Made by a program: the position numbers and the translations under genes | Shown here: positions 1-64,000 of the stretch, one piece after another | Layout: the number at the start of each line of letters is the position of its first letter | How positions within the stretch are numbered: the stretch's first letter is position 1 | Notes under the pieces: model-generated | What the model was told of the DNA's origin: nothing | What the model saw: only the letters and a program-made list of their open reading frames with translations | Databases searched by the model: none | Source of the DNA: Salinicola avicenniae | GTDB lineage: Bacteria > Pseudomonadota > Gammaproteobacteria > Pseudomonadales > Halomonadaceae | Direction: 5' to 3' | DNA: 64,000 nucleotides | NCBI RefSeq assembly: GCF_023736115.1 | Contig: NZ_JAKQZC010000003.1 | Span: 248,001 to 312,000 of the forward strand

Positions 1-850
1 GGCTGTCGCCGTTGAGCCGGGCGGCGGCATCGCGCAGTTCGCGGCTCTCCTGCTGCAGCGCGGCGACCAGCTCATGCAGTGCCTGCTGCATACCGCGAAC
101 GCCGGATTTCAGGCGCGACATTTCGCGGACACCGTGCGGTGACAGGCGGGAGGCGAGATTGCCATCGGCAATGTCGGAAAGGTGTTGGCGTACCTCGGCC
201 AGTGGCCCGAGCAGGTGGCGCTGGAGCCGGTGGAACGCCAGCAGCATCAGCGCGGCGGCGAACAGCAGCGCAGCCGGCAGCCCTACCTGCAGACGCTCAA
301 CGTTTTTCGCCATCGTCGCGGCCCCCGCGGCGGCATTGTCGTCGCTGCGCTCGGTCAGCGCTGCCAGCGAGGCGTCGAGCTCGGCAGTCAAGGCGTTGGC
401 CCGTTGCGCGCTCTGCTGATAGGCGGAGACATCCCATGCCTTCAGTGTCTCGAAAGCGGGCTGAATACCGTCATCGATCAACGTTTGAAAGCGGGCCTGG
501 AGCCCGGGCTCGCCGTCGCTGCCCGCCGGCGGCAGACGATCGAGCGTCGCGCGCGCCTGGGCGAAGGTCGCCTCGGCCTGTGCCCAGGTCTCGCGCGCCT
601 GCGGGACCCGCAAACGGTTGTAGTCGACCTGGTAGCTGTCGAGCAGGACGCGCACCTGCATCAGTTCGGCATAGACTTCCCGCGCCGTACCCAGTCGCTC
701 GACGTTGAGCGTATAGACGGAGTCGAAGGCGTCCTGTGCCTGCTTCATGGCGAGATAACTACCGCCGCCGATCAACAGCATCAGCATGGCGAAGAGTGTC
801 AGCATGGCGATCAGGCCGCCACGCAAGGTGAGAGAAGTGACGAACGGCAT
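1..850 (-). CDS. methyl-accepting chemotaxis protein, N-terminal part (truncated by window edge)
   Basis: Reading the minus strand from the ATG at 850 gives 283 residues with no stop before the window edge. The layout is that of a chemoreceptor: a short cytoplasmic start, a first membrane segment at about residues 10-32, a helical periplasmic region at 33-187 rich in Ala/Gln/Arg like a four-helix-bundle ligand-binding domain, a second membrane segment at 188-207, and a HAMP-like linker at about 208-262. The methyl-accepting signalling domain must lie outside the window, so the ligand and full length are unknown. The ligand domain has no recognisable Tar/Tsr-specific residues. The gene probably has its own promoter, since an inverted repeat lies in the 96 bp between it and the upstream channel gene. 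An HAMP-containing diguanylate cyclase is the main alternative. Confidence 0.8.
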   Translation of the reverse strand, partial: MPFVTSLTLRGGLIAMLTLFAMLMLLIGGGSYLAMKQAQDAFDSVYTLNVERLGTAREVYAELMQVRVLLDSYQVDYNRLRVPQARETWAQAEATFAQARATLDRLPPAGSDGEPGLQARFQTLIDDGIQPAFETLKAWDVSAYQQSAQRANALTAELDASLAALTERSDDNAAAGAATMAKNVERLQVGLPAALLFAAALMLLAFHRLQRHLLGPLAEVRQHLSDIADGNLASRLSPHGVREMSRLKSGVRGMQQALHELVAALQQESRELRDAAARLNGDS

Positions 851-909
851 GTGGAAGTCCCCGGATCGGCGATGGTGAAGCGGCTCGATCCGGGACTATG
901 TCAGGGGAA

Positions 910-927
910 TGTCACAATCATGTGACA
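910..927. promoter_or_regulatory. 7-bp perfect inverted repeat upstream of the chemoreceptor gene
   Basis: The arms TGTCACA and TGTGACA flank a 4-bp ATCA spacer. The repeat lies 60 bp upstream of the chemoreceptor start and just downstream of the channel gene stop. There is no T-run next to it, so an operator is more likely than a terminator. The arms point the opposite way to a CRP/Vfr site (TGTGA-N6-TCACA), so I assign no regulator. Confidence 0.4.
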
Positions 928-946
928 AAAAATTACATCATGAGAG

Positions 947-1879
947 TCAACGCGTCTCTTCGGTCGATTCGCCGTCCGGCGCGTCGCGGTCGTCTCCGCT
1001 GGTCTTGTCGTCCGGGCTGTCATCGTCCGCCGGCGGTGCGTTGGGGTCGGGCGTCTCCTCGTCGAGCCAGGTACCGCAGAAGCGGCAGTACTTGGCGTCC
1101 CGTTCGTGACCCTCGTGTCCGCAGCCTGGGCAGGCTTCTTCGGAATAGCGTTCCTCACGAATCGAACGGATCACCTCGGCGGAAAAGACGCCGGTCGGCA
1201 CGGCGATAATCGAGTAGCCCAGGATCATCATGAAAGCGGAGATGAACTGCCCTAGCGGCGTGACCGGCGCGATATCGCCGTAGCCGACGGTTGTCAGCGT
1301 GACGATCGCCCAGTACATCGCCCGTGGCATGCTGGTGAAGCCGGCCTCCGGTGGCTCGATCAGGTAGATCAGGGCGCCGAAGATGGTAATGATCAACAGC
1401 ACCGTGGTCAGGAACAGAAATATCTTGCGTCGGCTGCGCTGCAGGGCCTGAACCAGCATGCGGCCTTCGCCGACGAACTCCATCAGTCTGAGCACGCGAA
1501 AGACGCGCAGCACGCGCAGTACGCGCAGTACCAGGAGAGACTGGGCGCCCGGCAACAGCAGACTCAGCCAGGTGGGCAGGATGGCCAGCAGGTCGAGCAC
1601 GCCATAGAAACTGCGCAGGTAGCGCCAGGGTCGATCCAGGCAATACAGGCGCACGACGAGTTCGAAGGTGAAGATCAGCGTGAAAGCCCACTCGATCACG
1701 TAGAACCACTCGCCGAAACGGGCGTGTAGGTGGGGCACGCTATCCAGGAAGACGATACCGACGCTGATCAGGATCAGCGTGATCAGCGCGATATCGAACG
1801 CCTTGGCCGGCCGTGTATCGGATTCGAAGATGATCTGGAACAGCCGTTTTCGAAGCGAGGATTCGCCGGATTGCATCAT
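947..1879 (-). CDS. voltage-gated potassium channel (Kv-type, six-TM) with C-terminal zinc ribbon
   Basis: A 310-residue ion channel of the inner membrane. Four hydrophobic segments precede an S4 voltage sensor (Arg every third position, residues about 119-131), followed by S5, a pore helix, the potassium selectivity filter TTVGYGD (about 196-202) and S6. The cytoplasmic tail carries Cys250, Cys253, Cys265 and Cys268 as CxxC...CxxC, a zinc-ribbon pattern, then a very acidic Asp/Pro-rich end. I chose the ATG at 1879 because an AAGGA ribosome site sits 6-7 bases upstream; an in-frame ATG at 1927 would add 16 non-conserved residues. It probably conducts K+ outward on depolarisation. Identity as a Kv-like channel is firm; the role of the ribbon is unknown. 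Confidence 0.9.
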   Translation of the reverse strand: MMQSGESSLRKRLFQIIFESDTRPAKAFDIALITLILISVGIVFLDSVPHLHARFGEWFYVIEWAFTLIFTFELVVRLYCLDRPWRYLRSFYGVLDLLAILPTWLSLLLPGAQSLLVLRVLRVLRVFRVLRLMEFVGEGRMLVQALQRSRRKIFLFLTTVLLIITIFGALIYLIEPPEAGFTSMPRAMYWAIVTLTTVGYGDIAPVTPLGQFISAFMMILGYSIIAVPTGVFSAEVIRSIREERYSEEACPGCGHEGHERDAKYCRFCGTWLDEETPDPNAPPADDDSPDDKTSGDDRDAPDGESTEETR

Positions 1880-2199
1880 TACGGTCCTTGTAACGGTTGC
1901 GCCGCAAGGCGATGTCGCCTCACTCATCTAGATAATGATATCTCAGGCTAAATGTCGGGCGATGCTGGCCGATAACGTTAATAATTCTTCGGGTTTGGGC
2001 GAAGAGTCCAGGGAGGCGGACTCTACCTGTGTCACCTAGCGTGCCTTGCACGCGAGTTTGGCAGCCCAGATATCTTCGCAGACCTGATATCTTCATAGAA
2101 TAGCGCAGGGCATCCCGCGCCGACTTTACGGTTGGCCATGGCGCGACGGGGACCCCGCAGCGACTATCGCCGGCTCCACGATTCAAGGAGGAAGCCAGC
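1880..2199. other. divergent intergenic region between the K+ channel and EAL genes
   Basis: A 320-bp stretch without a convincing gene, which must hold the promoters of both divergent neighbours. It contains a direct repeat GATATCTTC at 2069-2077 and 2086-2094 (17-bp period), just upstream of a TAGAAT that could serve as a -10 element for the rightward gene. No terminator or known operator was recognised. Confidence 0.4.
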
Positions 2200-4116
2200 A
2201 TGAGCGAACAGCCGCCCCCCACCGGCCCGGCACGCGAAGCGCGCCTGCTCGCCGACATCGAAGCGCTCCGCGAGCAGCTGGTACAGGCGGCGAGCGCGGG
2301 TGCTTGCCAGCTGCAGACCGGCAGCGACGAGCCGGCGCTGCACGAGTTGGTCGGTGTCAGCAACACGTTACTGCAGGATCTCCAGCACCGTATCGACGAG
2401 CACAAGGCGTCCTGCGAAGCGCTGGAGAAGCGGCTCGAGGCGCGCACCGAGCGACTCGACCTGGTATTGACCGCCACCCACGACGGCGTCTGGGAGTGGT
2501 TTATTTCGAGCGGCGAGATCGAGCTATCCCAGCGCTGGTCCAATATGCTCGGGCTGCCACACGCTGGCAGTCGACAGCCCCTGGACCATTGGCTATCGCG
2601 CATTCACGATGACGATCGCGACCAGGTCGAACGCGCACTTTACCAGCATCTCGACGGGCTCGAAGGTGCCGTCAACGTGGAATACCGCATCCGCGATGCG
2701 CGCGGGGCCTGGCGCATGATGCTCTGCCGCGGGCTCTGCCAGCGTGATGAGGGCGGCGAACCCGTCTGCATGGCCGGCACCCAGACCGATATCACCGAAC
2801 ATCGTTTGCGCGATCCTCTGACCGGCCTGCCCAACGGCACCTATCTGGAATTGCTGCTGCAGGAACGGCTGGGCCGCCGGCCGCTGATGCCCATGGCACT
2901 GGTCAAGCTGCAGCTGCTCAACGTGGCTTCGCTGTTCGACGGTGTGGCGGTCGAAGATGCCATTGCTGCGCTGCGCCGCCTGGTTCAGCGCATGCGCCGC
3001 CAGCTCCCGCCGCGCATCACGCTGATCGCACTGCCGGAGCACACCTTCGCGATGATCTTCGACACCGATAGCGCCGAAGCACTGGAAACAGCGCTGCAGC
3101 CGCTGGAAGCGGTGTTGGCGGAGCCGGTGGACATCGATGGCCAGCAGGTGTGGCTATCGCATGTCAGCGGGGTGGCGGCACTGCGACGCGATAAGGCAGT
3201 CAGCGTCGACGAGTGGCGCCACCAGTCGCGGCTGGCGCTGGCTGCGGCCCGCGCGGCGGATGTCGGTTCGCGGCGCCACTACAGCGATGGCCTGCGCCAT
3301 TGGGAGCGCCAGAACAGTCGCGCCGAACAGCGGATTCGCGCTGCGCTGGCCGGGGACGGCGTGCGCTGTTTCCTGCAGCCGATCGTCGATGCCGGCACTG
3401 GTGAGATTGACGGATTCGAGGCGCTGATGAGGCTGTACGACCCTTGCGAGGGCATCATGTCGCCCGGCAGCTTCATCGAGATCGCCGAACGCTCCGGGTT
3501 GATCTCGCCGCTGTGGGAGATGCTGATGGAGCAGGCGCTGCCGGTGCTCAAGGACCCGGCGATGCGCGACGCCTACGGCGAGTCGTTTCTGCTTAGCATC
3601 AACCTGTCGACGCGCCAGTTGCTGGATCCCTGCCTGCTCGACACGCTGATTGCCGCCTCGCGCCGCCACGGCGTGTCGTTTCAGCGCCTGCAGGTCGAAG
3701 TGACGGAGACCTCGGTCCTGAGCGATCCGGTCAAGGCATTCCGCATTCTCGATCGTATTCGCGCGGCGGGCATTGGCGTGGCACTAGACGACTTCGGTAG
3801 CGGGTACTCCTCGCTGGCCCAGTTGACCTCGCTGCCCATGGACACGGTCAAGATCGATCGCGAGCTGGTGAGAAACGTGACCACGCTGCCGCGCAAGCGT
3901 CACGTCCTGGCGGCGGTGATCGAGCTGTGTCAGCGGCTCGACTACCGAGTGGTGGTGGAGGGCGTCGAGGATCGCCTTACGCTGGAGATGCTCTGCGATC
4001 TCGGCGTCAGCGATATCCAGGGGTTCTATTACTCCCGGCCGCTGCCGCTAGAGCGTCTGTTGAGCGATTTTCGGCGGCCGCAGCCGTTCCCGCAGCCGCA
4101 CCTGGCGGGAAACTGA
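2200..4116 (+). CDS. PAS - degenerate GGDEF - EAL protein, probable cyclic-di-GMP phosphodiesterase
   Basis: A 638-residue cytoplasmic signalling protein. Residues 1-90 are coiled-coil-like, about 90-195 form a PAS/PAC sensor domain, about 200-360 a GGDEF-like domain, and about 380-625 an EAL domain. In the GGDEF-like domain the signature loop is replaced by LPEHTF, so it cannot make c-di-GMP by the usual mechanism. The EAL domain keeps the EAL triad (E407-A408-L409) and the NLS, EVTET, DDFGSGYSSL, KID and EGVE motifs, the set expected of an active phosphodiesterase. A strong AAGGAGG site sits 9-10 bases before the ATG. There is no membrane segment, so the PAS domain probably senses a cytoplasmic signal. 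The adjacent chemoreceptor suggests a motility or surface-behaviour role, which is only inference. Confidence 0.9.
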   Translation: MSEQPPPTGPAREARLLADIEALREQLVQAASAGACQLQTGSDEPALHELVGVSNTLLQDLQHRIDEHKASCEALEKRLEARTERLDLVLTATHDGVWEWFISSGEIELSQRWSNMLGLPHAGSRQPLDHWLSRIHDDDRDQVERALYQHLDGLEGAVNVEYRIRDARGAWRMMLCRGLCQRDEGGEPVCMAGTQTDITEHRLRDPLTGLPNGTYLELLLQERLGRRPLMPMALVKLQLLNVASLFDGVAVEDAIAALRRLVQRMRRQLPPRITLIALPEHTFAMIFDTDSAEALETALQPLEAVLAEPVDIDGQQVWLSHVSGVAALRRDKAVSVDEWRHQSRLALAAARAADVGSRRHYSDGLRHWERQNSRAEQRIRAALAGDGVRCFLQPIVDAGTGEIDGFEALMRLYDPCEGIMSPGSFIEIAERSGLISPLWEMLMEQALPVLKDPAMRDAYGESFLLSINLSTRQLLDPCLLDTLIAASRRHGVSFQRLQVEVTETSVLSDPVKAFRILDRIRAAGIGVALDDFGSGYSSLAQLTSLPMDTVKIDRELVRNVTTLPRKRHVLAAVIELCQRLDYRVVVEGVEDRLTLEMLCDLGVSDIQGFYYSRPLPLERLLSDFRRPQPFPQPHLAGN

Positions 4117-4176
4117 GCGCGGCATTTCCGGTCTGCTCCCGCACGGTTCCGGTCTGCCGCCGGACGGCTGCGCCGC

Positions 4177-5061
4177 TCAGGCCAGCGCGCGGCGCAGCGC
4201 CAGCCAATCCTGGCTATTCCAGGGGCATGCCTGGCGGGCGAGTGCCTCGGCGATACGGGTGAGCGCCGGACGATGGTCGGACGCGACCTGGGCCGCAAGC
4301 CGTTGCGCCAGCTGTTCGGCGTGGCGCTGCCAGGCGCTATCGCCGCTATCCTGCCAGGTGTCGATGGCGTCGATCAGGGCATCGAGCGTGATCGTCGCCG
4401 TGGGCGGGGGAGCCGGCCAGCCGCTACGCAGGTGACCGGCCCGGCTGGCCTTGCTGTGATTGGCGGGGCGCGCCGGCAGTGCGACCGTCTCCTCGTTCGA
4501 GGCCGACGACGCGGTCCCGCACAGGGCCTCGGCCAGCATCCACAGCTGCTCGGGCTGGCCCTGCTTGAGCTCCAGCTCGAGTTCGCAGATCGGCAGGCGT
4601 GTTTCGCCGACGATGATTTCCCCCTGGTCCAGCGCTATCTCGATATCGCTATCGCCTTGCCGATAGCGCCACGTGCGGCGCTCGAAGTCGGTCGCGAAGA
4701 CCGGCGCCAGGCGTTCGAGGTCGATCGCCGCCAGTGCGGGGTGTGCCAGCTCATGCAGGCCTTTCACGTCGAGCCCGGCGGCGTTGCGCTCGACGTCGTC
4801 GATCGGCCACTCCCACTCGCCGCGGGTCGAGAGTCCGCCCTGGCTCTGGGCCGCGCTCTTCAGGGTCTGCACGCGACGCTCGCCCAGACGACGCACGCGC
4901 AGCGCCACGCGATTGGCCTGAAGTGCGCCTTCCGGGGTGTCGTAATACTGGTTGCCGAGCGGTGTCGTACGGCTTTCGAGCGAGCGCAGCAGCGGGTGTT
5001 CGGCGATCTGCGCAGGGGCCTGCGGCGCCAGCGCCAGCTTGAGTTCGATTTCGTCGCTCAT
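4177..5061 (-). CDS. CYTH-domain inorganic triphosphatase (YgiF-like)
   Basis: A 294-residue protein starting with the CYTH signature EIELK at residues 4-8. Further charged strand motifs follow that line the triphosphate tunnel (RVRR, a Lys-Ser pair, a WE.P strand, FERR, and ELELK at about 160). This family hydrolyses inorganic triphosphate or related polyphosphates with Mg2+. E. coli YgiF is 433 residues because a complete CHAD domain follows; here only about 75 residues follow a Pro/Ser-rich linker, so CHAD is missing or vestigial. The ATG at 5061 matches the usual family start; an ATG 12 bp earlier is possible. The gene is convergent with the EAL gene and divergent from the Pit accessory gene. 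Confidence 0.85.
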   Translation of the reverse strand: MSDEIELKLALAPQAPAQIAEHPLLRSLESRTTPLGNQYYDTPEGALQANRVALRVRRLGERRVQTLKSAAQSQGGLSTRGEWEWPIDDVERNAAGLDVKGLHELAHPALAAIDLERLAPVFATDFERRTWRYRQGDSDIEIALDQGEIIVGETRLPICELELELKQGQPEQLWMLAEALCGTASSASNEETVALPARPANHSKASRAGHLRSGWPAPPPTATITLDALIDAIDTWQDSGDSAWQRHAEQLAQRLAAQVASDHRPALTRIAEALARQACPWNSQDWLALRRALA

Positions 5062-5131
5062 CGGGGCTTCCATCGGGGCTTGCGGATTGGCGGTAACGGT
5101 CGTGCGCCAGGGCACGCGTGACGGTCGGCAA

Positions 5132-5146
5132 CATGAATTTTTCATG
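5132..5146. promoter_or_regulatory. inverted repeat in the CYTH/Pit-accessory divergent promoter
   Basis: CATGAA-TTT-TTCATG, perfect 6-bp arms, lies midway in the 146-bp gap between two divergent genes. It could be an operator. No regulator is recognised, and it does not match a Pho box. Confidence 0.3.
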
Positions 5147-5207
5147 ACGTCACCGAGTGCAGTCATTATACTGGCGCCGCCACTTCCAACGCATCCAGGC
5201 CCAAGCC

Positions 5208-5888
5208 ATGGTGAGTACGAATCCATTCTCGGCGCTGTTCGGACGTTCGCCGTTTCAGCCGTTGCTGGCGCACATCGTCAAGACCAGCGAATGTGCCAGC
5301 CATCTCCTGCCGTTCTTCGATGCCGCCCTAGGGGGCGACTGGGAAGAGGCGCAGGTGCACCGTGAAGCGATCACCCATCTCGAGCACGAGGCCGACGAGC
5401 TGAAGACCCAGCTGCGGCTCAACCTGCCCAACACCATGTTCCTGCCGGTCTCGCGCTCGGACCTGCTTGAGCTGATCAGCGTGCAGGACAAGATCGCCAA
5501 TAAGGCCCGCGACATCACCGGCATCATGCTGGGGCGCAACATGCGCATTCCCGAGCCCCTGGCGGAGCCGATGCGCGACTACCTCAGCACCGCCGTCGCC
5601 ACGGTCGAGCAGGCGCGCAAGGCCCTCGAAGAGCTCGAGGACCTGCTCGAGTCCGGTTTCGGCCGCAACGTCTCCGATGTCATGCATGAGCTGATCCGCG
5701 AACTCCACGAGCTGGAGCACAAGGCGGACGACCAGCAGGTCGCCATTCGGCGTCACCTGTTCCAGCTCGAAGCCGAACTGCCGCCGGTCGATGTCATCTT
5801 CCTCTACAAGATCATCGAATGGATCGGAGAGCTGTCCGACCGCGCCGAACGCGTCGGCAGCCGCCTGCAGATACTCACGGCCCGCTGA
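5208..5888 (+). CDS. TIGR00153/DUF47 (PhoU-like) phosphate transport accessory protein
   Basis: A 226-residue, almost entirely alpha-helical cytoplasmic protein of the TIGR00153/DUF47 family, distant relatives of PhoU. It has repeated Glu/Asp-rich helices typical of the fold (EAITHLEHEADELK; ELIRELHELEHKADDQQ), which in PhoU-like proteins bind metal clusters. These proteins are normally encoded directly upstream of a Pit transporter and modulate it, as here: pit begins 55 bp downstream on the same strand. I used the ATG at 5208, which gives the family's usual length; upstream in-frame codons are not conserved. Confidence 0.92.
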   Translation: MVSTNPFSALFGRSPFQPLLAHIVKTSECASHLLPFFDAALGGDWEEAQVHREAITHLEHEADELKTQLRLNLPNTMFLPVSRSDLLELISVQDKIANKARDITGIMLGRNMRIPEPLAEPMRDYLSTAVATVEQARKALEELEDLLESGFGRNVSDVMHELIRELHELEHKADDQQVAIRRHLFQLEAELPPVDVIFLYKIIEWIGELSDRAERVGSRLQILTAR

Positions 5889-5943
5889 ACAGCGGGTCGG
5901 TGTTTTCTACGCCCTCGTCACGCCACTCATAGCGAAATAGCTC

Positions 5944-7212
5944 ATGTCCATCATTGCGCAATACGGTGATGTCTTCATCATTCTCGCCTGTGCCTTCGGT
6001 TTCTTCATGGCGTGGGGCGTCGGTGCCAACGACGTCGCCAATGCCATGGGTACCTCCGTCGGGTCCAAGGCGATCACGATCAAACAGGCGATCGTGATTG
6101 CGGTGATTTTCGAATTTCTCGGCGCCTGGCTGGCCGGCGGGCAGGTCACGGAGACCATCCGCAAGGGCATCATCGACCCCAACCTGCTGCAGAACGAGCC
6201 GCAGATGCTGATCTACGGCATGCTGGCCTCGCTACTGGCTGCCGGTTCCTGGCTGATGATCGCCTCGCTCAAGGGCTGGCCCGTCTCCACGACGCACTCC
6301 ATTGTCGGCGCCATCGTCGGCTTCGCCATCGCCGGTCTCGGCGTGCAGTCGGTCGACTGGGGCTCGGTCGGCACCATTGCCCTGAGCTGGATCACCTCGC
6401 CGCTGATCGCCGGGGTCTTCGCCTATGTGCTGTTCCGCTCGGTGCAGGTGTTGATCTTCGACAACCCCGACCCCTTTGCCGCGGCCAAGCGCTACGTGCC
6501 GGGCTACATCTTCCTGGTCGGTTTCATCGTCTCGATGGTCACGCTAGTGAAGGGGCTGTCGCATGTCGGCCTGCACTTGAGCTTCGGCGAGAGCCTGTTG
6601 CTGGCGGTCGCCTTCGGCGTGGTCATCATGATGTTCGGCCTGCTGCTGGAAAACCGGATCAACCGCGGTGATCGCCGCGCGCGCAGCAACTACGACTTCT
6701 CCAGCGTCGAACGTATCTTCGGCGTGCTGATGATGTTCACCGCCTGCGCCATGGCCTTCGCCCACGGCTCCAACGACGTCGCCAACGCCGTCGGCCCGCT
6801 GGCCGCGGTCATCAGCGTGGTCGAGAACAGCGGCAGTGTCGGCGGTGCCGCCGCCATGCCCTGGTGGGTGCTGGTGCTCGGCGGCGGCGGTATCGTGGTC
6901 GGCCTCGTCACCTATGGCCACAAGGTGATTGCCACCGTCGGTACCGGCATTACCGAGCTCACCCCGAGCCGTGGCTTTGCGGCCACGCTCTCCGCCGCGT
7001 CCACGGTCGTACTGGCCTCTGGCACCGGGCTACCGATCTCGACCACGCATACACTGGTCGGCGCGGTGCTCGGCGTGGGGCTGGCGCGTGGCATGGCCGC
7101 GCTCAACCTGCGCGTACTGGGGTCGATCGTGCTCTCCTGGCTGATCACGCTGCCGGCCGGCGCGATCCTCTCGATTGCCTTCTTCTTCATGTTCAAGGGC
7201 ATGTTCGGCTGA
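5944..7212 (+). CDS. pit: low-affinity inorganic phosphate transporter, Pit family
   Basis: A 422-residue inner-membrane protein with about ten to twelve hydrophobic segments. Pit proteins move divalent-metal-phosphate with protons. The two inverted-topology halves each carry the diagnostic signature: GANDVANAMGTSVGS near the N-terminus and HGSNDVANAVGPLAAV after the central hydrophilic loop. Each half also has the later GWPVSTTHS / GLPISTTHT motif that lines the translocation path. It probably forms an operon with the DUF47 gene 55 bp upstream. No Pho box was seen before the pair, in keeping with a constitutive low-affinity system, whereas the phn transporter at 57 kb does have one. Confidence 0.95.
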   Translation: MSIIAQYGDVFIILACAFGFFMAWGVGANDVANAMGTSVGSKAITIKQAIVIAVIFEFLGAWLAGGQVTETIRKGIIDPNLLQNEPQMLIYGMLASLLAAGSWLMIASLKGWPVSTTHSIVGAIVGFAIAGLGVQSVDWGSVGTIALSWITSPLIAGVFAYVLFRSVQVLIFDNPDPFAAAKRYVPGYIFLVGFIVSMVTLVKGLSHVGLHLSFGESLLLAVAFGVVIMMFGLLLENRINRGDRRARSNYDFSSVERIFGVLMMFTACAMAFAHGSNDVANAVGPLAAVISVVENSGSVGGAAAMPWWVLVLGGGGIVVGLVTYGHKVIATVGTGITELTPSRGFAATLSAASTVVLASGTGLPISTTHTLVGAVLGVGLARGMAALNLRVLGSIVLSWLITLPAGAILSIAFFFMFKGMFG

Positions 7213-7254
7213 TCCGAAGGGGCGGGCTGTTTGACGCCCGCGCCGCACCGCGCC

Positions 7255-7274
7255 AGGGCGTGATCCGACGCCCT
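7255..7274. terminator. hairpin between pit and argA
   Basis: AGGGCGT-GATCCG-ACGCCCT is a perfect 7-bp stem located 43 bp after the pit stop. No clear T-run follows, so termination would be weak or the hairpin may have another role. Confidence 0.4.
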
Positions 7275-7347
7275 TCGCGCCATAACGCTCTGGTATAGTG
7301 AAGGCTCGATCCCCTCGTGCCCATCCACTTGCCGGAGCGTCATTTCC

Positions 7348-8658
7348 TTGGACTCGCGTTTTCCCTTCGTCGACTGGTTCCGCAATTCGTCGCCTTATAT
7401 CAATGCCCACCGCGGCAAGACCTTCGTCATTCTGGTCGAAGGCGAGGCGATGGCATCCTCACGCTGGGATCAACTGCTGCAGGATCTGGCATTGCTGCAC
7501 ACGCTCGGCGTGCGCGTGGTGCTGGTCTACGGCATCCGGCCGCAGGTTAGCGCGGCGCTGGAAGACGCCGGGGTGACGCCGCATCGCGTCGAGGGGCGCT
7601 GGGTCGCCGACCGCCAGGTAATGGATCAGGTCGAGCGCATCGCCGCACGCCACCGCCTCGACCTGGAAGCCCAGCTATCGCTTGGCCTGCCCAATACGCC
7701 GTTGCATGGCGTCGAGCTCACGGCCGTTTCCGGCAATCTGGTAACGGCCAAGCCACTCGGCGTGCGCGAAGGGGTGGACTTCGATCACAGCGGCGAGGTG
7801 CGTCGGGTTCGCAGCCAGGCGATCGAAAGCTTGCTCGCCGACGGCAATCTGGTGATTCTGCCCCCGCTCGGTTACTCGCGGACCGGCGAAGTCTTCGACC
7901 TGGATGCCTCCGAGATCGCCCAGCACGTGGCGGTCTCGCTCAAGGCGGACAAGCTGATACTGCTCGGAGAGTCCGCCGGACTGCATGACGACACCGGCCA
8001 GCTGCAGCGTCAGTTGACGCCGGCAGAAGCGGATGCCCTGCGTCAGCAGGCGGCACCGGGCAGCGAGCTTTCCCGCCATCTGGGCGCTGCCTGCGAGGCC
8101 GCCCGCCATGGTGTCGGGCGCACGCACCTGCTCTCCTGGCGCGACCACGATGCGCTGCTCGGCGAGCTCTTCACCCGCGACGGCGTGGGTACCATGATTA
8201 CCCAGAATCGCTACGAGCAGCTGCGCCAGGCGGTGCTCGACGATGTCGGCGGGCTGCTGGCGCTACTCAAGCCGCTCGAGTCCAGCGGCATGCTGGTGGC
8301 GCGTACCCGCGAGCGTCTCGAGCACGAGGTTGACGACTACGTGGTGATCGACCGCGACGGCATGGCGATCGGCTGTGCCGCGCTGCATCCTTACCCGGCG
8401 GCGGGCATGGGCGAGCTGGCCTGTCTCGCCGTGCATGCCGACTACCGCCGGGGGGCGCGGGGCGAAACCCTGCTCGCCGAGATCGAGCGTCGTGCCCGTC
8501 GACGTGGCCTGACGCAGCTGTTTGCGCTGACGACCCACACCACCCATTGGTTCTTCGAGCGCGGCTTCGAGCTTGCCTCGCCGGAGGCCCTGCCGCCCCT
8601 CAAGCGCGAAGCCTATAATCAGGCGCGTCGTTCCAAGGTGTTGCTGAAGTCGCTATAA
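7348..8658 (+). CDS. argA: amino-acid N-acetyltransferase (N-acetylglutamate synthase)
   Basis: A 436-residue enzyme of the classical gammaproteobacterial ArgA type (E. coli 443). It transfers acetyl from acetyl-CoA to glutamate, the first step of arginine synthesis, and is normally inhibited by arginine. Residues about 25-280 form the amino-acid-kinase fold that binds arginine in this family; about 290-436 form the GNAT domain, with the CoA-binding segment around ACLAVHADYRRGARG. The start is a TTG with GGAG about 9 bases upstream, and the first residues (MDSRFPFVDWFRNSSPYIN) match the family start. A TATAGT -10-like element lies about 45 bp upstream. No ARG box was recognised. Confidence 0.94.
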   Translation: MDSRFPFVDWFRNSSPYINAHRGKTFVILVEGEAMASSRWDQLLQDLALLHTLGVRVVLVYGIRPQVSAALEDAGVTPHRVEGRWVADRQVMDQVERIAARHRLDLEAQLSLGLPNTPLHGVELTAVSGNLVTAKPLGVREGVDFDHSGEVRRVRSQAIESLLADGNLVILPPLGYSRTGEVFDLDASEIAQHVAVSLKADKLILLGESAGLHDDTGQLQRQLTPAEADALRQQAAPGSELSRHLGAACEAARHGVGRTHLLSWRDHDALLGELFTRDGVGTMITQNRYEQLRQAVLDDVGGLLALLKPLESSGMLVARTRERLEHEVDDYVVIDRDGMAIGCAALHPYPAAGMGELACLAVHADYRRGARGETLLAEIERRARRRGLTQLFALTTHTTHWFFERGFELASPEALPPLKREAYNQARRSKVLLKSL

Positions 8659-8691
8659 CGCGACACCCGTAACCCGCCTTTTCGTCAAGAT

Positions 8692-8711
8692 GCGTCTCTT
8701 TTTTGAGACGC
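8692..8711. other. perfect hairpin just after argA
   Basis: GCGTCTC-TTTTTT-GAGACGC, a 7-bp perfect stem with an all-T loop, starts 33 bp after the argA stop. It lacks a downstream T-run, so it is not a standard terminator, but it may stabilise the transcript 3' end. Confidence 0.35.
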
Positions 8712-8747
8712 CATAGGTAGCTGATAAATAAAGACTTTATGGTTTTT

Positions 8748-8785
8748 GGCCAAAAAGCGTCGTCTTTCGGCGACGTTTTTTGGCC
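8748..8785. terminator. strong bidirectional intrinsic terminator after argA
   Basis: The left arm GGCCAAAAAGCGTCG pairs with CGACG followed by six T and GGCC, a 15-bp stem with one G-U pair and a TCTTTCGG loop. The A-tract and T-tract within the stem are typical of bidirectional terminators. It closes argA and isolates the sigma-54 promoter 100 bp downstream. Confidence 0.8.
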
Positions 8786-8865
8786 GTTTTTCCCGCCTAT
8801 GACCCCCTCTACGCCTTTTGGCGAATTCCGTGCCATGCTGGTGATTATTAAAACTTTGTTTTCAA

Positions 8866-8882
8866 AGGTTTTTTAAAAACCT
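8866..8882. promoter_or_regulatory. AT-rich palindrome abutting the sigma-54 promoter
   Basis: AGGTTTTT-T-AAAAACCT has perfect 8-bp arms and overlaps the first bases of the -24 element. It may aid DNA bending or melting. No protein is assigned. Confidence 0.4.
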
Positions 8883-8897
8883 GGCACGCTCTTGGCA
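8881..8897 (+). promoter_or_regulatory. sigma-54 (RpoN) promoter, -24/-12
   Basis: The sequence CTGGCACGCTCTTGGCA matches the sigma-54 consensus. The invariant GG (8883-8884) and GC (8895-8896) are exactly 10 bases apart, and the -24 block TGGCACG is perfect. Transcription should begin about 12 bases past the GC, near 8908-8910. The next protein genes are glrK-qseG-glrR, and GlrR is a sigma-54 activator. I could not find the enterobacterial GlrR box TGTC-N10-GACA upstream. Confidence 0.85.
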
Positions 8898-9055
8898 GTA
8901 GTATTTATCGAGAGCGACGGGAGACGGTCCTCGGATCGGTTCTCGGCGGATCTCGTGAAAGCCTCGACAACCCTGTGCAGGATTTCATGAGATTCGCGAG
9001 CGTCCGCTCCACGCGATGTGTGACTTAGGTTGCGATGAGACGGGTGCGGCCCATC

Positions 9056-9103
9056 GGGCAAGGAGATGCACCATTAGGGCAAGGATGCCCCGGGCAAGGA
9101 TGC
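9056..9103 (+). repeat. three GGGCAAGG(GA)ATGC repeats inside the candidate RNA
   Basis: Copies lie at 9056-9069 (with a 2-base GA insertion), 9077-9088 and 9092-9103. Each exposes AAGGA, similar to the GGA motif bound by CsrA/RsmA in CsrB-type RNAs. Around ten GGA triplets occur between 8909 and 9372. Confidence 0.6.
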
Positions 9104-9344
9104 CTTTCCCCTCCTGAGAGGGGACCCATTGCGGCAGGCCGCCGATATTGGCGCAATAGCGCTAACGTCGGCGACCCGCCCAGAGACGAAGCGGCGGTTC
9201 GCCGTCACGGAGATCGACTGCCCCTGAATGGCATAGGTCGCGCCTCCGGCTTCGTGGGCCTTCGGGCCCTGGGAACGGTCTCGAATAGCTGATTCAGGCA
9301 GTTTTTCAAGGTCGTTTCCGACCCTTCAGTTCCCTGCGTACCTT

Positions 9345-9372
9345 GGGCCGGCTCTGCCGGCCCTCTTTTTTT
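9345..9372 (+). terminator. intrinsic terminator of the candidate RNA
   Basis: GGGCCGGC-TCT-GCCGGCCC is a perfect 8-bp GC stem with a 3-base loop, followed directly by TCTTTTTTT. It ends the sigma-54-driven transcript 236 bp before glrK, so the RNA is a separate unit rather than a plain leader. Confidence 0.9.
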
Positions 9373-9576
9373 GCGCCATGTTTTTGTGACTTCTCGTTGC
9401 CGACGAATCGATCGTAACGAGGCTTCCGGCGCCGAAAGCCCAGCAGGGGTCGTTGGGGCTCGATTGACGCCGAACCGCCATCGCCCCGGGGGCGATCAGC
9501 GCAACCGGGAACGGCGACTCGAACACGGGCCGACAATCGGCCGCGCCACAGGCTGTCAGCGTGCCGCCTGGGTGTT

Positions 9577-9593
9577 GAATAAAAATGTTATTC
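9577..9593. promoter_or_regulatory. inverted repeat just upstream of glrK
   Basis: GAATAA-AAATG-TTATTC, perfect 6-bp arms, lies 15 bp before the chosen glrK start in an AT-rich patch. It could be part of the glrK promoter or an operator. Confidence 0.3.
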
Positions 9594-9607
9594 TTGCGGA
9601 ACGATCC

Positions 9608-11251
9608 ATGACATCAATGGGCCTCCTGCACAGAGCCACCTCTATGACCACCGAGCTTTCCCGCCGCTGGCGTCCCCGCTCGCTGCTGCAACTGGTATTG
9701 CTGGCGTTCGTCGTCGTCATGTTGCCGATCGCCGTGCTGATGTTCCAGGCCGGACAGGCGCTGTCCGAGCTGTCGACGCTGGCCGACCAGAGCGCCCGCC
9801 ATGCGGTCGAGCAGACACGTCGCGCGCGCATGCTGAGCTCGCTGGCGCTGCAGATGGAGCGCAGCGCGCGGCAGTACGCGGTGATCGAAGAAGAGGGGCT
9901 GCGCGAAATCTACAACGAGAAGGCGCGTCAGTTCGGCGAGCTGCTCCAGGAGCATGAACCGCTGATGCGCGACGACCCCGATTTTCGCTCGCTGGCGTCA
10001 CGCTTCCAGCAGCTGCGCGAGCTGCCGCGTATCCCCGGCGAGACGCTGCAGCCGGCCGATGAAGCAGGCGCCGAGCGCGCGGCCGAGGCACCGCCAGTGC
10101 CGGATCTGTCGCTGCTGCCCCCGCAGGAGAGCATGAGCGACTTTCTGGCGCGTTTCTCCGGCTTCGCCAGCGAGTCCGATGCCGTCCGCAACGCGACCAA
10201 CGCGTTGATCGACAGCCGTATCGCCGATATCCGCGAGCGCGCCGATGCGGTGCGCGCTCGGCTGTGGATGCAGACCGCCGCGCTGGTCTCCGCCAGTCTC
10301 ATGCTGATGCTCTTCTTCACCTGGCTGATCACGCGGCCGATTCGTCAGCTCGAACGGCGGATCTTCGGCCTCGGCAGCGGCGAGCGCAGCGACACCGAGC
10401 AGCGTATCCAGGGGCCGGCGGAACTGGTGCAGCTAGGCGATCGTCTGAGCTGGCTCTCCGGGCGGCTCAACGAACTCGAGGCGCAGAAGCAGCAGTTCCT
10501 GCGCCATATGTCGCACGAACTGAAGACACCGCTGGCGAGCATTCGCGAAGGTACGGCGCTGCTCTCCGACGGCGTGGCCGGCGATCTCGAGCCGCGTCAG
10601 CACGAGATCGTCACCCTGATCGACGAGAACGGTCAGGAGCTGCAGACGCTGATCGAGCAACTGCTGGATTACAATCTGCTGCAGAACAGCCGGCGCATGA
10701 AGGTGAGCCGCTTCGATGTCGCCACGGTGATTCAAGAAGTGCTCGCCAAGCATCGCCTGGCGCTCGACAACAAGGGCATGCAGGTGATCAGTCCGCATCA
10801 TCCGCTGGAGTGGCAGGCCGACCGGGAGCGTACCGCGCGCATTCTCGACAACCTGATCTCCAACGCGATCGCTTACGGCGAGGATGGTGGCAATCTGACG
10901 ATCCGCCTCGCCAGCCAGCGCGACTGGCTGGCGGTCGAGGTCGCCAACAGTGGCGAACCGATCGCCAAGGCGGATCGCGAGCACCTGTTCGAGGCGTTCT
11001 ATCAGGGCAGCGCACGGCGCAAGGGGCCGCTCAAGGGCTCCGGCATCGGCCTGTCGGTCGCCGCCGACTGCGCGCGCCTGCAGGCGGGCCAACTGGCACT
11101 GGTCGACGACGCCGAGCTGCCGGTCTGCTTCCGCCTGACGTTGCCCTGGGCCGAGCGCCCCGAGCGCCCGGGCCACGCGATACCGCACGATAACGATGCC
11201 GTACCGGAAGACAGGGTCACGGCCACCGACGCAAGGAACGATACATGGTAA
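9608..11251 (+). CDS. glrK: GlrK/QseE-type membrane sensor histidine kinase
   Basis: A 547-residue inner-membrane kinase that should phosphorylate GlrR. A first membrane segment lies near residues 28-50 and a periplasmic sensor of about 170 residues follows, with a Pro/Glu-rich insertion. A second membrane segment, a HAMP linker, the dimerisation domain with phospho-acceptor His303 in MSHELKTPL, and a C-terminal ATPase domain (N box DNLISNAIAYG, G box GSGIGLSVA) complete it. Membrane-proximal residues (RSLLQLVLLAF) resemble enterobacterial GlrK. ATGs at 9608, 9617 and 9644 are in frame; 9608 has a weak GGAA site, while 9644 gives a start closer to E. coli. The 3' end overlaps qseG by 7 bp, so the three genes are probably an operon. 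The signal is unknown. Confidence 0.9.
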   Translation: MTSMGLLHRATSMTTELSRRWRPRSLLQLVLLAFVVVMLPIAVLMFQAGQALSELSTLADQSARHAVEQTRRARMLSSLALQMERSARQYAVIEEEGLREIYNEKARQFGELLQEHEPLMRDDPDFRSLASRFQQLRELPRIPGETLQPADEAGAERAAEAPPVPDLSLLPPQESMSDFLARFSGFASESDAVRNATNALIDSRIADIRERADAVRARLWMQTAALVSASLMLMLFFTWLITRPIRQLERRIFGLGSGERSDTEQRIQGPAELVQLGDRLSWLSGRLNELEAQKQQFLRHMSHELKTPLASIREGTALLSDGVAGDLEPRQHEIVTLIDENGQELQTLIEQLLDYNLLQNSRRMKVSRFDVATVIQEVLAKHRLALDNKGMQVISPHHPLEWQADRERTARILDNLISNAIAYGEDGGNLTIRLASQRDWLAVEVANSGEPIAKADREHLFEAFYQGSARRKGPLKGSGIGLSVAADCARLQAGQLALVDDAELPVCFRLTLPWAERPERPGHAIPHDNDAVPEDRVTATDARNDTW

Positions 11252-11793
11252 ATCCGATCAAGGGGGCGTTATGGCTCTCTGCCGCGCTGACGCTGGCAGG
11301 TTGCCAGTCGCTGGCCGGTTCGCCTTCGGCGCCTCATGGCTGCGGCGATATCCCGTCGTTTGCCGACAATGTCTGCCTGCTCGACTCCTGGGTCGCCTTT
11401 GGCCTGGAAGCGCAGCGCGGCGACGACGCCTGGCGTCGCGACACCCTGGCCGAGGCGAGTGGCCCGCGGCCGTCGCAGAAGGCGGCGCGCGCCGTGGTGC
11501 TCTCCTGGGATGGCCCGAGCGAGTGGCGCCAGGCCTCCGATCTCTACAAGGCGACGCTCTCCAGTGCGCCGCCCCGTCTGCAGCCGCTGCTGCAGCAGTG
11601 GCTCAACGACCTGGAGGAGCGCCGTCAGCTCCACGCCCAGCAGGACGCGGGTGCACGCCGACAAGGAGGAAGTCGCGATGAAACGCAGGCACTGAAACGC
11701 GAGAACGAGGCGTTGAAACAGCAGCTCGAGGAGATGTCGAACAAGCTCGACGCGCTGACCGACATCGAACGAACCATCAACTCACGTGACTGA
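11245..11793 (+). CDS. qseG: QseG/YfhG-like outer-membrane lipoprotein
   Basis: A 182-residue protein with an N-terminal signal peptide and lipobox LTLAGC (acylated Cys about residue 20). It is followed by a helical domain and a C-terminal coiled coil (about 140-175, ENEALKQQLEEMSNKL). QseG, the lipoprotein coded between glrK and glrR in enterobacteria, interacts with the kinase and stimulates it. Position between the two genes and size support the assignment; sequence similarity is modest. It overlaps glrK by 7 bp, which suggests translational coupling, and is followed after 135 bp by glrR. Confidence 0.82.
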   Translation: MVNPIKGALWLSAALTLAGCQSLAGSPSAPHGCGDIPSFADNVCLLDSWVAFGLEAQRGDDAWRRDTLAEASGPRPSQKAARAVVLSWDGPSEWRQASDLYKATLSSAPPRLQPLLQQWLNDLEERRQLHAQQDAGARRQGGSRDETQALKRENEALKQQLEEMSNKLDALTDIERTINSRD

Positions 11794-11928
11794 GCCATCC
11801 CGTGATGCCGGGTCGTTTGGCCCGCATCGCCCGCTTGCCACCGCCGCCGCGACGATGCCTTGTCGCGCCGCCGGTGACAGCTCCCGACGACGGATGTCGG
11901 GGCGACGATGGCAGGAGGTGTCCATTCC

Positions 11929-13359
<1,431 letters not shown>

Positions 13360-13480
13360 GGCTCTCTTGATCGAAGCGCTGAACGCCGCTCTCGGGCATC
13401 TCGCTTGACGGGCTAGGCGTTTGCCTGACGTGCCAGACGTCCTGACAGGCTTCTGGCGATTTCCCGCCGGGTCGAAACCG

Positions 13481-13532
13481 AAAAGCCGCCGTCGAATCGT
13501 TCTACTGCAGAACGCTTCGGCGGCGGCTTTTT
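13481..13532. terminator. bidirectional terminator between glrR and xseA
   Basis: AAAAGCCGCCGTCGAA pairs with TTCGGCGGCGGCTTTT (16-bp stem, one G-U pair). The loop itself holds a GTTCT/AGAAC hairpin. A-tract and T-tract on the two sides serve both convergent genes. Confidence 0.88.
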
Positions 13533-13623
13533 CATGCGACGGATTTCGAGAGATGGTTTTCTAGAGATGGGCTTCGAGAGATGGTTTTCGGACGCTCGTA
13601 TCGGTCGGGTCTCGACGTGGAGC

Positions 13624-15015
13624 TCAGCGCTTCAGGCGCCGTTTGACCTCTAGCTTCAAGCGACCGTCGCCGAGGCGGGCCGTCAGCGTCTGGCCGGGCT
13701 GGGTCTGGCTGGCGGCGCGGATGACTTGGCCGTCGTCGTCCTGCAGGATCGAATAGCCCCGGCCGAGCACGGCGAGCGGGCTGACCGCATTCAGCTCCCG
13801 CGCTACGCCCTCGAGCCGCTGGCGCGACTGACGCAGTTGCTGGTGCTGGGCCGCCTCGAGCCGCTGGTGCAGGCGTTCGACCTGCTCGCGCGACTGCCGC
13901 AACGTGCGCGACGGGTCGTGTGTGGCGAGCCGGCGCGTGGCCGCGTCGACGCGCTGATGCTCGTGCTTGAGCCGCTGATGCATCGCCAGTCGCAGGCGCT
14001 GGTCCAGCGCTGCCAGCCACTGGCGCTGCTGGGCCAGGCGTTCGCCGGGGTGGCGCAGGCGGGCGCGCAGATGATCGAGACGTTGCGATTCGGCGTTGAA
14101 GCGTCCCTGCCAGGCACGGGTCAGGCGGCGGCTCTGCTGCGCCAGTGTCTCCTGCAGATCGCGACGGTCCGGCACCAGCCGCTCGGCGGCGGCGGAAGGG
14201 GTCGGCGCGCGCACATCGGCGGCGAACTCGGCCAGGGTAAAGTCGACCTCGTGGCCGATCGCCGCCATCACCGGCAGGGTGGAGTGGTAGATGGCCCGCG
14301 CCAGATGCTGGTCGTTGAACGCCCACAGGTCTTCCAGGCTGCCGCCACCGCGCGTGATCAAAATCGCGTCGAAGGTCTCGCGATCGTCCATCGGGTCGCG
14401 GTCCGCCAGGTCGTTCCGCTGGCTGGCGGCCTGGCGGGCCTGACGGTTGATCAGCGCCAGTGCGCGGATCAGCGCCGGCGGCGCTTCCTTGCCCTGCACC
14501 GGCGCCGGGAAGACGCTGACGCGCAGCATCGGCCAGCGTGCGCGCAGCACGGCGAGCACGTCGCGGATGGCGGCGCCGGTAGGCGAGGTGATCAGAGCGA
14601 GATGGCGCGGCGGGTAGGGCAGTGGGCGGGCGTTGGCGAACACGCCCTCGGCCTCGAGCTGGCGCTTCAGGCGCTCGTAGGCCGCCATCAACTCGCCTTC
14701 GCCGCTTGGCTGCACGGCATCGACGATCAGCTGGTAATCGCCGCGCGGCTCGAAGATCGATACCCGGCCGCGTACCTTGATCCGGTCGCCATCCTTCAGC
14801 GGCACGCGGGAAAGACTGGCCCGGTTGCGGAAGAAGGCGCATTTCACCTGCGCCTTGGCATCCTTGAGCGAGAAGTAGAGATGGCCGGAGGCGGGGCGTG
14901 CCAGCCCTGAGATTTCGCCTTCCACCCAGCAGTCGCCGAAGCCGCGCTCCAGAAGCTGGCGGGCCTGACGGTTGAGATCGCTCACGGAGAGCGTTGGTGA
15001 CGCGGGCGAGGGCAT
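13624..15015 (-). CDS. xseA: exodeoxyribonuclease VII large subunit
   Basis: A 463-residue subunit of ExoVII, which degrades single-stranded DNA to oligonucleotides together with the small subunit XseB (not in this window). An N-terminal OB-fold (about 10-110, FGDCWVEGEISGLARPASGHLYFSLKD split over two strands) precedes the catalytic domain, with TSPTGAAIRDVL, the GGGSLEDLWAFND motif and AIGHEVDF. A long coiled-coil of Arg/Gln/Leu-rich helices (about 290-410) follows, then a short C-terminal strand domain ending with GYSIL and DGRLKLEV. Length matches the family (E. coli 456). It is divergent from guaB. Confidence 0.95.
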   Translation of the reverse strand: MPSPASPTLSVSDLNRQARQLLERGFGDCWVEGEISGLARPASGHLYFSLKDAKAQVKCAFFRNRASLSRVPLKDGDRIKVRGRVSIFEPRGDYQLIVDAVQPSGEGELMAAYERLKRQLEAEGVFANARPLPYPPRHLALITSPTGAAIRDVLAVLRARWPMLRVSVFPAPVQGKEAPPALIRALALINRQARQAASQRNDLADRDPMDDRETFDAILITRGGGSLEDLWAFNDQHLARAIYHSTLPVMAAIGHEVDFTLAEFAADVRAPTPSAAAERLVPDRRDLQETLAQQSRRLTRAWQGRFNAESQRLDHLRARLRHPGERLAQQRQWLAALDQRLRLAMHQRLKHEHQRVDAATRRLATHDPSRTLRQSREQVERLHQRLEAAQHQQLRQSRQRLEGVARELNAVSPLAVLGRGYSILQDDDGQVIRAASQTQPGQTLTARLGDGRLKLEVKRRLKR

Positions 15016-16802
<1,787 letters not shown>

Positions 16803-16970
16803 CCGATCGTGCCCAGGCCGGCACCAGGCGTTGTTGGAAACGCACTCGGCATGCTCATGAACAACACGTTCACTCCGCTGCCTCGTGCGTTTTCGTCGGG
16901 CCTGGCTTGGCCTGGCCTGACACTCGGCCTGAATACGCCGAACGATTCGGCAACCCGCCTTGGCGGGCCC

Positions 16971-16992
16971 AGCGGCGCTTCACGGCGCCGCT
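16971..16992 (+). terminator. hairpin between guaB and guaA
   Basis: AGCGGCGC-TTCACG-GCGCCGCT is a perfect 8-bp stem followed by TCTCATTTCT, 87 bp before guaA. A smaller CCCGCC-TT-GGCGGG hairpin lies just upstream. Together they may give partial termination or processing between the two genes. Confidence 0.45.
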
Positions 16993-17078
16993 TCTCATTT
17001 CTAAGGCTTCGTGAAGTCACCTGCGCTAACGGGTGCTAGTGAAGTCGTGGTGTTGCAGTTAACCGCAGAGACAATTCG

Positions 17079-18653
17079 ATGACCGACATCCATTCGCACA
17101 AGATCCTGATCCTCGACTTCGGCTCCCAGTACACGCAGCTGATCGCGCGTCGCGTGCGCGAAATCGGCGTCTACTCCGAGATCCGCGCCTTCGATATCAC
17201 CGAAGAAGAGATCCGCGAATACAATCCCAACGGCATCATCCTCTCCGGCGGGCCGGAATCGGTCTCCGAACTCGGCTCGCCGCGCGCGCCTGAGTGCGTG
17301 TTCGAGATGGGCCTGCCGGTGTTCGGCATCTGCTACGGCATGCAGACCATGGCTGAACAGCTCGGCGGCGCCACCGAAGGCTCCGACAAGCGCGAGTTCG
17401 GCTACGCTCAGATCAGCGTGGCGGCGGAAGACGACCTGCTCGGCGGCATCAAGGATCATGTCGGCCATGATGGCGGCGCGCTGCTGGACGTGTGGATGAG
17501 CCACGGCGACAAGGTCGCGCGCGCCCCGGCGGAATTCACCGTCACCGCCTCGACCTCGAGCTGTCCGATTGCCGCCATGACCTGGCCGGAAAAACGCTTC
17601 TACGGCGTCCAGTTCCACCCGGAAGTGACCCACACCCTGCAGGGCCAGCGCATTCTCGAGCGCTTCGTGCTGGATATCTGTAAAGCCGAACAGCTCTGGA
17701 CCCCGGCGCAGATCATCGAAGACCTGAGCGAGCGCGTACGCGAACAGGTCGGCGACCGCCACGTGCTGCTCGGCCTTTCCGGCGGCGTCGATTCCTCCGT
17801 GGTTGCGGCACTGCTGCACAAGGCGATCGGCGACCAGCTCACCTGCGTCTTCGTCGACAACGGCCTGTTGCGCAAGAACGAAGGCGACCAGGTGATGGAA
17901 ACCTTCGCCAGCCATATGGGCGTGAAGGTGATCCGCGTCGACGCGGAAGACGAGTTCCTGACCAAGCTGGAAGGGGAAAACGACCCCGAAGCCAAGCGCA
18001 AGATCATCGGCAACACCTTCATCGACGTGTTCGACCGTGAAGCTGCCAAGATCGACGGCGTCGACTTCCTCGCCCAGGGCACCATCTACCCGGACGTGAT
18101 CGAATCCGCTGCCAGCAAGACCGGCAAGGCGCACGTGATCAAGTCGCACCACAACGTCGGTGGCCTGCCGGAGACCATGAAGCTCAAGCTGGTCGAACCG
18201 CTGCGCGAACTGTTCAAGGACGAAGTGCGCAAGCTCGGCCTCGAACTCGGCCTGCCGTACGACATGGTCTACCGCCACCCGTTCCCCGGGCCGGGCCTCG
18301 GTGTGCGCATTCTCGGCGAAGTGAAGAAAGAGTACGCCGACATCCTGCGTGAAGCCGATGCCATCTTCATCGAAGAGCTGCACAACTTCGACTGGTACCA
18401 CAAGACCAGCCAGGCGTTTGCCGTCTTCCTGCCGGTCAAGTCCGTCGGTGTCGTCGGCGACGGCCGCCGCTACGAGTGGGTCATCGCCATTCGCGCCGTC
18501 GAGACCATCGACTTCATGACCGCCCGCTGGGCCCACCTGCCGTATGAGCTGCTGGAAAAAGTCTCCAACCGCATCATCAACGAGATCAGCGGCGTCTCCC
18601 GCGTGACCTACGATGTCAGCAGCAAGCCGCCGGCGACGATTGAGTGGGAGTGA
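17079..18653 (+). CDS. guaA: GMP synthase (glutamine-hydrolysing)
   Basis: A 524-residue enzyme that converts XMP, ATP and glutamine to GMP. The N-terminal class I glutamine amidotransferase domain has the nucleophile Cys85 in GICYGM and the FHPEVTHT His/Glu pair. The ATP-pyrophosphatase domain carries the P-loop [11 protein letters not shown], and the C-terminal dimerisation domain ends in the conserved PPATIEWE. Length equals E. coli GuaA (525). It follows guaB, and a clean intrinsic terminator lies 45 bp downstream. Confidence 0.97.
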
Positions 18654-18697
18654 TCACACTCTAGGCTCTAGCTGTACTAACTGGTAAAAGTATAATT

Positions 18698-18724
18698 AAG
18701 CCCATGTTTATATGGGCTTTTTTT
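18698..18724 (+). terminator. intrinsic terminator of guaBA
   Basis: AAGCCCAT-GTTTAT-ATGGGCTT with a following run of T (to 18724). An 8-bp stem with a T-tract, 45 bp after guaA. Confidence 0.9.
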
Positions 18725-18775
18725 GTAGCTTCTTGAGTGAGTTTGAGCTTGATATAGGAATAAGAGGCCGTGAAT

Positions 18776-18791
18776 GCTCGTCTAGACGAGC
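18776..18791. promoter_or_regulatory. 16-bp perfect palindrome upstream of mesX
   Basis: GCTCGTCTAGACGAGC is a perfect palindrome about 235 bp before mesX. Its centre GTCTAGAC equals the junction of two adjoining MetJ boxes (AGACGTCT repeated), with 10 of 16 bases matching the ideal pair. Because the gene is a methionine synthase, a MetJ-like operator is a reasonable guess, but no metJ gene is in the window. Confidence 0.4.
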
Positions 18792-18821
18792 GCACGAGAA
18801 ACTCACTGGCTCGATCACTCA

Positions 18822-18854
18822 CACCTCATCATGAGTCAGCTTCATGATGAGGTG
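18822..18854. promoter_or_regulatory. 13-bp perfect inverted repeat upstream of mesX
   Basis: CACCTCATCATGA - GTCAGCT - TCATGATGAGGTG, with perfect 13-bp arms and a 7-base spacer, about 170 bp before mesX. No T-run on either side makes a terminator unlikely. It could be a large operator or an RNA hairpin in the mesX leader. Confidence 0.45.
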
Positions 18855-19025
18855 AAAACCTATCGCTTTTCATGCATCCAGTACGTCTGGCATAAAGTGC
18901 TCATCCTTCTCGATGACAGACGCCACGGAACCTGTTGATCGAGAACGCCAGATACTGAATTGATGGGCACTGGTGCGCCACGGCGGCGCCAGTGCCTCTC
19001 TCGACCAATAGGGTGCTTGTTCGCG

Positions 19026-20009
19026 ATGAGCCAAGATTTCACATTCCACATCAAGCGCATTCGCTTCGACGAGAACTATCGTCCGGCCGACAACACGCGC
19101 ACCACGACCAATTTCGCCAACCTGGCGAGAGGCGAGAGCCGTCAGCAGAACCTGCGCAATGCCCTGACGATGATCGACAATCGCTTCAATACCCTGGCGC
19201 ATTGGGATAACCCCACGGCGGATCGCTATGCGGTCGAACTCGATATCATCACCGGTGAGTTGCGTGTCGGTGATGGCGGGGAAGGGGATGCGTTTCCCGC
19301 CATCGAGGTGCTGAAGACCACGATTGTCGATCGATCGACCGGCAAACGTATCGAGGGCATGGTGGGGAACAACTTTTCCTCCTACGTGCGCGACTACGAC
19401 TTCAGCGTATGGCTCTCCGAGCACAACAAGGATCGAGCCGAATTTGGCATCCCCGAAGGATTCGGCGATCTGCACGGCAAGCTGTTCAAGCTGTTCGTCA
19501 ATTCCGAGGCTTATCGCGAGGCCTTCCGCAAGCCGCCGGTCATCTGCCTCAGTGTGTCCAGCAGCAAGGTCTATCGCCGCACGGAGAACCGCCATCCTGT
19601 GCTGGGCGTCGAGTACGAAAACAACGAGTCCTCGCTGACGGATTTCTACTTCGACAAGATGGGCCTGCAGGTCCGCTATTTCATGCCGCCGAATGCGGTC
19701 GCGCCGCTGGCGTTCTATTTTTCCGGCGATCTGCTTTCCGATTACACGGATCTCGAGCTGATCAGCGCCATCAGCACGATGGAGACGTTCCAGAAGATCT
19801 ATCGCCCCGAGATCTACAACGCCAATTCGGCGGCGGGCAAGACGTATCAGCCCAGCCTGAAACACCAGGACTATTCGTTGACGCGCATCGTGTATGACCG
19901 GGAAGAGCGGAGCCAGCTGGCCGTCGAGCAGGGCCGGTTTACCGAACGGCATTTCATCAAGCCCTATCAGGCGCTGCTCCGAGATTGGTCCGCTAGTTAC
20001 GCCCTTTGA
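19026..20009 (+). CDS. mesX: MesX, DUF1852 putative oxygenase required by MesD
   Basis: A 327-residue protein of the DUF1852 family, recognisable by its start (FTFHIKRIRFDENYRPADNTRTTTNFANLARGE in two pieces) and overall length. In other bacteria DUF1852/MesX is coded next to the short methionine synthase MesD and is needed for its function in an oxygen-dependent reaction whose methyl donor is not the usual folate. It has no signal peptide or membrane segment. The ATG at 19026 has only a weak upstream GGGTG. mesD follows after 38 bp on the same strand, so the two should be co-transcribed. Family assignment is from recall of sequence features. Confidence 0.85.
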   Translation: MSQDFTFHIKRIRFDENYRPADNTRTTTNFANLARGESRQQNLRNALTMIDNRFNTLAHWDNPTADRYAVELDIITGELRVGDGGEGDAFPAIEVLKTTIVDRSTGKRIEGMVGNNFSSYVRDYDFSVWLSEHNKDRAEFGIPEGFGDLHGKLFKLFVNSEAYREAFRKPPVICLSVSSSKVYRRTENRHPVLGVEYENNESSLTDFYFDKMGLQVRYFMPPNAVAPLAFYFSGDLLSDYTDLELISAISTMETFQKIYRPEIYNANSAAGKTYQPSLKHQDYSLTRIVYDREERSQLAVEQGRFTERHFIKPYQALLRDWSASYAL

Positions 20010-20047
20010 TTTTTCCGTTATCTATCCCTGATGAAGGTCGCTTTTTC

Positions 20048-21079
20048 ATGAAGACATTGTTGCCCACGTCGACGGCCGGCAGTCTGCCGAAACCTGCCTG
20101 GCTGGCAGAGCCCGAGAAACTTTGGTCGCCCTGGAAGCTGGAAGGCGACGAACTGGTCGAGGGTAAGCAGGATGCGCTGCGGGTGTCTCTGCACGACCAG
20201 CAGCAGGCCGGCATCGACATCGTCAGTGACGGCGAGCAGACGCGCCAGCACTTCGTCACGACATTTATCGAGCATCTCAGCGGCGTGGATTTCGAGAACC
20301 GCGAGATCGTCAAGATTCGTGATCGCTACGAGGCGAGCGTGCCTTCCGTCGTGGGGCCGGTGGCGCGTGAAAAGCCGGTGTTCGTGGACGACGCCAAGTT
20401 TCTGCGTCAGCAGACACGGCAGCCGATCAAGTGGGCGCTGCCGGGGCCGATGACCATGGTCGACACGCTGTTTGATGGCCACTACAAGAGCCGCGAAAAG
20501 CTGGCCTGGGAATTCGCCAAGATCCTCAACCAGGAGGCGAAGGATCTGGCGGCGGCGGGGGTCGATATCATCCAGTTCGACGAGCCGGCGTTTAACGTCT
20601 TTTTCGACGAAGTGAACGACTGGGGCATCGCCGCGCTGGAAAAGGCTATCGAAGGCGTCGAGTGCGAGACGGCCGTGCATATCTGCTACGGCTACGGCAT
20701 CAAGGCCAATACGGACTGGAAGAAGACCCTGGGGTCCGAGTGGCGCCAGTACGAGGAGATCTTCCCCAAGCTTCAGCAGTCCAACATCGACATCGTCTCG
20801 CTGGAGTGCCAGAACTCGCATGTGCCGATGGAGCTGATCGAGCTGATTCGTGGCAAGAAGGTGATGGTCGGGGCGATTGATGTGGCGACCAACACTATCG
20901 AGACGCCGGAGGAAGTGGCCGAGACGCTGCGCAAGGCCCTGCAGTTCGTCGATCCGGAAAACCTCTACCCGTGCACCAACTGCGGCATGACGCCCTTGTC
21001 TCGTCAGGTGGCGCAAGGCAAGCTGAGCGCCTTGAGTGCCGGCGCCGAGATCGTCCGCCAGGAGCTTCTGGCCCGCTAA
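20048..21079 (+). CDS. mesD: MesD, folate-independent methionine synthase (MetE C-terminal-like)
   Basis: A 343-residue TIM-barrel protein of the MetE catalytic-domain family, without the folate-binding N-terminal half of full MetE (about 750 residues). Zinc ligand candidates are His211 and Cys213 (VHICYGYG) and Cys312 (CTNCGM); these activate homocysteine in the family. DIIQFDEPAF is the other diagnostic segment. The start at MKTLLPTSTAGSLPKP has GAAGG about 10 bases upstream. Together with MesX just upstream this is the MesD-type enzyme, which makes methionine from homocysteine with a methyl donor still uncertain, in the cytoplasm and under aerobic conditions. Confidence 0.88.
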   Translation: MKTLLPTSTAGSLPKPAWLAEPEKLWSPWKLEGDELVEGKQDALRVSLHDQQQAGIDIVSDGEQTRQHFVTTFIEHLSGVDFENREIVKIRDRYEASVPSVVGPVAREKPVFVDDAKFLRQQTRQPIKWALPGPMTMVDTLFDGHYKSREKLAWEFAKILNQEAKDLAAAGVDIIQFDEPAFNVFFDEVNDWGIAALEKAIEGVECETAVHICYGYGIKANTDWKKTLGSEWRQYEEIFPKLQQSNIDIVSLECQNSHVPMELIELIRGKKVMVGAIDVATNTIETPEEVAETLRKALQFVDPENLYPCTNCGMTPLSRQVAQGKLSALSAGAEIVRQELLAR

Positions 21080-21091
21080 GGGTCTGCTCAT

Positions 21092-21120
21092 CCGTCAACG
21101 GTCTTCCTGACCGCTGACGG
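21092..21120. terminator. hairpin after mesD
   Basis: CCGTCA-A-CGGTC pairs with GACCG-C-TGACGG around a TTCCT loop. A stable 11-bp stem with one mismatch, 12 bp after the mesD stop; no T-run follows, so termination strength is uncertain. Confidence 0.5.
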
Positions 21121-21159
21121 GCAGCCGGGCATCCACGGTTTGTCGGCAGATTCGCCGGC

Positions 21160-21182
21160 GACGTCTGTCTCCGATAGACGTC
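21160..21182. promoter_or_regulatory. inverted repeat before the NYN gene
   Basis: GACGTCT - N9 - AGACGTC, perfect 7-bp arms, 34 bp before the NYN-domain gene. The arms resemble single MetJ boxes (AGACGTCT). It may be a hairpin in the leader or an operator. Confidence 0.3.
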
Positions 21183-21216
21183 GTCGGCTTTTCGCTGTTT
21201 CGGGAAGATATCCTCC

Positions 21217-21693
21217 ATGACGACCGTCGCGATCTTCGTCGATACGCAGAACGTCTATTACACCGCGCGCGACGCCTACGGCAAACAGTTCGACTACCGC
21301 CAGTTCTGGGCGCAGGCGACAGCGAATCGTGAGGTAGTGGCCGCCCGCTGCTACGCCATCGACCGGGGCGACGCCAAACAGCGCGGGTTCCAGAACACGC
21401 TGCGGACGATCGGTTTCGAGGTGAAGCTGAAGCCGTTCATCCAGCGTGCGGATGGTTCCGCCAAGGGCGACTGGGACGTGGGCATCACGCTCGATGCCAT
21501 CGAGTTCGCCGCCCTGGCGGATGTGATCGTGCTGGTCTCCGGCGACGGCGATTTCGACCTGCTGGCGCGCAAGATTCGCGAGGTGCACGGCAAGCGCGTC
21601 GAGGTCTATGGCGTGCCCCAGCTCACCGCGAACTCCCTCATCCAGGCCGCGAGCCAGTTCATTCCCATCGAGAGCGATCTGCTGCTGGGGTGA
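21217..21693 (+). CDS. NYN-domain (LabA/DUF88) putative ribonuclease
   Basis: A 158-residue single-domain protein of the PIN-like NYN superfamily. The acidic positions expected of a metal-dependent nuclease are visible: the first strand VAIFVDTQNVYY (Asp-Thr-Gln-Asn), the central GDWDVGITLDA, and SGDGDFDLLARKI. Such proteins are thought to cleave RNA, but substrates are mostly unknown. ATG at 21217 with AAGATATCC upstream, a poor ribosome site. The gene is convergent with the DUF2252 gene 39 bp away. It could be co-transcribed with mesD, although the intervening hairpins argue against it. Confidence 0.85.
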   Translation: MTTVAIFVDTQNVYYTARDAYGKQFDYRQFWAQATANREVVAARCYAIDRGDAKQRGFQNTLRTIGFEVKLKPFIQRADGSAKGDWDVGITLDAIEFAALADVIVLVSGDGDFDLLARKIREVHGKRVEVYGVPQLTANSLIQAASQFIPIESDLLLG

Positions 21694-21732
21694 AGTCGCG
21701 CCATCTCGTTCGAGGGCTTGTCTTATCGGCCC

Positions 21733-23250
21733 TCACCGATGCACCCAATCCAGATGTTCGAAGGCGCCGCGCGCATGATCTTCCTGGAATCGCTCATGGT
21801 CGCGACGCAGGCGGTCGGCGGTCTCGACCGCGAATTCGACCATATCCTCGGCGAACAGCGCCGGCGGGCCGATGGCATCGATGATGGCGGGCTCGATATC
21901 GTAGTCGAGCTTGCCGGCTTCATCGGACAGGGCATGTACCGTGGCGAGTACGCCGCCGCAGATACGGGCGTAGTCCCGCCAGTCGCTTTTGGAGAGATCG
22001 TCTAAATCGATGTCCTCGCGGAACGGGGCGCGCTCGCGGGAGAGGTAGCTGTGGCCCTCGAACTCGACGTGGCCGTAGAAGACGTCGCCGCGAATCAGAT
22101 GCACCGCCTGTGCGTGGCTGATGCGCTCGGCAAGGGTATCGACCTCGTACGCGGAAGGGGGCACCAGCCCGGAAAGCGCGGAGCGGCGCGCCTGCTTGTA
22201 TTCGATGATCAAATCGTCGGTGCCATCGCCTGCCGGGCCCTCGATCAGCACGTAGTAGCGGTTGAGCCCGAGCGATGCGGTGCCTTGGCCCAGACGAATG
22301 GCTACGTCCTTGACCCGAATTCCCTGACACTCAGGCCCCTGAGCCCTTGCCGGCACGTCGATGGCGTTCTCCGCGACCAGCCGGTCGGTGATCTGCTGGA
22401 ATTCCTCGCGGCGCGACGAGATCGGCACGAGCTTCTTCGTCGGGCGAAAGCCGCCACGCGTTTCGTCGAGGTAGTCATCGACAAGCCACTCGGCGCGGTC
22501 TTCGTCAGCGTCCTCGAACAGCGCGCGAATCAGCTTGGGCGCGTTGTCGTGGCGCATCTCCTCGTCCCGTTCGGTGCCTTCCCGGGCCAGGCGCTGCATC
22601 GCTTCAATATAGCCCTTCACGAAGTGACGAACGGTCTTGATCTGGTGCTTGCGCTTCAGCTCCCCCTCGGCTTCGGCGGCGATCATGAAACCGACCGCGC
22701 CGCGCTTGATATCCCAGGTGAAGGGCGCGTAGTAGGCTTCGTCGAAATCATTGACCGAGAAGATCGGCACGTTGTCGATGTTGGGCATGACGCCGAAATT
22801 ACCAGGGTGCACGTCGCCGAGCGCGAGCACGGTGGGCATCCAGGCATCGTCGCCGGCCATGTCGCGATAGAAGAGCAGCGCGGTGCCGCGAAAGAAGGAA
22901 AACAGCGAACCGGCGAGCTTGTCGAACTTGTCGCTGGCTTCCTCACTGCCTTCCGCAATGCGCGTCCGGTGGTCCTCGCGCAGGGTCTGGCGCACGTGTC
23001 GGCGCCGTTCGTAGCCGGTCAGCACCCGCGGGCGCAAGACGAATTCGCCTGCGGCGACCGCTTCGGCCAGACGCTTGAACGTCTCGTAGCGCGCTGCGAC
23101 CTCCGGCTCGCTGGAGGCGGCCGATTCGAGCGCGGCCGCCAGTTCGGCCTTGCTCATCGTGGCGCGGCCAGGGATGTCACGCTGGCGAGCTTGCTCGTAG
23201 AGCGCCTGTCGTGTGGTCTGCCCGAGTGGATTCCGCGTTGTCTTTGTCAT
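21733..23250 (-). CDS. DUF2252 protein (kinase-like fold) with N-terminal Rho-N/SAP-like motif
   Basis: A 505-residue cytoplasmic protein of the DUF2252 family. Recognisable segments are FFRGTALLFYRDM, LGDVHPGNFG (similar to the HxDxxxxN catalytic loop of aminoglycoside-phosphotransferase-like kinases), FDVNDFDEAYYAP-like FSVNDFDEAY, and DLSKSDWRDYAR near the end. Residues about 12-40 (LYEQARQRDIPGRATMSKAELAAAL) form a small Rho-N-like motif, usually nucleic-acid- or protein-binding. The ATG at 23250 follows a GGGGGC patch; the frame is open further upstream but codes an unlikely peptide. The function of this family is not known; the kinase-like fold is an inference from the motifs. Confidence 0.85.
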   Translation of the reverse strand: MTKTTRNPLGQTTRQALYEQARQRDIPGRATMSKAELAAALESAASSEPEVAARYETFKRLAEAVAAGEFVLRPRVLTGYERRRHVRQTLREDHRTRIAEGSEEASDKFDKLAGSLFSFFRGTALLFYRDMAGDDAWMPTVLALGDVHPGNFGVMPNIDNVPIFSVNDFDEAYYAPFTWDIKRGAVGFMIAAEAEGELKRKHQIKTVRHFVKGYIEAMQRLAREGTERDEEMRHDNAPKLIRALFEDADEDRAEWLVDDYLDETRGGFRPTKKLVPISSRREEFQQITDRLVAENAIDVPARAQGPECQGIRVKDVAIRLGQGTASLGLNRYYVLIEGPAGDGTDDLIIEYKQARRSALSGLVPPSAYEVDTLAERISHAQAVHLIRGDVFYGHVEFEGHSYLSRERAPFREDIDLDDLSKSDWRDYARICGGVLATVHALSDEAGKLDYDIEPAIIDAIGPPALFAEDMVEFAVETADRLRRDHERFQEDHARGAFEHLDWVHR

Positions 23251-23388
23251 GCTGCCCCCGTCGTCGGCCCGGCTGTTCTGTTCATCACTGCATGTCATCA
23301 CCGTCGTCATCACAGCATGGTCGAAACTGCGTCGGGCGTCAGGGGCGGCCGTCATGCCTTGCAATGCGACGACTTGGCCCGCTCGAGC

Positions 23389-23940
23389 TTACGCTCGACG
23401 GGTCAGCACGGCATCGGTGACGATCTCGAACACCCGCTTGGCACGCGATGCATGGGCGGGCTGTTCGCGCAGCCAGGCCAGTGCCGCGATCAGATCGAAC
23501 AGCTCCTCACCGTTCATGTCCAGACGAGCGCTGCCCGCCTGCTGCGCGCGAGACAGCAGGCGGGCACCCGCCGCTCTCAGCGCGACACAGGAGGCGTGCA
23601 GCGCGGAATGCTCGTCTTCGATCGCGCCCATCATTGGCGCGATGATGCCCCGATGCCGGTAAGTGAACTCGATGATCTCTTCCAGCCACTGAATCAGCCC
23701 CGCATCGGGGTTTTCCGCGCGTTCAAGGGACTCGGCGCTGAGCGCCAGCGCCTCGAATTCGGCTCGCAACAGCGCCTCCAGCAGCGCTTCCCGCGTGGGA
23801 AAGTGTCGATACAGCGTGCCCATGCCGACTTCTGCCCGCCTGGCCACATCACGCAGCGAGGCCTCCAGACCCTGCTCCAGGAACAGGGCTTTCGCTGTTG
23901 CCAGCAGGTGGTCGCGATTCTTTCTGGCATCGGCGCGCAT
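23389..23940 (-). CDS. TetR/AcrR family repressor
   Basis: A 183-residue regulator. Residues about 8-55 form the TetR helix-turn-helix domain (LLATAKALFLEQGLEAS, DVARRAEVGMGTLYRHFPTRE), and the rest is the helical ligand-binding and dimerisation domain. It is divergent from the quinone-oxidoreductase-like gene, 122 bp apart, with an operator-like repeat cluster between them (23970-24015), so it most likely represses that gene and itself. The ligand is unknown, possibly an electrophile or quinone given the partner. Confidence 0.92.
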   Translation of the reverse strand: MRADARKNRDHLLATAKALFLEQGLEASLRDVARRAEVGMGTLYRHFPTREALLEALLRAEFEALALSAESLERAENPDAGLIQWLEEIIEFTYRHRGIIAPMMGAIEDEHSALHASCVALRAAGARLLSRAQQAGSARLDMNGEELFDLIAALAWLREQPAHASRAKRVFEIVTDAVLTRRA

Positions 23941-23969
23941 GCAGCTTCCTTCTCTCTCGAGACTTGACT

Positions 23970-24015
23970 AATCGGAGCGGTGTTCCGATTATGTGGATCA
24001 GTGCTCCGATTATGT
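23970..24015. promoter_or_regulatory. operator region between TetR and the oxidoreductase
   Basis: A perfect inverted repeat AATCGGA-GCGGTGT-TCCGATT (23970-23990) shares its right half with two direct copies of GTG(T/C)TCCGATTATGT at 23980-23994 and 24001-24015. Their 21-bp period, two helical turns, fits two regulator dimers on one face of the DNA. Confidence 0.65.
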
Positions 24016-24062
24016 CACGCTCCCGCGACCGGGAACATCCTTCGATTCAGGAGAGAGAAGCC

Positions 24063-25115
24063 ATGTCGATCCAAACCATGTCGACCAAAACTATGTCGAC
24101 CCAAACCATGAAGGCCGTGTGCCAATATGCCGTCGGCGGTCCCGAGGTGCTGCGCTACGAGCGCGACGTGCCGCGACCGACGTTGAAACCCGGCGAAGTG
24201 CTCGTCCATGTTCGCGCCATCGGTCTCAACCCGCCTGACTGGTATCTCCGCGAGGGCTATCGCGCGTTACCCCCGGCATGGCAACCCGAGCTGCGTTTTC
24301 CACTGATCCTTGGCTCTGATATCTCAGGCGTCATCGCCGCCGTGGCCGACGACGTCGAGGCCTATGCGGTCGGCGACGAGGTGTACGCCATGGTTCGCTT
24401 TCCCGAGGGCATGTATGGAGAGAGCCGCGCCTACGCCGAGTACGTCAGCGTCCCTGCCCGCGAGATCGCGCGCAAGCCGGCCAGCCTCGACCATCGGCAT
24501 GCCGCCGGCGCGCCCATGTCGTTGTTGACCGCCTGGCAGTTCCTGATCGAACAGGGACATGACGTGCCCAATCCGCTGCAGACCTTCCCGCACCAGCCGG
24601 TGCCGCTCGAGGGGAAGCGAGTGCTGATCAACGGCGCTGCCGGCGGTGTCGGCCATTTCGCGCTCCAGTTGGCCAAGAACGCGGGCGCGCATGTCACGGC
24701 GGTGGCTTCGGGGCGCCATGAGGCGCTGCTGGAGCGTCTAGGTGCCGATGCCTTCATCGATTACACCGTGACCTCGCCGGAAGACGAGATTCGCGATCTG
24801 GATCTCGTCGTCGACGCCGTGGGCGGCAAGCCGGCGGCGCGGTTTCTACCACTGCTCAAGCCGGGCGGCGCACTCTTCCCGATCTATCCGCTGGGGTTCG
24901 ATGGCGCCGAGGAGGCACAACGGCGTGGTGTCACGGTCTCGGCGACCCAGGTCCGCTCCAGCGGTGCCCAGCTCGAGCCGTTGGCCGCGCTGCTCGACGA
25001 AGGCGCGATTCGTGTGGTGCTGGATAGTGTCTATCCGCTCAGCGCCGCCCGAGAGGCGCACGAACGTGCCGCTAAAGGTCACATCCAGGGCAAGATCGTG
25101 TTGACCGTCGAGTAG
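24063..25115 (+). CDS. zinc-independent quinone oxidoreductase / medium-chain NADP-dependent dehydrogenase
   Basis: A 350-residue MDR-superfamily enzyme. A GroES-like N-terminal domain (GLNPPDWYLREGY, GSDISGVIAAV) is followed by a Rossmann domain with the NADP-binding stretch INGAAGGVGHFALQLAK. The catalytic-zinc Cys/His set is absent, so it belongs to the quinone-reductase-like branch that reduces quinones or enones with NADPH. The 5' end is unusual: three tandem 15-bp repeats from 24063 give MSIQT-MSTKT-MSTQT before MKAV, so four in-frame ATGs exist; AGGAGAGAGA stands before the first. It is probably repressed by the divergent TetR protein. Confidence 0.88.
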   Translation: MSIQTMSTKTMSTQTMKAVCQYAVGGPEVLRYERDVPRPTLKPGEVLVHVRAIGLNPPDWYLREGYRALPPAWQPELRFPLILGSDISGVIAAVADDVEAYAVGDEVYAMVRFPEGMYGESRAYAEYVSVPAREIARKPASLDHRHAAGAPMSLLTAWQFLIEQGHDVPNPLQTFPHQPVPLEGKRVLINGAAGGVGHFALQLAKNAGAHVTAVASGRHEALLERLGADAFIDYTVTSPEDEIRDLDLVVDAVGGKPAARFLPLLKPGGALFPIYPLGFDGAEEAQRRGVTVSATQVRSSGAQLEPLAALLDEGAIRVVLDSVYPLSAAREAHERAAKGHIQGKIVLTVE

Positions 25116-25188
25116 ACACAACGCGGGCCTGGCTGCGCCAGTTCGGGAAGGGCTGAGCGAACTGTGGTCCAGACGAAGGAGGATGCCG

Positions 25189-25374
25189 ATGTCTGAAGGC
25201 CTCAAACCACGTCAAGGAACGATGAAGTGGTTCGAGATGATCGGAAGTGAGATGTCGGCGAACCGCAAAAGGGCGCTCGCGAACCCAACCCGTGCAGCGC
25301 ATATTTCACGTTTCAGGGCGATGAAAATCGCCACGAGATCGGGAGATCGCTGCCCCGTGGCATCGGCAACATGA
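25189..25374 (+). CDS. small hypothetical protein (61 aa), possibly a gene remnant
   Basis: A 61-codon frame with a very good ribosome site (AAGGAGG, 6 bases before the ATG). The first part reads like a protein (MSEGLKPRQGTMKWFEMIGSE), but the second half is Arg/Ala-rich and unlike a folded domain. It may be the start of a gene that decayed by frameshift. I do not recognise a family. It lies alone in the 315-bp gap between the oxidoreductase gene and a leftward LysR gene. A TGAGCT-GTA-AGCTCA hairpin follows at its end. Confidence 0.3.
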   Translation: MSEGLKPRQGTMKWFEMIGSEMSANRKRALANPTRAAHISRFRAMKIATRSGDRCPVASAT

Positions 25375-25430
25375 GCTGTAAGCTCAATGGGATAAAGGGG
25401 AGTTGGAGACGGTAGGACGGAGAGACGGCG

Positions 25431-26327
25431 TCAATTCAGCACCTCGATCCGGCGCCATCGCGGTACCGCAAAATCGATGAAGGCGCGAACCTTGGCTGCC
25501 GCTCGACGCCCCTCCACATGCACGAGGTGAACCGGCAGCGAGGCGGGCTCGTGATCTTCCAGCACGGTCTGCAGCGTACCGGACTCGAGGTCGGTCCCGA
25601 CCTGATACGACAGCACGCGACACAGGCCCCAGCCTCGCCTGGCGATATCGATGGCTGCGGCGAGGCTACTGACCGTGAGTTGGGGATTGACCCTGACGCT
25701 ATGCGTCTCGTCTCGTCCAAACCGCCATTCGTCGAGGGGCAGGGTGGAGCCGCTCGATATCACCCGATGAGAAGCGAGATCGCTGGGTGTTTGCGGACGG
25801 CCATGTGTCGCGAAGTAGTCCGGCGAGCCGCAGATGACGCGGCGAACCTGGCCGATCCGGACGGCAGAGAGTTCGGAGGAGGGCAGGTGGCCGATGCGCA
25901 CGGCAATATCCAGTCCCTCCTCGACCAGGTTGACGATGCGGTCGACCATCAGCACGTCAGCGCGAACACGGGGATGCTCGTCGAGAAAGTCGGTCAGTAG
26001 CGGCGCGACGTGGATTCTCCCGAACTCCTGCGGACAGGTGATTCGCAGTTGTCCGACCGGCGTGTTGGCCACGCCCGAGGCCATGTCATCGGCGGCTTGT
26101 AGATGCGCGAGGATGTCGCGCACCTCCCCGAGATACATCCGGCCGGCCTCGGTCAGCTTGACTTGACGTGTCGAGCGGGTGAAAAGCCGTGCACCGAGGG
26201 TGGTTTCCAGCAGGCTTACGGCGCGCGTGGCAGAAGGTGCGCTGAGCCCGGTAGCCCGGGCGGCCTGTGCGAAGCTCTCGGCGTCCGCCACGGCTACGAA
26301 TACTTTCAGTGCCTGGAGTCGATCCAC
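25431..26327 (-). CDS. LysR family transcriptional regulator
   Basis: A 298-residue LysR protein with an N-terminal winged helix-turn-helix (about 1-60, MDRLQALKVFVAVADAESFAQAARATGLS) and a periplasmic-binding-like effector domain (about 90-290). The closing segment LVHVEGRRAAAKVRAFIDF is typical of the subgroup that controls small efflux and redox genes. It is divergent from the GST gene, 125 bp away, so it should regulate that gene and perhaps the downstream PNPOx-reductase fusion. Effector unknown. Confidence 0.92.
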   Translation of the reverse strand: MDRLQALKVFVAVADAESFAQAARATGLSAPSATRAVSLLETTLGARLFTRSTRQVKLTEAGRMYLGEVRDILAHLQAADDMASGVANTPVGQLRITCPQEFGRIHVAPLLTDFLDEHPRVRADVLMVDRIVNLVEEGLDIAVRIGHLPSSELSAVRIGQVRRVICGSPDYFATHGRPQTPSDLASHRVISSGSTLPLDEWRFGRDETHSVRVNPQLTVSSLAAAIDIARRGWGLCRVLSYQVGTDLESGTLQTVLEDHEPASLPVHLVHVEGRRAAAKVRAFIDFAVPRWRRIEVLN

Positions 26328-26344
26328 GAAACCTCGATCATTTC

Positions 26345-26388
26345 AATTCCTGGAATAGTGACTTTCATGATAGCCCTATTCTTCCGGT
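26345..26388. promoter_or_regulatory. LysR-type operator candidates before the GST gene
   Basis: ATTCC-T-GGAAT (26346-26356) sits at the start of a wider GAATAG-N17-CTATTC inverted repeat. Both lie in the 125-bp divergent promoter between the LysR and GST genes, where LysR boxes are expected. Confidence 0.4.
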
Positions 26389-26452
26389 ATTTGTCGGCCT
26401 CTAGAGTGAACAGCGTCAAGACTCATCCCGCAAACGACCGAGGAGTGCTGCC

Positions 26453-27130
26453 ATGTGCGCTGTGGAAACGATCTCCCGCGAGCCGACCGCGACGCTGGCT
26501 GATGCCAGAACCGACAAGCCGATCACGCTTTACCGCCATCCGAAGTCCGGCCACTGTCATCGCGTCGAGCTGATGCTGGCGCTGCTGGATATTCCCTATA
26601 CGACCGTCGATCTGGACATGGCCAACGGTGCCCACCAGACGTCGGCGTATCGGCGGATCAGCCCGTTGGCTCAGGTACCAGCCATCGACGACAACGGCCT
26701 CACGCTGGTGGATTCCAACGCCATTCTTGTTTATCTGGTCGAACGATACGACGATCCGGCGAGCTGGATCGGCAGCGTTCCTGTAGAGAAAGCACGGATA
26801 CAGCGCTGGCTTTCCATCGCTGCCGGCGAGCTCGCCCATGGCCCCTGTGCCGCGCGACTGGTCACCGTCTTCGGCGCGTCGCTGGATCACGAAGCGGCGA
26901 AGGCCGATGCCCACCGCCTGCTGGTCATGATGGAGGCCCATCTCGACGGCCGTGAGTGGCTGGCGAGCGATCATGCGACGCTGGCCGATATCGCCGGTTA
27001 CAGCTATATCGCCCATGCGCCGGAAGGCGGCGTGAGTCTGGCGCCGTACCCCCAGGTGCGTGGGTGGCTGGCGCGGATCGAGGCGTTGCCGCGCTTCGTG
27101 GGCATGGCGCGCTCGCCGGTACTGGCGTGA
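26453..27130 (+). CDS. glutathione S-transferase family protein
   Basis: A 225-residue cytosolic GST-fold protein. The thioredoxin-like domain (about 22-100) has the active-site region LYRHPKSGHCHRVELML, the cis-Pro segment PLAQVPAIDDNG and the glutathione-binding VDSNAILVYLVERY. The helical C-terminal domain contains the N-capping motif TLADIAGYSYIAHA. It has a 20-residue N-terminal extension. The ATG at 26453 is preceded by GAGGAG. The next gene starts 10 bp downstream, so the pair is likely an operon controlled by the divergent LysR protein. Probable role: conjugation or reduction of electrophiles. Confidence 0.9.
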   Translation: MCAVETISREPTATLADARTDKPITLYRHPKSGHCHRVELMLALLDIPYTTVDLDMANGAHQTSAYRRISPLAQVPAIDDNGLTLVDSNAILVYLVERYDDPASWIGSVPVEKARIQRWLSIAAGELAHGPCAARLVTVFGASLDHEAAKADAHRLLVMMEAHLDGREWLASDHATLADIAGYSYIAHAPEGGVSLAPYPQVRGWLARIEALPRFVGMARSPVLA

Positions 27131-27140
27131 GGGGGGTGTC

Positions 27141-28853
27141 ATGACGCGAGTCACGACCCCGGCGAACGTCACACCGTTCCATGCTGGCGAGCGGGAAGCG
27201 CAACGACGCGCCGGCGTGGCCGACCAGGCCGAGGCCGCCGGTGGCTTCATTCGTGATTTCATGCCCGAGCCGCATCGGGCGTTCTTCTCGCAGCTGCCCT
27301 TCGTCGTGCTGGCGGCGGGAGATGCCAAGGGCCGCCCCTGGGTCACGCTGCTGGAAGGCGACTCGGGTTTTCTCGAGTCGCCCGATGCGCGGACGCTGGC
27401 GCTGTCGGCCGGGCTGGCAGCCGAGGACCCGCTGGCATCGTGCGTGAATGCGCCGCCGGCGTCCGGCATGGCGATCGGCCTGCTCGGTATCGAGCTGGCC
27501 ACGCGGCGGCGCAATCGACTCAACGGCAGGCTTTGCTCGCGAGAAGGGCGACGGCTTATCGAAGTGCAACAGAGCTTTGGGAACTGCCCGCAATACATTC
27601 GCGAACGTGAATGGCAGCGGGTCGAACGGATGGCTGCGCCCGGCGTCTCGGTGTCGAACGCGCTGGATGCCGACCAACGCCGGCGTATCGCCACGGCGGA
27701 TACTTTCTTTATCGGCTCTGTTCACGGCAACGATGAAGACGAGGGCGACGAAGCGAGGGACGACGGCCGATCCTGTGGCTTCGATGCCTCGCATCGGGGA
27801 GGCGAGCCCGGCTTCGTGCGCGTGACCGATTCGGGCAAGCTGAGGTTCCCGGACTATCCTGGCAACAATTTCTTCAACACGCTCGGCAATCTGATGCTCG
27901 ACCCCCGCGTGGGCCTGCTGTTTGTCGACTTCGAAAGCGGTGGCCTGTTGCATATCACCGGGCGCGCGCACGTCGACTGGTCGCCGGAAGCGACGGCGGG
28001 ATCGAATGCCAGGCGCCTGGTCGAAATCTGCGTGGAGCAGGTCATCGATCGCCCGGCGGCGCTATCGCTTCGCTGGTACCGACAGGCCGCGCCCTTGTCG
28101 CTGAAGGTCGTGGACAAGATCGTCGAAAGCGACACGATCACCTCGTTTTGTCTGGCGGCGGACGAGGGGAGTTCCCTGCCACCATTTCAGGCGGGCCAGT
28201 ACCTGCCGGTCGAGCTGACGGTCCCGGGCCAGCCCGGGCCGGTGCGACGCAGCTACTCGCTTTCCGGCGCGCCGAATGCCGCGAAAGGGCGAACCGGTCG
28301 CTACCGAATCAGCGTCAAGCGTGAGGCGCACGGTCTTGCCTCGCGCTTTCTCCATGACGAAGTGCGGGTCGGCGACCGCCTGGCGGCGCGTGCGCCGGCG
28401 GGAGATTTCGGGTCGAACGAGGTTTCGTGCCCACTCGTCCTGGTCAGCGCGGGCGTCGGTATCACACCGATGCTGGCGATGCTGCACGCGCTCAGGGATG
28501 TCGCGAGAGATAGCAGCGACGCGATCGTGCGTCCGGTCTGGTTCGTGCACGGCGCGCGTAACGGTAGGGTGCAGGCTTTCCGCGAGGAGCTGTCAGCATT
28601 GACGGCCGCGTTGCCCGGAGCCGCCTGCCGGATTTTCTATAGCGCGCCTGATGAGGGCGACAGTCGTGGCGAGGATTACGACGTCGAAGGGCGGATAACG
28701 GCAGATGACCTGCTGGCGCTGCAAGCTGGCGCCGAGGCGCACTATCGGATCTGCGGGCCGGCGGCATGGATTGCCGATCTCAGTTCGGGGCTCGAGGAGC
28801 TCGGTGTGGATCGAGCGCGGATCGCTTTCGAGACCTTCGGGCCGACGGGGTAA
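27141..28853 (+). CDS. fusion of PNPOx-like flavin domain with ferredoxin-reductase-type FAD/NAD domains
   Basis: A 570-residue protein with two parts. Residues about 40-330 form a pyridoxamine-phosphate-oxidase-like split barrel (LPFVVLAAGDAKGRPWVTLL; FPDYPGNNFFNTLGNL). Residues about 335-565 form a ferredoxin-NADP-reductase module like that of Hmp: FAD-binding RRSYSLSG and GLASRFLHD, then NAD-binding SAGVGITPMLAML and the closing IAFETFG. Relatives often end in a 2Fe-2S ferredoxin domain; here the chain stops at GPTG, so that domain is missing. It likely moves electrons from NAD(P)H through FAD to FMN or another acceptor. The ATG at 27141 follows GGGGGG and lies 10 bp after the GST gene. 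Confidence 0.85.
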   Translation: MTRVTTPANVTPFHAGEREAQRRAGVADQAEAAGGFIRDFMPEPHRAFFSQLPFVVLAAGDAKGRPWVTLLEGDSGFLESPDARTLALSAGLAAEDPLASCVNAPPASGMAIGLLGIELATRRRNRLNGRLCSREGRRLIEVQQSFGNCPQYIREREWQRVERMAAPGVSVSNALDADQRRRIATADTFFIGSVHGNDEDEGDEARDDGRSCGFDASHRGGEPGFVRVTDSGKLRFPDYPGNNFFNTLGNLMLDPRVGLLFVDFESGGLLHITGRAHVDWSPEATAGSNARRLVEICVEQVIDRPAALSLRWYRQAAPLSLKVVDKIVESDTITSFCLAADEGSSLPPFQAGQYLPVELTVPGQPGPVRRSYSLSGAPNAAKGRTGRYRISVKREAHGLASRFLHDEVRVGDRLAARAPAGDFGSNEVSCPLVLVSAGVGITPMLAMLHALRDVARDSSDAIVRPVWFVHGARNGRVQAFREELSALTAALPGAACRIFYSAPDEGDSRGEDYDVEGRITADDLLALQAGAEAHYRICGPAAWIADLSSGLEELGVDRARIAFETFGPTG

Positions 28854-28933
28854 GTGGCCGTCGAGATAGGCGTGACCAGGGCGCGTTATTCGATCTCGGT
28901 TGTCCTCTCTTGCGTCTTGGGTACAGCCTTATT

Positions 28934-28980
28934 ATTCTTTTTGTAAGAATTAATTTTATTTTTATTCTTCACAAGAGAAT
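28934..28980. promoter_or_regulatory. paired AT-rich inverted repeats before the PNPOx-like gene
   Basis: ATTCTT-TTTGT-AAGAAT (28934-28950) and ATTCT-TCACAAG-AGAAT (28964-28980) share the half-site ATTCT and are 30 bp apart, three helical turns. They sit in a sharply AT-rich patch 50-100 bp before the ATG, a probable regulator-binding region, perhaps for the LysR protein coded downstream. Confidence 0.45.
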
Positions 28981-29030
28981 GTTTCGTGTGTCCCTACACA
29001 CGGGCAATCACCGAGAGGCAGGAGGCAATC

Positions 29031-29564
29031 ATGAGCGATTCCCTGACGGCGTCCGCGGGCGAGTCATCTACGAGCGAGTCGGCCCTGGCCGAGCGGGCGG
29101 TCGAGATCCTTCGTCACAACCTTTACGCCAACATTGCCACGTCGCGCGACGACGTACCCTGGAATACACCGGTGACGGCGCTGCCGGACGCCGACCTCAA
29201 CTTCGTCTGGTCCTCCTGGGTGCAGGCGGAGCACTCGCGCAACATCGAAGCCAACGGTGCCGCCTTCCTGACTATCTACGACTCGACGCGGGCCCGCGGC
29301 ACCAACAACCTGATGGGGCTCTATCTGCAGTGCACGGCGAGCGCGGTGACGGACCCGGAAGAGGCTCGGCTCGCTTTCGAAAGGCTCTATCCCGGAGACG
29401 CCGTCGACCTGACCGATTTTCGGGGGGATGGCATCAAGCGCTTCTACTGCGCCAGACCGCAGAAAGCCTGGCTGAACTGCCTTTCCGAAAAGGAGCTTGA
29501 GCCGACGACGCTCAAGATGCGGACGGCGGTCGATCTCGACGCCATCAAAGAGGCGTGGGTCTGA
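29031..29564 (+). CDS. pyridoxamine 5'-phosphate oxidase family protein
   Basis: A 177-residue protein of the PNPOx-like split-barrel superfamily. The segment LRHNLYANIATSRDDVPWNTPVTALPDADLNFVWSS (split here as LYANIATS and PWNTPV) carries the flavin-binding strands, and the C-terminal half (FYCARPQKAWLNC) completes the barrel. Members bind FMN, F420 or haem and act as small reductases or stress proteins; substrate unknown. A perfect AGGAGG sits before ATG 29031. The LysR gene begins 5 bp after its stop, so the two are co-transcribed. Confidence 0.8.
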   Translation: MSDSLTASAGESSTSESALAERAVEILRHNLYANIATSRDDVPWNTPVTALPDADLNFVWSSWVQAEHSRNIEANGAAFLTIYDSTRARGTNNLMGLYLQCTASAVTDPEEARLAFERLYPGDAVDLTDFRGDGIKRFYCARPQKAWLNCLSEKELEPTTLKMRTAVDLDAIKEAWV

Positions 29565-29568
29565 CGCG

Positions 29569-30510
29569 ATGGATGACTTCGAATCCTTGCGGGTTTTCGT
29601 CTGCGTGGCGAAGGAGCTGAGCGTCACCGGTGCGGCGAGACGCCTGGGCAAGAGCCCGTCCAACGTGACCACACGGCTGCAGAAGCTGGAGGCAAGCGTC
29701 GGCGCGGCGCTGTTGGTTCGAACGGGCAAGCGCTTTTCGCTATCGGAAGCCGGGCGGGTTTTTCTCGCGTACGCCGAGCGGCTGCTCAGCCTGCGGGACG
29801 AGTCCCTGCATGTCGTTTCAGGGGGAAAGGCGCCCGGCACGATCCGGCTTGGCAGTATGGAAGCCACCGCGGCAAGCCGATTGCCGGCACTGCTGGCGTC
29901 GTTTCATGACGCCTTTCCAGACACCGAAGTCGAGCTGCGGACCAGCCCCTCCATCCAGCTGATCGACGATGTCCGGGCGGGGCGGCTCGATGCCGCGTTT
30001 CTGGCGTTACCACCGTCATTTCTCGACGGCCCGCTAGCGGAGAAGCGGGAGGAGCTGGGGCTCGAGTTTCTCGATGTGTGGGAAGAGTCGCTGCTGCTGT
30101 TGCATCCCACGACCGGCACGGACACGACGCCGGGGAAAAACGCTTTCGATCTGGCCGACGTTTCGGTGCGTACGCTGGCTGCCTTTCCGCCGGGGTGCAC
30201 CTATCGGCGGGTGGCGGAGGAGGCGCTGCAGATCGACGCTTCCACGGACTGGCAGATTCAGGAATCCCCGTCGTATCACGTGATGGTCGCGCTAGCCTGT
30301 ACCGGCCGCTGTGCCACGGTATTGCCGGAGAGCGTCTATCGAACGCTGGCGCCGGTCGCGTCGCTACGGACGATCCCGCTCGGCCGGGTGACGACAACCC
30401 TGGCCTGGCGCACGGGCTACGATACGCCGGTCTTTCGGGCCTTTTGCGAGACGCTCTCGCGTGAGACGGACGCGGGGGGACGCCGGTGCCGACCCGCGAG
30501 GCAGGCATAG
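29569..30510 (+). CDS. LysR family transcriptional regulator
   Basis: A 313-residue LysR protein: winged helix-turn-helix in residues 1-60 (VTGAARRLGKSPSNVTTRLQKLE), then the effector-binding domain. It starts 5 bp after the PNPOx-like gene on the same strand, an operon arrangement instead of the usual divergent one. It probably regulates its own operon through the AT-rich repeats at 28934-28980. The C-terminal tail is Arg-rich. Effector unknown. Confidence 0.9.
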   Translation: MDDFESLRVFVCVAKELSVTGAARRLGKSPSNVTTRLQKLEASVGAALLVRTGKRFSLSEAGRVFLAYAERLLSLRDESLHVVSGGKAPGTIRLGSMEATAASRLPALLASFHDAFPDTEVELRTSPSIQLIDDVRAGRLDAAFLALPPSFLDGPLAEKREELGLEFLDVWEESLLLLHPTTGTDTTPGKNAFDLADVSVRTLAAFPPGCTYRRVAEEALQIDASTDWQIQESPSYHVMVALACTGRCATVLPESVYRTLAPVASLRTIPLGRVTTTLAWRTGYDTPVFRAFCETLSRETDAGGRRCRPARQA

Positions 30511-30560
30511 GGAGGTTATCGGGAAGGCATTGGGACGTTATCGGGAAGGCATAGGAAGGC
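30502..30560. repeat. 22-bp tandem repeat, about 2.5 copies
   Basis: GTTATCGGGAAGGCAT occurs at 30515-30530 and 30537-30552 with a 22-bp period, and a partial copy overlaps the last codons of the LysR gene. It is followed by the hairpin at 30569-30601. Confidence 0.65.
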
Positions 30561-30568
30561 GATAGCAT

Positions 30569-30601
30569 CCCGGCGATCGCTCAAGGGTGTCGATCGCCGG
30601 G
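30569..30601. terminator. 11-bp hairpin between convergent genes
   Basis: CCCGGCGATCG - N11 - CGATCGCCGGG, a perfect 11-bp stem between the convergent LysR and dehydrogenase genes. It lacks a T-run on both strands, so any termination would be atypical or factor-assisted. Confidence 0.5.
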
Positions 30602-30632
30602 GGGGATTGGCGGGCATCGTCGAGGCCGTAGA

Positions 30633-32051
30633 TCAGCCGGCCGTGTCGTTCTCCTCGTCGGGCGCTGATGTGGCGTCATCGCTGGAGGGGCTTGGCTCGG
30701 TGGCGGTGTCCGCCGCCGAGTCATCCATGGCGTCGGTCGCCTGATCCGGCGCGTCGTCGCGCGTCACCCGCCAGATGGCGTTGGTGAAATCGTCCGCGAC
30801 CAGCACGGCGCCTTCCGGCGTCACGCTGACCCCGACCGGGCGCCCCCGGGTGCGGCCGTCATCGGTGAGGAAGCCGGAGACGAAATCGATCGGGTCGCCA
30901 GCGGGCTCGCCGTTCTCGAACGGTACGAACGAGACGCGGTAGCCGGCGAGGTCGCTGCGATTCCAGCTTCCGTGTTCGCCGACGAAGACACCCTCGCGGT
31001 AGTCGCCGCCCACGGCGTCGTTGGCAAAGGCGACGCCGAGCGGCGCGTGGTGCGAGCCCAGGCTATAGTCCGGCGCGATGGCGGATTCGACAAGCGAGGG
31101 GTTTTCCGGTTTGACGCGCGGATCGACGTTCTGGCCCCAGTAGCTGTAGGGCCAGCCATAGAAGGCGCCTTCCTGCACCGATGTCAGATAGTCCGGAACC
31201 AGATGGGGGCCGAGCTCGTCGCGTTCGTTGACCACGGCCCAGAGCTGATCGCTGCCGGGCTGAATCGTCAGCGAGGTCGGGTTGCGAATGCCGCTGGCGT
31301 AGGTGCGATGCGCGCCGGTCTCCGGATCGATCTGCCAGATCTCGGCGCGGTCGACCTCGGCTTCCATGCCGCGTTCGGTGATGTTGCTGTTGGAGCCGAT
31401 GCCGACGTAGAGATAGTCGCCATCCGCGCTGGCGGTCATCGACTTGGTCCAGTGGTGGTTGATCGCCGAGGGTAGGTCGGTAATCCGCTCTGGCGGACCG
31501 CTGGCCTCGGTCTGGCCCGGTTCGTAATCGAAGCGCACCAGCGAATCCTGATTGGCGACATAGAGATCGTTGCCGATCAGCGCCAGCCCGTAGGGCGCGT
31601 TGAGATCCTCGGCGAAGACCGATCGTTCATAGCTGCCGTCACCGGTGTCGCGCAGCAGTGTCAGCCGGTTGCCACCGGAGACCGAGGTGGTGCCCTTCGA
31701 CTTGATTAGGCCGGCAATCACGTCCTTCGGCCGCGACTTCGGGGCGTTGCCGCCGCCTTTCCCCTCGGCAACCAGAATGTCGCCGTTCGGCAGCACCAGC
31801 ATCTGACGCGGTACCTGCAGGTCGGTGGCGATAGCCTCGATCGAGTAGCCATCGGGCACCGTGGGCATCTGCTCGTTCCACGGCGCTTTTTCCGGCACGC
31901 CCATGTTGGGTAGCAGGCCGCGCTGCGGTTCGGGCAGCGTCGGGTTGGGCCCGTAGGGTTGTTCGATCTCCTGCGCGCCGGCGGCGCCGGCCATCAGCAG
32001 CAGCGACATCGGTGCGGCGATCGTCAGGCGAGTCACACGGTTTGCGTTCAT
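30633..32051 (-). CDS. PQQ-dependent sugar (L-sorbosone-type) dehydrogenase, periplasmic
   Basis: A 472-residue secreted beta-propeller enzyme. A signal peptide ends about residue 26 (AGAAGA|Q). The propeller follows, with segments typical of the soluble glucose/sorbosone dehydrogenase family: PRQMLVLPNGDILVAE, APYGLALIGNDLYVAN, GIRNPTSLTIQP, HGSWNRSDLAGYRV and GRPVGVSVTPEGAVLVADD. Such enzymes oxidise aldoses or related sugars using pyrroloquinoline quinone. The C-terminal 40 residues are a low-complexity acidic Asp/Ser/Thr tail. The start overlaps the stop of the upstream membrane-protein gene (ATGA), so they form an operon. No PQQ synthesis genes are in the window; the physiological sugar is unknown. 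Confidence 0.85.
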   Translation of the reverse strand: MNANRVTRLTIAAPMSLLLMAGAAGAQEIEQPYGPNPTLPEPQRGLLPNMGVPEKAPWNEQMPTVPDGYSIEAIATDLQVPRQMLVLPNGDILVAEGKGGGNAPKSRPKDVIAGLIKSKGTTSVSGGNRLTLLRDTGDGSYERSVFAEDLNAPYGLALIGNDLYVANQDSLVRFDYEPGQTEASGPPERITDLPSAINHHWTKSMTASADGDYLYVGIGSNSNITERGMEAEVDRAEIWQIDPETGAHRTYASGIRNPTSLTIQPGSDQLWAVVNERDELGPHLVPDYLTSVQEGAFYGWPYSYWGQNVDPRVKPENPSLVESAIAPDYSLGSHHAPLGVAFANDAVGGDYREGVFVGEHGSWNRSDLAGYRVSFVPFENGEPAGDPIDFVSGFLTDDGRTRGRPVGVSVTPEGAVLVADDFTNAIWRVTRDDAPDQATDAMDDSAADTATEPSPSSDDATSAPDEENDTAG

Positions 32052-32473
32052 GCCTCACCTCCCTGGCTCGCGCGGGAGAAACCGACCCAGGCTGCGATGG
32101 CGGCCAGGATGGTGATGACGATCGACAGGGCGAAGCCGGTCGGCATCATGGCCCAGGCGTCTCGCGCGTGGATCAAAGCATTGATGAAGCCGAGCACCCA
32201 GGCGATCAGTAAGCCGATAACGGAGATCAGGACAAGCTTGCGTCGCCCGCTACCGCGTAGCAGGCCGATCAGCGCACCGAGCAGGGCGAGACCGTTGAAG
32301 ACCAGGCCGCCGGCGATCAGCCAGGAGGCAAAGTTGGCCCACTGGATCTCGAAGGTGGTGGCATAGGCGTAGTCGCTGAGCGCGGCGCCAAGATATAGCG
32401 GGAAGCTGCCGGCTAGCAGCACTCCCTGCAGCGGGTTCACCCCGCGTCGCGCCGGGTATTCGGTGGCCGTCAT
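32048..32473 (-). CDS. DUF2231-like four-TM membrane protein
   Basis: A 141-residue inner-membrane protein with four hydrophobic segments (about residues 17-33, 49-72, 82-102 and 112-133). The sequence resembles DUF2231-type predicted membrane proteins that often accompany PQQ-dependent periplasmic dehydrogenases and may link them to the respiratory chain. A strong AAGGAG lies 6-7 bases before ATG 32473. Its stop overlaps the start of the dehydrogenase gene by 4 bp, which supports a functional pair. Family name is tentative; the topology is clear. Confidence 0.7.
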   Translation of the reverse strand: MTATEYPARRGVNPLQGVLLAGSFPLYLGAALSDYAYATTFEIQWANFASWLIAGGLVFNGLALLGALIGLLRGSGRRKLVLISVIGLLIAWVLGFINALIHARDAWAMMPTGFALSIVITILAAIAAWVGFSRASQGGEA

Positions 32474-32627
32474 GGCAAGCTCCTTTTGCGAGTCGAACAC
32501 AGACGCTTCATCCGGGGATCGGGACGAGTCCGCCACGGAGAGGCGAGCGGTCAGTGGAAGTGTAGCTGACGTTCGAAAGTGTCAAGAAAGCCATCCTCGC
32601 TGTCGTCGACGGCCAAGAGACCAAACG

Positions 32628-33635
32628 CTATTCGGTGTCCCGCGTCACCAACTGGCCACCGATCTGTTTGAAACGTTCGAGATAGTGTTTGGCATCCAGC
32701 AACTGATACGGAAAGTAGAGTCCGGGCGAGGTTGCCGGCCTGCCATCCAGTCCGGTGAGCCGCTCGAGGACAAGTGCGACGCCGAGCCCGGTCAGCGGCA
32801 TCTGCCCGTCGGCGTGTGTGACCGCATGGCGTGTAGCCAGCGGCTGGTCAGCATGATCGATACCGGCGAGATCGATCAGTATTTCAGTCGACATCGACTC
32901 GCCGTGAGCGTGATTCGCCGCCGTTCTTATCGCCAGGTTGAACTCGGCATTGGGCGCGCCGGTTTCGGTCGCTAGCGCGACGACGTCATGGGGCGAGAGC
33001 GCCATGGCCGGGAGTGTCGTACCGTCGAGAGTTTGCAGCTCGGCCTGGAGATCGTCACCTTGGCGCCATATCCAGCGGCCATGGCGACGTGCCTGAATAG
33101 CGGGAACGGTCTGTGTCTGGCGCTCGAGATCGTCGAATCCGGCGGGCCCGGTCTCGTCCCGTTCCCCGAGAACCGCTCCCAGACGAAGGGCATCGACTCG
33201 CTTGAACGACTTGGCGAATTCGAGCGTGGGTATCGTCGTGGCACCCACCAGCCACTCGGTACCGAGAACGACCGGTGCGGCCGTTGGTCGCTGCATGTAC
33301 GCCGCGATGTCCGGCCCGACTTCGTGGAGCGCTGGTGAAATGCTGAGGTATGGCACGCCCCGGCGTTGAGCGAAGCGAAGCGCGGCGGTCGTTACATCGG
33401 TAAAGAAGATCGCCATGGCGCTGATCGGGCGGCCAGCAAGCCCCAGGTCGTCGTCGGCGAAATCGATCTTCACGCCCTCGGCATGGCCGAGACTGGCCGC
33501 CGCTTCGCTTGCCTTTTCGAGGTTGCGTCCGGCGATCAACAGCGGCACGCCAGGGTGGGCGGAACGTAGCAGTTCAGCGGTCTGCCGGCCGACGATGCCG
33601 GCACCACCGATAAGCAGAATGGGATCGAATGACAT
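32628..33635 (-). CDS. saccharopine-dehydrogenase-like NAD(P)-dependent oxidoreductase
   Basis: A 335-residue protein with an N-terminal Rossmann fold (ILLIGGAGIVGRQTAELL, residues about 5-22) and a second domain like saccharopine reductase-type proteins. No lysine-pathway neighbours occur, so it is probably one of the many trans-acting enoyl-reductase or unknown reductases of this fold. ATG 33635 follows AGGAGAGA. It is divergent from a TetR gene across two strong operator-like repeats, so it is very likely the main target of that regulator. Substrate unknown. Confidence 0.8.
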   Translation of the reverse strand: MSFDPILLIGGAGIVGRQTAELLRSAHPGVPLLIAGRNLEKASEAAASLGHAEGVKIDFADDDLGLAGRPISAMAIFFTDVTTAALRFAQRRGVPYLSISPALHEVGPDIAAYMQRPTAAPVVLGTEWLVGATTIPTLEFAKSFKRVDALRLGAVLGERDETGPAGFDDLERQTQTVPAIQARRHGRWIWRQGDDLQAELQTLDGTTLPAMALSPHDVVALATETGAPNAEFNLAIRTAANHAHGESMSTEILIDLAGIDHADQPLATRHAVTHADGQMPLTGLGVALVLERLTGLDGRPATSPGLYFPYQLLDAKHYLERFKQIGGQLVTRDTE

Positions 33636-33650
33636 GGGGTCTCTCCTGTC

Positions 33651-33685
33651 GTGAACAAAACCTACCAAAAGTAGGTTTTGTTCAC
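33651..33685. promoter_or_regulatory. 15-bp-arm inverted repeat, operator 1 of the TetR pair
   Basis: GTGAACAAAACCTAC - CAAAA - GTAGGTTTTGTTCAC, perfect 15-bp arms, starting 16 bp before the reductase ATG. Core half-site AACCTAC is shared with operator 2. Confidence 0.75.
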
Positions 33686-33688
33686 GCT

Positions 33689-33707
33689 AACCTACACATG
33701 GTAGGTT
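33689..33707. promoter_or_regulatory. inverted repeat, operator 2 of the TetR pair
   Basis: AACCTAC-ACATG-GTAGGTT with the same 7-bp arms and 5-bp spacer as operator 1, centres 30 bp apart (three helical turns). It lies 41 bp before the TetR GTG start. Confidence 0.75.
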
Positions 33708-33747
33708 TTCAACAAAGAGACGGAGCACGACGCAAAAGAGGAATCTC

Positions 33748-34488
33748 GTGAACCCCCATTCCATCAAGACCCATGCGGAAGAGACCCGTGCGGAAGAGAC
33801 CCGTGCGGAAGAGACCCGTGCGGAAAAGACCGACGCGGCAAAGACCGACGCGGCAAAGAAGCGGGGTGAGCCGGGCTCTCGACGACTCTCTCGGTCTGAG
33901 CGGCGGCAGCAGCTTCTGGATACGGCAATGACGATCATCCGGGAAGAGGGCGCGGATCGCCTCACGCTTGGCCGCCTGGCGGCGCGAGCCGGCGTGTCGA
34001 AGCCGGTCGCCTACGACCATTTCGGCACGCGCTCGGGGTTGCTGATCGCACTCTACAAGCTGATCGACCGGCAGCAGTCGGATGCGCTTCGAGAGACGTT
34101 GACGAGCACGGAGCGGAGTTTCGAGGCAACGGTTTCCATGCTCGCGGCGGCTCATGTTCACTGCCATGCCGACACCGGTGGCGAATGGCATGCCGTCGGC
34201 GCCGCCCTGGCGGGCAGCGAAGAGAAAGAGGCCGTCTATCAGGAGCTTCTCGACGGCTATGCTCGCCTGTTTGCGGCGGTTTTGAAGCCTTATTGCGCCC
34301 TGGACGATGCCGAACTCGAGCGTCGATGCGTGGGCTTGATCGGTGCCGGCGATGCGCTCGCGGGAGCCATGGTACGGGGCCAATGTGGTGAGTCCGAAGC
34401 CACCGCTGCTTTCGCTGCGCTGATTCGGGGTGGGCTACGGGAATCCTTCGATTCGAGAAAGGCCGAATCCAGCAGGTCTGGTCGGTGA
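33748..34488 (+). CDS. TetR/AcrR family regulator with repetitive N-terminal extension
   Basis: A 246-residue regulator. Residues about 50-98 are the TetR helix-turn-helix domain (LLDTAMTIIREEGADRLTLGRLA, GVSKPVAYDHFGTRSGLL), followed by a helical effector domain. Before it, residues 9-40 are a low-complexity stretch from six 15-bp tandem units at 33775-33862 coding AEETR, AEKTD and AAKTD. Such a charged extension is not typical of TetR proteins. The start is GTG with GAGGAA upstream. The two AACCTAC/GTAGGTT operators in the divergent promoter are the expected binding sites, controlling itself and the reductase. Confidence 0.9.
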   Translation: MNPHSIKTHAEETRAEETRAEETRAEKTDAAKTDAAKKRGEPGSRRLSRSERRQQLLDTAMTIIREEGADRLTLGRLAARAGVSKPVAYDHFGTRSGLLIALYKLIDRQQSDALRETLTSTERSFEATVSMLAAAHVHCHADTGGEWHAVGAALAGSEEKEAVYQELLDGYARLFAAVLKPYCALDDAELERRCVGLIGAGDALAGAMVRGQCGESEATAAFAALIRGGLRESFDSRKAESSRSGR

Positions 34489-34562
34489 TCGACAGGGAGC
34501 GATCGCGCGTCAGCTATAGTGGTCTGGCGTGTCCGTATACTTCTCTCGACAACCCGTGAGTC

Positions 34563-34700
34563 ATGCCGCATCAGAAACCCAATCTACCCACCAAGATCTG
34601 CCCCGTCTGCCAGCGTCCGTTCGCCTGGCGCAAGAAGTGGGCGCGGGACTGGGATCGCGTCATCTACTGCTCCGAGCGATGCCGGCGGCAGAGGCGCTGA
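34563..34700 (+). CDS. DUF2256 zinc-finger-like small protein
   Basis: A 45-residue protein with the typical DUF2256 layout: a basic start ([12 protein letters not shown]), the central [16 protein letters not shown] and a closing [11 protein letters not shown]. The four cysteines in CxxC...CxxxC spacing suggest a zinc site. In other bacteria this family is often coded beside cryptochrome/photolyase-like genes; none is nearby here. The ribosome site is weak (GTGAG). The gene is 74 bp downstream of the TetR gene on the same strand. Function unknown. Confidence 0.75.
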
Positions 34701-34761
34701 GCGCCACCTGGCCGCCGTGTCCACGACAGGCTTCTTCCTATCGGCGTGGGGATAGCGGCGC

Positions 34762-35310
34762 TTAACGGCAGGCCTCGTCGCCGTCAGCCCAGAACCAGTA
34801 GCCCGCACCGAACAGCAGCCCGGCGATCAGCCCCGGGCCGGTGGCGGCGCCGGCCATCACCGCCAGGTTCCAGCCGCCGGCGCCCATGCCGGCCGTCTCG
34901 ATCCCGTAGTGCGCGCACGCTTCGCTCAGCCCACCGTATTCGTGCAGCGAGTACTTGATGCCCTGCTTCAGACCCACGGCGGCGAGCGCCGTCAGGTACG
35001 GATCGCCGAACGACGACAGCAGCGGGTTGGCTTCGCTGTAACCGTGGTCCAAGGCATAAGCGGTCGTTGCGGCGTCCAGCGTCGTACCCAGCCCGGGCGG
35101 ACGCGTCGACGCGCAGCCGGTCAAGGTGACGGCGGTCAACGCGACGCCTGCCAGCAGCAGGGCGCGGGTCGATCGTGGGCGACGCTGCTTGGTGTCCTGC
35201 TTGTCCGAACGAATCTGTTGGTGACGCGCCAGCTTCAAGCGGGCCAGCTTGGAACGGGTCGCCCGTTCGGCGTGAGTCGGGGTCGAGCGATCGCGGGTGG
35301 AACGTTTCAA
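34762..35310 (-). CDS. hypothetical lipoprotein with C-terminal hydrophobic helices
   Basis: An uncharacterised protein of about 182 residues. A long basic N-terminus (Arg/Lys/Thr-rich) precedes a hydrophobic segment with a lipobox-like LTLTGC followed by ASTRPPG, so it may be exported and lipidated. The C-terminal half holds two further hydrophobic stretches (GLKQGIKYSLHEYGG, and a Gly/Ala-rich helix near the end ending WFWADGDEACR). I chose the TTG at 35310 because GAGG lies 8 bases upstream; an ATG at 35346 is possible and would add 12 residues. A shorter start nearer the lipobox is also possible. Function unknown. Confidence 0.55.
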   Translation of the reverse strand: MKRSTRDRSTPTHAERATRSKLARLKLARHQQIRSDKQDTKQRRPRSTRALLLAGVALTAVTLTGCASTRPPGLGTTLDAATTAYALDHGYSEANPLLSSFGDPYLTALAAVGLKQGIKYSLHEYGGLSEACAHYGIETAGMGAGGWNLAVMAGAATGPGLIAGLLFGAGYWFWADGDEACR

Positions 35311-35982
35311 GGTGCAGTCCTCAGGGTATCGGCCGCAGCGCGGCATGAAGGTCTTGGCAGAGCCGTCTTCTTGATCGAGTTCAGAGGGACGCTTCGAGTC
35401 CGCTCGGCGATACCGGGACGATTCCGCAACCAGCCACAGTCATCGACTTGGCAGGGAGCGAACTTTAGTTAGGAAGGAAGGGTGAGCCACCAATTATTCG
35501 GTCTTATATATGTTTGGTTAATTTGTTGTTCGCAGCAAATATTTATAACGCTAAAAAAATCAATCTTATACAAAAATTAATAAGGCTGCTTTGTAGATGA
35601 TCGGGACAAATAGAGGCAAGAAGTGGTGTTGATTGCCTCTTTATCGATCGCCTGAAAATCGCCTTTTTCGGTGGGGCGCGGGACTTTTCCGCGGTATCCA
35701 AGACCATTTTTTGTCCCGACGTCGCTCGAAAGGGTGTAACACTGCCAGTTCAAGGGGGAATGCTGACGCTTGTGATAGGCGGTAGAGGCGGGGTGTCGTG
35801 GCCAGGTGGCGGGCGAGCCATCAATGAACATTTCTAGATCTGAGTTGAAGTCTGGTAACGAATCGAGGGGTAAGCTGTGCGGCCGCTGGCGCGCCTTGCA
35901 CGCTGGCGGGAAGACATGCCGCCGGGGTCGGGAAGAGATCGGGCGGGCTCAACAGGGATGCAGTACCGAAAAGCGATTACGG
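35311..35982. other. long AT-richer intergenic region before the MscS gene
   Basis: About 670 bp without a convincing gene. The part from 35485 to 35590 is far more AT-rich than the surroundings and should hold promoters. An 84-codon leftward frame at 35577-35831 looks fortuitous, since it coincides with the repeat-bounded element at 35601-35719. The low GC and the element suggest acquired or regulatory DNA. Confidence 0.5.
35601..35719. other. 119-bp element closed by 10-bp terminal inverted repeats with internal hairpins
   Basis: TCGGGACAAA (35601-35610) is the exact reverse complement of TTTGTCCCGA (35710-35719). Inside lie an 8-bp hairpin AGAGGCAA/TTGCCTCT (35612-35640) and a CGCGG/CCGCG hairpin near 35678-35694. 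The shape fits either a folded RNA with a closing stem or a miniature inverted-repeat element. Confidence 0.5.
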
Positions 35983-37962
35983 ATGATGAGAATGAACGGT
36001 GCAGGGCGGACATGGCTTGCGGGCCTGGTCGCGCTCTTGCTGTTGGCGTGCTGCGCGACAATGGCGCAGGCGCAGGTGGAAGAGAACGAAGAGGGCAAGT
36101 GGTACGCCACCGACGCGATCAATGCGGGGCTCGGTGAGGTACCCGATGCCGTGAGCCGTCGAACGCCTCGGGAGGCGATTCGCAGTTTTCTCGAATTGAC
36201 GGATATCGGCGATTACGCCGGCGCGGCGCACCTCCTGAACCTTTCCGACCTGTCGCCGGCGGAGCAGCGCTCTCAAGGGGGCGAGCTGGCCCAGAAGCTC
36301 TCGGAGGTGCTGCGGCGCGGCGAGTGGTTGACGCCCGGCAGCCTCTCCGGGCGACCGGATGGTGCCGTCGAGCAGCAGACCCAGCAGAGCGCGCCGGCGG
36401 GCGAGCCACGGCGTAACATTGAACTGGCATCGCTGACGGTCAACGATGACGCCTACGATATCCGCCTGGGGCGTTATCGCGAGGGGGAGCAGGACCCGGT
36501 CTGGTTATTCATGCCGGACAGCGTCTCCCCCATTCCGCAGCTCTATACCGAGTACGGTCCCTCGTTCTTCGAGGAGCAGATCCCCGACCGCTTCAAGTCG
36601 ACGCTCGGCCCGTTGCGCATCTGGGAATGGATTGCACTGCCAATCGTGCTGGCCGTGATCGGGCTGGTCGGCTGGATCGTCTACAAGCTGGTCGGGGTGA
36701 TGGCGCGCTGGCTCCCCTCGGGGTCGCGGAGCCTTTTCGCCGGCCAGATTCGGGTGCCATTGGCGCTGATCGCCATGTCGCTGACCACACAGACACTGCT
36801 TGACTATGTGGTCTCGTTCTCGGCGGCCGCGACAACGACCCTGCGCGTGGTGCTGATGGCGGTGCTGGCCTGGGGGCTGGGGACGATTGCGCTGCGTCTG
36901 GTCGATACTGTCATGCTGAAGATGATGCGCCGGCTGATGGGGCAGATCGATGATCTCCAGCTCAAGGACGATCGCAAGCTGCTGACATCGCTCTATGCGC
37001 TGCGACGCATGATCATTCTGATCACCGTCACGCTGGTCTCGGTCTACGTGCTGGGACAGGTGCAGCTGTTCGAGACGCTGGGCGTGTCGATCCTCGCCTC
37101 GGCGAGCGTGCTGGCGGTACTGGTCGGCGTTGCTGGTCAGGCGGTGCTCGGCAATATCCTGTCCTCGTTCCAGATCTCCCTGGCCAAACCGATCCGCATC
37201 GGTGATCTGGTGATGTTCGAGGGGCAGTGGTGCTATGTCGAAGGAATTTTCTATACCTTCATTCGCCTGCGGGTCTGGAACGAGCGGCGCCTGATCGTGC
37301 CGGTGACCTATTTCGCCTCCAAGCCGTTCGAGAACCTGTCGACCCAGAACATCAAGGAGTACCGCAGTCTGGAGCTGTCGCTGCATATCAGCGCGGATGT
37401 GCCGAAGCTGCGGGAACAATTCTTCGAGTTCGCCAAGGCCGAGGAGAATGTGATCGAGCATCACAAGCTGCTCTGCTATACCACCGCCCAGAACGGCACT
37501 TCGCAGACCATTACCTGCTATCTGATGACCTCCGATCCGCTTTCCGGCTGGGCGGCGGAAATGAATATTCTTGAAAAGCTGATGACCTACGTGCGTGACA
37601 ACCACCCCGAGTGGTGGCCGCGCGAGGTGATGGTGATCGGCCAGCAGGATGTTGCGCTGGGCCGCAGTCCGGATGTATCGGTGGCGCCCGTGACCACTGA
37701 TGACGCGCACAGTGCCAGTGGCACGGAGAATCGCGCCCACGGCGAACAGGCGTTTCGCCACGACGACGAAGATGGCGCGCCGGATCAGGACGCCCGTCAC
37801 CGCGAAGATGAGGCCGGTGACGCGGAGACGTCGCGCGACGATGGCGCCCGGACTGACGAGGACGAGCGCGCTCGCCGTCGACGCGAGCTGCTCAACGATA
37901 AGCGTGCGGAGGGTGATGACCGGAACGGTGACTCGGGCAAGCCCGGCGACGCGTCTGCCTGA
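35983..37962 (+). CDS. large MscS-family mechanosensitive channel with periplasmic N-terminal domain
   Basis: A 659-residue inner-membrane protein. A signal peptide (about 1-32, cleaved near AQAQ) leads to a periplasmic domain of about 190 residues. At least five membrane segments follow, then the MscS pore helix (ILASASVLAVLVGVAGQAVLGNILSSFQI in the Gly/Ala-packed TM3 pattern), the beta domain (PIRIGDLVMFEGQWCYVEGI) and an alpha-beta domain. The last 110 residues are a charged, disordered Asp/Arg/Glu-rich tail. The channel should open on membrane tension and release solutes in hypo-osmotic shock, apt for a halophile-type host. ATGs at 35983, 35986 and 35992 are in frame; none has a good ribosome site. 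Confidence 0.9.
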   Translation: MMRMNGAGRTWLAGLVALLLLACCATMAQAQVEENEEGKWYATDAINAGLGEVPDAVSRRTPREAIRSFLELTDIGDYAGAAHLLNLSDLSPAEQRSQGGELAQKLSEVLRRGEWLTPGSLSGRPDGAVEQQTQQSAPAGEPRRNIELASLTVNDDAYDIRLGRYREGEQDPVWLFMPDSVSPIPQLYTEYGPSFFEEQIPDRFKSTLGPLRIWEWIALPIVLAVIGLVGWIVYKLVGVMARWLPSGSRSLFAGQIRVPLALIAMSLTTQTLLDYVVSFSAAATTTLRVVLMAVLAWGLGTIALRLVDTVMLKMMRRLMGQIDDLQLKDDRKLLTSLYALRRMIILITVTLVSVYVLGQVQLFETLGVSILASASVLAVLVGVAGQAVLGNILSSFQISLAKPIRIGDLVMFEGQWCYVEGIFYTFIRLRVWNERRLIVPVTYFASKPFENLSTQNIKEYRSLELSLHISADVPKLREQFFEFAKAEENVIEHHKLLCYTTAQNGTSQTITCYLMTSDPLSGWAAEMNILEKLMTYVRDNHPEWWPREVMVIGQQDVALGRSPDVSVAPVTTDDAHSASGTENRAHGEQAFRHDDEDGAPDQDARHREDEAGDAETSRDDGARTDEDERARRRRELLNDKRAEGDDRNGDSGKPGDASA

Positions 37963-38036
37963 CGTCTTGCCCACGGACACCGCTAGGCGCGACGGGGCGG
38001 GATGCGTAGACTGCGCACTCGCCCCGAGCCGACCGG

Positions 38037-38933
38037 ATGCCCCGCAAGACCATGACGATCATGCCCCTCGACGCCCTGACCTGCCCCCTGGACGGCAACC
38101 CGCTGCATGCCGATAGCGACGCCAGGCGTTGGAGCTGCGCTCATGGGCACAGTTTCGACACCGCGCGCCAGGGCTATGTGAACCTGCTGCCGGTGCAGAA
38201 GAAGCGTTCACGAGATCCGGGTGACAGCCAGGCGATGGTCGCCGCGCGCCAGCGTTTTCTCGACGCCGGCCATTACGCGCCGATCGCGCAGGCGGTGAGC
38301 CGGCTGGCGCGAGAGGGGCTGGTGCGACAAGGGCTGGGGCGAGAGGGGCTGGCGCCCGGTGCACCCGGGCGCTGTCTCGACGCCGGCTGTGGCGAAGGCT
38401 ACTACCTGCGCGCATTGGCGGCCGATGCCGAGGCGCAGGGGCAGGCGCTCTCCCTGCTGGGGTTGGATATCTCCAAATGGGCGGTGCTCGCCGCCGCGAA
38501 GCGCGACAAGCGCATGCGCTGGATCGTCGGCAGCAATGCCGCGTTGCCGGTGCCGAATGCCGGGCTCGATAGTCTGCTCTGTCTGTTCGGCTTCCCCGTT
38601 TACGACGAATTCGCCCGCGCGCTGGCGCCGGGCGGCATGCTGTTGCAGGCAGATGCCGGGCCGGACCATCTGCGCGAACTGCGCGAAATCATCTACCCGA
38701 CATTGAAGCCGCCGCGTGTGGATGAGACGCAACCGCCGGCGGGGTTCTCGGCACTGACGCCCGAGACGTTGCGTTACTCGCTTGCGCTCGAGGACAGGGA
38801 GACGATCGCGGATCTGCTGACGATGACTCCCCACCTCTATCGTGCGAGCGCCGAGGGGCGCGAGCGCGCGGCAGCGCTGACGTCGATCACGCTCACCGTG
38901 GAAGTTCGGATTCGACGCTGGATCCGAGACTGA
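38037..38933 (+). CDS. rlmA: 23S rRNA (guanine-N1)-methyltransferase RlmA-type
   Basis: A 298-residue SAM-dependent enzyme that methylates a guanine in 23S rRNA helix 35. The N-terminal zinc motif is visible as CPLDGNPL...WSCAHGHSFD, followed by the family-specific ARQGYVNLLPVQKK. The SAM-binding motif CLDAGCGEGYYL and GLDISKWAVLAAAKR come next. Compared with the E. coli protein (269 residues) it has a low-complexity insertion (REGLVRQGLGREGLAPGAPG) made of short repeats just before the SAM motif. ATG 38037 or 38052 could be the start; neither has a clear ribosome site. Confidence 0.9.
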   Translation: MPRKTMTIMPLDALTCPLDGNPLHADSDARRWSCAHGHSFDTARQGYVNLLPVQKKRSRDPGDSQAMVAARQRFLDAGHYAPIAQAVSRLAREGLVRQGLGREGLAPGAPGRCLDAGCGEGYYLRALAADAEAQGQALSLLGLDISKWAVLAAAKRDKRMRWIVGSNAALPVPNAGLDSLLCLFGFPVYDEFARALAPGGMLLQADAGPDHLRELREIIYPTLKPPRVDETQPPAGFSALTPETLRYSLALEDRETIADLLTMTPHLYRASAEGRERAAALTSITLTVEVRIRRWIRD

Positions 38934-38964
38934 TGGCGAGGCGCTGTTCATCGGAGGCTGTCAC

Positions 38965-39029
38965 TAGGTCCAAGACTTAGGTCCAAGGCTTAGCGCCAAG
39001 ATTCAGGGCCAAGATTCAGGGCCAGGGCT
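38965..39029. repeat. 13-bp tandem repeat, five copies
   Basis: Five adjoining 13-bp units starting TAGGTCCAAGACT and drifting to CAGGGCCAGGGCT, located between rlmA and the MFS gene. Copies 2-4 differ by one to four bases. Possibly length-variable between strains. Confidence 0.75.
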
Positions 39030-39214
39030 CTCGCGAAGCTTGGCGATCTCGTCATTCATGAGCTCATCTCATGACTGCTTGCCGGTCAATCGCCTTCCCC
39101 GTGCGGGGGGCTCCCGCTAACGTGAATCGTTTTGGATCGCGGCGCCATCGCCGTCGTGCTCCTCGGCATCGCCGCCAGGCGGTGCCGACAGTCGATACCA
39201 CGAGGGGGTCTCTC

Positions 39215-40441
39215 TTGTCTGACACGCAACCGGCCACCGGGCGCCATCGTACGCTTGTCCTCCTGGCACTGGCGCTGGGCAGTTTCGTCATTTCGACTTC
39301 CGAATTCGCCAGCATGGGGCTGCTGCCACTTTTCGCCGGCGATCTCGACTTGACGGTGCCTCAAGCTACCTACGGCATTACCGCGTATGCCCTCGGTGTC
39401 GTCGTCGGTGCGCCACTGATCACGATCATGGCCGCGGCGGTCGACAAGCGCCGGCTGCTGATCGCGCTCGTGGGGTTGGCCTTCGCGGCCAACCTGCTTA
39501 CCGCCATGGCCAACGACCTGGGGCTGCTGGTGGCGGGGCGTTTCCTCAGCGGGCTGCCGCAGGGCGCCTACTTCGGTGCCGCCGCCGTGGTGGCCGGCAC
39601 GATCGTTGGCCCGGGGCGCAGCGGCAGTGCGGTGGCCTGGGTCATGTCCGGCATCACGATCTCGACCATTCTCGGTGCGCCGGCGAGTACGCAGCTGGGG
39701 CAGTGGTTCTCGTGGCGCGTTGCCTACACCATCATCGGCTGCGGTGCGCTGCTCTCGGCGCTGCTGCTATGGCGGCTGCTGCCATCCACCGCTTCGCTGC
39801 GCGGCGGGTCGGTGCGCGGTGAGCTCTCCGCGCTGCGGCGCGGCAATATCTGGGCCATGATGCTGGCGACCTCGCTGGCGATCGCCAGTGTCTTCTCGGT
39901 CTATACCTTCGTCGATCTCTTTGTCACCGACGTGGCTGGCATGTCGTCGTCGGTGACGCCTTATGCGCTGGCGCTGATCGGTATCGGTCTGGCGGTGGGC
40001 AACGTCATCGGCGGGGCGGTCGCCGATCGTTATCCGTTCCGCGGCATCGTGCTGGGCTGGTTGGGGGTGCTGGTCGTCATGGCGCTGATGGCCACCCTGG
40101 CGCACCATCCGGTTGCTCTCCTGGCGCTCTTTACCCTGATGGGTCTTACCATGCAGATATCGGTGCCTTCGATTCCCGTGCGCATGATGAAGATGGCACC
40201 GGAAGCGCCGACCCTGATGGGTGCGCTCAACATGGCTGCGTTCAATGTCGCGAACGCGCTGGGGGCCGCCGTCGGTGGGCAAACCATCGAGCTCGGCTTC
40301 GGCCCGCTGTCACCGATCTGGGGCGGCTTCTGCATGACGGCGGCCGGCCTCGTCGTGCTCGGCCTGCTCTACCGCCATCTGCGTACGACCGACGATCGCG
40401 CGGCGCTATCGCTCGAATCCTCTGCGCCCGCCAGCGCCTGA
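39215..40441 (+). CDS. MFS transporter, DHA1/arabinose-efflux type
   Basis: A 408-residue inner-membrane protein with twelve hydrophobic segments. The start region (VLLALALGSFVISTSEFASMGLLP) and LPQGAYFGAAAVVA are characteristic of the sugar/drug efflux branch that includes E. coli YdhP and AraJ. It is expected to export drugs or sugars with protons. The real start is most likely the TTG at 39215, with GAGGGGG 6-10 bases upstream; the frame is open further upstream but codes an Arg-rich, non-membrane extension. Substrate unknown. Confidence 0.88.
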   Translation: MSDTQPATGRHRTLVLLALALGSFVISTSEFASMGLLPLFAGDLDLTVPQATYGITAYALGVVVGAPLITIMAAAVDKRRLLIALVGLAFAANLLTAMANDLGLLVAGRFLSGLPQGAYFGAAAVVAGTIVGPGRSGSAVAWVMSGITISTILGAPASTQLGQWFSWRVAYTIIGCGALLSALLLWRLLPSTASLRGGSVRGELSALRRGNIWAMMLATSLAIASVFSVYTFVDLFVTDVAGMSSSVTPYALALIGIGLAVGNVIGGAVADRYPFRGIVLGWLGVLVVMALMATLAHHPVALLALFTLMGLTMQISVPSIPVRMMKMAPEAPTLMGALNMAAFNVANALGAAVGGQTIELGFGPLSPIWGGFCMTAAGLVVLGLLYRHLRTTDDRAALSLESSAPASA

Positions 40442-40571
40442 AAGCGCCGTTCGACAGGTGTGAGAGTCGGCTGGCCGACAGCGCCGCCTTCGACTACCGT
40501 GGCTGCCGGATCGACGGCGTCGGCCCGTCAGGCCGCCGCCGTCTCGTTATTTCTTGTCGAACAGGTGTCTC

Positions 40572-41465
40572 GTGTCGTGTCGCGCCGTTGGCTATCTCTC
40601 TGTCGTGGTGCTGTTGTTCAGCGGCAATCTGCTGGTCGGCAAGTCGACGAGTGCCAGCCTGCCGCCGATGACGCTCGCGCTCGGCCGCATGCTGGTCGTC
40701 TTCGTTACCGTACTCGCGCTGTTCGGCCCTGCCGCCTGGCGTCAGCGTCAGGTGCTGTGGCGGGAGCGGCGCGCCCTGGCGATCATGGCGATCCACGGCA
40801 TGGCGCTGTTCAGTGCGCTGCTCTATTCGGCCCTGCGCAGCAGCGAAGCGACCAACGTGGCCGTACTCGAGAGTCTGACGCCAGCCGCCACGGCGTTGGC
40901 CATGGCGCTCGGCTTTCGTGAACGACTCGGTCGGGTGCGCTGGTTCGGCATTGGGCTTTCGGCGGTGGGGGCGGCCTGGGTGGTCTCCGACGGGGCGCTT
41001 CTCGACACGCTCGGCCGGTTGCAGGCCGGTGATGCGCTGGTGGCCGGGGCCATCGTGGCCTGGGTGATCTACTCGCTGGCGGCGCGCCAGTGGTTGAGCC
41101 GGGTGCCGTTCTATGCCGCCCTGGTGCCGATGACCGGTATGGCGGCGCTGTTTCTGCTGCCGCTGTCGGTTCTCGAGAACCTGTGGTTCGACATGTGCTG
41201 GCGGCTCGATGGTAGCGCGTTACTCGCGATGCTCTACCTCGGCCTAGGCCCGTCGCTGGTGGCCTTGATCTGCTACAACCGGGCGCTGCTGCTCGTCGGC
41301 CCCAGCCATACCGCGACCTCGCTCAATCTGCTGCCGGTGGTCACCATGCTGCTCGGTTACCTGTTGCTCGGGGCGCCGATCACTCGCGAGCAGGTCATTG
41401 CCGCCGCAATCGTCATTGCAGGGGTGTCGCTGGTGACGCTGAATCCGCGCCTGGGCCGGCGCTGA
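40572..41465 (+). CDS. EamA/DMT-family exporter
   Basis: A 297-residue membrane protein with ten hydrophobic segments in two repeated EamA halves (first from about residue 8; second starting near ALVAGAIVAWVIYSLAAR). A typical GxxxxxxTP-like YSALRSSEATNVAVLESLTPAATAL stretch (split: ATNVAVLESLTPA) ends the first half. Such proteins export amino acids or metabolites. The GTG at 40572 has AGGTG 6 bases before it and gives the usual start; a TTG at 40554 is the alternative. It lies 130 bp after the MFS gene on the same strand. Confidence 0.87.
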   Translation: MSCRAVGYLSVVVLLFSGNLLVGKSTSASLPPMTLALGRMLVVFVTVLALFGPAAWRQRQVLWRERRALAIMAIHGMALFSALLYSALRSSEATNVAVLESLTPAATALAMALGFRERLGRVRWFGIGLSAVGAAWVVSDGALLDTLGRLQAGDALVAGAIVAWVIYSLAARQWLSRVPFYAALVPMTGMAALFLLPLSVLENLWFDMCWRLDGSALLAMLYLGLGPSLVALICYNRALLLVGPSHTATSLNLLPVVTMLLGYLLLGAPITREQVIAAAIVIAGVSLVTLNPRLGRR

Positions 41466-41550
41466 ATACCGTGGGCGCCCCTGCCGCTGGAGTCGGGGGC
41501 TTTCCGGCGTGCGGTCAATCTCGTGCGACGAACCCCGGCCGCCATAGCCA

Positions 41551-41565
41551 AACGCTCAATTAATG
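41551..41565. promoter_or_regulatory. inverted repeat before the second MFS gene
   Basis: GCTCA-ATTAA-TGAGC, with a nearby GCAT-AAGTGC-ATGC, lies about 105 bp before the MFS start in a locally AT-rich patch. It resembles a MarR/TetR-sized operator, but no regulator gene is adjacent. Confidence 0.35.
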
Positions 41566-41669
41566 AGCTGTTTGCATAAGTGCATGCACGGCCTCTCGCT
41601 TGATCTCGTCGACGCGATGCGAAGAATGTCTTCATCTGCACCGGTCAGGCGCCACACCGAGGGTCGTCA

Positions 41670-42866
41670 ATGTCGTCAACACCGAACACGTCACACTGGA
41701 TGGGTTTCTGGGCGGGCGCGCTCTCCCTGATGCTGGTCTTCGCCGCCTCCGCCACGCCTATCCCGCTCTATGCCATCTACCGCGAATCGGAAGGGCTGAG
41801 CTATGCCGCGCTGTCGCTCACGGCGGTGTTCTATTTCGTCAGCGCGATCACTGCGCTGCTGGTCTGCGGCCGGCTGTCGAACACGCTGGGCCGACGTCCG
41901 GTGGTGGCGCTCTCGCTGCTGCTGGCAGTGCTCGCCTGCGGGGTCTTTCTCGAGGTCTCTGGCGTCACGCCGCTGATCATCGGGCGTATTCTGCAGGGCT
42001 TTTCCTGTGGGCTCGCTTCTAGCGCGGCGGCGGCCTTCGTCACTGACAATGCACCCGAGCGCCCAGCGTGGCTGGCGCCGGCGGTTACCAGCACCGGCAC
42101 CATGATCGGCTTGACCTTCGGCGCGCTGGTCTCCGGCAGTCTGATCGAGTACGCGCCCGCGCCACGGGTGCTGCCGTATCTGGTGGTCGCCGTTGGCCTG
42201 CTGCTCTGCCTGCTATTGGTCTGGCGCAGTCGCGAGACCTCGCCACGACACCGGGGCGTGCTCGCCTCGCTACGACCGCGTTTCGCGCTGCCGCACGCGA
42301 GCTGGAAGCTGTTCCCGGTGGCGGCGTGCATCTTCGTGGCTACCTGGGCACTGGGTGGCTTCTTCCAGGCCTTCGGTCCGTCGCTGTCGACCGACCAGCT
42401 CGGTTCGTCGAGTGCACTGGTGGCGGCCGTGGTGTTCTCCTCCTACATGGCGCCGAGTGCGCTGGGCGGGCCGCTTGGCGGTCGCCTGTCACCGCAAGCG
42501 GCACAGCGGTTCGGCATCGTCGCCTTTGTCGTCTGCGTTGCCGGTTTGCTGGCGTCGCTGACGGCGGGGACGATCGGGCTTTTCCTGCTCGCTAGTGCCT
42601 GTGCGGGGGTGGCTCAGGGCATGGTGCTTTCCGGCAGTATCCGGGCGTTGCTGGCCAACGCCGAGCCGAGCGAACGTGCCGGCGTCTTTTCGGTGATCTT
42701 CACCACCTGCTATTGCGGCGCGGCGATTCCGTCGCTGATCGCGGGGCAGGCCGCTCGTGTGCTGAGCCTGCCGCAGGTGCTGGGCGGCTATCTGGCGCTG
42801 GCGCTCATCGCCTGTGTCGTAACCCTGTTCACCGCCCGTGATCCGGCCCGGGCGGCGGAGCGCTGA
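41670..42866 (+). CDS. MFS transporter
   Basis: A 398-residue inner-membrane protein with twelve hydrophobic segments and the MFS loop motif GRLSNTLGRRPVV between segments 2 and 3. LIIGRILQGFSCGLASSAAAAF in segment 4-5 is typical of proton-linked exporters. No substrate can be named. It is followed 90 bp downstream by a Rossmann-fold reductase gene on the same strand, so the pair may act on the same compound. Confidence 0.87.
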   Translation: MSSTPNTSHWMGFWAGALSLMLVFAASATPIPLYAIYRESEGLSYAALSLTAVFYFVSAITALLVCGRLSNTLGRRPVVALSLLLAVLACGVFLEVSGVTPLIIGRILQGFSCGLASSAAAAFVTDNAPERPAWLAPAVTSTGTMIGLTFGALVSGSLIEYAPAPRVLPYLVVAVGLLLCLLLVWRSRETSPRHRGVLASLRPRFALPHASWKLFPVAACIFVATWALGGFFQAFGPSLSTDQLGSSSALVAAVVFSSYMAPSALGGPLGGRLSPQAAQRFGIVAFVVCVAGLLASLTAGTIGLFLLASACAGVAQGMVLSGSIRALLANAEPSERAGVFSVIFTTCYCGAAIPSLIAGQAARVLSLPQVLGGYLALALIACVVTLFTARDPARAAER

Positions 42867-42956
42867 CATTCGGGTCTCGATGCCATGGGCGTCGGGGCCG
42901 GCAGAGGATCGGGGCAGACAGAGAATCGTGGCCATCGTCGAGATAAGGAGGCGAGC

Positions 42957-43616
42957 ATGAAAATCGGTGTGTTAGGTGTCGGATTGATGGGAGGCAAGCT
43001 CGGTGTGCTGTTGGCGCAGGCCGGGCACCAGGTGGTGCTGAGCTATTCGCGCCGCACCGCGAAACTCGAAGCGCTGGCGCGCGAAGGCGGTGGGTCGGCG
43101 CGGGCGGGGACGCCGGCGGAGGCGGTACGCGAGTCGGACGTGATCCTGCTGGCGGTGCACTGGTCGCGACTCGACGACGTGCTCGCACAGGCGGGTGACC
43201 TGAGCGGCAAGATCGTGGTGACCTGCTGCGTGCCGCTGGACGACGCGGACAGCGAACTGGTGGTCGGCCACAGCGATTCCGGCGCGGAGCAGATCGCGCG
43301 ACGCCTGCCGAACACGGCGGTGGCGGCAGCCTTTCAGACCACGCCGAGCGAGAGCTTCTTTCCGGTCTTCGAGGCGCGCGATCAGGCGTTGAAGCCGAGC
43401 TGTGTCTACTGTGGCGATGACCCTCGCGCCAAGCGCGCCGCCGCCGAGATGATCGCCGCGATCGGCTTCGAACCGGTAGACGCTGGCCCGCTGCCGGTCG
43501 CCCGCTATACCGAGCCGTTTGCGCTATTGACCGCGCAGCTCGCCTACGGCTCCGGCGACGGTCCGGACTGGACCTACCGTTTCGCTCGCTTCGAGCGGTT
43601 GTTCTGCGAGACGTGA
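42957..43616 (+). CDS. NAD(P)-binding reductase (F420-dependent NADP reductase-like)
   Basis: A 219-residue Rossmann-fold protein. It begins with the dinucleotide motif GVLGVGLMGGKLGVLLAQAG, followed by SRR in the second strand (suggesting NADP preference) and SDVILLAVHW. It is similar to the NADP oxidoreductase coenzyme F420-dependent family, which in bacteria lacking F420 act on other substrates. AAGGAGG precedes ATG 42957 at optimal distance. Reaction unknown; it follows the MFS gene and precedes an ABM-domain protein, a small redox cluster. Confidence 0.82.
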   Translation: MKIGVLGVGLMGGKLGVLLAQAGHQVVLSYSRRTAKLEALAREGGGSARAGTPAEAVRESDVILLAVHWSRLDDVLAQAGDLSGKIVVTCCVPLDDADSELVVGHSDSGAEQIARRLPNTAVAAAFQTTPSESFFPVFEARDQALKPSCVYCGDDPRAKRAAAEMIAAIGFEPVDAGPLPVARYTEPFALLTAQLAYGSGDGPDWTYRFARFERLFCET

Positions 43617-43708
43617 CGCATTGATGGGTCCGGTAGGCCCTGACGTCCCTGTGCTATCTCATTCGCCCAGGACTCCGCGGCAGGGAGGAGTCATCGAGGA
43701 GTGTCATC

Positions 43709-43999
43709 ATGTCGAAAGTATCCTGTGTTGCCATTACCACCGCCAAGCCGGGTTACGAGGAACGGGTTCGTGAGGCGCTGGTCGAACTTGTGAAGTCGGT
43801 ACGCGAGGAGCCGGGCAATATCCGCTACGAAATGCACCGTGATCTCGAAGACCGCGGTCGGTTCGTCTGCATGGAAATCTGGGAGGATCGCGAAGCCTTC
43901 GACCGTCACTGCACCGCCCCCCATATCCTGGCCTATCTGGAGGCCAACAAGGACGCCGTCGAGTCGACCGAGTTTGCCCCGCTGGAAATCCTCGCCTGA
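43709..43999 (+). CDS. antibiotic-biosynthesis-monooxygenase-domain (YgiN-like) small protein
   Basis: A 96-residue single ABM-domain protein (dimeric ferredoxin-like barrel). The patterns AKPGYEERVREALVELVKSVREEPGNIRYEMHRD (short pieces GNIRYEMHRD, RFVCMEIWEDREAFDRH) are typical of YgiN-type quinol monooxygenases, which oxidise small phenols or quinols without a cofactor. The gene has GAGGAGTG upstream. It is likely part of the same redox neighbourhood as the reductase 92 bp upstream. Confidence 0.85.
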   Translation: MSKVSCVAITTAKPGYEERVREALVELVKSVREEPGNIRYEMHRDLEDRGRFVCMEIWEDREAFDRHCTAPHILAYLEANKDAVESTEFAPLEILA

Positions 44000-44067
44000 G
44001 ACGGCGAGAGCCTGCCCCGTCGGCACGGTCGCCGTTCGGCGGCTGTCATGTGGGTGGGGTCATTCGC

Positions 44068-44970
44068 TTACGGCCCGAATCGCTCGGCATAGAGCGTCGT
44101 CAGCCAATCGACGAAGACGCGTACCCTGGGCGAGAGATGCCGGCGTTGCGGATAGACCACGTTGACTGGCATGGCGGGCTTTTCCCAGGCATCGAGTAGT
44201 GTGACGAGTCGCCCCTCGGCGAGCTCGTTTTCCAGCCGAAAACGCGGTATCTGAATCAGTCCGAAACCCTGCAGTGCTGCGGCGACGTAGCTTTCGGCAT
44301 CGTTGACGGTCAGCCAGCCGAGCGTGTCGAAGCCTCGTGGTTCGCCGTCGATGACCAGATCCAGCGTGGTATCCGGCGGGTGGTGGCCGGATACGAAGCG
44401 AATGCCGTGATGCTGAACCAGCTCGTCCGGCGATTGCGGTGTTCCCATGCGCTCGAGATAGGCGGGGCTGGCGCAGATGACCTGCTCGAGCGTGGCGAGG
44501 TGCCGGGCCACCAGCGTCGAGTCCCGGGGGGCGCCGCTACGCACGGCGCAGTCCACGCCCTCGCCGATCAGATCGACCTGCCGGTCGCCGGTGGTGACGA
44601 CGACATCGAGCGCCGGGTAGCGGGCATGAAACGCGTTCAGATTCGGCAGCAGCAGCCGACTGGCATGGGTACCGTGCATTTCGACTCGCAGCACCCCGCG
44701 CGGATTGTCGGCGACCGGCTTCAGAATCGCTTCCGCCTCCTCTAGATCGCCGAGCAGCTGTACACAGCGTTCGAAGAACGCCTCACCCTCAGGCGTCGGT
44801 CGCACCTGACGCGTGGTGCGTGCCAGCAGGCGGACGTCCAGCCGGGCTTCCAGTTGTTGAATCGCCAGGGTTGCCGTGGCGCGCGGGATCTCCAGCGCAT
44901 TGGCCGCTCGTGTGAAACTCCCGCTCTCCACGATTCGCACGAAGAGAATCATGGCATCGAAACGATCCAT
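44068..44970 (-). CDS. LysR family transcriptional regulator
   Basis: A 300-residue LysR protein: helix-turn-helix in residues 1-60 (SGSFTRAANALEIPRATATLAIQQLE), effector domain about 88-290. It is of the same subgroup as the regulator at 25431, sharing LxxRTTRQVxxTxEG. It diverges from an SDR gene 112 bp away, with a direct-repeat operator candidate between them, so the SDR gene is its probable target. Effector unknown. Confidence 0.92.
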   Translation of the reverse strand: MDRFDAMILFVRIVESGSFTRAANALEIPRATATLAIQQLEARLDVRLLARTTRQVRPTPEGEAFFERCVQLLGDLEEAEAILKPVADNPRGVLRVEMHGTHASRLLLPNLNAFHARYPALDVVVTTGDRQVDLIGEGVDCAVRSGAPRDSTLVARHLATLEQVICASPAYLERMGTPQSPDELVQHHGIRFVSGHHPPDTTLDLVIDGEPRGFDTLGWLTVNDAESYVAAALQGFGLIQIPRFRLENELAEGRLVTLLDAWEKPAMPVNVVYPQRRHLSPRVRVFVDWLTTLYAERFGP

Positions 44971-44977
44971 CGTGATT

Positions 44978-45008
44978 GTTTTCTCAGGCTGAATAGTGTT
45001 CTCAGACT
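44978..45008. promoter_or_regulatory. direct repeat between LysR and SDR genes
   Basis: GTTTTCTCAGGCT (44978-44990) and GTGTTCTCAGACT (44996-45008), an 18-bp period, next to the LysR start. Candidate regulator sites in the 112-bp divergent promoter. Confidence 0.45.
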
Positions 45009-45082
45009 AGCCAATTTATTCGCCCGGAAGAAACGCCAATACTGCCTATCGTTGAAGGCGCTCATCCCCCAGGAGACATCGA

Positions 45083-45838
45083 ATGACGGATACGACACAG
45101 CATGACGGAGCGGGAAAGGTCGCCATCGTTACCGGCGCTTCCCGCGGTATTGGCCGCGCGATCGCCTCGACGCTGGCCGCCGACGGCTTCGCGGTCGTGG
45201 TCAACTACGCCGGCAATGCCGCATTGGCCGAGCAGGTGGTTGGCGAGATCGAGGGCAAGGGCGGTCGTGCACTGGCGGTTCAGGCCGATATTGCCGATAC
45301 CGGGGCCGTTGAACGGCTCTTCGCCCGGACGCAGGAGATATTCGGGCGCGTCGACGTGGTGGTCAACAATGCCGGCATGATGCAGATGGCGAACATGACG
45401 ATCGACAACGTCGACATTCTGGATCGTACTCTGACCACCAACCTGCGCGGGAGCTGGCTGGTGATGGCCAAGGCGGCGGAAGTCCTCGAGGCCGGGGGGC
45501 GGATCATCGCCTTTTCCTCCTCGGTACTCGGCAAGTCTTTTCCCGGATACGGCGCCTATATCGCCAGCAAGGCGGGTGTCGAAGGGCTGGTCAAGGTGCT
45601 CGCCAACGAGCTGCGTGGTCGTGAGATCAACGTCAACGCGGTCGCGCCCGGGCCGGTCGGCACCGAGCTTTTCTACGAAGGCAAGAGCGACGAGCTGGTC
45701 GCCAACATTGCGTCGATGTCGCCATTCGAGCGGATCGGTGAGCCCGACGAGATCGCCGGTGTGGTCTCGTTCCTGGCGGGTCCGCAGGGGCGCTGGGTTC
45801 ATGGCCAGATCCTGCGCGTCAACGGCGGCATGGCCTGA
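45083..45838 (+). CDS. short-chain dehydrogenase/reductase (3-oxoacyl-ACP reductase-like)
   Basis: A 251-residue classical SDR. It has the cofactor motif TGASRGIGRAIA, NNAG at the centre, catalytic Ser in SSSVLGK, Tyr-x-x-x-Lys in YIASKAG, and the closing GPQGRWVHGQILRVNGGMA. It reduces a carbonyl with NAD(P)H; substrate unknown. The gene is controlled in all likelihood by the divergent LysR protein. Such LysR-SDR pairs are common and usually linked to aldehyde or quinone detoxification. Confidence 0.92.
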   Translation: MTDTTQHDGAGKVAIVTGASRGIGRAIASTLAADGFAVVVNYAGNAALAEQVVGEIEGKGGRALAVQADIADTGAVERLFARTQEIFGRVDVVVNNAGMMQMANMTIDNVDILDRTLTTNLRGSWLVMAKAAEVLEAGGRIIAFSSSVLGKSFPGYGAYIASKAGVEGLVKVLANELRGREINVNAVAPGPVGTELFYEGKSDELVANIASMSPFERIGEPDEIAGVVSFLAGPQGRWVHGQILRVNGGMA

Positions 45839-45917
45839 AGGTGGACGAGCCACCGATATGATGACGCGGTTGTCTCGAAGACCGCCCTGGACCTTGCAGG
45901 CGTTACGGCGTGGTGGC

Positions 45918-47240
45918 CTACGACTTCGTGCAGTCGGCTTCCCGTTGTGACTGAGTGCCAGCCGTTGCATGTCGGCAGGAAGCGTCCATGGCCTGCTCGG
46001 TCGTTGTTCGTGCGCTCGGCGGGTTGTCGGTTGTGTGGCGTGTCTTGCGCAGGTAAGCGCTGCCGACCAGCGCAGCGGCAAGGCCGGCGGCAGCTGCAAC
46101 GGCCATCGCCCAGCGGGGGCCGGCATGATCGGCGACCGCGCCGACGATCGGGGCGCCGAAAGGCGTACCGCCCATGGTCACCGCGATGCGCAGCGCCATC
46201 ACGCGGCCGCGCATCGCCGGTGCCGTGGATAGTTGCATCAGGGCATTGGAAGCGGTCATGAACGTGAGCGCGGCAAGGCCGATCAGTGCCAGTGTCGCGG
46301 CGAAGAGCCATGCACTGGGCGCCAGCGCTGCGCAGATGCACAACCCGCCGAAGGCCAGCGCGGAGAGGCACATCAGGCGCATCGCCGGCTGCTCGCGACG
46401 AGCCGCCAGCAGCGAACCGCTCACCGAGCCGATCGCCAGGCTCGAGGTGAGCAAACCGTACTGGCCGGCCTCGCCGTGAAAGACGCCGACCGACATGGTC
46501 GAGATGTAGATCGGAAAATTGAAGCCGAACGTCCCGATCAGAAACAGCATGACCAGCAGGGTCTTCAGATCCGGACGCCGCCAGACGTAGCGAAATCCCT
46601 CGCGAATACCGCCAGCCTTGCCGCTGGCGCGAGTCGCTGGATATAGCTCGCCTCGGCGCAGCAGGCACAGTGACGCGAGTACGCCGGCAAAGGAGAGGGC
46701 GTTGAGCAGAAAGACCCAGCCGGTACCGACGGCGGCGATCAGCAGGCCTGCCACCGCCGGCCCCACCATGCGCGCGCTGTTGAATGAGGTGGAGTTGAGC
46801 GCCACCGCGTTGGTTAGCAGCTTCTCACCGACCAGGTCGTTGACGAAGGTCTGTCGGGCCGGGGCATCGAAGGCCGTCACGCAGCCGAGTCCCAGTGCGA
46901 AAAGATAGACCTGCCAGAGCGTGACCGCGCCGGTGACGGTGACAAGACCCAACCCAAGGGCGAGCAGCCCGAGCAGTGCCTGGGAGAGCATGACCAGGCG
47001 TCGCCGATCGAAGCGATCGACGGCCCAGCCGGTCAGTGGCAGCAGCAGAAGCTGCGGCCCGAACTGCAACGCCATGGTGAGTCCGACCGCGCTGGCGTTA
47101 TGCTCGGTAAGCACCGTCAGCACCAGCCAGTCCTGGGCAACGCGCTGCATCCATGTCCCGATATTGGAGACCAGGGAACCGGCTGCCCAGAGTCGGAAGT
47201 TGTAGACCTGCAGCGAGCGGAAGAGTCGTCTGTCGCTCAT
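45918..47240 (-). CDS. MFS transporter, EntS/MFS_3-like
   Basis: A 440-residue inner-membrane protein with about twelve hydrophobic segments and the start FRLWAAGSLVSNIGTWMQRVAQDWLVL typical of the EntS/DHA3 branch (pieces: SNIGTWMQRVAQDWLVL). It also has FDAPARQTFVNDLVGE and LNSTSFNSARMVGPAVAG. Members export siderophores or drugs. The C-terminal 45 residues are hydrophilic, Arg/Thr-rich. It is convergent with the SDR gene. No siderophore genes are nearby, so a general drug exporter is more likely. Confidence 0.88.
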   Translation of the reverse strand: MSDRRLFRSLQVYNFRLWAAGSLVSNIGTWMQRVAQDWLVLTVLTEHNASAVGLTMALQFGPQLLLLPLTGWAVDRFDRRRLVMLSQALLGLLALGLGLVTVTGAVTLWQVYLFALGLGCVTAFDAPARQTFVNDLVGEKLLTNAVALNSTSFNSARMVGPAVAGLLIAAVGTGWVFLLNALSFAGVLASLCLLRRGELYPATRASGKAGGIREGFRYVWRRPDLKTLLVMLFLIGTFGFNFPIYISTMSVGVFHGEAGQYGLLTSSLAIGSVSGSLLAARREQPAMRLMCLSALAFGGLCICAALAPSAWLFAATLALIGLAALTFMTASNALMQLSTAPAMRGRVMALRIAVTMGGTPFGAPIVGAVADHAGPRWAMAVAAAAGLAAALVGSAYLRKTRHTTDNPPSARTTTEQAMDASCRHATAGTQSQREADCTKS

Positions 47241-47420
47241 GCAGCGATATCGGGTTGGTGTGGATTAACGCATCGGGCGCGCGAACGGCAAGAGTCGTGC
47301 AAATTCAAGGGTGCTGATGCCTTCTGTCAATTGACCCGCTCGAGGGGCCAGGTATCGGTATCGAATATCGGTAGGAGCCGGTGCCTATCGGCACGTCGCT
47401 TATTCTCGAAACTGACCTCG

Positions 47421-48011
47421 TCAGAACGGTGGCTGGCGGTGGGCGCGTTGGCGCTTGCCGGCTTCGACCCACCAGGACAGGTCGTCCGCGAAGCGCGAGA
47501 ATGCGCGTTCCAGCGACGCGCCACCATCGCCGAGAGGCTTGCCGCTTTCATCCAGCGTCCGCGTGATCTGGCCGACGCTGACCCGGCTGGAGACGACGAC
47601 CATGCCCATCTCGGAGAGCGTGGCGTGCCAGGCTTCTGCGGCGAGCGCGCCGCCCAGGCGTCCTGCCGAATAGCTGACGATGCCGGCCGGGCGCCAGTAC
47701 CACTCTTCGAGAAAGTGGTCGGTGAGATTCTTCAAACCGGGCTGAACGCCACGGTTGTACTCGCCGACCACGAAGACGAAGCCATCGGCTTCGCGAATCT
47801 TCTTCGCTAGCGCTTTCATCGCAGCGGGCGCCGTGCCCTCGTCGTACTCCTTGAACATGCGATCCAGCATGGGCAGGTCGATTGTCTTGGCATCGATCAG
47901 CTCGGCGTCGCAGCCGCGTGCCTGCAGCGTACGAACGGCGTAGTCGGCGAGTCGGATCCCGGCGCGATCCGTGCGGTAGGAGCCGTAGAGCACGAGCATG
48001 CGATCCGCCAT
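47421..48011 (-). CDS. NADPH-dependent FMN reductase (flavodoxin-like)
   Basis: A 196-residue protein of the NADPH-dependent FMN reductase family. It has a flavodoxin-like fold with the FMN phosphate loop LYGSYRTDRAGIRLADY, the second loop VVGEYNRGVQPGLKNLTDH and YSAGRLGGALA. It should reduce FMN, quinones or azo/chromate compounds. ATG 48011 follows AGGCAAG. Likely function is redox defence; its neighbour on the other side is a YghU-type transferase in divergent orientation. Confidence 0.9.
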   Translation of the reverse strand: MADRMLVLYGSYRTDRAGIRLADYAVRTLQARGCDAELIDAKTIDLPMLDRMFKEYDEGTAPAAMKALAKKIREADGFVFVVGEYNRGVQPGLKNLTDHFLEEWYWRPAGIVSYSAGRLGGALAAEAWHATLSEMGMVVVSSRVSVGQITRTLDESGKPLGDGGASLERAFSRFADDLSWWVEAGKRQRAHRQPPF

Positions 48012-48246
48012 GGGCTTGCCTCTCGATAGCGACGTCACGAGTGAGCGGCAGGGTCCTGACCCGCCGCGCCTAGTTCAGCATAGGCGATGATCGTGTGGCC
48101 GCCGAGCGTGAGATCGACGGCCGAAATTCCCTGGTCTTGCCTCGCCGATCAACCTTTAACACGCTATCTTTCACCCCCAGGTCTCTTCTATCACGTGACT
48201 TTGCTTGTCATGCGAGACATCTTCCAAGCCAAGGAGAAAATCGATC

Positions 48247-49101
48247 ATGAGCGACTACACGCCCCCGAAGGTCTGGGAACCGAAGGAAAGCGGCGGCAAG
48301 TTCGCCAGCATCAATCGCCCGGTGGCAGGGCCTACGCACGACAAGGAGTTGCCGGTCGGCAAGCATCCGTTCCAGCTCTATTCGCTGGCCACGCCCAATG
48401 GCGTCAAGATCGGCGTCATGTTCGAAGAGCTGCTGGCGCTGGGCAAGGACGCCGAATACGACGCCTGGTTGATCAAGATCGGCGACGGCGATCAGTTCGG
48501 CAGCGGTTTCGTCGAGGTCAATCCGAACTCCAAGATTCCGGCTCTGATGGACTACAGCGGCGACCAGCCGATTCGAGTGTTCGAGTCGGGCTCGATTCTG
48601 CTCCATCTGGCCGAGAAGTTCGGTGCCTTCCTGCCGAGCGACCCGGTGACACGCGTCGAGACCCTGAACTGGCTGTTCTGGCAGATGGGCAGCGCGCCCT
48701 ATCTGGGCGGCGGATTCGGTCATTTCTACGCCTATGCGCCGGTCAAGATCGAGTACGCCATCGACCGCTTCACCATGGAAGCCAAGCGTCAGCTCGACGT
48801 GCTTGATCGACGCCTGGCCGAATCGCGTTATCTGGCCGGCGACGACTACACCATCGCCGATATCGCGACCTGGTCCTGGTATGGCCAGCTCGCGCTGGGC
48901 CGGCTGTACGAGGCGGCGGAATTCCTCGATGTCGAGAGTTACCAAAACGTGCAGCGCTGGGCCAAGGAGATCGACGCGCGCCCGGCAGTGCAGCGTGGCC
49001 GCATGGTCAACCGGGTGTTCGGCGAGCCGGAAACGCAGCTCCACGAGCGGCATGATGCCAGCGACTTCGAGACCCGGACGCAGGACAAGATCGGCGGCTG
49101 A
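48247..49101 (+). CDS. yghU: glutathione-dependent disulfide-bond oxidoreductase (YghU-type GST)
   Basis: A 284-residue GST-superfamily protein close in length to E. coli YghU (288). The N-terminal extension (YTPPKVWEPKESGGKFASINRPVAGPTHDK, here in pieces SGGKFASINRP and HDKELPVG) is diagnostic of YghU/YfcG relatives, which bind two glutathiones and reduce disulfides. The helical domain has DDYTIADIATWSWYG and GRMVNRVFGEPE. AAGGAG sits 12 bases before ATG 48247. Role: glutathione-linked disulfide or peroxide reduction in the cytoplasm. Confidence 0.93.
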   Translation: MSDYTPPKVWEPKESGGKFASINRPVAGPTHDKELPVGKHPFQLYSLATPNGVKIGVMFEELLALGKDAEYDAWLIKIGDGDQFGSGFVEVNPNSKIPALMDYSGDQPIRVFESGSILLHLAEKFGAFLPSDPVTRVETLNWLFWQMGSAPYLGGGFGHFYAYAPVKIEYAIDRFTMEAKRQLDVLDRRLAESRYLAGDDYTIADIATWSWYGQLALGRLYEAAEFLDVESYQNVQRWAKEIDARPAVQRGRMVNRVFGEPETQLHERHDASDFETRTQDKIGG

Positions 49102-49368
49102 TCGGCGCGGCGATCACTTCGCCCGCGAGCGCTTCTCGCGACTGACGACCCGGCCTCGTGCCGGGTCGTTGCGTTGAAAGGGGACGGTCATCGCGGATAA
49201 CGATAGCGCTCATGGCCGGTAAGTCGAGAACGGGGCATGGCTGGCACCTGCCATGCGGGTCGGCGACTCGGCCGAGTTGGCATTGTCGGCCGCGAACCCG
49301 TGATAATGGCGCCGACCGACAGCGATGCGTCGCCCTCCGGCGGTATCGACTTGCAGAAGCGAAGAGAG

Positions 49369-50514
49369 ATGCACTCGAATCATTCCGATATTCTCATCAT
49401 CGGCGGTGGCAGCATGGGGCTGGCCGCCGCCGACTGGCTGGCCGAGAGCGGCGCTGCTGCCGTTCGCGTGCTGGATGCACACAGCCCACCGCACGACCAG
49501 GGGGCGCATCACGGCGAGACACGTCTGATCCGTCTCGCCTATGGCGAAGGCGCGGGCTATGTACCGCTTGCCGTGCGTGCGCTCGAGCGCTGGCGCGCGC
49601 TGGAGACGGCGACGGGTGAGTCACTGTTTCTGCCGACGGGTATCACCAATATCGGGCCGGCCGCGGCGCCCTTCGTGCGTCAGGTGGCGGCAAGCGCGAA
49701 GACTCATGCGCTGGCGCTGGAGGTGCTAGATGGGACGGCTGCCTCGCTGCGCTGGCCCGGTTGGCAGCTGGACGGAGCGACCAGTGTGGCCTTCGAGCGC
49801 GTGGCGGGCGTGCTGCGGGTAGAGCGCATTCTCGACTGCTGGCGCGAGCGCGTGGCGGCAAGTGCCAATGTCACGCTTACCGCCCGGGCGCCTGTCGTGG
49901 CGATCGACGCGCGGGCCGGGGGTGGCTACGAGGTGCGCTGTGCCGACGGTCGCCGCTTCAGTGCCGAGCGGCTGCTGCTCTCGGCGGGTCAGCATCTGGC
50001 GCCGCTGGTGGCACCGCTGGGTATCGATCTGCCACTGACCCGCGTGCGCAAGACCTTCGCCTGGTTCAAGGCGGACGCGCGCTACGCGCCCGAGCGTTTC
50101 GCCGGCTTCAGTCTTACCGACGACGAACTGGGCATCTATTACGGGTTTCCCGATATCGACGGTGCCGGTTTCAAGATGGGACGTCACGATAGCGGCCAGC
50201 CGTTAGCGCCGGGCGAGCAGATGCAGGCCTTCGGCGAGCATCCTGACGATCTGCCCGAGCTGCAGCAGGTCATCGATCGCTATCTGCCGGGTGTCGGCAA
50301 GCTCAAACAGGGCGCGGTGTGTCAGTACATCCGCACGCCGGACGAACACTTCCTGATCGATGAGCCGCTACCCGGTCTGATCGTCGCCGGCGGCTTCTCC
50401 GGCCATGGCTTCAAGTTCGCCAGTGCCTTGGGCGAGTCGCTGGGCCAGTGGCTGGCAAGCGGTCAGGCCTCGCCCGAGCTCGACGCGTTCGGCGCCGGGC
50501 GCTTCCGCGGCTGA
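49369..50514 (+). CDS. solA: N-methyl-L-tryptophan oxidase / sarcosine-oxidase-like flavoenzyme
   Basis: A 381-residue monomeric sarcosine oxidase-family enzyme (E. coli SolA 372). The FAD-binding motif IIGGGSMGLAAADWLAESG starts at residue 9. HHGETRLIRLAYGEG is the flavin-ring loop. The Cys in GAVCQYIRTPDEHFLID is the expected covalent flavin attachment site. GGFSGHGFKFASALGE closes the FAD site. It demethylates N-methyl amino acids, releasing formaldehyde and peroxide. ATG 49369 gives the family-typical start; the ribosome site is modest (GAAGAGAG). No formaldehyde-handling genes are adjacent. Confidence 0.88.
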   Translation: MHSNHSDILIIGGGSMGLAAADWLAESGAAAVRVLDAHSPPHDQGAHHGETRLIRLAYGEGAGYVPLAVRALERWRALETATGESLFLPTGITNIGPAAAPFVRQVAASAKTHALALEVLDGTAASLRWPGWQLDGATSVAFERVAGVLRVERILDCWRERVAASANVTLTARAPVVAIDARAGGGYEVRCADGRRFSAERLLLSAGQHLAPLVAPLGIDLPLTRVRKTFAWFKADARYAPERFAGFSLTDDELGIYYGFPDIDGAGFKMGRHDSGQPLAPGEQMQAFGEHPDDLPELQQVIDRYLPGVGKLKQGAVCQYIRTPDEHFLIDEPLPGLIVAGGFSGHGFKFASALGESLGQWLASGQASPELDAFGAGRFRG

Positions 50515-50525
50515 GCCGGTGGCCG

Positions 50526-50554
50526 ACCGGCGAACGTCGAGGACGCTCGCCGGT
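50526..50554. terminator. hairpin between solA and the ABC operon
   Basis: ACCGGCGA - N13 - TCGCCGGT, a perfect 8-bp stem between two convergent genes; no T-run, so it is only a probable transcript end. Confidence 0.5.
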
Positions 50555-50568
50555 TCCCCGAACGCGCC

Positions 50569-51519
50569 CTACAGGCAATCGGCCTGGTATTCGTATTGAT
50601 CGGCTTGCGCCGGATCGTCGGCCGTCAAGACCACGATGTCGGTCAGCGTCGTGGCCGGCAAGGTCTCACCGTTGATCAACGCGGCGGCAGAGTCCATGGC
50701 CACGCGGCCTTCCTGAGCCGGGTCCTGCGCGATCAGCGCGTCGATGGCGCCGTTCTTCAAGGCCGCCACCTCCGCCGAGGCTGCATCGTAGGCGATCATC
50801 TTGACCCTGCCGAGGGCGCCGGCTTGACGCAGGCCGGTGACCGCGCCGATCGCGCCCTGATCGTTGGTGGCGAAGATGCCGGCCAGATCCGGATGCGCCG
50901 ACAGCGTCGAGGTCACGATTTCGGCGGCCTTCTGCGGATCGTTGGCCTGGTATTGGGCGCCAAGATAGTCGAAGCCCGCCTGGGTGCCGAGCTGCGCTTC
51001 GAATCCTTGGGTTCGGGCATCCTGCGCGATGGAGCCCGGCGGCTGCGTGATCACCAGCACCTTGCCGCCGTCCGCGAGAAGCTCGGCCATTTGCCTCGCC
51101 GCCATGCGCCCGCCTTCCTCGTTGTCGGTCAGGATCTGCGTCTCGACGAGCGAGGTATCGGCCAGCGTCTGATCGACGGTGATGATCTGGCTGCCGCGCT
51201 GTGCCAATTGACGCACGGGCATGACCAGCGCCTGCATGTCGGTCGGCACGATGACGGCGACGTCGGGCTGGGTGGCGGCTACGGCGTTGATCACCGGTAT
51301 CTGACTGTCGGCGGCAAAGCGGTTGGGGGCGGAGACGCTCAGATCGAGCCCCAGCTCATCGGCGCGCGCCATGGCCCCGCACTGCAGGGACTGATAGAAG
51401 GGGCTGCCCTTGGTGCCGAGCACCAGCGACACGCGACCTTTCTCCTGCGCCTGAACGGATGACAGGCTCAAGCTCACGAGGATCAGGCCGAGTACCCATC
51501 GGGATTGAGACCATTTCAT
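50569..51519 (-). CDS. ribose-type ABC transporter substrate-binding protein
   Basis: A 316-residue periplasmic protein: signal peptide ending near AQA (residue 25), then a two-lobed sugar-binding fold of the Peripla_BP_4 family. Conserved segments are LGTKGSPFYQSLQCGAMARADELG, IIVPTDMQAL-like VIVPTDMQAL, DNEEGGRMAARQM, and IFATNDQGAIGAVTGLRQAG. It should capture a pentose-, hexose- or nucleoside-like ligand and hand it to the permease. A strong AAGGAG stands before ATG 51519. It is the last gene of the seven-gene leftward operon, 49 bp after the permease. Confidence 0.92.
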   Translation of the reverse strand: MKWSQSRWVLGLILVSLSLSSVQAQEKGRVSLVLGTKGSPFYQSLQCGAMARADELGLDLSVSAPNRFAADSQIPVINAVAATQPDVAVIVPTDMQALVMPVRQLAQRGSQIITVDQTLADTSLVETQILTDNEEGGRMAARQMAELLADGGKVLVITQPPGSIAQDARTQGFEAQLGTQAGFDYLGAQYQANDPQKAAEIVTSTLSAHPDLAGIFATNDQGAIGAVTGLRQAGALGRVKMIAYDAASAEVAALKNGAIDALIAQDPAQEGRVAMDSAAALINGETLPATTLTDIVVLTADDPAQADQYEYQADCL

Positions 51520-51568
51520 GGTGTGACTCCTTTGTTGTTGTTGCGATCGGTACGATTTCCGCGGCCGA

Positions 51569-52606
51569 CTAGCCGCGCTTGCGCAGACGACGTTTCAGTT
51601 GATCGACCCAGACCGCGAGGATCAGCACCGCGCCCATGGCAACCGTCTGCCAGAACGGCGGGATCCCCATGATCACGAAGCCATTGAGCAGAATGATCGG
51701 GATAAATACGCCGACCACGGTGCCGAACACGCTGCCGGCGCCGCCGAACAGGCTGGTTCCGCCGAGCACCACCGCGGAGATGGTGGTCAGGTTGTCCATC
51801 ACATGGCCGTTGATCGTGGTGGTGCCGAAACGCGCATTCGCCATCACTGCGGCAATGCCAGCCATCGCGCCGGAGAGGGCATAGACCGAGATCAGCCGGC
51901 GATTGACCGCGATACCGCTGCGCCGGGCCGCCTCGATGTGTGAGCCGACGGCGAATACCTGGAGGCCATAGCGGGTCTTGTGCAGCACGATTCCGGCCAC
52001 CACCACGCAGAGAGCGGCGATCAGCACCAGCACCGGAATCCCCGCGATGCTGCCGGCTCCGATATCGTTGACCAGACGTTCCGGCATGGCGCGCACGTCG
52101 ACGCCGTCGGACAGGATCTGCGCCCCGCCGAGTGCCATGCCCATGGTGCCGAGGGTCACGATCAGCGCCGGAATCCTGGCCACTGCGATCAGGAAGCCAT
52201 TGAGCAGTCCCCAGGCCATGCCGGCCAGCACGGCCGCGGCCACGCCCACGAGGATGATGCCCCAGCCGGCGTCCGTGGTGCCGAAGCTGGTGCCACCATC
52301 GCCAGCCAGGTAGAGCATCAGCTTGGACGAGACCACCGACGAGAAGACCAGCACCGAGCCCACCGAGAGATCGATGCCGGCGGAGATGATGACGTAGGTT
52401 TGACCGACCGCCAGCACGAGGAAGATCGCAGCGTTGATGGTGAGCTGCTGGACGTTGTAGGCGGAACCGAACTGCTCGGGCCGCAGCACCAGAAAGATCG
52501 ACAGCAGCACGATCAGCAGCAGGAAAATCCAGCCGCCGGTCAAGGTCCGGAACAAGAGATCGCCGGTATCGCGCCGGGTGGGCGCCTCGGCCGTGGTTGT
52601 CGTCAT
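51569..52606 (-). CDS. ribose-type ABC transporter permease
   Basis: A 345-residue inner-membrane permease of the RbsC/BPD_transp_2 family, with about eight to ten hydrophobic segments. Typical motifs: IINAAIFLVLAVGQTYVIISAGIDLSVGS (pieces QTYVIISAGIDLSVGS), GLLNGFLIA, and the EAA-like AARRSGIAVNRRLISVYALSG. It forms the channel with the ATPase, whose stop overlaps its start (ATGA). GGAGG precedes ATG 52606. Confidence 0.93.
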   Translation of the reverse strand: MTTTTAEAPTRRDTGDLLFRTLTGGWIFLLLIVLLSIFLVLRPEQFGSAYNVQQLTINAAIFLVLAVGQTYVIISAGIDLSVGSVLVFSSVVSSKLMLYLAGDGGTSFGTTDAGWGIILVGVAAAVLAGMAWGLLNGFLIAVARIPALIVTLGTMGMALGGAQILSDGVDVRAMPERLVNDIGAGSIAGIPVLVLIAALCVVVAGIVLHKTRYGLQVFAVGSHIEAARRSGIAVNRRLISVYALSGAMAGIAAVMANARFGTTTINGHVMDNLTTISAVVLGGTSLFGGAGSVFGTVVGVFIPIILLNGFVIMGIPPFWQTVAMGAVLILAVWVDQLKRRLRKRG

Positions 52607-53364
52607 GCTGCTTCCTCCGCTGTACCGCTGGTCATCTCGCGCACCAGGTCATCGACGCTGGCGCTCGAGGCATCGAGGTTGGCGACCGTCTGCCCGAGAC
52701 GCAGTACCTGCACTCGGTCGGCAACATCGAGCACTTGCGGCATGTTGTGACTGATCAGGACCACCGAGATGCCTTGATCCCGGACCCGCTTGGCGAGGTC
52801 GAGCACGCGCTGGGTCTGCACCACGCCCAGCGCCGCCGTCGGCTCATCGAGAATGATCACCCGCTGCGCCCACATGGCGGCGCGGGCGATCGCCACCGAT
52901 TGGCGCTGGCCGCCGGAGAGGGTCTCGATGGCCACGCGGTCGGACTTGAGATGCACGCCGAGACGCTGGAACTGCTCGGCGGCACGCTCGCGCATGGCGC
53001 GGCGATCGAGAAATCCCAGACGCCCGGCGAAGCCGGGACGCACCAGCTCGCGGCCGAGAAACAGGTTCTCGGCCGGCGGCAGATCAGGCGCCAGCGCCAG
53101 ATCCTGGAAGACCGTGGCGATGCCCGCCTGCTGGGCGTCATACGGCGAACCGAAGTGCATCGTTTCGCCCGCCACCCGGATGCTGCCGGTATCCGGCCTG
53201 TCGGCGCCGGAGAGAATCTTGACCAGCGTGGACTTGCCCGCGCCGTTGTCGCCGATCAACGCGACGATTTCATTTGGCATGACGCTGAAGTTGGCACCAC
53301 GCAGGGCTTGCACGTGCCCGAAGGTACGATGGATATCGGTCGCTTCCAGCAGTGGCGTGGTCAT
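52603..53364 (-). CDS. ABC transporter ATP-binding protein (single-domain RbsA-like)
   Basis: A 253-residue ATPase with Walker A GDNGAGKSTLVK, Q-loop, signature LSGGQRQSVAIARA, Walker B VIILDEPTAALG and H-loop ISHNM. Ribose-type importers usually have a double-length RbsA (about 500 residues); here only one half is present, so it should act as a homodimer, like FrcA-type systems. It starts one base inside the stop of the preceding gene (TGATG) and overlaps the permease by 4 bp, so translation is coupled. Confidence 0.93.
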   Translation of the reverse strand: MTTPLLEATDIHRTFGHVQALRGANFSVMPNEIVALIGDNGAGKSTLVKILSGADRPDTGSIRVAGETMHFGSPYDAQQAGIATVFQDLALAPDLPPAENLFLGRELVRPGFAGRLGFLDRRAMRERAAEQFQRLGVHLKSDRVAIETLSGGQRQSVAIARAAMWAQRVIILDEPTAALGVVQTQRVLDLAKRVRDQGISVVLISHNMPQVLDVADRVQVLRLGQTVANLDASSASVDDLVREMTSGTAEEAA

Positions 53365-53711
53365 CAGGCAGTCTCCCCGGTGTCGAGCCCCAGACTGTTG
53401 GAGAACGCGAAGTACTCGCTGTAGCCGGCATTGACCAGGGCTTGCCAGTGGTCGTAGGCGTGCTGGCTGGAAGGGAAACGCCAGATATCGACGGTTTCGA
53501 AGTCATGCTGGCCGCGGATATGGAAGCGCCCCTGGAACACCGCGCCCTGCTGCTTCGCCTGGGATCGGATCTCATGCCAGGTGACGTTCAGGCCTTTCTG
53601 ACGTGTCTCGTCGAGCGTGTACCAGTGCGGTCTCGGGCGGGCATAGTGCATCCAGAGATGACGGGCGGAATCGGTGCTATCGCGGAGCGTATCGTTGCTT
53701 GTGCTTGTCAT
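53364..53711 (-). CDS. uncharacterised protein A of the BtpA-PfkB-ABC operon
   Basis: A 115-residue soluble protein; I do not recognise a named family with confidence. Predicted pattern is mixed alpha-beta. The segment HDFETVDIWRFPSSQHAYDHWQALV resembles two segments of protein B upstream (HDIAGIFEAPNLDAALE and HHIGYWEIPDPDTADSA), suggesting a shared ferredoxin-like barrel unit. No signal peptide or membrane helix. It is embedded between protein B (15 bp upstream) and the ABC ATPase (1-bp overlap), so it belongs to the same pathway, perhaps as an isomerase, epimerase or small oxygenase-like enzyme. Confidence 0.7.
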   Translation of the reverse strand: MTSTSNDTLRDSTDSARHLWMHYARPRPHWYTLDETRQKGLNVTWHEIRSQAKQQGAVFQGRFHIRGQHDFETVDIWRFPSSQHAYDHWQALVNAGYSEYFAFSNSLGLDTGETA

Positions 53712-53726
53712 GGCCGTAACGACGCC

Positions 53727-54452
53727 TCAGGCAGGTTGAATCAGCTGCGACAGGGGGCGGACCCTGCCGACGATGTGACGTGAAGTGGTGAACTTGAAAT
53801 CGGCGACCCGTTCATGGCCGCGGATGGCACTATCGGCGGTATCCGGGTCCGGAATTTCCCAATAGCCGATGTGATGCCAGTGGTGGCCGACATCGAGCCG
53901 CGAGCGACCGGTGATATTGACCGAGTGATCCAGGTCCCCCTGGAAGGCCTCGTCGCACTCCAGGTCGTAGGCATCGCGCTCGGCGGGCGTCGCTTCGCAC
54001 CACGGATCGTTCCATTCCCATAGCGCGATGAACGCCCAGCCATGGTCGTGATGCTCGCCCTTGCCCATGATCGGGGCGAACTCGCGCAGCCCGATCATCC
54101 ACTCCGTCGCGAAGCGTCGTGCCCAACCGGCTTGCTCGAGACGTATCGTGCCCTCCAGCGCAGCATCGAGGTTCGGCGCCTCGAAGATGCCGGCGATGTC
54201 GTGCGAATGGGTGAAGCCGGTATCCAGCGCCACGGCGGCCTCGGGGGCCGCGCCGTCGAAGAGCCGGCGCTGGGAGAGCACCCAGCCTTCCTGCTCCAGG
54301 GACGCCAGCACCTCGAGAATGGCATCGCGGTGACATGCCTCGTAGACGCCCGGCAGAACGTCCTGGCGCTGGGCGGTGAACACGACACAGGCGCGCCCGG
54401 CGGCCGCATCGTCGCTCTGGAAGACCTGGGTATCGCCAGTGAGATTGTCCAT
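53727..54452 (-). CDS. uncharacterised protein B of the BtpA-PfkB-ABC operon (internal duplication)
   Basis: A 241-residue soluble protein of unknown family. It appears to be two related halves: residues about 20-115 with HSHDIAGIFEAPNLDAA and about 140-241 with HHWHHIGYWEIPDPDTA. Each is a His-rich turn, a strand ending in (F/W)E, Pro, and an amphipathic helix. Protein A carries one copy of the same pattern. The repeated His and Glu residues could bind a metal. It starts one base inside the stop of the BtpA gene. The function is unknown; position suggests a step in catabolism of the imported compound. Confidence 0.72.
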   Translation of the reverse strand: MDNLTGDTQVFQSDDAAAGRACVVFTAQRQDVLPGVYEACHRDAILEVLASLEQEGWVLSQRRLFDGAAPEAAVALDTGFTHSHDIAGIFEAPNLDAALEGTIRLEQAGWARRFATEWMIGLREFAPIMGKGEHHDHGWAFIALWEWNDPWCEATPAERDAYDLECDEAFQGDLDHSVNITGRSRLDVGHHWHHIGYWEIPDPDTADSAIRGHERVADFKFTTSRHIVGRVRPLSQLIQPA

Positions 54453-55339
54453 CAGCCGCGCACCTTCTCCATCGCTGTCATCAGGCGGTCAACGCGTGCC
54501 GGGTCGACGGGATTCCACCAGCAGGCATCGTGCTTGAGCCACTGGCCGACGATGGCGCCGTCGGCGACGGCCATCAGCGACGGCACCTGCTCCGGCGACA
54601 GCCCGGAGCCTACGATTACCGGCAGGTGGGTGCCGGATCTGACATCGTTGACCTCGTCGGGTTGGGTCGGCGAACCGGTGCGGGTGCCGGTGGCAATCAG
54701 CGCATCGGCATCGAACCATTCGGCATCTGTGGCCTGCTCCGGAATCGAGCGGTCGGCGGTGATGGCGTGGGCGCCGAACTTGACGTGGACGTCCGCCAGC
54801 ACGGCGACGTCCTTGGCCTGAATGTTGGACCGGTAGCGCAGGGCACGGGCGGCATCGCCGTTGAGCAGCCCCTCATTGGCGACGTAGGCATTGGCCCACT
54901 GATTGACACGCACCCACTTGGCGCCGACGGCCTTGGCGATGGCCATGCCCGGCAGGGCCCCGTTGGCCACGCAGGTAATGCCGATTGGCGTGTCGACCGC
55001 GTTTATCACCGCCTCGCAGGCAGCCGTCAGGCAGGCGACGGTCTCGTAGCCGATATCCTCCGGGCGGGAAAACGGCATGTCGCCGGCGTTTTCGATCATG
55101 ATGCCATCGACGCCGCCGTTGGCGAGCGTCAGGGCGTCCTGCACGGCCGCACGATAGATCTCGCGCACCGGTGTGCCGTCGTAGCGCGGTGCGCCCGGCA
55201 GTGCCGCGAGGTGAATCACGCCTATGATCGGCTTGGGACGTGGGAACAGCTTTTCCAGCACATTGGTCTTGGACGGCATGACGCGAGGAGGTGTAGTGGT
55301 CACGCGGGGCGTAGAATTCACGGGAGGCGTAGTCGTCAC
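54452..55339 (-). CDS. BtpA/SgcQ family protein
   Basis: A TIM-barrel-like protein of the BtpA/SgcQ family. Conserved family segments begin at residue 21: GVIHLAALPGAPRYDG, GGVDGIMIENAGDMPF, GITCVANGALPGMAIAKAVGAKWVRVN, ADVHVKFGAHA and GTRTGSPTQPDEV. SgcQ-like members occur in sugar-catabolic clusters, with an unproven nucleosidase or isomerase role. The GTG at 55339 overlaps the kinase stop (GTGA) and has AGAGA upstream, but it adds a 20-residue Thr/Pro repeat (TTTPPV-type); the ATG at 55279 begins the conserved part and has no ribosome site. The C-terminus overlaps protein B. Confidence 0.88.
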   Translation of the reverse strand: MTTTPPVNSTPRVTTTPPRVMPSKTNVLEKLFPRPKPIIGVIHLAALPGAPRYDGTPVREIYRAAVQDALTLANGGVDGIMIENAGDMPFSRPEDIGYETVACLTAACEAVINAVDTPIGITCVANGALPGMAIAKAVGAKWVRVNQWANAYVANEGLLNGDAARALRYRSNIQAKDVAVLADVHVKFGAHAITADRSIPEQATDAEWFDADALIATGTRTGSPTQPDEVNDVRSGTHLPVIVGSGLSPEQVPSLMAVADGAIVGQWLKHDACWWNPVDPARVDRLMTAMEKVRG

Positions 55340-56226
55340 GTTGTGATCTCTTGTTGGACGGAGGGGTGGTAGGGGAAGGCGTCCTGCGTGCCGAGTCGGC
55401 CGCAGGCGCGGGTGGCGGCCATGACGGCGTCGGTGAGCGCTGTCTCGAGCGTGTGCCCGGCTTGTCGGGACCGTAGTAGCCAGCCGGCCAGACAGTCGCC
55501 GGCGCCGGTGGTATCGACGATCGGGAGTCCCTCGGGCGTGGCGACGTGCGCGATCTGGCGTTTGCCAGCGTCGTGCAGGCTCGCACCCTTGGCGCCCATC
55601 GTACGGATGACATGCCGAGCGCCCATATCGACCAGGCTGCCCACGGCGTCGGGGCCGATGGCCTCGGCGGCGCGGTCGTTGACCAGCACGTACTCGGCGC
55701 CCTCGATCACGCAGGCCAGCTGCGTGATGCCGTCGGGGAACGTTGCTGGCTCCAGATCGAGCGACCACGTAATGCCACGGTCTCGCGCGCGCTCGATCAG
55801 TCGAAAGCCGGCATCACCGTAGATCGCGGTATGCAGGTGATCGATGTCGTCGAGATCCAGTGCCTCGATCGCGTCGCGAGGGGGGTAGATCGAGAGGCCT
55901 GGGTATAGCAGCAGGCGCTTTTCGCCAGCGGGTTCGACCATCGTGACGGCGCGGCACAATGCACCAGACCGCACGCTCAGGCGTAACTCGAGCGGAGCGT
56001 CCTGCAGGGCGTGACGCGCGGCGCGCGACGCGTCGTCATCGCCGAGACAGCCGGCGAAGACGACGTCGACGCCGGCACGGGCCGCGGCGATTGCGGTATT
56101 GGCGGCAACGCCGCCCAGCCCCTCCTTGAGGTCGTGGCAGACGACTTTTTCGTCGGGGGCAGGCACGTGGGGCGTGGTCAGCGTGAGGTCCAGGCTGATG
56201 TCGCCGATGACGAGGATTCGGGTCAT
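55336..56226 (-). CDS. PfkB-family carbohydrate/nucleoside kinase
   Basis: A 296-residue ribokinase-family enzyme. Signature 1 appears as GLGGVAANTAIAAARAG and signature 2 as DTTGAGDCLAGWLL, where the Asp is the catalytic base. It should phosphorylate the imported sugar or nucleoside with ATP. It is the first gene of the leftward seven-gene operon, overlapping the BtpA gene by 4 bp. ATG 56226 begins MTRILVIGDISLDLTL, the usual start; no clear ribosome site precedes it. The operon promoter must lie within 56227-56428, which contains the 20-bp palindrome. Confidence 0.92.
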   Translation of the reverse strand: MTRILVIGDISLDLTLTTPHVPAPDEKVVCHDLKEGLGGVAANTAIAAARAGVDVVFAGCLGDDDASRAARHALQDAPLELRLSVRSGALCRAVTMVEPAGEKRLLLYPGLSIYPPRDAIEALDLDDIDHLHTAIYGDAGFRLIERARDRGITWSLDLEPATFPDGITQLACVIEGAEYVLVNDRAAEAIGPDAVGSLVDMGARHVIRTMGAKGASLHDAGKRQIAHVATPEGLPIVDTTGAGDCLAGWLLRSRQAGHTLETALTDAVMAATRACGRLGTQDAFPYHPSVQQEITT

Positions 56227-56257
56227 GGATAAGGTCAATATGTATTGTTTTTGGCAT

Positions 56258-56277
56258 TAATTTGTAATTACAAATTA
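56258..56277. promoter_or_regulatory. perfect 20-bp palindrome, probable GntR operator
   Basis: TAATTTGTAATTACAAATTA reads the same on both strands, with a GTAATTAC core like many GntR/HutC sites (GT-N-AC). It lies 32 bp upstream of the PfkB start and 150 bp from the GntR gene, in the divergent promoter, and is strikingly AT-rich. Confidence 0.7.
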
Positions 56278-56345
56278 GGCGCCCGATCGTTAGACTGTCA
56301 AGCGCCAGCTTGGCCTCCGTGAGCGAAAACGCGGAGGCGATCGGG

Positions 56346-56370
56346 AGTAGGCGACCGATAGTAGGCGACC
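56346..56370. repeat. short direct repeat before the GntR gene
   Basis: AGTAGGCGACC occurs at 56346-56356 and 56360-56370 (14-bp period), about 60 bp before the GntR start. Could be chance or a secondary regulator site. Confidence 0.4.
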
Positions 56371-56428
56371 AAGAACAGGACAAGAGCGGGATCAGAAGGA
56401 TCATCGTGAACCGGGAACGGGAGGGCGT

Positions 56429-57190
56429 GTGACAGGCGACAAGACAGAGGGGTGGCGCGCGCGAGTGCTTAAGGACCATGCCGGGCCGCGCTGGAAGCAG
56501 ATCGCGGAATGGCTGCGAGACGCGATCCGCGATGGTGAATTCTCGCCGGGCGACTTCCTGCCCACGGAGTCGGTGATCAACGAGGTCTTCGGCGTGAGTC
56601 GCACGACTTCGCGAAATGCGCTCAACCAGCTGGTATCGGAAGGGTTGGTGACACGCCGCCCCGGTTCGGGAACGGTCGTTGCGGATCTGCGCGTGGAGCA
56701 GCCCCTGACTCGGCTCTCGGGATTTTCCGAGGACATGCTTCAGCGCGGCCTGACGCCATCCTTCCGGGTGTTGTCCTGTGGCTTTCGTCAGGCCTCGGAA
56801 GAGGTCGCCCTGGCGCTCGGCATCGCTTCTCATGACCGGGTCTTTCTTTCCGAGCGCATTTTGATGGCCAACGACCGCATCATCGGACACTCTCGCTCCT
56901 GGATTCGCTCGGACGTCATGCATCAGACGGCGCCGCCGGAAGCGGATTTCCTGAGCCGAGGGTCGCTTTACGAATGGATTGCCGATCATCTCGGTATCGA
57001 GATCATCGGTGGTGTGGAGTACATCGAAGCCAAGCGCTCAGAAGAGACACTGGCCGAGCTGCTCGACATCGATGCCCAGGCGCCTGTGCTGGTCGCCAGT
57101 CGCGTTGCTCGAGATCGGCGCGAACTGCCGATCGAGTATGCCGTCGTGACCTACCGCGCCGATCGCTACCGGTTCCGTCTCGATCTCTAG
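56429..57190 (+). CDS. GntR family regulator, HutC subfamily (UTRA domain)
   Basis: A 253-residue regulator. Residues about 18-88 form the GntR winged helix (RWKQIAEWLRDAIRDGEFSPGDFLPTE, GVSRTTSRNALNQLVSEGLVTRRPGSGT in two pieces), and about 100-250 form the UTRA effector-binding domain (TRLSGFSEDMLQRG; FLSERILMANDRIIGHSRSWI). HutC-type proteins usually repress transport and catabolic operons and are released by a pathway sugar phosphate. The GTG start at 56429 has GAGGG upstream. It diverges from the PfkB-BtpA-ABC operon across the palindrome at 56258, its likely target. Control of the downstream phn genes is less likely given their Pho box. Confidence 0.9.
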   Translation: MTGDKTEGWRARVLKDHAGPRWKQIAEWLRDAIRDGEFSPGDFLPTESVINEVFGVSRTTSRNALNQLVSEGLVTRRPGSGTVVADLRVEQPLTRLSGFSEDMLQRGLTPSFRVLSCGFRQASEEVALALGIASHDRVFLSERILMANDRIIGHSRSWIRSDVMHQTAPPEADFLSRGSLYEWIADHLGIEIIGGVEYIEAKRSEETLAELLDIDAQAPVLVASRVARDRRELPIEYAVVTYRADRYRFRLDL

Positions 57191-57314
57191 GTAAGTCTGA
57201 GTCGGCGACAATTGCGGCGCGAGTCCTCCCTACCATCCCTGGTTATCAGCGGCTAAACCGATGGGGCCGGCACCAGGCCGGCAACCATGGGTACTGCCGA
57301 TGGATCTCTTTGGT

Positions 57315-57332
57315 CTGTCGTCAAACTGTCAT
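57315..57332 (+). promoter_or_regulatory. Pho box (PhoB-binding site) upstream of phnD
   Basis: CTGTCGT-CAAA-CTGTCAT: two 7-bp direct repeats matching the PhoB half-site CTGTCAT, separated by 4 bp (11-bp period), 56 bp upstream of the phnD ATG. It implies induction by phosphate starvation. Confidence 0.75.
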
Positions 57333-57387
57333 CGTCGTCGCGGTAGCGTTCCCGGTACATCAGGGAACCAGACCGGACGACAACACC

Positions 57388-58341
57388 ATGACATTGAAGA
57401 CTTCTCTCCTGACGGGGTTACTTGGCGCCTCGCTCGCGCTGCCTGCCTTTGCCGACTTCACGCTCAGCGAACGCTACCGCGACAGCGACGGCGATCTGGT
57501 CGCCGATATTCCCAGCGATGAATCGCAGTGGATCGACCCCGATACGCTGATTTTTTCCTATACGCCAGTCGAGGATCCTGCGGTCTATGCCGATGTCTGG
57601 TCGGGCTTTCTCGATCACATGGCCGAGGTGACCGGCAAGCAGGTGCAGTTCTTCCCGGTGCAGTCGAACGCGGCGCAGATCGAAGCGATGCGAGCCGGTC
57701 GCCTGCATGTGGCCGGTTTCAATACGGGCTCCAATCCGCTGGCCGTGGCCTGTGCCGGGTTTCGACCCTTCGCCATGATGGCGGCGGACGATGGTTCGTT
57801 CGGTTACGAAATGGAGATCATCACCTACCCGGGCTCCGGCATCGAGTCGGTCGAGGATCTCGAGGGCAAGGAACTGGCGTTCACCTCCGAAACTTCCAAC
57901 TCCGGCTACAAGGCGCCGTCGGCGATCCTGAAGTCGGAGTTCGACATGCAGGCGGGGGCGGATTACGAGCCGGTTTTTTCCGGTGCGCACGATACCTCGA
58001 TTCTGGGCGTCGCCCATCAGGATTATCCCGCCGCGGCGGTCGCTAATTCGGTCATGACGCGGATGATCGACCGCGGCGTCATCGAGGCGGATCAGGTCGA
58101 CTCGATCTACCGCTCGCAGACCTTTCCGACCACCGGCTACGGTACGGTCTACAACTTGAAGCCCGAGCTGCAGGAGAAGATCCGTGAGGCCTTCTTCACC
58201 TTCGACTGGGACGGTTCCGGTCTCGAGCGGGAGTTCGGCAACGGCGGCGAGAGCCAGTTCATCGAGATCCATTTCAAGGACGACTGGCAGGTCATTCGTA
58301 CCATCGACGACGCCAACGGCGTTCGCTACTCGTGCGATTGA
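57388..58341 (+). CDS. phnD: phosphonate/phosphate ABC transporter periplasmic binding protein
   Basis: A 317-residue periplasmic protein: signal peptide ending near AFA (residue 22), then a PhnD-family fold. Recognisable parts are SYTPVEDPAVYADVWSGFLDHM, FFPVQSNAAQIEAMRAGRLHVAGF (pieces QSNAAQIEAMRAGRLHV), the anion-binding TSETSNSGYKAP, and FSGAHDTSILGVAHQDYPAAAV. It captures phosphonates, phosphite or phosphate esters for the PhnC-PhnE importer. It follows a Pho box. A 262-bp gap, longer than usual, separates it from phnC. Confidence 0.92.
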   Translation: MTLKTSLLTGLLGASLALPAFADFTLSERYRDSDGDLVADIPSDESQWIDPDTLIFSYTPVEDPAVYADVWSGFLDHMAEVTGKQVQFFPVQSNAAQIEAMRAGRLHVAGFNTGSNPLAVACAGFRPFAMMAADDGSFGYEMEIITYPGSGIESVEDLEGKELAFTSETSNSGYKAPSAILKSEFDMQAGADYEPVFSGAHDTSILGVAHQDYPAAAVANSVMTRMIDRGVIEADQVDSIYRSQTFPTTGYGTVYNLKPELQEKIREAFFTFDWDGSGLEREFGNGGESQFIEIHFKDDWQVIRTIDDANGVRYSCD

Positions 58342-58603
58342 ATAACGCGCGGTGACGCGGCTCCGAAGCCCTGATCTCGATGCGCTGGTTTCGGCGCTCT
58401 GCCCCAGGGCCCTGGCTTCAGCGCTTTGACTTCAGCGCGGCGGAGGCCGCACACACCGCCGGACATGACAACTACAACCGCTCGCGAGCGGACGTCATTA
58501 CCGTCATCCGCTTGTCTTTTCGTGGCACACCAATCTGAGCGTGCGGGCGTGATCGCGCACGGGGGGGCCATGAGGAGGCGCGAGCGCCGGAGTGAGAGAC
58601 CAG
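58342..58603. other. phnD-phnC gap
   Basis: 262 bp without a gene, inside what should be one operon. It contains a 12-bp palindrome CCAGGGCCCTGG (58404-58415) and two TTCAGCGC repeats just after it, which may form a processing or partial-termination hairpin that raises binding-protein output. No clear internal promoter. Confidence 0.45.
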
Positions 58604-59419
58604 ATGCTCAAGATCGAGGGCCTGTCCAAGGCCTACCGTACCGGTGACGTTGCACTGTCGTCGGTCTCGTTTCGCGTACCGCGGGGCCAAATCGTGGGGC
58701 TGATCGGCCCTTCAGGCGCCGGCAAATCGACGCTGATCCGCTGCATCAACCGCCTGGTCGTGCCAAGCGAGGGAAGCGTGATGCTGGGCGAGATCGATCT
58801 GACCCGCCTCGGCCAGCGGGCGCTGCGTCGCCAGCGCCGGCGAATCGGCATGATCTTTCAGGAGTACGCGCTGGTGGAGCGGCTCACCGTCATGGAGAAC
58901 GTGCTCTCCGGACGTCTGGGCTACGTGCCGTTCTGGCGTAGCTGGCTACGTCGCTTTCCCCCCGAGGATGTTCGCCGGGCCTATGCGCTGCTGGATCGCG
59001 TCGGTCTGCTTCAGCACGCGGACAAGCGCGCCGACGCGCTCTCCGGCGGCCAGCGTCAGCGTGTCGGTATCGCTCGGGCGCTGGCGCAGGAGCCCGACTT
59101 GCTGCTGGTAGACGAGCCGACGGCGAGCCTCGATCCGAAGACCAGTCGTCAGATCATGCGGCTATTGACCGAGATCTGCGCCGAGCGCCGGCTGCCGGCC
59201 ATCGTCAATATCCATGACGTGCCGCTGGCCCGACAGTTCGTGCAGCGGGTGATCGGGTTGCGCGACGGCGAGATCGTGTTCGATGGCGCGCCGGCGCAGC
59301 TGGAGGAAACGACCCTGTCGACGATCTACGGCGCGGACGACTGGCAGGCCATGCGTCGCGAGCACGACGAGCAGGACGACGCTGAGCCGTCGCAGCGGCT
59401 GTCCGGGGCCGAGGCATGA
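58604..59419 (+). CDS. phnC: phosphonate ABC transporter ATP-binding protein
   Basis: A 271-residue ATPase with Walker [14 protein letters not shown]-loop ([18 protein letters not shown], characteristic of PhnC), signature [14 protein letters not shown], Walker [13 protein letters not shown] and H-loop NIHDV. It energises uptake through the two PhnE subunits. ATG 58604 matches the family start ([11 protein letters not shown]); a GTG at 58592 is possible. It overlaps the first phnE by 4 bp (ATGA). Confidence 0.94.
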
Positions 59420-60222
59420 GCGAGACCGCGTATCCATCGACTTGGCGGCGGCCCCCGCGGCTCGTCAAGCATCGCGGCTGGCGCTGGGGGCTATGGTTCG
59501 GCGTGCTGCTCTATCTGGTGCTGGCGGCGGGCAGCGTGGAGGTCGACATCGCGCGCGTGCTGAGCGGGCTCGAGCGCGGACAGCGCTTTGTGAGCGGCTT
59601 TCTGCAGCCGGATTTCGTCACGCGCTGGAGCGATATCCGTCAGGGGCTGATCGAGAGCCTGACCATGACCCTGACAGCCACGGTCATCGGCATTCTGATC
59701 TCGGTACCGATCGGTATCGGTGCGGCGCGCAACCTGACGCCGGCGCCGGTCTACCTCCTCTGTCGCGCGATCATCGCGGTCAGCCGTGCGCTGCAGGAGA
59801 TCATCATCGCGATCTTCCTGGTCGCCATGTTCGGCTTCGGCCCCTTTGCCGGCTTTCTGACGCTTTCGTTCGCGACCATCGGCTTTCTTGCCAAGCTGCT
59901 GGCCGACGATATCGAGGAGATCGATGCACGCCAGGCGGAAGCGATCCGCGCGACCGGCGCTTCCTGGTGGCAGTTCATCGATTATGCGGTACGCCCGCAG
60001 GTCATGCCGCGGTTGATCGGGCTGTCGCTCTATCGCCTCGATATCAATTTCCGCGAGAGCTCGGTGATCGGCATTGTCGGCGCAGGGGGCATCGGCGCCA
60101 CGCTCAACACGGCCATCGACCGCTACGATTATGACAGCGCCGGGGCGATTCTACTGCTGATCATCGCCATCGTACTGGTCTCGGAGTACGCCTCCGGCAT
60201 GCTAAGGAAATATCTGCAATGA
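59416..60222 (+). CDS. phnE: phosphonate ABC transporter permease subunit 1
   Basis: A 268-residue inner-membrane permease with about six hydrophobic segments. The EAA loop reads [27 protein letters not shown] (pieces [13 protein letters not shown]), and [20 protein letters not shown] is the PhnE signature. It pairs with the second PhnE coded next, with a 4-bp overlap on each side, so phnC-phnE-phnE are translationally coupled. Confidence 0.94.
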
Positions 60223-61031
60223 CTGATATCGGCCACTATCGCGAGGTCTGGCGGCCGGCGTCGGCGGCCAGACGGCTAACGCGATGGTTTGCCTGGCTGG
60301 CGCTGGTAGCGCTGTTCGTCTTCTGTTGGCAGCTGATGACCGAGAATACCATCTGGGCCTTCGTCAGCGATGCGCCGAGGCAGGCTGCCGATATCGGCAG
60401 TCGCATGGTGCCGCCGCGCTGGTCCTATCTACCGGCGCTGATGGCACCACTATGGGACACGATCAACATCGCCACGCTGGGAACGCTTGGCGGTATCGCC
60501 ATGGCCATTCCCGTGGCGTTCCTGGCCGCTCGCAACACCACGCCGTCGGCGCGATTTCTACGTCCCGCGGCGCTGTTCGTGATCGTCGCCTCGCGTTCGA
60601 TCAATTCGCTGATCTGGGCGCTGCTGCTGGTGGCGATCATCGGACCGGGTCTATTGGCGGGCATCGTCGCGATCGCGCTGCGCTCGATCGGCTTCATCGG
60701 CAAGCTGCTCTACGAGGCGATCGAGGAGATCGACCCGAAGCCGGGCGAGGCGATCAGCGCGACCGGTGCCCGTCCGGCTCAGGTGCTGGACTATGCGATC
60801 GTCCCGCAGATCGTGCCCGCCTTCATCGCGATCGGCGTATTTCGATGGGATATCAATATTCGCGAGAGCACCATTCTCGGCCTCGTCGGGGCGGGCGGCA
60901 TCGGTCTTCAGCTGCAGTCATCGATCAACGTGCTGGCGTGGCCGCAGGTCACGATGATCCTGCTGCTGATTCTGGGCACGGTGGTGGTCAGTGAATGGGT
61001 ATCGGCGACACTGCGTCGGGCGATGATCTGA
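60219..61031 (+). CDS. phnE: phosphonate ABC transporter permease subunit 2
   Basis: A 270-residue permease related to the previous one: EAA loop KPGEAISATGARPAQVLDYA and the PhnE signature WDINIRESTILGLVGAGGIGL. Two unequal PhnE subunits are common in PhnCDEE importers. The operon ends here; no C-P lyase, phosphonatase or phosphite dehydrogenase gene follows, so the degradative enzymes, if any, are coded elsewhere. Confidence 0.94.
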   Translation: MTDIGHYREVWRPASAARRLTRWFAWLALVALFVFCWQLMTENTIWAFVSDAPRQAADIGSRMVPPRWSYLPALMAPLWDTINIATLGTLGGIAMAIPVAFLAARNTTPSARFLRPAALFVIVASRSINSLIWALLLVAIIGPGLLAGIVAIALRSIGFIGKLLYEAIEEIDPKPGEAISATGARPAQVLDYAIVPQIVPAFIAIGVFRWDINIRESTILGLVGAGGIGLQLQSSINVLAWPQVTMILLLILGTVVVSEWVSATLRRAMI

Positions 61032-61438
61032 CCGAACTCTCGCCAAACCTCGATGAAATCTCGCGATGGATTGAATGGCTTGAAACTATCAATGTAGCGC
61101 CTTCAAAAAGCCGGAATCTATCGGTGTGCCCCGTGGTGTCTGGCTTGGGGGCGACAGACCGAGATATTCCCCGTTGCGCCCTATCGATCGATTGCGCTTC
61201 CTGGCGCCTGTTCGCGCTTTTCGGGCGTTGGACAGCGCCCCCGGTTTATAACTATACCTTCACCTGCAGCTGCTTCCGGAGGCCAGCTACGCGCGAGGCG
61301 AGTGAGGGAAGCAGGAGGATTGCGTCGCGAACCTGACAGCGGGCCACAGCCCGTCGCGACAGCCACGCCGCGGAGGATCGCGTGGGGACCATTGTAGCGC
61401 CGAAATGGCGCTGCAACGTTGAATAGGGAGAGATCACC
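61032..61438. other. phn-catalase intergenic region
   Basis: 407 bp with no convincing gene; the reading frames present lack family features. It should hold the catalase promoter; the A/T-rich TTTATAACTATACC near 61244-61258 is the most promoter-like stretch. No clear phn terminator or OxyR site was recognised. Confidence 0.45.
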
Positions 61439-62902
61439 GTGAGTAGCGACAAGCGCAAACCGACGACGACGGATGCCGGCATCCCGGTCGCGAGCCAGGA
61501 ATATTCACTCTCGGTCGGTGCCGATGGCCCGATCGTTCTTCACGATCATTATCTGATGGAACAGATGGCGGCGTTCAACCGGGAGATGATTCCGGATCGC
61601 CAGCCTCACGCCAAGGGCGGCGGCGCCTTTGGTCATTTCGAAGTGACTCACGACGTTAGCCAGTATACCAAGGCCAATTTTCTGCAGCCGGGCAAGAAAA
61701 CCGAGATGGTCGCGCGTTTCTCGACCGTGGCCGGCGAGTCGGGTAGCCCGGATACCTGGCGTGACCCGCGCGGGTTTGCGCTCAAGTTCTATACCGAAGA
61801 AGGCAACTTCGACATGGTGGGGAATAACACCCCCGTCTTCTTCGTGCGCGATCCGATGAAGTTCCAGCACTTCATCCACTCGCAGAAGCGCCGCGCCGAC
61901 AACGGCCTACGCGATCACGACATGCAGTGGGATTTCTGGACGCTGGCACCCGAGTCCGCGCACCAGGTCACCTGGCTGATGGGCGATCGTGGCGTTCCGG
62001 CTACCTGGCGCCACATGAACGGCTACTCGAGCCACACTTACATGTGGGTCAATGCCGAAGGCGAGCGTTTCTGGGTCAAGTATCACTTCAAGACCGATCA
62101 AGGCATCAAGTGCATGACGCAGGAACAGGCCGACGAGATGGCCGGCAGCGATGCCGATTATCATCGTCGTGATCTGTTCGATGCGATCAAGCGCGGTGAC
62201 TACCCGACCTGGACGCTGCACGTGCAGATCATGCCGTTCGAGGATGCCAAGACCTACCGCATCAACCCGTTCGACCTGACCAAGGTCTGGCCCCACAGCG
62301 ACTATCCGCTGCAGGAAGTGGGCAAGATGACGTTGGACCGCAACCCGACCGATTTCCACACCGAAATCGAGCAGGCGGCGTTCGAGCCCAACAATTCGGT
62401 ACCCGGTACCGGTTTTTCGCCGGACAAGATGCTGCTGGCGCGCACGATCTCCTACGCCGACGCGCATCGTGCCCGTCTCGGTATCAACTACAAGGACATT
62501 CCGGTCAACGCGCCCAAGTGCCCGTTTCACAGCTACAGCAAGGGCGGCCGGATGCGGATCACCAAGACCAGCGATCCGGTCTACGCGCCTAACAGCAAGG
62601 GCGGTTCCGAGGCCGATTCGGCGCGTTATCCCGACGATGCCGTCTGGCAGGCGGACGGTGAGTTCGTGCGCGCCGCCTACACGCTGCGTCCGGACGACGA
62701 CGACTTCAGCCAGGCGAATGATCTGGTCAACAAGGTGATGGACGACGCGGCCAGGGACCGCCTGGTCAACAACGTGGTCGGTCACGTCTCCGGCGGGGTC
62801 GAAGAGCCGGTGCTGTCTCGCGTCTTCGAGTACTGGAAAAACGTCGACGCCACGATCGGTCAGCGCATCGAAGAGGGCGTGAAGGCCAATCGCGGCGAGT
62901 AG
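61439..62902 (+). CDS. monofunctional haem catalase (clade 3, small-subunit type)
   Basis: A 487-residue enzyme that dismutates hydrogen peroxide to water and oxygen. The catalytic His lies in [19 protein letters not shown], the distal Asn in [12 protein letters not shown], and the proximal haem-ligand Tyr in [14 protein letters not shown]. Length about 480-500 and the absence of a C-terminal flavodoxin-like domain place it in the small-subunit group. Start is GTG with AGGGAGAGA 5-10 bases upstream. A strong terminator follows. It would also dispose of peroxide from flavin enzymes coded in this region. Confidence 0.96.
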
Positions 62903-62935
62903 TCACACGCTGGATGTTGAACGGCATCAAAAACG

Positions 62936-62967
62936 AACGGCTCGCTTCTCGGAAGCGAGCCGTTTTT
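62936..62967 (+). terminator. intrinsic terminator of the catalase gene
   Basis: AACGGCTCGCTTC - TCG - GAAGCGAGCCGTT followed by TTT: a perfect 13-bp stem with a 3-base loop, 33 bp after the stop. It may also serve the convergent DUF4870 gene. Confidence 0.92.
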
Positions 62968-62989
62968 CATGGTGTCTTCCGGGAAGAGA

Positions 62990-63379
62990 TCAGCCGATTG
63001 GCTGGCCGCGGTTCAGGCGTGTCAGACCCTTGACGCAGCGATAGATGGTCCAAATCGCCCAGAACGCCATCACGAAAAAGCCGATGAAGATGGCCGAGGT
63101 GATCATGCCTAGCGTCATCCAGAGGAGGCCCCACCAGAAGGTTCGGATCTGGAAGCGGTAGTGCGAGAGCAACATGGGGTTCTGCTCTTCGCCCTTGTTG
63201 ACGTGAGCGAGGATGAGGCCGATCACCGCGGTAATGCCTGTCAGGAATCCGGCCAGATAGAGGACATAGACAATCAGCGCCATGCTGCTGCTATTGACCA
63301 TCGGCGCTTGGGCACGCGCGTCACCCTCGGAAGTCTGTTCCGGGGGCTGAGGGTAGGTTTGGCTTTCAGTGTTATCCAT
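62990..63379 (-). CDS. DUF4870-like membrane protein
   Basis: A 129-residue protein. The N-terminal 30 residues are hydrophilic (Gln/Glu/Pro-rich); three hydrophobic segments follow (about 34-55, 76-96 and 98-112). The pattern YVLYLAGFLTGITAVIGLILAHVNK, then HYRFQIRTFWWGLL and a C-terminal YRCVKGLTRLNRGQPI, is typical of the DUF4870 family, whose function is unknown. ATG 63379 has a GAGAAACG ribosome-like stretch; in-frame ATG 63397 and GTG 63415 are alternatives. It is convergent with the catalase gene. Confidence 0.78.
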   Translation of the reverse strand: MDNTESQTYPQPPEQTSEGDARAQAPMVNSSSMALIVYVLYLAGFLTGITAVIGLILAHVNKGEEQNPMLLSHYRFQIRTFWWGLLWMTLGMITSAIFIGFFVMAFWAIWTIYRCVKGLTRLNRGQPIG

Positions 63380-63460
63380 CGTTTCTCTACTCGACATTTT
63401 TATCGGAGCCGACACGCGGCTGCAGGTAGCGACCGCGTGCCGTCGGAGTTGTTGTGAAGA

Positions 63461-64000
63461 TCAGCGGCGCTGGTCGGTGCTCTGCTGTGAGGCGGCGGCG
63501 GTACCCGGGCTGACGCCGTTCTGACGCTGACCCGGCGAGTGACCGAGCGTTTCGTCGAGCGCGAAGGCCTTGTGGGCTTCGATGGGGTGCGCCTCCACGG
63601 CGGAGATCTGTTCGTGCTGCTGGCCGCCGAAGCCTGAAAGCACGTTCACCTTGTCCGCCGGGAACAGCATCATGGTGCCGCTGAACGGCTGGATCAGCGA
63701 TTCGAAGTTGTCGATCAGGTAGGCGTTGAGGGCGTTCTCGCCGCCCGCTTCAAGGATGCGGATGGTCTCGCCGAGCTGCTGAATCTCGGATTCACGCACG
63801 CCGCGATATTCGGTGGCCTCACGCTCGGCGACCAGTACCAGACGTTGTTTCTCGGCTTCCGCCGGGGTCAGGATCTCGGCGCGATACTGGGCATTGAGAT
63901 AGTCGATGCGCGAGCGCTCGGCCTCGATCGTGGCCTTGACGCCGGCGAGGTCGGCGACCCCGGAGCGCTGCGCCTTTTCCATGCCGACGGCGCCGCGCTG
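63461..64000 (-). CDS. SPFH/band-7 (prohibitin-like) protein, C-terminal part, truncated by window edge
   Basis: The last 180 codons of a gene whose start lies beyond 64000. The visible part is helical (EAERSRIDYLNAQYRAEILTPAEAEKQRLVLVAEREATE in the coiled-coil style of SPFH proteins), followed by LEAGGENALNAYLIDNFESLIQPF and LFPADKVNVLSGFGG. This is the usual C-terminal layout of band-7 proteins that form oligomeric membrane scaffolds. The last 60 residues are a Gln/Ser-rich tail. The N-terminal SPFH domain and any membrane anchor are outside the window. It probably shares a transcript with the DUF4870 gene 81 bp downstream. Confidence 0.75.
   Translation of the reverse strand, partial: QRGAVGMEKAQRSGVADLAGVKATIEAERSRIDYLNAQYRAEILTPAEAEKQRLVLVAEREATEYRGVRESEIQQLGETIRILEAGGENALNAYLIDNFESLIQPFSGTMMLFPADKVNVLSGFGGQQHEQISAVEAHPIEAHKAFALDETLGHSPGQRQNGVSPGTAAASQQSTDQRR

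Follow-up and report, generated by a model that had tools for sequence, protein, structure and literature searches.

A predicted sigma-54-type regulatory RNA with conserved CsrA-type sites and a putative flhD-pairing seed upstream of glrK-qseG-glrR in Salinicola avicenniae and its relatives

The window analysed here, a 64,000-nucleotide stretch of the Salinicola avicenniae genome (G000), carries in this order argA (7348-8658), a predicted RNA gene, glrK, qseG and glrR. The features of the locus, read along the forward strand, are the following.

8649..8664, +: GTC-N10-GAC palindrome, putative GlrR/QseF-like UAS 1, overlapping the 3' end of argA
8694..8709, +: GTC-N10-GAC palindrome, putative UAS 2, from a pattern scan
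8759..8774, +: GTC-N10-GAC palindrome, putative UAS 3, part of the stem of a hairpin resembling a terminator (8747-8786)
8882..8897, +: -24/-12 (sigma-54) promoter TGGCACGCTCTTGGCA, GG-N10-GC, with a predicted start at about 8908 and a conserved position
8908..9371, +: predicted structured regulatory RNA of about 464 nt, from promoter, folding, covariation and conservation
9000..9041, +: near-invariant stem-loop, from alignments
9000..9105, +: core matched by the covariance model R1 (119 bits; the genome itself is among the building sequences)
9060..9064, +: ANGGA site 1, unpaired inside the covarying stem GGGTGC...GCACC; ANGGA in 75 of 75 named sequences
9077..9090, +: hairpin with ANGGA site 2 (GGGC AAGGAT GCCC); ANGGA in 74 of 75
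9093..9104, +: hairpin with ANGGA site 3 (GGC AAGGAT GCC); ANGGA in 75 of 75
9324..9344, +: 3' seed CTTCAGTTCCCTGCGTACCTT, with 12 bp of complementarity (9330-9341) to the flhD Shine-Dalgarno region in the same genome
9345..9372, +: intrinsic terminator GGGCCGGC-TCT-GCCGGCCC followed by a T run, from a terminator scan
9608..11251, +: sensor kinase gene glrK (qseE), preceded by its own conserved -10-like element
11229..11239, +: candidate second pairing site ACGCAAGGAAC ahead of the qseG start, with one C.A mismatch to the seed
11245..11793, +: qseG, lipoprotein, from profile matches
11908..13359, +: glrR (qseF), sigma-54 activator, from profile matches

The initial annotation had placed an RNA gene upstream of glrK-qseG-glrR, and the operon is a true one: GlrR scores 802.5 bits against an NCBIfam equivalog cut-off of 763, GlrK is a HisKA-HATPase sensor by profile matches, and QseG reaches 41 bits with the NCBIfam QseG model, below its cut-off of 234, and exceeds the cut-off of the Pfam YfhG lipoprotein family. 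The start of glrK is the ATG at 9608, conserved across an alignment of 30 intergenic sequences, and with this start the proposed distance of 236 bp between the end of the terminator and glrK holds. Elsewhere we found glrK frames broken by TGA codons, three of them in G013:C1:2521828-2522859 and one in G019:C18:165609-166592.

TGGCACGCTCTTGGCA departs from the -24/-12 consensus by one mismatch, which no other site of the 64-kb window does. By count alone such a promoter is not significant in 64 kb (four sites with up to two mismatches, against a mean of 11 in shuffles), so the case for it rests on its conservation. The pattern TGGCA[CT]-N7-GC is present in all 30 argA-glrK loci, which were drawn from BLAST matches, and the promoter pattern recurs in 79 of 80 named glrK loci, the 80th (L143) lying on a contig that begins only 425 bases before glrK; shuffles of those stretches contain it in 83 of 4000 cases. 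The named set comprises Salinicola, Chromohalobacter, Halomonas, Litchfieldella, Billgrantia, Modicisalibacter, Cobetia, Kushneria, Larsenimonas and others. The near-perfect promoter described beforehand is therefore real, its position being kept in both sets.

The three GTC-N10-GAC palindromes of the window (8649, 8694, 8759) fall within 126 bp. In the 79 named relatives this motif averages 1.34 copies per locus over the 300 bp preceding the promoter, while the 13 other spacings tried there give 0.01-0.15 per locus, which puts N10 about ninefold or more above each of them; 65 of the 79 loci hold at least one. Over the whole window the motif is not enriched (28 against 25.1 in shuffles). In E. 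coli, QseF has three sites of the TGTN12ACA consensus at glmY, together with IHF (PMC6075780). At the level of sequence, then, a -24/-12 element stands next to putative enhancer sites of its cognate activator, and control of the RNA by GlrR is a well-supported prediction. The hairpin at 8747-8786, a very strong terminator-like structure after argA, holds one of the GlrR-like palindromes, so the same DNA may serve both for termination and for binding of the activator.

The RNA itself shows the marks of a structured transcript. Its 463 bases fold with z = -5.2 relative to shuffles. The covariation check proposed for the region upstream of glrK gave, with RNAalifold on 30 sequences, 69 pairs; for 35 of these, one or more sequences carry a double change. 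In 73 distinct rows, whose alignment was fitted to the model, standard pairs make up 97.6% of pair cells against 94.0% in shuffles, and pairs with double changes number 11 against 4.2 in shuffles and 2-6 when the alignment is slid. The RNA alignment (A1) leaves out L002 and the second promoter matches of L024 and L028. A small-protein gene was considered and rejected: the 85-aa frame at 9035-9292 has no Pfam match, and the 30 RNAs share no conserved reading frame, their longest start-to-stop frames varying from 31 to 117 aa at differing places. The claim of about 460 bases with no convincing gene is thereby borne out, as is that of a perfect intrinsic terminator, and the concern that a protein frame rather than RNA structure might be conserved is met by covariation and no conserved frame. 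We therefore regard 8908-9371 as a predicted structured non-coding RNA gene. Rfam covariance models, also proposed as a check, gave no family at gathering score over the RNA. A weak likeness to suhB/mmgR at 9304-9378 (E 0.029, 23.1 bits against a gathering score of 41) is treated as convergence of a pyrimidine seed adjoining a terminator. The stem-loop at 9000-9041, with a GUGUGACUUAGG loop and a GUUGCGAUGAGAC arm, may serve as a second site of pairing.

A BLAST search with 8860-9372 found matches in 31 of 58 genomes, the own one included. In each of the 30 argA-glrK loci the promoter element is followed by an RNA of 350-559 nt with the same 3' sequence and terminator, and promoter plus 3' end lie upstream of glrK in 79 of the 80 named relatives, L143 again starting too near glrK. 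For wider searches we used R1, a covariance model of the RNA core with 104 positions built from 26 sequences (alignment A2, which leaves out the near-duplicates L005, L010 and L015 and the divergent L031). R1 matches 75 of the 80 named loci, those of Halomonas elongata and a Chromohalobacter type strain among them, and 144 of 250 genomes of the family. Of 390 genomes drawn from the order it matches 10, each of them a member of the same family. A GlrK-like protein (E up to 1e-30) is encoded by 35 of the 37 family genomes in the 58-genome set, being absent from G020 and G026; R1 matches 29 of these 35 and neither of the two genomes lacking GlrK. Among the six GlrK genomes with no R1 match, G023 and G031 still have promoter and seed before glrK, and in G019, G032, G033 and G034 the seed was not seen. 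G041, from another family, has glrK and no R1 match. Upstream of its glrK lies a sigma-54-like element, TGGCACAAGCTCTGCA (L197:1308-1323), followed, as read by eye, not by the RNA described here but by the frame of a small secreted EF-hand-like protein and a terminator, and this locus has no Rfam match. The slot beside GlrR may hold different outputs in different lineages.

Three ANGGA sites follow one another at 9060-9104, two of them in AAGGA hairpin loops. Across the 75 named sequences the A and the GGA are near-invariant and the N is free (at site 1: A 41, T 23, C 7, G 4), and 79 RNAs contain 4.2 ANGGA each against 1.9 in shuffles. The three-hairpin stretch alone folds no better than shuffles (z -0.9). 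CsrA-titrating RNAs are described as carrying short hairpins that expose unpaired ANGGA (PMC7366521), and several short hairpins exposing ANGGA are what we find here; the genome has one csrA match. This CsrA signature points to CsrA binding at the three sites. The Csr/Rsm families of Rfam do not match the RNA even at E up to 10. With 46 of 118 candidates scored in the own genome, RF00166 gave 0 matches there; among the best candidates scored elsewhere, sub-threshold matches appear in G020, G030, G034 and G036, and the one match above threshold is in G056, from another family. Sub-threshold RsmZ matches mark L040 and L041 (G030, G036) and L039 (G020). L040 and L041 are GGA-rich, with terminator-like hairpins at their ends and no Rfam match at gathering score. 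These loci are perhaps the canonical Rsm RNAs of the family, and canonical Rsm-like RNAs probably exist in some relatives. For Halomonas anticariensis, a 2020 review gives the antagonising RNA of CsrA as unknown (PMC7366521). CsrB has 22 GGA motifs and McaS 4 (PMC10729762); since three ANGGA sites are few for a sponge, CsrA might instead control the RNA.

At the other end of the transcript, the 3' stretch AGUUCCCUGCGUA is identical in 30 of 30 aligned RNAs, including 13 contiguous seed bases. The flhD site of the own genome lies at C7:243180, where the 12 bp GUACGCAGGGAA lie 7 nt before the ATG. The exact complement of an 11-mer of the seed occurs at 36 places in 18 Salinicola genomes: 18 are the RNA itself, 2 are further seed copies (G000, G016), 10 are flhD leaders and 6 are single places elsewhere. 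Each of the ten directly precedes the start codon of a gene whose product Pfam identifies as FlhD. A reversed-pattern control gave 23 places in the same 18 genomes. In G016 the flhD pairing is kept as a shifted 11-base run, and in G011 through G-U wobble.

Beyond Salinicola, 120 of 123 FlhD-bearing genomes were taken (G091, G109, G144 and extra copies were left out), and after G161, G149, G146 and G033 were dropped for having no recognisable N-terminus, 116 leaders remained; G147 has seven FlhD matches in one genome, some of them partial. Counting as RNA-positive the family genomes with an R1 match and as negative all others, runs of at least 9 bases to the flhD leader occur in 50 of 81 positive and 0 of 35 negative genomes, and runs of at least 7 in 74 of 81 and 7 of 35. 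The seven negative genomes with such runs all belong to genus g15. Promoter and seed stand at glrK in G031 of that genus (L031, a divergent copy), and L175 and L177, two named loci from Kushneria, have them as well, so these seven may be positives that R1 failed to detect. No run of at least 7 was found in the flhD leaders of genus g10 (0 of 21) or of g16 and g18 (0 of 3), which have no R1 match. Seven of the 81 positive leaders have runs below 7, G011 and G024 pairing fully once G-U is allowed; in G023 and G029 the flhD match is absent although the seed is present.

How much of this complementarity is expected by chance can be judged from null leaders, whose ORF starts were set mechanically. 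The longest run is 8 in 141 leaders of the window and 6 in a set of 40 with ATG and a Shine-Dalgarno-like core; a wider set has runs of at least 9 in 13 of 456 leaders, and among the five of these thirteen matches that were listed, three are the antisense of the RNA itself and two are qseG leaders. Duplex energy alone barely separates flhD from null leaders (-24.2 against -23.7 for the best of the 141). The flhD pairing overlaps the Shine-Dalgarno sequence and clumps by genus. In single-sequence folds of every fourth of the 79 RNAs (n=20), the seed is modestly more open than the rest (0.44 against 0.34). A conserved seed with a conserved complement at the flhD start site is what a seed-pairing sRNA would present, and from this complementarity we infer that the seed would block flhD translation; the terminator with its long U tail is compatible with an Hfq-type sRNA, whose pairing Hfq might help.

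Two other genes were considered as targets. Among the leaders scanned, that of qseG stood out: of 80 loci (the window and 79 named ones), 28 have ACGCARGGAAC upstream of the qseG start and 58 have GCARGGA or better, with neither in 22; 81 leaders had been taken and L155 left out for lack of a stop codon. None of the five glrK-bearing genomes with no R1 match or visible seed has the site (G019, G032, G033, G034, G041). The site overlaps the Shine-Dalgarno sequence and the last glrK codons, and in 55 null leaders (mechanical ORF starts, lipoprotein-like and antisense leaders removed) GC precedes A[AG]GGA in 16 and ACGC does so in 3, so qseG as a second seed target is only suggestive. The activity of E. 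coli QseE requires QseG (PMC6075780), so repression of qseG would be negative feedback; this is the weakest part of our explanation. As for glmS, its 20 leaders in 18 Salinicola genomes give runs of only 4-7 with the seed, and it was rejected as a seed target. Two full-length glmS genes are present in G000 (C3:217994, C4:60339), and two each also in G011 and G017.

The RNA also has relatives away from glrK. A second R1 match lies elsewhere in six genomes of g19 (G035, G074, G096, G122, G128, G133), and short versions of about 160-210 nt bring together the same seed-terminator, a sigma-54-like promoter and hairpins with GGA (identified partly by eye). These short paralogs are located as follows.

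G024, L028:2108-2318: tandem
G030, L075: before a GGDEF gene
G035, L074: short paralog
G074, L078: short paralog

Because promoter, GGA hairpins and seed recur jointly in the short paralogs, their distribution argues that the three act together. At L075 (G030:C1:1441000-1445000) two seed-terminators flank the GGDEF gene (Pfam PF00990): the gene is preceded by the short sigma-54-like RNA, and the terminator that follows it contains a variant of the seed.

The initial annotation had read the RNA as a counterpart of GlmY. What stands of this is a sigma-54-type RNA in the GlmY position with GlrR-like sites; the glmS function does not stand, given the short runs to the glmS leaders. Like glmY of Enterobacteriaceae, which lies upstream of qseE-qseG-qseF, the gene has the same address, the same two-component system, a sigma-54 promoter and three QseF-type palindromes. 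It differs in its length of about 464 nt (more than twice GlmY, as had been stated), in its CsrA-type sites and flhD seed, in showing no visible glmS link, and in having, as was also foreseen, no GlmY match in sequence: the GlmY/GlmZ covariance models do not match even at E up to 10, and homology with them is rejected. McaS of E. coli is the nearest in its parts. It activates flhD, and we know of no GlrR control of McaS. With it our RNA shares CsrA-type GGA sites and base pairing to flhD mRNA (PMC10729762); McaS is not at glrK; the RNA described here has no Rfam match and, unlike McaS, is predicted to repress flhD, through Shine-Dalgarno pairing. CsrB/CsrC and RsmX/Y/Z/W/V likewise have hairpins exposing ANGGA, but they are under GacA control, while here the control region is of sigma-54/GlrR type by sequence, only three sites are conserved, there is an extra antisense seed and no Rfam match is found. 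The Qrr RNAs of Vibrio are also a sigma-54-driven family with a shared seed and paralogs, and differ in regulator, seed and targets. The parts are of known kinds, and the RNA family and its wiring appear new; we found no description of this RNA in the titles and abstract openings listed from the open-licence literature on Halomonas/Chromohalobacter sRNAs, GlrR/GlmY/sigma 54, McaS and CsrA. A 2026 review of environmental sRNAs names Halomonas (PMC13414033).

We consider it rather likely that the locus encodes a trans-acting RNA, driven by GlrR and sigma-54, which titrates CsrA, represses flhD and thus gives the GlmY position an output like that of McaS. GlrR activated by GlrK/QseG (GlrR-P) would bind the upstream palindromes and drive RNA polymerase-sigma54 from 8882-8897, and the transcript would end at 9345-9372. 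The three closely spaced ANGGA sites would bind CsrA and lower its free level, and the 3' seed adjoining the terminator would pair with the flhD Shine-Dalgarno region, blocking translation of the flagellar master regulator; the same seed may hold back qseG, a brake on the RNA's own activator. CsrA stabilises flhD mRNA in E. coli (PMC10729762, citing others), and in Pseudoalteromonas the stepwise deletion of Csr RNAs raises motility (PMC11882849), so both arms point to reduced motility under active GlrR. The QseEF-GlmY pathway of Proteus also reaches flhDC, yet there it promotes swarming (PMC8745638), and the sign of the flhDC effect may therefore differ between lineages.

The same RNA and flhD pairing would also fit a scheme in which CsrA is not titrated but opens, closes or stabilises the RNA, as reported for McaS-csgD. 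We hold this to be rather unlikely. In its favour, only three ANGGA sites are conserved, the seed lies about 230 nt from them so that a structural switch is possible, and CsrA enhances McaS-csgD repression via a GGA site of McaS (PMC10729762). The short paralogs speak against it, with AAGGA-type hairpins in varied surroundings (by eye) that fit binding for its own sake. Conversely, the RNA could be a pure CsrA sponge of the Rsm/Csr class, the seed being terminator context and the flhD match a consequence of a shared strong Shine-Dalgarno sequence. The ANGGA conservation (75, 74 and 75 of 75) would suit this, and part of the match is cheap, as GC stands before A[AG]GGA in 16 of 55 null leaders; yet 13 contiguous seed bases identical in 30 of 30 RNAs, flhD pairing of up to 12 bp and the lack of runs of at least 7 where R1 finds no RNA (g10, 0 of 21; g16 and g18, 0 of 3) make it quite improbable.

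It is very unlikely that the RNA is a RapZ decoy controlling glmS whose sequence has diverged beyond recognition. Address, two-component system, sigma-54 promoter and three GlrR-like sites are as at E. coli glmY (PMC6075780), but no GlmY/GlmZ match appears even at E up to 10, the seed gives runs of just 4-7 with 20 glmS leaders, and CsrA and flhD explain the conserved elements instead. The least probable reading, for which we see hardly any chance, denies a trans-acting RNA and makes the region a small-protein gene, or else a leader of glrK that stays untranslated or acts as a read-through device. In its favour, the region lies directly upstream of glrK on the same strand, glmY is co-transcribed with qseEGF in P. 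mirabilis (PMC8745638), and G041, from another family, has at about this place a sigma-54-like promoter and an EF-hand-like small frame (by eye); a perfect terminator and a conserved separate promoter-like element stand before glrK, however, no reading frame is conserved, and promoter, hairpins and seed are retained in additional copies distant from glrK.

We would propose, tentatively, that the locus has swapped its output RNA, a RapZ decoy in enterobacteria and in these halophiles a new sigma-54 dual RNA family with short paralogs, combining CsrA decoy, flhD antisense and qseG feedback. A conserved envelope-stress two-component system would then keep its habit of a neighbouring sigma-54 RNA and exchange RNA and targets, and envelope sensing would be linked directly to flagella in bacteria used in biotechnology. 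The RNA is also a candidate CsrA input that does not look GacA-driven, in a family for which the CsrA-antagonising RNA is listed as unknown (PMC7366521). The predicted flhD pairing is exact enough for testing by compensatory changes.

Copies of the seed outside the RNA deserve mention. Exact 18-mers of it occur in 13 IMG/VR contigs, and a phage-borne origin was rejected: in 0 of 13 contexts does a terminator stem follow, and the contexts look by eye like coding sequence, several of them repetitive, and are taken as unrelated. The second exact seed copies with terminator lie at L002:1505-1547 (G000:C4:444131) and L250 (G016:C7:226474), neither of which matches the sigma-54 pattern. Downstream of the copy in L002 we found an RdgC-like gene (Pfam PF04381), which suggests that this copy lies in a mobile or prophage region.
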